The notes under the pieces are model-generated. The model was not told where the DNA came from, did not search any database, and worked only from the letters and a program-made list of their open reading frames with translations. This document shows, one piece after another, positions 1 through 21,312 of a DNA stretch of 21,312 nt (position 1 is its first letter; every line of letters begins with the position of its first letter). This stretch comes from a virus. Position numbers and translations under genes: made by a program. Where the stretch lies: IMG/VR virus record IMGVR_UViG_3300047667_000049, positions 1 through 21,312 of that record. The stretch is one strand, 5' to 3'.

Positions 1-269
1 CATTGTCTCACATTAATGAATTCAGTTGGTAGTGTATAAGTATCTTGGTTCTTATCAACAGTTAACAATGTATAGGATTCTTGTACTGAGTTTTCTGCAC
101 GTTGTCTGTAAGTTTTGATTGCATAGTTATATGCGGCTTCATAATGTTCTGGATCTAATTCTAAATCGACAATGCCATCACCAAGCCTATACCGGATGTT
201 GTCGAACATTGATTCTTTCAGTTGCTCAAGGTTCTGATTATTGGGTACTGATAATTCGTTTGCGGCCAT
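1..269 (-). CDS. gp13-like neck protein, N-terminal part (runs off left edge)
   Basis: The first 89 residues are visible; the frame stays open to the window edge. The stretch from about residue 16, LKESMFDNIRYRLGDG followed by a VDLELDP segment, has the same pattern as the start of T4 gp13 (a run beginning LKDVILRRLGAP and then VELTP), with the same following helix of aromatic and charged residues. T4 gp13 works with gp14 in the neck that joins the DNA-filled head to the tail. The start ATG at 269 has an AGGA ribosome site about 12 bases upstream and a late-type box GATAAATA at 292-299. A gp14-like and a gp15-like gene lie nearby but on the opposite strand, which supports the call. The alignment was made by eye from memory of T4 gp13, so another virion protein remains possible. 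Confidence 0.6.
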   Translation of the reverse strand, partial: MAANELSVPNNQNLEQLKESMFDNIRYRLGDGIVDLELDPEHYEAAYNYAIKTYRQRAENSVQESYTLLTVDKNQDTYTLPTEFINVRQ

Positions 270-291
270 GTGATAAAATTCCTATTTCTAG

Positions 292-299
292 TATTTATC
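292..299 (-). promoter_or_regulatory. late-type promoter box for the gp13-like gene
   Basis: The minus strand reads TGATAAATAC, close to the T4 late promoter octamer TATAAATA. It lies 22 bases upstream of the ATG at 269, leaving a short leader that contains AGGA. The same box recurs upstream of many genes in this window. Confidence 0.55.
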
Positions 300-302
300 A
301 GT

Positions 303-1064
303 CTAAATGTTTTTCTGTTTAATATAATTATGTAAATCAGTGGCTCTGGCTAAATGTGCGTCTGCTCCATGATGACCATACGTAGCCTTTGGATTAGTCA
401 TTCCAGCATTATTATATTTTTCAAAAAACCCTTGGGTGTTATCTCTATACTTATAATAATGAAGTGTATCTAGTTTTTCTAAATAAGGTTTTAGATGTCT
501 CATGTTGTGATTGTGAAATGCAATACCAGAATTAGTCATAAGATATCTAATATTATCTTGTGTTTGTAAAAAGTATTGTATAGACAAAGCATCTTTAGCA
601 GTTAGTATTTCTGTATAAATTTCAGAGTACACTAAAAATCTTTGTGTTGTTACAAAAGGTTCTTTTTCAGATGTTGTAACTGTATGCGGATCTGTCATTG
701 AATTAACTTGCATATAATCTTGCATCGTTGGGTCTGCCCAATCAGCACATGTATCTTGGTTGCTATCCCATACATGGGGAAGAGGAGCCTCTAGTCTGCA
801 ACTTTCTGCCCAATTAATTAATACAAAAATATTGTTGTTCTTGTTTTCTACGATTTTTTTGTTCAGTGTAAACCAATTGAGTACACTACGATGTATTGCA
901 CTATTAGAGGAACCATTTCTTGCAATGTTAATAGGTTCATGGTCTATCATTCCTGCTAGAACATTACCAAAACTTGCTTTACGATTCTCTGGACTAGATA
1001 AGTTACCATCAATCTCCGACCCTGCGGCGTGACTACACCCCGCAATCAACATATAGTTTGCCAT
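303..1064 (-). CDS. SGNH/GDSL-like hydrolase domain protein
   Basis: This 253-aa protein begins with a hydrophobic strand running into AGCSHAAGSEIDG at residues 8-20. That fits SGNH block I with a possible nucleophile Ser11. A following NIARNGSSNSAIHR segment resembles the block with Gly and Asn of the oxyanion hole. Near the C-terminus, HHGADAHLARATDLH offers a D-x-H pair as possible catalytic Asp and His. SGNH enzymes are usually esterases or deacetylases; the substrate here is unknown. Modification of surface glycans or of the virion would be an inference. The ATG lies four bases after the stop of the upstream 380-aa gene, with a weak AAGG site, so translation is probably coupled. A second SGNH-like protein is encoded at 11871-12746. 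Confidence 0.6.
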   Translation of the reverse strand: MANYMLIAGCSHAAGSEIDGNLSSPENRKASFGNVLAGMIDHEPINIARNGSSNSAIHRSVLNWFTLNKKIVENKNNNIFVLINWAESCRLEAPLPHVWDSNQDTCADWADPTMQDYMQVNSMTDPHTVTTSEKEPFVTTQRFLVYSEIYTEILTAKDALSIQYFLQTQDNIRYLMTNSGIAFHNHNMRHLKPYLEKLDTLHYYKYRDNTQGFFEKYNNAGMTNPKATYGHHGADAHLARATDLHNYIKQKNI

Positions 1065-1068
1065 GTAT

Positions 1069-2211
1069 TTAGAACGCCTTTAAAATAATCATTTGATCGT
1101 TGAAACGACCTTTTGGTTTGACTCCGACTGCTTTGATATCATCAAAGTATTTACGTGCCGCGGGTTTACTGCCCATAATTTCTTTTATTTGATCTTTGGG
1201 TTTACGCAATGTCTTAATTGCACTCTTAGACTTGTCAAATCCATACAAAGTGTTTCCTTTAACAAACATTTCCCCACTCATATCATCTGCAATATAGTGA
1301 TGCAGTTTTCGTTTAGCAGTATCATAGCACCATGCTTCTTTAGACAAGTGCAGTTCTGCTGGGCGAATGCTTTCTAGTTTTAGTTTTGTTGTTTCGCACT
1401 CAAAACGTTTTTGATACTTTAACTTTTGTGTTGCTTTCTCCGGAGAGATCGGTTTAGTCTTACGTTTAGCCCTAGATGCAATCTTAAGACTAGCATAAGA
1501 GTTTAGTACACTAATGATAGTATCATATGCAAGTATAGTTTGCTTCAGTTTCTTTTTACTAAAATGATCATAGGCTTCTACTAACTGTTCATCTTTCCCT
1601 TCAATTACTTCCTTGAATTCTTTCTGTTCTTTCTCATAACTTTCTATTAATTGAGGAACATGATTTGCTAATGGATTGTATGTGTTTAAGATTTTCATAA
1701 TCTGAGCATTAAACTTAGGATCGATTTTTATTTCGTCTTCAAAGAATTGATCCATTATACCGTCGATCTCTCCACCGGCTTCCATCAATTTTTCTCGCAT
1801 GATATCTTGTATCGAAGGACGATTCGGTTTGTCTTTTGCTTTGTCTTCTTTTACTTGAGCAATCAAGTTACCTTTTTCTATCCACTCATCTTTGCTTTTT
1901 GCAATATGGTCAGTATGTGCTTGAGGCATATACCCAACTTTATCACAAAACCAAACTGAACTTGAAAGAGAATTGAAGTTCCAATCTGGATTTCGCAGAA
2001 TAACTTCTATGTCTTCAGCAGGCCAGCCAGATTCTATTTTGATCCATGTTTTACAACGCATCAATCTTTTCTTGTCACCGATCTCAGTTCGGATAAAGTA
2101 TTGAGCATCTTGGAACGCCCTCTCTTGACCAGAGGCGTCGGTGATTCCTTTATACTTTTCCCACTTAGGTTCGGGTGTTAGATAAACTGTCTTTTGTTTT
2201 CTCCGAGCCAC
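1069..2211 (-). CDS. conserved marine myovirus protein of unknown function (380 aa)
   Basis: I do not recognise a functional domain. The N-terminus is basic (MARRKQKT). The first 110 residues contain many aromatics and a segment SSVWFCDKVGYMPQAH that looks like a conserved core. The middle (about 130-270) is rich in Lys and Glu, probably helical or coiled coil. The rest is basic and Lys-rich with a single Cys region. The start is GTG, chosen because AAGGAG lies five bases upstream. No signal peptide or membrane segment is visible. A near-consensus sigma70-type promoter sits about 40-70 bases upstream, which suggests early expression, unlike the virion genes around it. I recall similar proteins in marine T4-like phages annotated only as hypothetical. 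Confidence 0.75.
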   Translation of the reverse strand: MARRKQKTVYLTPEPKWEKYKGITDASGQERAFQDAQYFIRTEIGDKKRLMRCKTWIKIESGWPAEDIEVILRNPDWNFNSLSSSVWFCDKVGYMPQAHTDHIAKSKDEWIEKGNLIAQVKEDKAKDKPNRPSIQDIMREKLMEAGGEIDGIMDQFFEDEIKIDPKFNAQIMKILNTYNPLANHVPQLIESYEKEQKEFKEVIEGKDEQLVEAYDHFSKKKLKQTILAYDTIISVLNSYASLKIASRAKRKTKPISPEKATQKLKYQKRFECETTKLKLESIRPAELHLSKEAWCYDTAKRKLHHYIADDMSGEMFVKGNTLYGFDKSKSAIKTLRKPKDQIKEIMGSKPAARKYFDDIKAVGVKPKGRFNDQMIILKAF

Positions 2212-2251
2212 TTCATCTCCTTATTGATTAATGTTCTTACTTAGTGTTAGC

Positions 2252-2280
2252 ATTATACATTAAATATTTTTTAGTATCAA
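2252..2280 (-). promoter_or_regulatory. sigma70-type early promoter for the 380-aa gene
   Basis: On the minus strand TTGATA (2280-2275) is followed by a 17-bp spacer and TATAAT (2257-2252). This is a near-perfect host sigma70 promoter. The predicted start near 2245 gives a leader of about 34 bases that carries AAGGAG before the GTG at 2211. Confidence 0.7.
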
Positions 2281-2288
2281 CCTTTTAT

Positions 2289-2309
2289 TTACCCAAATTC
2301 TCTGGGTAA
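2289..2309. repeat. perfect 7-bp inverted repeat between divergent promoters
   Basis: TTACCCA, a 7-base loop, then TGGGTAA. It lies between the minus-strand early promoter (2252-2280) and the plus-strand late box (2319-2326). There is no T-run, so it is not an obvious terminator. A protein-binding site is possible. Confidence 0.4.
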
Positions 2310-2318
2310 TTCTATTAA

Positions 2319-2326
2319 GATAAATA
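2319..2326 (+). promoter_or_regulatory. late-type promoter box, five bases before ATG
   Basis: GATAAATA is followed by TATAT and then the ATG at 2332. No Shine-Dalgarno sequence lies in the gap. If the box acts like T4 TATAAATA (centred about 10 bp before the start), transcription begins at the A of ATG. Confidence 0.6.
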
Positions 2327-2331
2327 TATAT

Positions 2332-4095
2332 ATGCCAAGACTAAGTTTATACCGGGAACAGAAACAGAACGATTATCGTTTCTTAGACAGAAATATCTCT
2401 GAGCAATTGACTGTGGGTGGTACTGATTTATATATCCATAAATATGCAGGACCATTAGATCAAGGACCTTCAACAGATTTTACACAGCCTCAATACGATG
2501 CGATGGAGCCAACAAACATACAAGACTTGCTGTTCTTAGAGAACAGAGATCGAAAGTATGAGAAGGATATATATCGATTACGTGGTCATTACTCTGTACA
2601 AAACTTAGACTTTGATCTCAGTCAATTCGGTTTATTCTTAAGTAATGACACTATTTTCATCAATGTACATTATAATGACATGATGGACATCTTAGGCAGA
2701 AAAATGATGGTAGGTGATGTGATCGAATTACCCCACTTGCTTGATTACGATCCATTAAACGATGATGCAACTTTATTCCCCACAGCACTAAAAAGATTTT
2801 ATCAAGTTACAGATGCTAACTTTGGAAGTGAAGGCTTTGCAATTGATTGGTACCCTCATCTATGGCGTATCAAATGTGAGAAGTTAGTAGATAGCCAAGA
2901 GTTTCAGGATATCTTACGTGCTCCAGATGATATAGATAATTATTTAGGAGACTGGGACAAGAACAAAACTTACCCTGCAGGGTATGTAATGACATTTGGT
3001 GACAAGAACTATCTTTCATTACAAGACGTACCTGTAGGAACTAAACCCAATGCAACTAATCCAGATCTTTATTGGGTACTAGATACAGGCAGAACTTTAA
3101 AAGATGTATTAGGTCGTTACAATGAAAACATTAGAATCAATGATGCTAACTTAAAAGAAGCGGCACGTATTGTACCTAAAGCAGGTTACGATACATCAGA
3201 CTTATATGTTGTTCCTGGTTACGGTATATATGAAGCAAACAATGTATTATCAAACAAATTAAATCAGCCGGCACCCCCAACAGATGTTCGTGCATGGATG
3301 CCTGGCAACAGTGCATTAAGTGCAACCGGTGAAGTCATTACAATGAAAAGTGACAAATACAAAAATGAATCTACGGGTATTAGAATACCTAAAGAAGTCA
3401 TGGAAGTAATGCAAATCAAACATGGAGAGCAAGGAATAGATTTAGATGCAATGATAGAAAAGTTTGTACAAGCGACTTTATCAATAGCAGTTGAATCTCC
3501 AGAAATGTCTCCTACAGGATCTGGTTCAGGGGCAGTAGAAGGAACAAAACTTCTCACAGTTAATATATCAGGGCCTGTTGTAGGTCCATACGGTACTGCT
3601 GATAACACTTACGCAACAGCAGACCAAGATCCAGTAGCACCAGGGTTCACAGGTACGGAACCATATGGTCCGAATACAATGGACTATCGTGCTGACTGTG
3701 ATCCTAGATTTCAATTCATTGCACGTGCAACTCCAAGAGACTTTGGTTATACAACAGGTTACTTAAGTGGAGATGGTACTCCACCTAATGGTCTACCTTC
3801 AGGAGCAGGAATATCATTCCCATCATCACCGCAAGTGGGAGACTACTTCTTGCGAATAGACTATACACCAAATGTTTTATATCGTTGGTCAGGTACTCTT
3901 TGGTTAAGAGTTAGTGAAGATGTCAGAACAACAACAGGCTATACTGCCGCTGATACTTCGCAACTTTCAGGCTTTATTAATAACGAGGCGAATATTTTTG
4001 TAAATAACGATGGAGCAAATGTATCATCTGCTCAACCTCTAAGTTCTCTATTAAACATAGCACCAGATGCTAATCCACCAAGTGACGGGACATAA
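2332..4095 (+). CDS. gp14-like neck protein, enlarged (587 aa)
   Basis: Residues 1-195 follow the pattern of T4 gp14. A VGGTDLYIHKY strand matches the RGVECYYVPRE region, NIQDLLFLENRDRKY matches the PDLIFGED region, then DLSQFGLFLSNDT, then GDVIELPHL (GDLIYFP in T4), then a KRFYQVTDANF strand and a WYPHLWRIKCEKL segment. T4 gp14 is about 256 aa, so this version is more than doubled. Residues about 207-252 (W, Y, G, then GTKP and a final W) resemble a small carbohydrate-binding fold of the CBM5/12 kind. Residues about 493-525, with a PSSPQVGDYF then YRWSGTLW pattern, are a short module I recall from phage surface proteins. The stop overlaps the start of the gp15-like gene (TAATG), so the two are co-translated. 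The conserved MPRLSLYR start supports this ATG. The extra modules suggest a decorated neck, which is an inference. Confidence 0.6.
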   Translation: MPRLSLYREQKQNDYRFLDRNISEQLTVGGTDLYIHKYAGPLDQGPSTDFTQPQYDAMEPTNIQDLLFLENRDRKYEKDIYRLRGHYSVQNLDFDLSQFGLFLSNDTIFINVHYNDMMDILGRKMMVGDVIELPHLLDYDPLNDDATLFPTALKRFYQVTDANFGSEGFAIDWYPHLWRIKCEKLVDSQEFQDILRAPDDIDNYLGDWDKNKTYPAGYVMTFGDKNYLSLQDVPVGTKPNATNPDLYWVLDTGRTLKDVLGRYNENIRINDANLKEAARIVPKAGYDTSDLYVVPGYGIYEANNVLSNKLNQPAPPTDVRAWMPGNSALSATGEVITMKSDKYKNESTGIRIPKEVMEVMQIKHGEQGIDLDAMIEKFVQATLSIAVESPEMSPTGSGSGAVEGTKLLTVNISGPVVGPYGTADNTYATADQDPVAPGFTGTEPYGPNTMDYRADCDPRFQFIARATPRDFGYTTGYLSGDGTPPNGLPSGAGISFPSSPQVGDYFLRIDYTPNVLYRWSGTLWLRVSEDVRTTTGYTAADTSQLSGFINNEANIFVNNDGANVSSAQPLSSLLNIAPDANPPSDGT

Positions 4096-5696
4096 TGGCA
4101 CAATATTTTTACGATAATCAGATAAGAAGATTTTTATTACAGTTTGCTAAAATTTTTAGTAATTGGTATGTAACTCAAGGAAATGATCCTAACGGCAATC
4201 CTATATTAGTTAGAGTACCAATTCAATACGGTGACTCTAGTAGACAAGCCGCAACTATTATTGCGAACAACTCGGCATCCAACCTGCCCTCTGCACCTTT
4301 GATGACGTATTTTATTAACGGTTTAGAGTATGATCAGAAACGTACACAAGAGCCTTACTTTGTAGAGAAACAAAACATACGTCAAAGAAAATATGATTCT
4401 GGCTCACAGAATTACGGTGACGAACAGGGACAAGCATTTACTGTTGAGAAGTTGATGCCAGTACCATATACACTTCGATTACAAGTTGATTTTTGGACAA
4501 CTAACTATCAGCAAAAATTAGAATTGATTGAGCAATTAGGAACATTGTTTAATCCTTCATTAGAAATTCAAAGTACAGATAATTTTGTAGACTGGACATC
4601 ATTAACAATTGTATATCAGGATGGTTTAACATTCTCATCTCGTACTATTCCACAAGGAACCGGTAATCCAATTGATGTCATGTCATGGAAGTTCTACTTA
4701 CCCATGTGGATTACTACATCTTCTAAACTTAAAAAGTATGGTGTTATTAATAAAGTTATCGCATCTATTTTTGATGGGAAAACATTACAAGATATGTCTG
4801 ATGATGACTTGCTAATGGGAACAAGACAAAAGATTTCTCCATACGGATATCAAGTATTGTTTATAGGTAACTCATTACAATTGTTACCCCAAGATATACC
4901 TGAACAGCCATCTAATTTAACATTAGATAAACCAGTCAATCCAGATACTGATTTGTTTTGGACATCAATCTTAAATATGTATGGTGCTTATCGCCCTGGT
5001 ATCTCACAGATTTGGTTAGACAATCCATATATGGAGACTGAGATTGTAGGAACAATAGTAGTTGATCCACTTGATGATCGTTATTTAATTTTTCAAGTTG
5101 ACATAGATACTTTACCACAAAATACTTTAGAGCCAGTTAACTCAGTTATTAATCCACAAATTACAGGGCCCAACTCAGGCTTGCCCGGACCTGTTCCTAA
5201 TGTCAGATATTTGTTAGTGAGTAACATTGCATCTGATACTGCATCATGGGGTACAATTATAGGAAGTCAGACAGGTAAATCAACTGCACCTGAATCGCAG
5301 GTTGCTACTACTCTAGCTCCAAATGTAAAATATCAAATTGCAACTTTAGGTACAACAGACTTTAGAAACTATGGCGCCGCAACTAATACTATCGGCACTC
5401 AATTTACAATGAACAATGTACAGCCAGAAGGCACCGGAACTGCATACACTGTAGTTGAAGCAGGTGCTAATGATATCTTACAATTTAATTCAGATATTAT
5501 GACTTGGTTTGTTGCATTTGATGCGAGTATAAATTCCACATCGACTGCTTTAGAGTATCTTATTAATCTAACAACAGAAATTCAATATCGTTGGGCTGAT
5601 ACTCCCGCAGACTCTGTGCAACCCGGATTGCCTGCTCAATGGATGAAGTCATATGAAGGTTATTATAACGAAGGTGATTACAGTATAGTTATTTAA
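4095..5696 (+). CDS. gp15-like tail sheath stabiliser and completion protein (533 aa)
   Basis: The N-terminal region (1-226) matches the order of motifs in T4 gp15. YFYDNQIRRFLLQFAKIFSN corresponds to YFYNSSFRRYATLMGDLFSN. Next come RVPIQYGD (RVPITYA in T4), a PLMTYFINGLEYD strand, and PVPYTLRLQVDFWT with EQLGTLFNPSLEI (EQILPYFQPHF). T4 gp15 caps the tail tube and sheath and joins the tail to the neck. T4 gp15 is about 272 aa; here about 300 further residues follow. They include a Gly/Thr-rich module near 412-455 (ATLGTTDFRNYGAATNTIG) and a C-terminal block with YRWADTP and KSYEGYYNEGDYS. The ATG overlaps the gp14-like stop by one base and has GGGA upstream. Position directly after the gp14-like gene agrees with T4 gene order. 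Confidence 0.75.
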   Translation: MAQYFYDNQIRRFLLQFAKIFSNWYVTQGNDPNGNPILVRVPIQYGDSSRQAATIIANNSASNLPSAPLMTYFINGLEYDQKRTQEPYFVEKQNIRQRKYDSGSQNYGDEQGQAFTVEKLMPVPYTLRLQVDFWTTNYQQKLELIEQLGTLFNPSLEIQSTDNFVDWTSLTIVYQDGLTFSSRTIPQGTGNPIDVMSWKFYLPMWITTSSKLKKYGVINKVIASIFDGKTLQDMSDDDLLMGTRQKISPYGYQVLFIGNSLQLLPQDIPEQPSNLTLDKPVNPDTDLFWTSILNMYGAYRPGISQIWLDNPYMETEIVGTIVVDPLDDRYLIFQVDIDTLPQNTLEPVNSVINPQITGPNSGLPGPVPNVRYLLVSNIASDTASWGTIIGSQTGKSTAPESQVATTLAPNVKYQIATLGTTDFRNYGAATNTIGTQFTMNNVQPEGTGTAYTVVEAGANDILQFNSDIMTWFVAFDASINSTSTALEYLINLTTEIQYRWADTPADSVQPGLPAQWMKSYEGYYNEGDYSIVI

Positions 5697-5713
5697 GGGC
5701 AACCCAGTCACTT

Positions 5714-5722
5714 ACTAAATAA
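5714..5722 (+). promoter_or_regulatory. late-type promoter box, five bases before the Nudix ATG
   Basis: ACTAAATAA lies just after the gp15-like stop. Its TAAATA core ends five bases (ACTGT) before the ATG at 5727. No ribosome site is seen in the gap or just upstream of it, so a leaderless mRNA is predicted. Confidence 0.5.
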
Positions 5723-5726
5723 CTGT

Positions 5727-6140
5727 ATGATCATTATTAATCAATCTGCTGGTATTTTCTTTTACAGTAAATCAACTGCAAGATCACTTTATCTATTAAG
5801 AAACGAATCTAAAAATCCTACATGGTCTATCCCAGGCGGTAAGATTGAAAAGAACGAAACATTACTAACCGGCTTAAAAAGAGAATGCCAAGAAGAAATT
5901 GCATATTGGAAAGATGATTTGAAATTAGTTCCTGTTCAAAAATTTGTCAACGGAACATTCGCATATCATACATTCTTCTGTGAAGTAGAAGAAGAATTTT
6001 CACCACTTCTTAATAACGAACATTGTGGGTATGCTTGGGTAGGAGATGATCGCTATCCCAAACCTCTTCACCCCGGATTATTTTCTACAATTAGCCTAGA
6101 TAATGTCGCAGAAAAGTTAGCAAGTCTTAAGAAGTTATGA
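5727..6140 (+). CDS. Nudix hydrolase
   Basis: This 137-aa protein has a Nudix box at residues 38-60: G38, E44, then R52-E53, E56-E57, fitting GX5EX7REUXEEXGU. The Gly near the end of the box is Ala59. The Arg and Glu residues that bind metal and catalyse are all present. Nudix enzymes cleave nucleoside diphosphates linked to another moiety, for example oxidised dNTPs, ADP-ribose or RNA caps; the substrate cannot be read from this sequence. The size is normal for a single-domain Nudix protein. The stop overlaps the next start (ATGA), so the two genes are probably co-translated. The upstream late-type box suggests late expression, which is unusual for a nucleotide-pool enzyme. Confidence 0.88.
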   Translation: MIIINQSAGIFFYSKSTARSLYLLRNESKNPTWSIPGGKIEKNETLLTGLKRECQEEIAYWKDDLKLVPVQKFVNGTFAYHTFFCEVEEEFSPLLNNEHCGYAWVGDDRYPKPLHPGLFSTISLDNVAEKLASLKKL

Positions 6141-6655
6141 TCACTGTCATTGCTGTTGACGGGGCATTGGGAGAAATCATAGTAGACATCTTAAATGCAA
6201 ATAATGTTGACGCAGTATTTGCCTCTTCCCCAGCAGTACATATCACTAATAAAATTGTTTTTGTTACCTTTGAATTTGATGGATACCCATTCGTAATGAC
6301 AAAACGATGGCTTGCATATAATGAAGAAGCATTTAATGATTGGAAACAACATTGGTTGGGCAGAATAGAAATTAACGATAGAGCAGATGTTACTCCTGAA
6401 GAATGGAAACATCATGTAACTAAAAGTTTAAAACATGTGGGTGTCTATTATCCGATAAATGGTATGCTTCAAAAATTGATAGATGAGAACTCAGCACATG
6501 ATTTAACTTACTGTGAGATAGAGTTAGATGCTCTCTTACATCGCCGCAGAGACGTTCTAAGAGACCTCAGTAGTTTTACTAATGCGAATATAGTCTTTGA
6601 CTCAATTGATGATGTCGTTGATTCTACGCAGTCTGACGTACTACCCTGGATTTAA
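6137..6655 (+). CDS. unknown protein of 172 aa, coupled to the Nudix gene
   Basis: I do not recognise a family. The N-terminus (MITVIAVDGALGEIIVDILNANNVDAVF) has the strand-loop-helix look of a nucleotide-binding or Rossmann-like start, but no clear P-loop is present. The middle is rich in Trp, His and acidic residues (WKQHWLGRIEI, EEWKHHV). Near the end, LLHRRRDVLRDLS is a basic helix. There is no signal peptide or membrane segment. The 4-base ATGA overlap with the Nudix gene suggests a functional partnership. A terminator hairpin follows directly. Confidence 0.65.
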   Translation: MITVIAVDGALGEIIVDILNANNVDAVFASSPAVHITNKIVFVTFEFDGYPFVMTKRWLAYNEEAFNDWKQHWLGRIEINDRADVTPEEWKHHVTKSLKHVGVYYPINGMLQKLIDENSAHDLTYCEIELDALLHRRRDVLRDLSSFTNANIVFDSIDDVVDSTQSDVLPWI

Positions 6656-6661
6656 CCCAAA

Positions 6662-6688
6662 AAGAAAGGGTGACTAGCACCCCTTCTT
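6662..6688. terminator. terminator hairpin between convergent genes
   Basis: An 11-base arm AAGAAAGGGTG pairs with CACCCCTTCTT with one A-C mismatch and a 5-base loop ACTAG. On the plus strand it is followed by AACTTTT. It starts just after the stop at 6655 and faces the minus-strand gene ending at 6704, so it may serve both directions. Confidence 0.65.
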
Positions 6689-6703
6689 AACTTTTATATT
6701 ACT

Positions 6704-7033
6704 TTAATGAGACATCCAGAACTCAATTACTGAGTACCCTAATGTTCCTGCTACCATACCTGCTCCGATAAGCATCCATCTCCAACGTTCCAGGGCTGTA
6801 ATCTTAACAGCCATTTCATCGTGTGATGATTGATTAGATTTGTTAAAATCAATCAGCATCTTATGTGTAGATGCATTACCCTCTTTGATTAACTCAGAAT
6901 TAACTTTAATGTCTGCTTTAACATCTTCGAGGGCCGTATCGAACTTAGTGTCGAGGTTTTTAAACTCAACTTTAAGTACAGCAATGTCAGTATCGTACTG
7001 TTGCAATTGTTTTTGTGCGTTACTTTGTGCCAT
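6704..7033 (-). CDS. coiled-coil protein with C-terminal membrane helix, XhlA-like
   Basis: In 109 aa, residues about 5-82 form a charged heptad-like helix. A single hydrophobic span follows at about 86-104 (WMLIGAGMVAGTLGYSVIEFW) and the protein ends after a few residues. The ERWRWMLIGAG junction is typical of XhlA-like phage proteins. Those are small cytoplasmic coiled coils with a C-terminal anchor, found near holins. A role in lysis is therefore possible but not shown; no endolysin or second holin is visible nearby. The gene follows the structural gene at 7051-8415 by 17 bases, with AGGT before the ATG, so it is probably on the same late transcript. Confidence 0.6.
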   Translation of the reverse strand: MAQSNAQKQLQQYDTDIAVLKVEFKNLDTKFDTALEDVKADIKVNSELIKEGNASTHKMLIDFNKSNQSSHDEMAVKITALERWRWMLIGAGMVAGTLGYSVIEFWMSH

Positions 7034-7050
7034 TTAAGTTACCTGTTCCC

Positions 7051-8415
7051 TTATGCTGAAGGAAGTTTGATAACTGGTTTCACTGAACCAGCTAGTGGCG
7101 TACCAGCGATTGTTTCAAACGTTGCCTGCATTCCAGTCTGAGTAGCCTTAGTTAGAGGTGAACCACTATCGTTATCGAATGGTAAACCATTAACATCAGA
7201 GATAGACTCAATGTAAGTAACGCCCGCATTGTCATATGTACCTTGTATGCTCATCTCACCAGCAAGTAAATCTGCTTGTGCTTTATTAACTAAAGTACAA
7301 ATACCTTGTCTTGTTTCTGGTCCGTTGCTTACTAAGTATTTTCTCTTACCTTTTTGACGTAAGATGTAAACTGCTTCATCAGCGGCTCCTTGAATCCCAG
7401 AATAGGCTGATTTAGTAAATGTTGATACTGCGCCTAATGTTAATTTTTCAATGTTAGCAGTTGATACAACAGTTGTTGTTGTCAATGCTAATGCTGTTCC
7501 ACCTAATGTTGCTGAAACACTGAAAGTTGTTCCACTATCAATTGTTTTAACAAAGTAGGTAGTGTCTGCTGATAATCCACCGATCGTTGCCGCAAACCAA
7601 ATTGGAGCATCTAAATCAAATGCCGCAGTTGAAGTAACTGTGATTAAGTCTGTGCCTGCGTCTGAACTTGCTGTTGCTGTTGATACAGTGTCTATAGATG
7701 CTACTGTACCTAATGGTACGTTAGCACTGCTTGATGCATATGATACTGAACCAGTACCTGCGCCAGCGGCTGTTGCTATGAATACTTCACCTAAGTTAGC
7801 ACCTGTTGCTCCCATTGCGATCCATTGTGCCGCAGATGTTCCAACTGTGTTGTTGATTACATAAGTAACGCCAGTAACTAATGCACCGACTACGAAAGGT
7901 ATATTGTCGCCAGTGAATGAAAGTTGCTCGCCGACTGCTATGTTAACATCGAAGTCTGCGGTTTTGTCACCGTATACATCAGTTGTTGATGTGTCAAACC
8001 AGAAAGCTCCTGGATTAGCAATAGCAATTGCACCAAATGCAGTTAACTGTTTACTATATTGTTGAGTGTCTCCACCGACTACGCCCATATCTTGAGGTGT
8101 GTCTGATGGATATCCTTCGTCAACTTGGTTAAAAGTTAGTATTACACTTTGACCAGTTGTATTTGTTAATGTTGGTGATACATGAGGTTGTACTGACCAA
8201 GATTTGGTTAATGCTGTAAACGTAGTGCTTGAAAGTACTTCATCTACATAGTATGTTGTTCCGCCAGTTAATCCACCTACTGTTGAAGCAGGGACAAATC
8301 TGTCGCCTCTTGTTAAGTAAAACGTTGTGTCTACTGTGATTACATTTGTTGTTGCAGTCGTGTCTGTGAGCGGACCGCTAAACGATGATTTTGATATTTT
8401 TAATTTATTCGCCAT
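7051..8415 (-). CDS. repeat-rich virion structural protein (454 aa)
   Basis: The protein is rich in Thr, Ser, Gly and Val with few charged residues, typical of beta-structured phage appendage proteins. It carries at least two related modules: one near residues 20-75 with VGGLTGGTTYYVDEV and one near 255-320 with IGGLSADTTYFVKTI. Each starts with an (N/D)(V/L)ITV strand. The C-terminal 130 residues are different and less repetitive, with GKRKYLVSNGPETRQG, and may be the conserved virion-anchoring part. AGGAG before the ATG marks a strong start. A late-type box lies about 110 bases upstream. No enzyme motif is seen. The exact location in the virion cannot be told. Confidence 0.6.
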   Translation of the reverse strand: MANKLKISKSSFSGPLTDTTATTNVITVDTTFYLTRGDRFVPASTVGGLTGGTTYYVDEVLSSTTFTALTKSWSVQPHVSPTLTNTTGQSVILTFNQVDEGYPSDTPQDMGVVGGDTQQYSKQLTAFGAIAIANPGAFWFDTSTTDVYGDKTADFDVNIAVGEQLSFTGDNIPFVVGALVTGVTYVINNTVGTSAAQWIAMGATGANLGEVFIATAAGAGTGSVSYASSSANVPLGTVASIDTVSTATASSDAGTDLITVTSTAAFDLDAPIWFAATIGGLSADTTYFVKTIDSGTTFSVSATLGGTALALTTTTVVSTANIEKLTLGAVSTFTKSAYSGIQGAADEAVYILRQKGKRKYLVSNGPETRQGICTLVNKAQADLLAGEMSIQGTYDNAGVTYIESISDVNGLPFDNDSGSPLTKATQTGMQATFETIAGTPLAGSVKPVIKLPSA

Positions 8416-8486
8416 TTTATTTTTCTCCTAAAGAATTAGTTAAGACGTTCTAGGTCACACGTTCGGTGGGAATATGCACCGCATGA

Positions 8487-8522
8487 GATTGTTTATAGAG
8501 TTTTCGATAAACGAGAACAATC
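8487..8522 (-). other. stem-loop in the mRNA leader of the structural gene
   Basis: The gap 8416-8561 is a leader of about 110 bases. It contains an imperfect stem (GATTGTT paired with AACAATC, and GTTTAT with ATAAAC, separated by a bulge). The stem lies between the late box at 8528-8535 and the AGGAG site. It may stabilise the mRNA; no known riboswitch is recognised. Confidence 0.35.
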
Positions 8523-8527
8523 AAATG

Positions 8528-8535
8528 TATTTATC
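8528..8535 (-). promoter_or_regulatory. late-type promoter box upstream of 7051-8415
   Basis: The minus strand reads AGATAAATACA. The box is about 113 bases from the ATG, giving the longest leader of the late units in this window. Confidence 0.5.
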
Positions 8536-8561
8536 TAATTGTATAGGAATTGAGGGGAAAC

Positions 8562-11117
8562 TTAGAGTCGGCCGACTGCTATTTCAATTGTAGACATTTC
8601 AGTTGTGTCTTTATCTACGATTGATTTGCCAATCACTACGCCCGGAAGCATTTGTGTAGCAACATGATACCAAGCAGTTGCTCCACCTAGTCCATCACTT
8701 ACCATTACGTCACCTTTTTCACATGTTCCTGTAACTTTAGTTGGTACTCTACCTTGTAGTGCGACGGCAACTGGTATTCCTGAACATGTTGAGTTCATTA
8801 AGTATGCTGGGTTAGTTGATACTACTCCTGCTACTCGTCTACTGCATTTTTCTTCTGAGATATGAACTTCTGCACTTCCACCGAAACATACTACAGTACC
8901 TGCTTCATAGGCTTTTTCACCTTTATAGTACTCAGCCAAATCCGCATAAGTTGCTGATAGACGAGAACCTGATGAGAGTGACCAATTACCTGTGATTACT
9001 CCTGCTGTACCTGATGCACCTGTTGTCAATGTATCTGCTGTAAGAGTACCTGCGAGTACATCTAACGCACCCGAGACAGTAAGTGATGTCAAAGTACCCG
9101 TTGATGTTATATTAGGCTGTGCCGCTGTTGTTACAGTTCCAGCAGTCGTTGCTAAAGCAACTGTGCCACTGACGTTTGCACCTGCTACTGCGTTAGCAGT
9201 TGCGGCAAATGTTACTTCGCCAGATACATTAGCACCAGCAACTGCGTTTGCTGTTGCCGCGAATGTAACTTCTCCACTGACGTTTGCACCTGCTACTGCA
9301 TTTGCTGTTCCTGCAAATGTTACTTGTCCACTTACATTAGCACCGGCTACTGCGTTAGCAGTTGTTGCATATGCTACTGCACCAGTTACATTCGCACCTG
9401 TTATAGCACTTAAGTTTGCTCCGTCTCCGGCTACATATGTAAAGACACCACCTGTGCCTAATACGTTACCTGCAGACGCATTACCTGTGACAGATAATGC
9501 TGATAATGTGCCGACACTAGTGATGTTTGCTTGAGCGGGTTGAGTTACAGTTGTTGCACTTGTTGCACTCGGAACACTACCTGTTACATTTGCTCCGACT
9601 ACATTAGATAGTCCACCTGCATCACCTGTAAACACTCCTGTGTTTGCTGTGATTGCTGAAGCAGTAATTGTTCCGTTAACACCGAGTCCAGTTAATGTTC
9701 CTAAAGATGTGACATTTGGCTGTGCGGCTGTTGTTAAACTTCCTGTAAATGTTGATGCGGCTACATCATAAGTTGCCGCTAAATTACCTAATGCTAATTT
9801 TGCATTGGCTGTATCAAATATATAACTTCCGCTTACATTTAATGGTTTGTTACCTGTACCTGATGAAGATACTAAAGATGGGAAATAGTTTCCTGTAGTA
9901 AGATTACCTACGACACTGTTGTCTGTTACGTTTGCATAAGCAACACTTAAGTTTGCTACACGTGTTGTAGAATCTACTGAGATCGGAGATGTACCTGTTA
10001 CTACGTTTGAAATCAATCTGGATGATGTTACTGATGCAGTCGCATTTAAGTTTCCTACATTTGCATTACCGTTAACTGTAAGTGTTTTATTTGAACTAAA
10101 GTCCCAAGTAAAGTCTCCGTCACCCTCTTCAACACCTGAATTATTGTATTGAACACTTGTGTTACTGCCTGATGCCGCTGATCCACCTGATCCGCCACCG
10201 ACTGCCGCAACTGCTCTACCACCTGTTCCATATATATTTGCTGTTAATCCGGTAGCACTTGTTAATGCTTTAATAGGACCGGCAACACCATTTGCAAATA
10301 CAGTATCAGAAACTGTGATTGTTGTACCACCAGGCTTAGAATTAACATAATAAGTGTTGGAGATATTTAATGTAGTACCGGTTACATCACCTGTAAATCT
10401 AACAGGAATATTTAATGCAAAGATACTAGATGCTCCAACAGTAATCTGATTAGTTGCTGTTGCGGTTGCTGTTACACTTGTAAATGAATAGTCAGTAAAT
10501 GCTGAAGTGTCTACTGGAGTCGTTAATGCTGTATCAGAATATAACGAGAATGTATTTGCAGTCAAAACGTTGGCATAATATGTGCCACCGTTTAATTCAG
10601 TCATACCGACTGCACCAGTGATTGTAACTTCTTGCCCTGATGTTAAAAAGTTTTCTGCTGTTGAAGTAATAACACCAGGATTAGCCTGTGATACATCTTC
10701 AATATTTGTTGTGATTGTTCCTTTAGGTGTCCAAGAAAGATTTCCTAAACCATCAGTTTCAATTGTATATCCAATTGAACCGCCGTCTATTTGAACATTA
10801 CTAATCTCACCTAGATCAACTAGGCCTCCTGCCGCACCACCTCTGTTTACCCAATTCGTTCCGTCATAAGTAAGTACTTGACCGTTAGCGACAGATGAGT
10901 TTGATATGTTTAGGTTTCCAACAGCACCATCGATCTGACTAAAAGTAATATCTGAATAAGAAGTTAGTACTTCAATGTTTTCTAGACCGCTTGTAGTTTT
11001 ACCTATGAAGACTCTTTTCGCATCACTGGCAAAACCGATTTCTGCTTCGTCTAATTGTGGTAAGTCAACTAAGTTACCAGCCCTTTGTTGAATTTTAGAG
11101 ATTTGTATAATGCTCAT
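8562..11117 (-). CDS. large tail-fibre-like protein (851 aa) with 18-residue repeats
   Basis: The N-terminus (QISKIQQRAGNLVDLPQLD then EIGFASDAKRVFIG) matches a domain common at the start of phage fibre and tropism proteins. Residues about 573-662 are five tandem 18-aa repeats of the type AGANVSGEVTFAATANAV. Related, more degenerate repeats containing NVTG and TSLGTL or TSVGTL lie before and after them. The last ~135 residues begin YADLAEYYKGEKAYEAGTVV and contain ALQGRVPTKVTG and GDVMVSDG. That C-terminal domain is frequent in marine phage fibres and recalls the intramolecular chaperone/peptidase G2 type, but I see no proof of self-cleavage. The likely role is host recognition. AAAGGA precedes the ATG, and a late-type box lies at 11146-11153. 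Confidence 0.7.
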   Translation of the reverse strand: MSIIQISKIQQRAGNLVDLPQLDEAEIGFASDAKRVFIGKTTSGLENIEVLTSYSDITFSQIDGAVGNLNISNSSVANGQVLTYDGTNWVNRGGAAGGLVDLGEISNVQIDGGSIGYTIETDGLGNLSWTPKGTITTNIEDVSQANPGVITSTAENFLTSGQEVTITGAVGMTELNGGTYYANVLTANTFSLYSDTALTTPVDTSAFTDYSFTSVTATATATNQITVGASSIFALNIPVRFTGDVTGTTLNISNTYYVNSKPGGTTITVSDTVFANGVAGPIKALTSATGLTANIYGTGGRAVAAVGGGSGGSAASGSNTSVQYNNSGVEEGDGDFTWDFSSNKTLTVNGNANVGNLNATASVTSSRLISNVVTGTSPISVDSTTRVANLSVAYANVTDNSVVGNLTTGNYFPSLVSSSGTGNKPLNVSGSYIFDTANAKLALGNLAATYDVAASTFTGSLTTAAQPNVTSLGTLTGLGVNGTITASAITANTGVFTGDAGGLSNVVGANVTGSVPSATSATTVTQPAQANITSVGTLSALSVTGNASAGNVLGTGGVFTYVAGDGANLSAITGANVTGAVAYATTANAVAGANVSGQVTFAGTANAVAGANVSGEVTFAATANAVAGANVSGEVTFAATANAVAGANVSGTVALATTAGTVTTAAQPNITSTGTLTSLTVSGALDVLAGTLTADTLTTGASGTAGVITGNWSLSSGSRLSATYADLAEYYKGEKAYEAGTVVCFGGSAEVHISEEKCSRRVAGVVSTNPAYLMNSTCSGIPVAVALQGRVPTKVTGTCEKGDVMVSDGLGGATAWYHVATQMLPGVVIGKSIVDKDTTEMSTIEIAVGRL
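9132..9401 (-). repeat. five tandem 54-bp repeats within the fibre gene
   Basis: The five units encode 18-aa copies starting TGANVTG or AGANVSG and ending in V. Two neighbouring copies (9186-9239 and 9240-9293) encode exactly the same 18 residues, yet differ at 13 of 54 bases, all silent, including a Ser codon switch TCT/AGT. Confidence 0.85.
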
Positions 11118-11145
11118 AAGTCTAATCTTTTCCTTTGATTATACT

Positions 11146-11153
11146 TATTTATC
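11146..11153 (-). promoter_or_regulatory. late-type promoter box for the fibre gene
   Basis: The minus strand reads GATAAATAAG about 28 bases upstream of the ATG at 11117, with AAAGGA in the leader. A TATAAT lies just downstream, but no convincing -35 box was found for it. Confidence 0.5.
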
Positions 11154-11171
11154 ATTGATTTTAAATCAATG
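11153..11171. repeat. 19-bp perfect palindrome abutting the fibre promoter
   Basis: CATTGATTT, a single central T, then AAATCAATG. It lies in the 64-base gap between the nuclease stop (11182) and the fibre start, and shares one base with the late-type box. Without a T-run and with few GC pairs it is a poor terminator; it could be an operator. Confidence 0.55.
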
Positions 11172-11181
11172 AGGTCTTTTC

Positions 11182-11871
11182 TTAGATGTACTTGGTGTAG
11201 TATTCCTCTAACTTCTTTAACCACAGTTGATGATACTTGTCGAACTCTTTTCCTTCAACAATAAACTCTTGGTATTCAAAGTCTTTACTGCACATAAAGA
11301 TAACACCTTTCTTAATGTTTGTGCCGTATAGTTCGTTATGTGCATCAGCATAAGCAGTCATCTGAATAAAGTAATCATCGATCCACTCACGTTTCTTAGG
11401 TCTATTTGTTTGCTTGTGATCCATAATTGCTTCGTCACCGTTATGCAATCCTACTAAGTCAGTTGTTCCTGCATAGATTTGAGGGAAGTATAATGTTACT
11501 TCAGTTCCCCAAAATTCTTCACAGTTAACTAATCCTTTGTCAATGATTTCTTGTGCCATAATATGACTTTGTTTGCTGTATGGGTTTGATCCGTACTGTC
11601 CCATGTCGCCAGTATCACTTAGCACATAGTTCTCTAACCATTTATGCATACGTGTTCCGCGACCTGCGGCTTCTGTAGTGATCTCTTGTGCTTTAGCATA
11701 GCCAACTCTCTTACGCCAATTGTCTAAAGATGCTTTCTTTTCTTCAGATGCAGTAGCACTTAATATTGTAGTGACACTAGGGAGTTTTCCTCCGTCTGGT
11801 GTAAGATATCTACGTGAACCGTCTATATTCTTTTTCTTTAGTTCTTGGTATGGGTATTTGTCTATTATCAT
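11182..11871 (-). CDS. PD-(D/E)XK nuclease, MGME1-like
   Basis: This 229-aa protein carries the motif order of the RecB-type nuclease family and especially of the mitochondrial exonuclease MGME1. LPSVTTILSAT is at residues 30-40, GTRMH at 72-76 and GTEV with E124. GTTDLVG with D138, then IMDHKQTNRPKK with D151 and K153, form the D...(D/E)XK metal site. QMTAYADAHN at 170-179 is the QxxxY helix. The family cleaves DNA ends, often single-stranded. Roles in phage recombination, replication or host DNA breakdown are all possible. It starts at ATG 11871, overlapping the preceding stop by one base (TAATG) with AGAGG upstream. It is the last gene of an IscA/SGNH/nuclease unit. Some RecB-type nucleases carry an Fe-S cluster; here I do not see the four-cysteine set. 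Confidence 0.8.
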   Translation of the reverse strand: MIIDKYPYQELKKKNIDGSRRYLTPDGGKLPSVTTILSATASEEKKASLDNWRKRVGYAKAQEITTEAAGRGTRMHKWLENYVLSDTGDMGQYGSNPYSKQSHIMAQEIIDKGLVNCEEFWGTEVTLYFPQIYAGTTDLVGLHNGDEAIMDHKQTNRPKKREWIDDYFIQMTAYADAHNELYGTNIKKGVIFMCSKDFEYQEFIVEGKEFDKYHQLWLKKLEEYYTKYI

Positions 11872-12746
11872 TATGGCCTCTGTGATGTGTGATCTAGTTG
11901 TGGACGACCTGCCCAGTTTCTTTTAGTATAATCCATTCCTAATTCATGCATATAATAAACATTTCTAGCAAAATCAAGTGGATAATAGTCTATTGGATTG
12001 TGATGTGATCTTTTTAAATCTTCTATTGTTTTAGGAGTATGAATTAAGATGTCATGTAATTTTGCATGAGGTAAATCTATCACTTCGATGTTATCATATC
12101 TTTTTTCTATTTGTTCCCAAATATAATCTGCAAGATATTGATGTCCTTCTTCAGTTTCATGTAAACAAGATGTCTTCTCTAAGCCTCTAGTTATGTCATT
12201 AAAGTTTTTTAATTTGCCAGGATGACATTCTAGTTCATTCTGAAGAATTGTATCATGTTTTTCCTGAAATGCTTTAGAACTACCGTTTGTTTCTGGCATA
12301 TAATCAGACATAAAATGCGAAACATTGTAAGCATCTAACAGATTATTAATACTCGCCCAGTTATGTAACTTGTTTTGTTGTAGTAAACCATAGTAATGAT
12401 CGTCAGAGTTTAAGATAACTTCTTTTTCTAATTTAGAAATTTCTCCCTCTCCATCGACTATTTGAAATTGATGTGTCTTTGATAAGTAACATTCTCTACG
12501 TGATGATTGAGAGTATGCATGAATATAAAAAGGATTGTTGTCGTTAAATAAGTCTTTGTAGAAGTATTGCATTGTTCTACGATAGATTGCTGTATTGCCT
12601 TGACCGGGTATACCAAGATTGATTAAAGGAACACCTAAGCGTTTTGCAATAATAGATGGCCAGGCATCATTGATAGGATCCCATATACCATGTCCATATG
12701 TGTAACTGCATCCGTTGACAACTAAGTGTGATACTTTTAGATTCAA
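11871..12746 (-). CDS. SGNH-like hydrolase domain protein (second copy)
   Basis: I chose the TTG at 12746, which overlaps the stop of the Fe-S carrier gene (TTGA) and has GGAGAGAG nine bases upstream. This gives 291 aa starting MNLKVSHLVVNGCSYTYGHG. An earlier TTG at 12773 would add nine residues. NGCSYTYGHG fits SGNH block I with Ser14. GIPGQGNTAIYRRT fits the Gly/Asn block. Near the C-terminus, SCLHETEEGHQYLADYI resembles block V, but the Asp usually two or three residues before the His is not there (Cys or Ser instead). Catalysis may therefore be altered or use another acid. Most of the middle is unrelated to known domains that I can recall. The similarity to the 253-aa protein at 303-1064 is limited to these motifs. 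Confidence 0.6.
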   Translation of the reverse strand: MNLKVSHLVVNGCSYTYGHGIWDPINDAWPSIIAKRLGVPLINLGIPGQGNTAIYRRTMQYFYKDLFNDNNPFYIHAYSQSSRRECYLSKTHQFQIVDGEGEISKLEKEVILNSDDHYYGLLQQNKLHNWASINNLLDAYNVSHFMSDYMPETNGSSKAFQEKHDTILQNELECHPGKLKNFNDITRGLEKTSCLHETEEGHQYLADYIWEQIEKRYDNIEVIDLPHAKLHDILIHTPKTIEDLKRSHHNPIDYYPLDFARNVYYMHELGMDYTKRNWAGRPQLDHTSQRP

Positions 12747-13060
12747 ATTGTAAAACTCTCTCCGCAACCACAACGTGCTTTCTCTAGTGGATTAATGAAT
12801 TCAAAGCCTTCATTGAGTCCTTTCTTTTGATAGTCTACTGTGATTCCTTCAAGTATGTCATTAGCCTTTGGGTCTATTAAGATTGCAAAACCATCGTATT
12901 CATTTAGAATGTCTTCTTCATTAATATTGTCTGCAAACTCAAGGGTATATGCAAATCCACTACAACCTGTAGTTTCAATACCTATACGTATACCTACACC
13001 TTTGCCTCGATTGGTTAAGTGAGTTTTGATTTTATCTTTTGCTTTTTCTGTAACGTCCAT
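12743..13060 (-). CDS. A-type iron-sulfur carrier (IscA/ErpA/HesB family)
   Basis: This 105-aa protein has the full family signature: TGCSGFAYTLEF with C33, and ARCGCGESFTI at the end with C97 and C99. The three cysteines hold a [2Fe-2S] or [4Fe-4S] cluster or iron for transfer to target proteins. Length and order agree with the family. In a phage it is an auxiliary metabolic gene. It might support an Fe-S protein of the phage or the host during infection, or sit on the virion as has been suggested for iron-binding phage proteins; both are inference. It is the first gene of a three-gene unit with overlapping ends. ATTAAATA ends five bases before its ATG and no ribosome site is close, so the mRNA may be leaderless. 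Confidence 0.9.
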   Translation of the reverse strand: MDVTEKAKDKIKTHLTNRGKGVGIRIGIETTGCSGFAYTLEFADNINEEDILNEYDGFAILIDPKANDILEGITVDYQKKGLNEGFEFINPLEKARCGCGESFTI

Positions 13061-13065
13061 ACTTG

Positions 13066-13073
13066 TATTTAAT
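13066..13073 (-). promoter_or_regulatory. late-like box five bases before the iscA-like ATG
   Basis: The minus strand reads ATTAAATA, then CAAGT, then ATG at 13060. The box departs from the octamer at one base. A GAGG lies upstream of the box, too far for a normal ribosome site. A TATAAT also lies at about 13088-13093 without a good -35 box, so an early start is possible too. Confidence 0.45.
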
Positions 13074-13143
13074 ACCTCGATAAGTTATTATAAAGTATTT
13101 GTTATTGAGATGCTAGTAAATTGGGTATATACTGTAGAGTGTT

Positions 13144-13494
13144 CTACGATCTTTTGTTCATCGCAGAATTAGCCATTTTAGCAACAGTATCGTTGCCTGA
13201 TTCTTCTTCACCGGGATCGATAGTGACAGGCTCATGTCCTTTAAAGGTTACTTTATCGCCTTGTATGTTTGCTATGACACCTTTAAGGAGAGGTTTCTCC
13301 ATCATTGTGTACAAGTCTTGTACGTCAAGTATGATGTCATTATTTTGGAATAATTCGAGTAATTCATCAACTGTATAGTTGTCTGGATCAATGGATCCAT
13401 CTTCTACATGTTGCTGTAATTGATTAGAGACGGCAACAATGCTGGCTGCCATTGCGTTACCGTCTTGAGGATCGACAAACTCGTAAAGCCGCAT
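13144..13494 (-). CDS. unknown 116-aa protein, probable late gene
   Basis: No family is recognised. The start MRLYEFVDPQDGN is of a type I recall from several marine myovirus proteins. The middle is acidic (DPDNYTVDELLELFQNND) and probably helical. The C-terminal half contains a short beta-rich segment with GDKVTFKGHEPVTIDPGEEESG, then a Ser/Asn tail. It starts just after the stop of the 246-aa gene with AGAAGG at a good distance, so the two are coupled. A virion or assembly role is an inference from the neighbours only. Confidence 0.65.
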   Translation of the reverse strand: MRLYEFVDPQDGNAMAASIVAVSNQLQQHVEDGSIDPDNYTVDELLELFQNNDIILDVQDLYTMMEKPLLKGVIANIQGDKVTFKGHEPVTIDPGEEESGNDTVAKMANSAMNKRS

Positions 13495-13499
13495 GTGCT

Positions 13500-14240
13500 T
13501 TACCTTCTTGCTCTACCGACTGGTCCTGTTGATACGTCTACGTTAACATCTTCGATGTCTCCAACAACTGCATCTGGAGCACTCATGTCTACAACATCAG
13601 TTCCCATATCACCTGTTACATCCATTGCAGGATCTGATACATCCATGCTGTCAACATCAACTTCGCCGTCACCCATGCCCATATCTACATCACCATCAAA
13701 TGCATCTACAACGTCTCCGCCTGTAATGCCTGCTAATGCTTGGTCAAGTTGACCTTTGACTGATACTAGACACTGATTTAATTCTGCAAGTGCTTGTCCT
13801 GCTGTTTGATCAAATGCTTGTGCTTCGTTAACACCAATTTCTGTTTGTACACTATCGATCAATGCTGGCATCTCTTTGACCATCATGTCAGAAATTTCTT
13901 CTAACATTTTTTGTACTGAGTCTACCATATCCTGAGCGGCTAAAATAACTTGTGAACGATTAACTTCTTCGTTCTCAGTAATCACTCTAGTTCTTGGTGC
14001 AACCTTAGCAACTTTATAATGCTCTTTAAGTGCTTGTTCCATGAATACTAATTTCATGTATGATGGATATTCTGCTCCGAAGTTTTTAGATGCTTTTGCT
14101 TCAGAAATCAAACCTCTCACTTTGTTGTGCATGGTTTGAGTTTGGTTTTTGTTTAAGCCTTTGATGTTCAGGTCAACTTCAAAGTTTTCTTTTAAAGCCT
14201 TGACTGCAACTTCTTGCTTGTTTAAATCATTAAGTTTCAT
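13500..14240 (-). CDS. unknown 246-aa protein with acidic repetitive tail
   Basis: Residues 1-105 are mixed and basic, with a KGLNKNQTQTMHNKVRGLI helix. Residues about 110-170 form amphipathic helices (NRSQVILAAQDMVDSVQKM, then EISDMMVKEMPALID). From about 175 to 238 the chain is Asp/Val/Gly/Met-rich with repeated D-(V/M)-D and GD(G/M) units, and it ends in the basic GPVGRARR. The acidic tail resembles prohead core, scaffold or packaging-associated proteins, but no motif proves this. AGGA before the ATG and a late-type box at 14275-14282 inside the preceding gene point to late expression, separately from the upstream pair. Confidence 0.65.
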   Translation of the reverse strand: MKLNDLNKQEVAVKALKENFEVDLNIKGLNKNQTQTMHNKVRGLISEAKASKNFGAEYPSYMKLVFMEQALKEHYKVAKVAPRTRVITENEEVNRSQVILAAQDMVDSVQKMLEEISDMMVKEMPALIDSVQTEIGVNEAQAFDQTAGQALAELNQCLVSVKGQLDQALAGITGGDVVDAFDGDVDMGMGDGEVDVDSMDVSDPAMDVTGDMGTDVVDMSAPDAVVGDIEDVNVDVSTGPVGRARR

Positions 14241-14249
14241 ATTAAATTC

Positions 14250-14810
14250 CTAGTAATCTGTCGTAGATATAATGTATTTATCATCAGACACAGAATTTCT
14301 GGTCTTTCTGTGTCGATTCTTTTTGTGTTCATCAAAGATTCTACGCTGTTGTTCTTTAGATGTATTTATGAGTCCTTCTAACCTTATTACAATTTGTTTT
14401 TTCTTTTCTAAATCGTTTTGTAGTTTAGTCAATTGTATAAGTCTCAAGTCTAAATCATTTGCTTTTGTCTTGTATCCACGAGTATGAACAGCAATATCTA
14501 AATTAATAGAACCTAGTTGTCCGTCTAACTTATACACTTTAGATGCATTATCTCTTTGTTTATTGTGTTGAAACACACAAAATGCCATAGCATTTCTTGC
14601 AGTAAGAAATTCAGGTGAAGTCTCCCAATGAGATTCAGCAACAGTAAACAATCCTGTTTGTTTTTGATTGCGTATTTTAAACCTGCCAAACGCCTTAATA
14701 CCGTTCTTGTCATTGCTGATATAAAGATTTTGTAGTTCTTTAATCATCTCCGCTTTAAACATTTGTTTAATCTTATCTCTAGCATCATTCACATTCGTCT
14801 TCTTTCTCAT
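14250..14810 (-). CDS. unknown 186-aa protein with coiled-coil C-terminal half
   Basis: No family is recognised. The N-terminal part is basic and helical (RDKIKQMFKAEMIKELQNLYI). A middle segment is richer in aromatics (GLFTVAESHWETSPEF). Residues about 125-165 are a Leu/Lys/Glu-rich helix likely to form a coiled coil, followed by a basic tail (KKNRHRKTR). The start overlaps the stop of the 150-aa gene (ATGA) with GGAG five bases upstream. Its last codons contain the late-type promoter of the next gene. Confidence 0.65.
   Translation of the reverse strand: MRKKTNVNDARDKIKQMFKAEMIKELQNLYISNDKNGIKAFGRFKIRNQKQTGLFTVAESHWETSPEFLTARNAMAFCVFQHNKQRDNASKVYKLDGQLGSINLDIAVHTRGYKTKANDLDLRLIQLTKLQNDLEKKKQIVIRLEGLINTSKEQQRRIFDEHKKNRHRKTRNSVSDDKYIISTTDY
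14275..14282 (-). promoter_or_regulatory. late-type promoter box inside the 186-aa gene
   Basis: The minus strand reads TGATAAATACA within the last codons of the gene ending at 14250. It lies about 34 bases upstream of the ATG at 14240, with AGGA in the leader. Confidence 0.5.
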
Positions 14811-15259
14811 ACATTCTCCATAAAGTATATGTTATTTAATTCCGGGGTAGTATCTAAAAAATTAGGTAACTCTAAACATTCAGTACCGCATTTAATCATA
14901 GGTATCTCATGGCAATCTTTTGTAAGATAACCTAAAGAGTCTACTTCATCAGTAAACACTGAATTACTTTGCACTCGGAAATCAAATTTCCAGTACCAAA
15001 AATCTTTTTGTTGCTCTTGTTCTATTAAGAATCCGAAATGATTTTCAGGAGTTTGTGTATTATTTTGTGACATATGATGAGGATAATGTAATATGTCCGG
15101 GGTACCTCGTAGACTAATACATTGTAGTATAGTATCAAAGTTTGCTTGTGAATTTCGTTGAACTTTCCATAAGTCTACATTATCTCCAACAGGCTTTGCT
15201 CTGTTGAGAACATTAGTATTAGTAATGTCAAATAATGTGAAACAAGTTATGGTCTTCAT
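14807..15259 (-). CDS. unknown 150-aa protein of marine phages
   Basis: No functional domain is recognised. The start MKTITCFTLFDITNTNVLNR and the WKVQRNSQANFDTILQCISL segment look like the conserved core of a small family I recall from marine myoviruses. The rest is rich in aromatics with HYPHH, FWYWKFDFRVQS and several Cys residues (CGTECLELP near the end), without a clear zinc-site pattern. It begins directly after a late-type box plus five bases, with no ribosome site, and overlaps the next gene by four bases. It heads a run of four late genes. Confidence 0.65.
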   Translation of the reverse strand: MKTITCFTLFDITNTNVLNRAKPVGDNVDLWKVQRNSQANFDTILQCISLRGTPDILHYPHHMSQNNTQTPENHFGFLIEQEQQKDFWYWKFDFRVQSNSVFTDEVDSLGYLTKDCHEIPMIKCGTECLELPNFLDTTPELNNIYFMENV

Positions 15260-15264
15260 ACTAC

Positions 15265-15271
15265 TATTTAG
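15265..15271 (-). promoter_or_regulatory. late-type promoter box, five bases before ATG of 15259 gene
   Basis: CTAAATA, then GTAGT, then ATG. No Shine-Dalgarno sequence is upstream; instead the T-run of a terminator ends six bases before the box. Terminator and promoter are thus back to back. Confidence 0.6.
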
Positions 15272-15279
15272 TAGCCAAA

Positions 15280-15307
15280 AAAAAGCCTCTAATAAAAGAG
15301 GCTTTTT
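15280..15307. terminator. strong bidirectional terminator
   Basis: AGCCTCT pairs perfectly with AGAGGCT around the 6-base loop AATAAA. A run of eight A's lies on one side and five T's on the other, so the minus strand has a T-run right after the stem. It ends the transcript of the 124-aa gene (15326-15700). Confidence 0.88.
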
Positions 15308-15325
15308 AATTCTTTAACTAATTTC

Positions 15326-15700
15326 TTAGTTAGTGAATGTTGCCGTTGCTGTAGTAACACATGATGCCAATCCGCCACCTGCTGTGTTTAGATCAGTATC
15401 TAGTGTTGTTGTAGTCCAAGCCGCTGTAGGATAAATTGCAAATGCAAGTGTATCTGATCCAGTATCTGTGTATTCATAGATATAGACGATTCCTTTGCCT
15501 TGAATTGTGTCGAATGCATTTTTAATATCAGTTGTTGTTAATGCTCCGGCAGCCGTAACTGTGAAATAATCAAGTTTCGGTCCTTGTGGTTGTACTGTCA
15601 TCGCAGATTCAATTGCGTTAACACCCGGGTTTGAGTATCCAGTTGCGTCTAAACGTAATACTGGATAAAAGTCACCATTTGCTCTTGTAAATTGTGCCAT
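15326..15700 (-). CDS. small virion structural protein, probably abundant (124 aa)
   Basis: I place the start at ATG 15700 (MAQFTRANGDFYPVLRLD), with AAAGGA seven bases upstream. An in-frame ATG at 15736 would add 12 Lys-rich residues and has no ribosome site. The protein is small, uncharged, Thr/Ala/Gly-rich and beta-like. A conserved-looking SAMTVQPQGPKLDYFTVTAAG segment and TIQGKGIVYIYEYTDTG follow. I recall similar small proteins as unnamed virion components in marine phages. The gene stands alone between its own late promoter and leader and a strong terminator, the design expected for a highly made head or tail decoration protein. That role is inferred. Confidence 0.65.
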   Translation of the reverse strand: MAQFTRANGDFYPVLRLDATGYSNPGVNAIESAMTVQPQGPKLDYFTVTAAGALTTTDIKNAFDTIQGKGIVYIYEYTDTGSDTLAFAIYPTAAWTTTTLDTDLNTAGGGLASCVTTATATFTN

Positions 15701-15717
15701 TTTCTTTTCCTTTTGTT

Positions 15718-15774
15718 TTAAAAGTACACGTTCCATGCACTTTTTAGTTTGTTGTCCCTCACCATGAGGTTCAT
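15718..15774 (-). CDS. possible 18-aa leader peptide ahead of the small structural gene
   Basis: The 18-codon frame starts at ATG 15774, exactly five bases after the late-type box, and reads MNLMVRDNKLKSAWNVYF. It stops 17 bases before the main ATG. Its first codons hold a small hairpin (CCTCA, loop TGG, TGAGG). It could be a translated leader, or simply an mRNA leader with a protecting 5' hairpin. Its position on the same box-plus-five rule as four full genes is the only evidence for translation. Confidence 0.3.
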   Translation of the reverse strand: MNLMVRDNKLKSAWNVYF

Positions 15775-15779
15775 ACTAA

Positions 15780-15786
15780 TATTTAG
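15780..15786 (-). promoter_or_regulatory. late-type promoter box of the small structural gene
   Basis: CTAAATA, then TTAGT, then the ATG of the short leader frame. AAGGA lies upstream of the box and so would not be in the mRNA. The main gene start at 15700 is 79 bases downstream of the box. Confidence 0.55.
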
Positions 15787-15814
15787 TCCTTTGTGAAGAA
15801 AATGTGGGAGTTAG

Positions 15815-16963
15815 TTAGCCTCTAGCGGCTAAATTTTGACGAGCAAAGCCCATTCTATTAACAAATTTGAGTCCGTTAGCAACGAAACCTTCATGTGTTT
15901 CAGTGCCATCATCTAAGAATCCTTTGACAGGACTTGACTTTGCGGCTTGATCAAGTTGATCGACAACGTTTTGTTTAAGATTGTATAATGCAATCCATAT
16001 TTTGAATGCACCTATTACGCCGTCTTTATGTGCATTGAAATGCATCATAAGTTTTTCTCTCATTTTGTCTGTCAATTTTCTGTTTTCGACAAACGTAATG
16101 AAGTCTGCATAAAGATTTTGTAGATCACCTGAAACAATTTTTTTATTAACAAAAACAGTAAACAGCATGTTAAATCCATTACGTGCTTGAGGTGCTGTTT
16201 GAAATAATGCTTTAACAGCATTACTATTTTGATTAATCTCTGCTTCTGCTTTTTGTTTAAGTTTGCTATTGATCTTTAAATTGGGTGTTATAGGCATTTT
16301 ACTAGGAACAATTGCAACTGTTGAATTATTTTTTAATGTACCTATTGATCCATTGAGTGATTCTGCTTCGTCAGTTGTCATAGCATTAGGTGGAATATAT
16401 TGATGTACTGCTATGGCTGCCTGCTTGTCAGCAAGTAAATGACCAATTTCACTATCAGCATCTACTGTGTATGAGATACCACCAGGGTTTGCTTTGAATC
16501 TAAACACGCCGTCATTATCTACTAATGGCTCACTAAACAATAGGTCTCCCCAATAAAAACCAGCTCCTCTGTCTGATGCTTCAAGTCCAGGCCAGACTCT
16601 TTCGATAATACTATACAAGTCTCCCCTGTTTACTTGTCGACCATCATCATATGCTTTAAATTCTTTCGGTGAGAATACTTGTCTACCTGTACCATCTTTC
16701 TTATTGAACATATGTTTGTCCATAACAGAGAATCTGCCGTCTTTACCACGACCGAATATCAATGCAGGATAACCGTCCCATTTAATTGTAATACTGTTAG
16801 GGGAGTTGATAGTTGCTTCTATCTGTTTGATGGCTTCTCTAGCACCTTGTTCATCACCTAGGAATACAAGGTCTTCAGGATGTTCTAAATGTCCTGAGCC
16901 TTCGACTAAATTAATTTTTTCTAATTTACGTAATGTATTAGAGATAGATTCACTGAGGTTCAT
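15815..16963 (-). CDS. ligase-like nucleotidyltransferase-fold protein (DUF6267-like), 382 aa
   Basis: Residues 57-71 (SITIKWDGYPALIFG) contain K61-x-D-G, the motif I lysine signature of ATP/NAD-dependent ligases and mRNA capping enzymes. FYWGDLLF at 137-143 resembles motif III, THEGFVANG at 356-364 resembles motif IV (EGxV), and LKFV with K366 could be motif V. The N-terminal HLEHPEDLVFLGD with a following helix is shared, from memory, with uncharacterised marine myovirus proteins labelled DUF6267. A 170-residue insert with helical character separates motifs III and IV, unlike usual ligases. A real ligase activity is not shown: no OB-fold is evident after motif V. The start has GAGG upstream and sits close behind the 456-aa gene. 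The context is structural rather than replicative. Confidence 0.6.
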   Translation of the reverse strand: MNLSESISNTLRKLEKINLVEGSGHLEHPEDLVFLGDEQGAREAIKQIEATINSPNSITIKWDGYPALIFGRGKDGRFSVMDKHMFNKKDGTGRQVFSPKEFKAYDDGRQVNRGDLYSIIERVWPGLEASDRGAGFYWGDLLFSEPLVDNDGVFRFKANPGGISYTVDADSEIGHLLADKQAAIAVHQYIPPNAMTTDEAESLNGSIGTLKNNSTVAIVPSKMPITPNLKINSKLKQKAEAEINQNSNAVKALFQTAPQARNGFNMLFTVFVNKKIVSGDLQNLYADFITFVENRKLTDKMREKLMMHFNAHKDGVIGAFKIWIALYNLKQNVVDQLDQAAKSSPVKGFLDDGTETHEGFVANGLKFVNRMGFARQNLAARG

Positions 16964-16965
16964 TA

Positions 16966-18336
16966 TTACCTCGTAGACAGTTGTGCGATTTTTTCTGCTC
17001 TTAGTGCTGAGTTAGTTTTAGATTCTGATACTTCATCTTTTTTACGTTTTGCGGCTCGTCTATCTCTATCTTTAAACTCATCATCTACTTTTGGTTCTGA
17101 GAAATCAAGTTCACCTTGTTCTGCATCAGGCTCGGTTACTGCAATTGGAACTTGAAATTTATCACTTACAGCAACATAATTATTTAATTTATCTTGTATT
17201 TGAGACTCAGCTGGAAGACTCGTTTCTGTGTTTATCCATTGATCTTCTGTTTGTGAATATTGATATTTGTTGCTACCAACATCTAATACTGCATTAGGTT
17301 TAATATTATAGTCAACGCCTTTTCCACTTGTCGGATCTGTAGTAGTTGAACCGGTATCGTCTGCTGTTCCAGTTGTTGCAGTAGATGATCCAGGATTCGT
17401 ATTAACTATTGTTTTTTGTTTTTGTGGCTGATCAGTTTGTTGTTTTGCTGATTGTTGCTGTTGCTGTGGACCTATTAGGCCAGCGTCTTGCATTGTTTTT
17501 CTTTGTTGGGCAGAAAAGCCTGCTTGTGCCTTAGGAAGAATACCGTGAGATTTAGATGCTCCATATGAAGCATTTCCTAATTTCATAAGTAAGTTTTTAT
17601 CTATATTAGGTCTTGATGTATTTTTTGATGCGTTGTATACAGCCTCAATTTCATCAATGATTGAATTAGATGTCATTGCAGTTTTGTTAAGAGGTACACC
17701 AGTCATCCATTGACCATACCAATCTCTTAAAAAAGTTTTTAAAGTTCGTGGTCCTAATTCTTCTTCAGTAATAATAGATTCTAAGATATAATTCATATTT
17801 ACTAACTTAACCCACTCATTCATATCTCCAGTAAATCCTGGATATGCTCTCTGAATTTCTTGTGTGGTTAAACCTTTATCTTTCATCTGTTGAAGGGTAA
17901 ATTGTTGCCATTGTTTCTTACGTTTAAGTGGACTTTTAACATTATTAAATCCATCAGTCTCTTTGCCGTAATCAGACTTATTAGGAATATACTCTCCATA
18001 TTGCATATGACCAGACATCTTAGGATTAAACATTCGCCTTGCTTTTTCTTGGAAGCCAGGCATTAAATAATTTTTACCATCTTTGTTTTTTCTTACATCG
18101 TTGTTTTCACCACCATCTGAGCCTTCTGCTCCTGTAGGTTCCATAATTAGACCTGATGCAATGGCTGATTCAATAGATAATAATGCAGAACTCATAAAGT
18201 TATCAAGGAAAATTTGTTTTGCTAATTCGTCTACGTAAGTTCCTTTTGCTCCGCCTTTCATTCTAGGGCCTTTTCTTCCCAACTCAGTAAGACTTGTATT
18301 CTTTATTTCAACTGCTGTTACATCATCAAACTTCAT
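16966..18336 (-). CDS. unknown 456-aa protein with Gln/Thr-rich linker
   Basis: No family is recognised. Residues 1-270 look folded, with KGGAKGTYVDELAKQIFLDNF, a FLRDWYGQWMTG segment and MNEWVKLVNMNYILES. Residues about 290-350 are a low-complexity linker (a QQQQQ run, then repeated T, G, S and D). A small module with DYNIKPNAVLDVGSNKYQYSQ follows, and then a very charged tail (DRDRRAAKRKKDEVSES). The layout suggests a virion or assembly protein with flexible parts. AAGGG lies before the ATG, seven bases after the stop of the 80-aa gene, so the two are probably one transcript with the ligase-like gene downstream. Confidence 0.65.
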   Translation of the reverse strand: MKFDDVTAVEIKNTSLTELGRKGPRMKGGAKGTYVDELAKQIFLDNFMSSALLSIESAIASGLIMEPTGAEGSDGGENNDVRKNKDGKNYLMPGFQEKARRMFNPKMSGHMQYGEYIPNKSDYGKETDGFNNVKSPLKRKKQWQQFTLQQMKDKGLTTQEIQRAYPGFTGDMNEWVKLVNMNYILESIITEEELGPRTLKTFLRDWYGQWMTGVPLNKTAMTSNSIIDEIEAVYNASKNTSRPNIDKNLLMKLGNASYGASKSHGILPKAQAGFSAQQRKTMQDAGLIGPQQQQQSAKQQTDQPQKQKTIVNTNPGSSTATTGTADDTGSTTTDPTSGKGVDYNIKPNAVLDVGSNKYQYSQTEDQWINTETSLPAESQIQDKLNNYVAVSDKFQVPIAVTEPDAEQGELDFSEPKVDDEFKDRDRRAAKRKKDEVSESKTNSALRAEKIAQLSTR

Positions 18337-18342
18337 GTTTGC

Positions 18343-18585
18343 TTACCCTTGATATTTTTTGATTGTCTTTGAGAAACGACTTTTATCTCGTCCTCTAATA
18401 GCACTTAGCAATTTTTTTTCTAATTGAACGGCCTGAGTACCATCATAATTGCGTTCTATAAATTCAATTAGATTAACAGCACTAGTAATGATATTATTGC
18501 CGCGTGATTCGACAATATGAGGAATATCTCGGTTAGTACCAAAATTTTCTAGTTCTTCTAGCAGGCTTTTTGTTTTCTTTTGCAT
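18343..18585 (-). CDS. small conserved protein of unknown function (80 aa)
   Basis: It is mainly helical and basic. KKTKSLLEELENFG begins it, VESRGNNIITSAVNLIEFIE forms the middle helix, and a C-terminal LEKKLLSAIRGRDKSRFSK resembles a small cyanophage family I recall only as hypothetical. No membrane segment or metal site is visible. AAGGAAAT precedes the ATG. A late-type box at 18606-18612 starts the transcript that continues into the two genes behind it. Confidence 0.65.
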   Translation of the reverse strand: MQKKTKSLLEELENFGTNRDIPHIVESRGNNIITSAVNLIEFIERNYDGTQAVQLEKKLLSAIRGRDKSRFSKTIKKYQG

Positions 18586-18605
18586 AAGTGTAATTTCCTT
18601 AGTAC

Positions 18606-18612
18606 TATTTAG
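18606..18612 (-). promoter_or_regulatory. late-type promoter box of the 18585-15815 gene group
   Basis: CTAAATA followed by GTACTAAGGAAA. Here the ATG is 20 bases downstream and a ribosome site is present, in contrast to the box-plus-five genes. The box lies in the short gap after the helicase stop. Confidence 0.55.
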
Positions 18613-18634
18613 TCTTGACCAATCAAAACGGATA

Positions 18635-20050
18635 TTATTTGTCTTTCAATGTATTCAGTAATGACTTGAGTTTAGTACTTTGTACATCACCATTTACTTT
18701 CTTTTGTTCTGTATCAACTTGTTCATGTACTGCTTGATCAGTTGCTCCTACTTGTGATGTTGTTTTAAACTTATCCATGATTGATTGTGCAGACGGTTGT
18801 GCTGTATTCTGAGTTGGAGCACTAGTACCAGGGTCTGTAATACGCAATGTGTCAACATCGAATGCTAATTCAACTTTCTGTCCTACACCAGCACTTGATC
18901 TTGTCTTCATTAACTGAATCTGATACTGTCCACGTTCTCTCATACTGCGTGATGTAAAGATACCGAACACATTGTCTGCTGTGTTAATCTTACTGATACC
19001 ACCTGAGATATGACTGTGATCAAATTCGATTTCTTCTACTGCACTTCTGTTTAACTGTGATGCAGTTACAAAAATTATATCTAATTCTTTTGCCAAGTTA
19101 CGTAATTCTTCTGATACATATTTGTCTTTAACAAACAAGTCACTAGGACTTACTTTAGCACTTACAGGCATTAACAAATCCAAATAGTCAACACACATAA
19201 AGTCTAGTTTCTTTCCTGTTTGTATTTGTAGTTCTCTAGTAAATGCTCTAAGATCATTAACTGTAGACTGTGCCGGCATATACTTAATTTGAAAGTGTCC
19301 AGATGCTTTTTGTTTCATCTTTACTTTCATTTCAACATTGTCCAAGTCTCTGAACACTTCTTTTGTTTTAGTATCAGTCAACATTGAATCGACACGCATT
19401 GCTGATAGTTCTTCACTTAACTCTAGTGTGACGTACACACCTGATAAGCCTTGCTCTACCCAATTAACAGATAGATTTTGCATGAACAATGACTTACCTG
19501 AACCTGAACCCCCTGCAAAGATTTGTAGTTCACCTTTGTTGAATCCACCATAGAGTTTTTGATCTAAACAAGGCCAACCAGTAGATGCTTGACCGTTACT
19601 TGATTTCAAATGCATAAGACGAGCCCTAGGATCTTCAAAGTAATCGATACCTAAGTCTCTTTGTAATGATATCTGAACTGCATCTTTGATTAACTTTTCG
19701 ACAGGGTCATAATCACCTTTCTCTAAAAGGTCTGCTGACTCCATGATTGCTCTTTCTAATTCTTGTCTACGAGTAAATGATTCAAACTCATTCATAAACC
19801 ATTCATAATGACCTTCATCTAAATCAGCAACAGGCTCAATAGTTTCACCTGTTGTTGCTTTGATTTGTGTTGAGTCAGGCAATACTTTATAATTAGTAGA
19901 GTGTTCTCTCATAAACTCTGCAACAGGTCGTAGTCTTCTATCAAAGTTTTCAGAGTTAAAGATGTTAGTAACCCTAACAAACAACTCTGCGTTTGTTACC
20001 ATCATTCGCAAGAACAATTCTTGTACGTCTGCGTTAAATTCTTTTAGCAA
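18635..20050 (-). CDS. replicative DNA helicase, DnaB/T4 gp41 type
   Basis: This 471-aa protein has the RecA-type helicase core. Walker A GGSGSGKS is at 180-187, VTLELSEEL with the catalytic Glu at about 207-215, Walker B FMCVDYLDLL at 284-293, and a TASQLNR sensor at 329-335. GGISKINTADNVFGI near 350-364 matches the DnaB-family motif H4 region. The N-terminal 150 residues are the helical domain that contacts primase. The C-terminal 70 residues are a low-complexity tail rich in Gln, Thr and Lys. The helicase unwinds DNA at the fork as a hexamer. The start is TTG at 20050, overlapping the primase stop by 17 bases, with GAGGA six bases upstream. It is co-transcribed with the primase. Confidence 0.93.
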   Translation of the reverse strand: MLKEFNADVQELFLRMMVTNAELFVRVTNIFNSENFDRRLRPVAEFMREHSTNYKVLPDSTQIKATTGETIEPVADLDEGHYEWFMNEFESFTRRQELERAIMESADLLEKGDYDPVEKLIKDAVQISLQRDLGIDYFEDPRARLMHLKSSNGQASTGWPCLDQKLYGGFNKGELQIFAGGSGSGKSLFMQNLSVNWVEQGLSGVYVTLELSEELSAMRVDSMLTDTKTKEVFRDLDNVEMKVKMKQKASGHFQIKYMPAQSTVNDLRAFTRELQIQTGKKLDFMCVDYLDLLMPVSAKVSPSDLFVKDKYVSEELRNLAKELDIIFVTASQLNRSAVEEIEFDHSHISGGISKINTADNVFGIFTSRSMRERGQYQIQLMKTRSSAGVGQKVELAFDVDTLRITDPGTSAPTQNTAQPSAQSIMDKFKTTSQVGATDQAVHEQVDTEQKKVNGDVQSTKLKSLLNTLKDK

Positions 20051-21008
20051 TTTTATTCCTCATAACTTCCACCTTGATTTTACTGTTTGTAGCGGAGTCT
20101 AATATACTTAGTAGTGTATTCAAACGTCCGTATTTAATTACTGCATCATTTGCATCTTTAATATCTTCTGACCAGTTGGGTAATGATACATCATAACCTA
20201 GTTCTAATGCTCTTTCGCATATACCTAATCCTGTCTTGTCCTGATCAGGAATGACAATAACACGTTTGCCCAATTTGTTAATTACAGCAACTTGATTATC
20301 ATTAATCGTATCATGTGTCAATGCTAATCCATTCATTGATATTGCATCAAAGATACCTTCAAACACTAAAACAACTTCCCAATCTTCTTTCTGTAAGTCT
20401 GTACCAAACACATAACCTTGTTGTTGATCATTAATAAACTTAGGATTTCTATCATCCATAAATCTAATTGTACTACCAACTACTTTGTTCTCATATGTGT
20501 AAGGTATAACAATGCCCTGTGCATTTCTGCCTTCTGCTTTAGGATTGACCATGAAAGGGTAGTCATTGTGTTGTAAGCCTCTTTTGTTTAAGTAATCGAT
20601 ATACACTTGATGATCTTTGTTCGCAGTATAAATCAGTTCGCCTTCTGGCATCTGTTGTTCTTTGAATTTAGGTAATTTAATTTGTTTCTTTTTATGCAAG
20701 ATAGAATCTAATAAGTCTTTGTGTTGAATAGAATGCAAAGACCACTTGTTAATATCTGTATCTGGCATGTTGCACCATGTTAAGAATGAACGAGTCTTTC
20801 TACTGATTGCTCTGCCTAGTTTAAAGCCGCATTTGAAGTTGCAATTAAAACAATGAAACTGCCAATCGTCTCCGTCTGCTTTGATTCCACCACGCATACG
20901 TTTGTCAGGGTTATGGCCATTATGAGAACAACAAGGAGCATTGAACGATGTCCAGCCACTTTGCGTCTGTTTCTTTTTGCCGGGTATAACCGTGAGTATG
21001 TCAAACAT
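20034..21008 (-). CDS. DNA primase with zinc ribbon and Toprim domain
   Basis: This 324-aa protein has an N-terminal zinc site with PCCSHNGH (C26, C27, H29) and FHCFNCNFKC (C53, C56, C60). The Toprim domain begins near 210: VVLVFEGIFDAI holds the Glu (E217), IPDQDKTG holds D255 and D257 of the DxD pair, and DIKDANDAV follows. This is the layout of T7 gp4 primase and of marine T4-like gp61 proteins. It makes RNA primers for lagging-strand synthesis and works with the adjacent helicase. The ATG at 21008 keeps the whole zinc site. It is only seven bases behind the TATAAT, so the mRNA would have almost no leader. The gene order primase then helicase, with overlap, fits a joint primosome. Confidence 0.88.
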   Translation of the reverse strand: MFDILTVIPGKKKQTQSGWTSFNAPCCSHNGHNPDKRMRGGIKADGDDWQFHCFNCNFKCGFKLGRAISRKTRSFLTWCNMPDTDINKWSLHSIQHKDLLDSILHKKKQIKLPKFKEQQMPEGELIYTANKDHQVYIDYLNKRGLQHNDYPFMVNPKAEGRNAQGIVIPYTYENKVVGSTIRFMDDRNPKFINDQQQGYVFGTDLQKEDWEVVLVFEGIFDAISMNGLALTHDTINDNQVAVINKLGKRVIVIPDQDKTGLGICERALELGYDVSLPNWSEDIKDANDAVIKYGRLNTLLSILDSATNSKIKVEVMRNKIAKRI

Positions 21009-21015
21009 AATTGTT

Positions 21016-21044
21016 ATTATACACGAAAGAGAGTGTTAAAACAA
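21016..21044 (-). promoter_or_regulatory. sigma70-type early promoter of the primase-helicase operon
   Basis: On the minus strand TTGTTT (21044-21039), a 17-bp spacer, then TATAAT (21021-21016). Seven bases, AACAATT, separate it from the ATG at 21008, which predicts a transcript starting within about one base of the start codon. Confidence 0.65.
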
Positions 21045-21058
21045 GTGCGATGGGTAAG

Positions 21059-21312
21059 TTATCTTGCCAAAATAGTGACTATGTTACCCACATTTGCTTC
21101 AAATTTAAGTTTAATGAATGGATGATATCCATTGACAGTGTATCCAATTGTTCCAGATTGACTGTTGCCATTTGCCGCATTACCATATCGAAATGAATTG
21201 ATATCATAGAAATCTGAGTCAACTAATGTAGAACCTTGTATAGTTACATTGCCAACATAGTTTGCATAATCTAATGATGTAGTTAACACAGGATTGTCTT
21301 GCGTATTGATGA
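21059..21312 (-). CDS. C-terminal end of a virion-type protein (runs off right edge)
   Basis: The frame is open to the window edge, so this is the last ~84 residues of a longer gene, ending at the stop near 21059. The visible part (VLTTSLDYANYVGNVTIQG, then SGTIGYTVNGYHPFIKLKFEANVG) is beta-rich and weakly charged. It looks like phage structural proteins of the kind seen at 7051-8415. No motif allows a function. An internal GTG at 21289 is unlikely to be the start because the frame continues upstream without a stop. Only 14 bases separate its stop from the primase -35 box, leaving little room for a terminator. Confidence 0.55.
   Translation of the reverse strand, partial: INTQDNPVLTTSLDYANYVGNVTIQGSTLVDSDFYDINSFRYGNAANGNSQSGTIGYTVNGYHPFIKLKFEANVGNIVTILAR

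Follow-up and report, generated by a model that had tools for sequence, protein, structure and literature searches.

The stretch analyzed here, referred to as the window, comprises 21,312 nucleotides of IMG/VR virus record IMGVR_UViG_3300047667_000049. An earlier note, made from the sequence alone, had drawn attention to positions 15815 to 16963 and had suggested the family name DUF6267 for the encoded protein. Both the coordinates and the name proved correct: the gene is read on the minus strand from 16963 down to 15815, with the plus strand full of stops, and its 382-aa product matched PF19782 (DUF6267) in a Pfam profile search with an E value of 6.5e-37 over residues 25 to 379 (128.2 bits against a curated cut-off of 27; positions 3 to 373 of the 376 in the model covered). 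The protein is a direct member of Pfam DUF6267 (PF19782), PHROG 455, and T4-GC 71, all of them library families without any assigned function, and no paper on DUF6267 by name was found in the literature searched. The features of the gene and its upstream neighbors are listed in Table 1.

Table 1. DUF6267 gene, motifs and domain of its product, and upstream genes in the window
Feature	Coordinates	Strand	Basis
DUF6267 gene, predicted covalent nucleotidyltransferase, 382 aa	15815..16963	-	ORF, PF19782, AlphaFold model, ligase fold
N-terminal motif HLEHPED, residues 25-31, family signature	16871..16891	-	H28, E30, D31 in 155/155 members reaching the motif
Motif I, K61-W62-D63-G64; K61 presumed nucleophile	16772..16783	-	K61, D63, G64 in 156/156
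Presumed motif III, G139-D140-L141-L142	16538..16549	-	D140 in 156/156; in strand 135-143 of the model
Helical domain, residues 233-341, between motifs III and IV	15941..16267	-	AlphaFold model 1; ~110 residues
Motif IV, E358-G359-F360-V361	15881..15892	-	E358, G359 in 154/154 members reaching the motif
Motif V-like K366-F-V-N-R370	15854..15868	-	K366 in 153/153, R370 in 152/152 of members reaching the residue
Protein of unknown function, 456 aa, directly upstream of DUF6267	16966..18336	-	No match in Pfam or PHROG
DnaB/gp41-type replicative helicase, third gene upstream	18635..20050	-	PHROG 19 E 1.4e-67, PF03796 E 1.1e-20
DNA primase, fourth gene upstream	20034..21008	-	PHROG 47 E 1.6e-27

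The 456-aa protein is kept in the window's clade only; its group (cluster 2) lies directly upstream of DUF6267 in 60 loci, and it gave no confident profile match to the genes upstream of DUF6267 in other clades. A shared upstream partner was rejected, since the preceding genes form several mostly unrelated groups. The product of the second gene upstream in the window has 80 aa and belongs to a "virion structural" PHROG; next come the helicase and primase genes. Replication genes were also found next to DUF6267 in phage isolates. In P-TIM40, P-SSM4, S-SM1, and HTVC008M, the gene comes after gp43-uvsX-gp41, with gp61 further downstream in S-SM1, and in Melnitz it is preceded by a RecA-like gene and a DnaB-like helicase gene; in S-CREM2, it is located near the long tail fiber gene instead. 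The surroundings of DUF6267 were thus mostly replication genes, with virion-type genes often near as well. The earlier note had placed the gene among virion-type genes and not among replication genes, which was incorrect: virion-type genes are indeed nearby, but the contrast with replication genes fails.

An AlphaFold2 model of the window protein (model 1), built from 69 sequences, had a pLDDT of 89.5, and an AlphaFold model of a family member 28% identical to it (model 2) had a pLDDT of 88.3. The best 50 VIA matches of model 1 were all RNA or DNA ligases, headed by the Naegleria RNA ligase with a Z of 7.9 (about 4 Å, about 180 residues), a value near 8 being moderate by the tool's own warning. 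The same enzyme was the top VIA match of model 2 (Z 8.5, 3.6 Å, 180 residues), followed by the RNA-editing ligase and T4 Rnl2, and the best unrelated match among those listed had a Z of 6.7 over 96 residues. The earlier note had suggested comparing a predicted structure with ligase adenylation domains; both predicted structures matched the adenylyltransferase domains of RNA and DNA ligases best, over ~180 aligned residues, and for neither was the best match a fold unrelated to nucleotidyltransferases. In BFVD, a library of viral models, the matches to the window protein included, apart from DUF6267 proteins, the RNA ligase of an Agrobacterium phage (E 4.9e-4). Counting against the ligase reading, Foldseek gave no significant match in the PDB for either model, and PDB sequence and profile searches with DUF6267 gave no match to a ligase or to anything else. 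Comparisons by hhalign with small sets of Rnl1, Rnl2, and DNA ligases were not significant, although they paired motif I with KLDG in an Atu_ph07 protein and motif IV with EG in an Rnl1. The predicted ligase-superfamily fold was a moderately strong assignment, which became firmer because the motif pattern agreed with it.

This pattern had been described by the earlier note, and the residues named there as nucleotidyltransferase motifs (K61-W-D-G, GDLL at 139 to 142, and EGFV at 358 to 361 with a nearby lysine, K366) were all present in these positions, with support for both the motifs and their order. The family alignment of 156 members spanned viral-contig relatives and phages of Synechococcus, Prochlorococcus, Pelagibacter, Methylophilales, Vibrio, and Stenotrophomonas, the most distant of which were ~20% identical to the window protein. 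The KxDG motif, on whose conservation the earlier note had made its reading depend, was invariant in all 156. Residues that never changed were K61, D63, G64, P66, G71, K83, F86, D140, Y165, H187, and N273, and V361 of motif IV was kept in 153/153 members reaching this residue. KxDG alone proves nothing, since it also occurred in 67 of 392 other ORFs of 300 to 500 aa within related loci; it is the conservation across 156 members that raises it above chance. Two motifs deviated from the canonical form, which weighs against the ligase reading. The presumed motif III has Asp (D140) where canonical ligases have Glu, and we infer the correspondence of G139-D140-L-L to motif III. Motif V has the form K-x-V-x-R, in which the first Lys (K366) is invariant, the second Lys of KxK is replaced, and R370 is invariant. 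An alignment in which fused proteins were put together with single ones was dropped because it pulled the DUF6267 C terminus onto the HxGH domain.

The long helical insert between motifs III and IV that had been noticed in the sequence was present in model 1, with helices at residues 233 to 255, 258 to 278, 284 to 294, 299 to 311, and 313 to 341, and the same arrangement was seen in model 2 despite only 28% identity. Downstream of motif V, model 1 has only ~13 residues with one helix (370 to 381), and the chain ends 16 residues past K366. The OB-fold domain with motif VI, as in gp30-type DNA ligases and mRNA capping enzymes, was absent after the nucleotidyltransferase domain of model 1. The window protein also lacks a C-terminal domain of the Rnl1/Rnl2 type past motif V, which counts against the ligase reading.

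For comparison with known enzymes, the Naegleria gruberi RNA ligase (NgrRnl; PDB 5cot, 5cou, and 6vt3) was closest in its adenylyltransferase-domain fold, as given by the Z values of 7.9 and 8.5. Its residues K170, D172, E227, E312, and K326, known from mutants in the PDB titles, parallel K61, D63, D140, E358, and K366 of DUF6267; their order is the same and their spacing comparable except between motifs III and IV, where DUF6267 has well over 100 extra residues that contain a helical bundle. NgrRnl differs from DUF6267 in having an N-terminal domain of its own and in lacking the long helical insert between motifs III and IV; sequence identity is 9 to 12%, and the motif III Glu and motif V differ. 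The predicted fold of DUF6267 also resembles T4 RNA ligase 2, RNA-editing ligase 1, and T4 RNA ligase 1 (Z 6.4 to 7.5), with which it shares a KxDG-type motif I and an EGxV-type motif IV; unlike these enzymes, it ends without their C-terminal domain and has the family motif HLEHxED and invariant H187, N273, and K330. PF09414 and PF09511 gave no match for the window protein and one weak match (PF09511, E 0.017) among 69 family members. ATP-dependent DNA ligases (T4 gp30 and human LIG1) matched with their nucleotidyltransferase domain at lower Z (5.3 to 6.2). Like them, DUF6267 sits near replication genes, but it has no OB-fold domain, no PF01068 match, and a helical insert. By the tests run, DUF6267 lies outside the Rnl1, Rnl2, and gp30 families and is best called a variant within the covalent nucleotidyltransferase superfamily. 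That it is a ligase-fold covalent nucleotidyltransferase we consider very probable.

Almost all T4-like cyanophages carry DUF6267: it was found in 371 records of Synechococcus phages and in 61 named "Cyanophage", compared to 376 and 61 for gp41. As the window covers 21 kb of its phage's genome, the ligase inventory was taken from relatives. P-TIM40, Melnitz, HTVC008M, P-SSM4, C48C1, and S-SM1 had no match to PF01068, PF01653, PF09414, or PF09511, and S-CREM2 had none in a search with PF01068 alone, for which the T4 positive control has one. A gp30-type ligase (PF01068) was hence missing from all seven DUF6267 Kyanoviridae checked; the authors of S-CREM2 list a "ligase" among the genes of this phage. 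A T4 gp30 query matched 2513 phage records, and Synechococcus matches can number at most about 53, because Synechococcus was not among the ten commonest names. A review states that no g30 homologues have been detected in cyanomyoviruses and that distant ones may have gone unrecognized (PMC2984593). Together with the placement of the gene after gp43-uvsX-gp41, this would suit a role as the replicative DNA ligase that is missing from T4-like cyanophages, encoded beside gp41 and sealing Okazaki nicks in place of gp30. We regard such a role as unlikely. Both DUF6267 and a PF01068 ligase are encoded by Vibrio phages 2.275.O and EniLVp02 and by Stenotrophomonas phage DLP6, so strict replacement of gp30 was rejected; moreover, the best structural matches are RNA ligases, an OB fold is absent, and host LigA could serve instead. 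A cellular origin of DUF6267 was also rejected, as its 31 genome-contig matches, mostly marine MAG contigs, are probably phage DNA. In JN371769.1 (metaG-MbCM1) and KF156339.1 (S-MbCM25), the annotation gives ribonucleotide reductase for DUF6267 and/or cytidylyltransferase genes, apparently in error.

Outside the window's clade, 64 of the 70 loci with enough sequence had a gene for an HxGH nucleotidyltransferase close to DUF6267 or fused with it. The median gap was 46 bases, and in three loci both were part of one protein; within the window's clade, HxGH was near DUF6267 in 0/46 loci. Because fusions exist, PHROG 455 mixes DUF6267 with its partner and holds both halves, and in the viral structure library a 591-aa S-PM2 protein named cytidyltransferase-like matched DUF6267. 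A P-loop kinase was present in the neighborhood of a large subgroup (27 loci) and a Pol-beta nucleotidyltransferase domain in that of 23 loci, and these domains often share one polypeptide with HxGH. Neither kinase nor Pol-beta genes were near DUF6267 in the window, which is a genome fragment, or in its clade. Pol-beta enzymes of the RlaP family have been reported alongside phage RNA ligases (PMC7824862), a possible parallel to the Pol-beta domains near DUF6267. Multidomain proteins downstream of DUF6267 in L107-L150 (e.g., L113:4211-7597, L108:7183-9918, and L128:5537-8668) combine HxGH with Pol-beta, P-loop kinase, PAP2 phosphatase, RimK ATP-grasp/zinc protease, or DUF5824 modules. In L224, which is on the contig of L035 from the window's clade, a different HxGH nucleotidyltransferase heads a large protein and adjoins a Clp-type ATPase gene, far from DUF6267.

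The HxGH protein corresponds to T4-GC190, a core protein of cyanophages that S-SM1 virions contain (PMC3037559), and the S-CREM2 cytidylyltransferase (ORF154) is likewise on the virion protein list of that phage (PMC10665884). HxGH is weakly similar to NadR/NMNAT and, in L166, L167, and L169, is joined to a P-loop kinase in one protein, as in NadR. Such a NadR-like partner favors a cofactor or cap pathway, in which HxGH would make a dinucleotide such as NAD or a CDP/ADP conjugate and DUF6267 would use or attach the product, and the strong linkage, the fusions, and the presence of cytidylyltransferases in cyanophage virions agree with it. We nevertheless hold this pathway to be quite improbable, since the NadR-like matches were below all curated cut-offs, the window's clade has no HxGH near DUF6267, and nucleic acid is indicated by the Pol-beta domains that these cassettes also contain.

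Besides a nucleic-acid ligase, the earlier note had considered an enzyme that AMPylates proteins and a structural derivative of the fold, and either could be carried in the virion, given the virion-type genes near DUF6267 in the window and the virion location of its usual partner. This appears very improbable. Every presumed catalytic residue is kept across divergent members, which disfavors a structural derivative; nothing points to AMPylation, and we know of no protein AMPylator with a ligase-type nucleotidyltransferase fold. In addition, DUF6267 (ORF87 of S-CREM2) was missing from the 52 virion proteins found by mass spectrometry (PMC10665884).

We lean towards DUF6267 being an active, divergent covalent nucleotidyltransferase that forms a lysyl-NMP and seals or repairs nucleic-acid ends, for which we infer chemistry, cofactor, and substrate. 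K61 would attack the nucleotide cofactor, most likely ATP, to yield a lysyl-AMP intermediate, with D63, D140, E358, and K366 shaping the nucleotide pocket. The AMP would next go to the 5' phosphate of a nucleic acid, whose end would be sealed or activated. The role that a separate C-terminal domain has in other ligases may fall here to the helical domain between motifs III and IV. Nucleic-acid end repair fits best because relatives place DUF6267 with a P-loop kinase, Pol-beta, and the HxGH nucleotidyltransferase; that the window's clade has none of these partners near DUF6267 counts against it. The kinase and Pol-beta neighbors favor RNA repair, while the place of the gene and the lack of other ligases favor replicative nick sealing; of the two, RNA repair is somewhat more likely. 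As a tentative and rather doubtful extension, DUF6267 could be the core polynucleotide ligase of T4-like marine phages and the only ligase-fold enzyme there, working with virion-delivered HxGH nucleotidyltransferase (in some phages also with kinase and Pol-beta) in an undescribed end-processing pathway. The close linkage of DUF6267 to a nucleotidyltransferase that virions contain suggests an end-processing pathway, possibly one at work early in infection. T4-like cyanophages, like their relatives, are abundant marine phages, and the literature has yet to settle whether they encode a distant gp30 ligase (PMC2984593); DUF6267 may be the end-joining enzyme that T4-like cyanophages were thought to lack. 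A near-universal core gene of unassigned function thus gains a presumed catalytic lysine and a few candidate reactions.

Elsewhere in the window, within 2332-8415, the coding strand switches between about 6655 and 6704. The plus strand carries structural and tail sheath stabilizer genes, and the minus strand carries replication genes, DUF6267, and tail-fiber-like genes. Two minus-strand genes, 303-1064 and 11871-12773, code for two proteins that are distantly related to each other (two-sequence comparison, E 2e-5). Both have a GCS...G start and are weakly similar to the GDSL type, and they are possibly SGNH hydrolases. Also on the minus strand, 11182-11871 codes for a PD-(D/E)XK-like exonuclease (PHROG 298, E 8.6e-54), and 12743-13060 codes for an iron-sulfur cluster biosynthesis protein of the HesB/IscA type (PF01521, E 2.1e-16), here in a phage.
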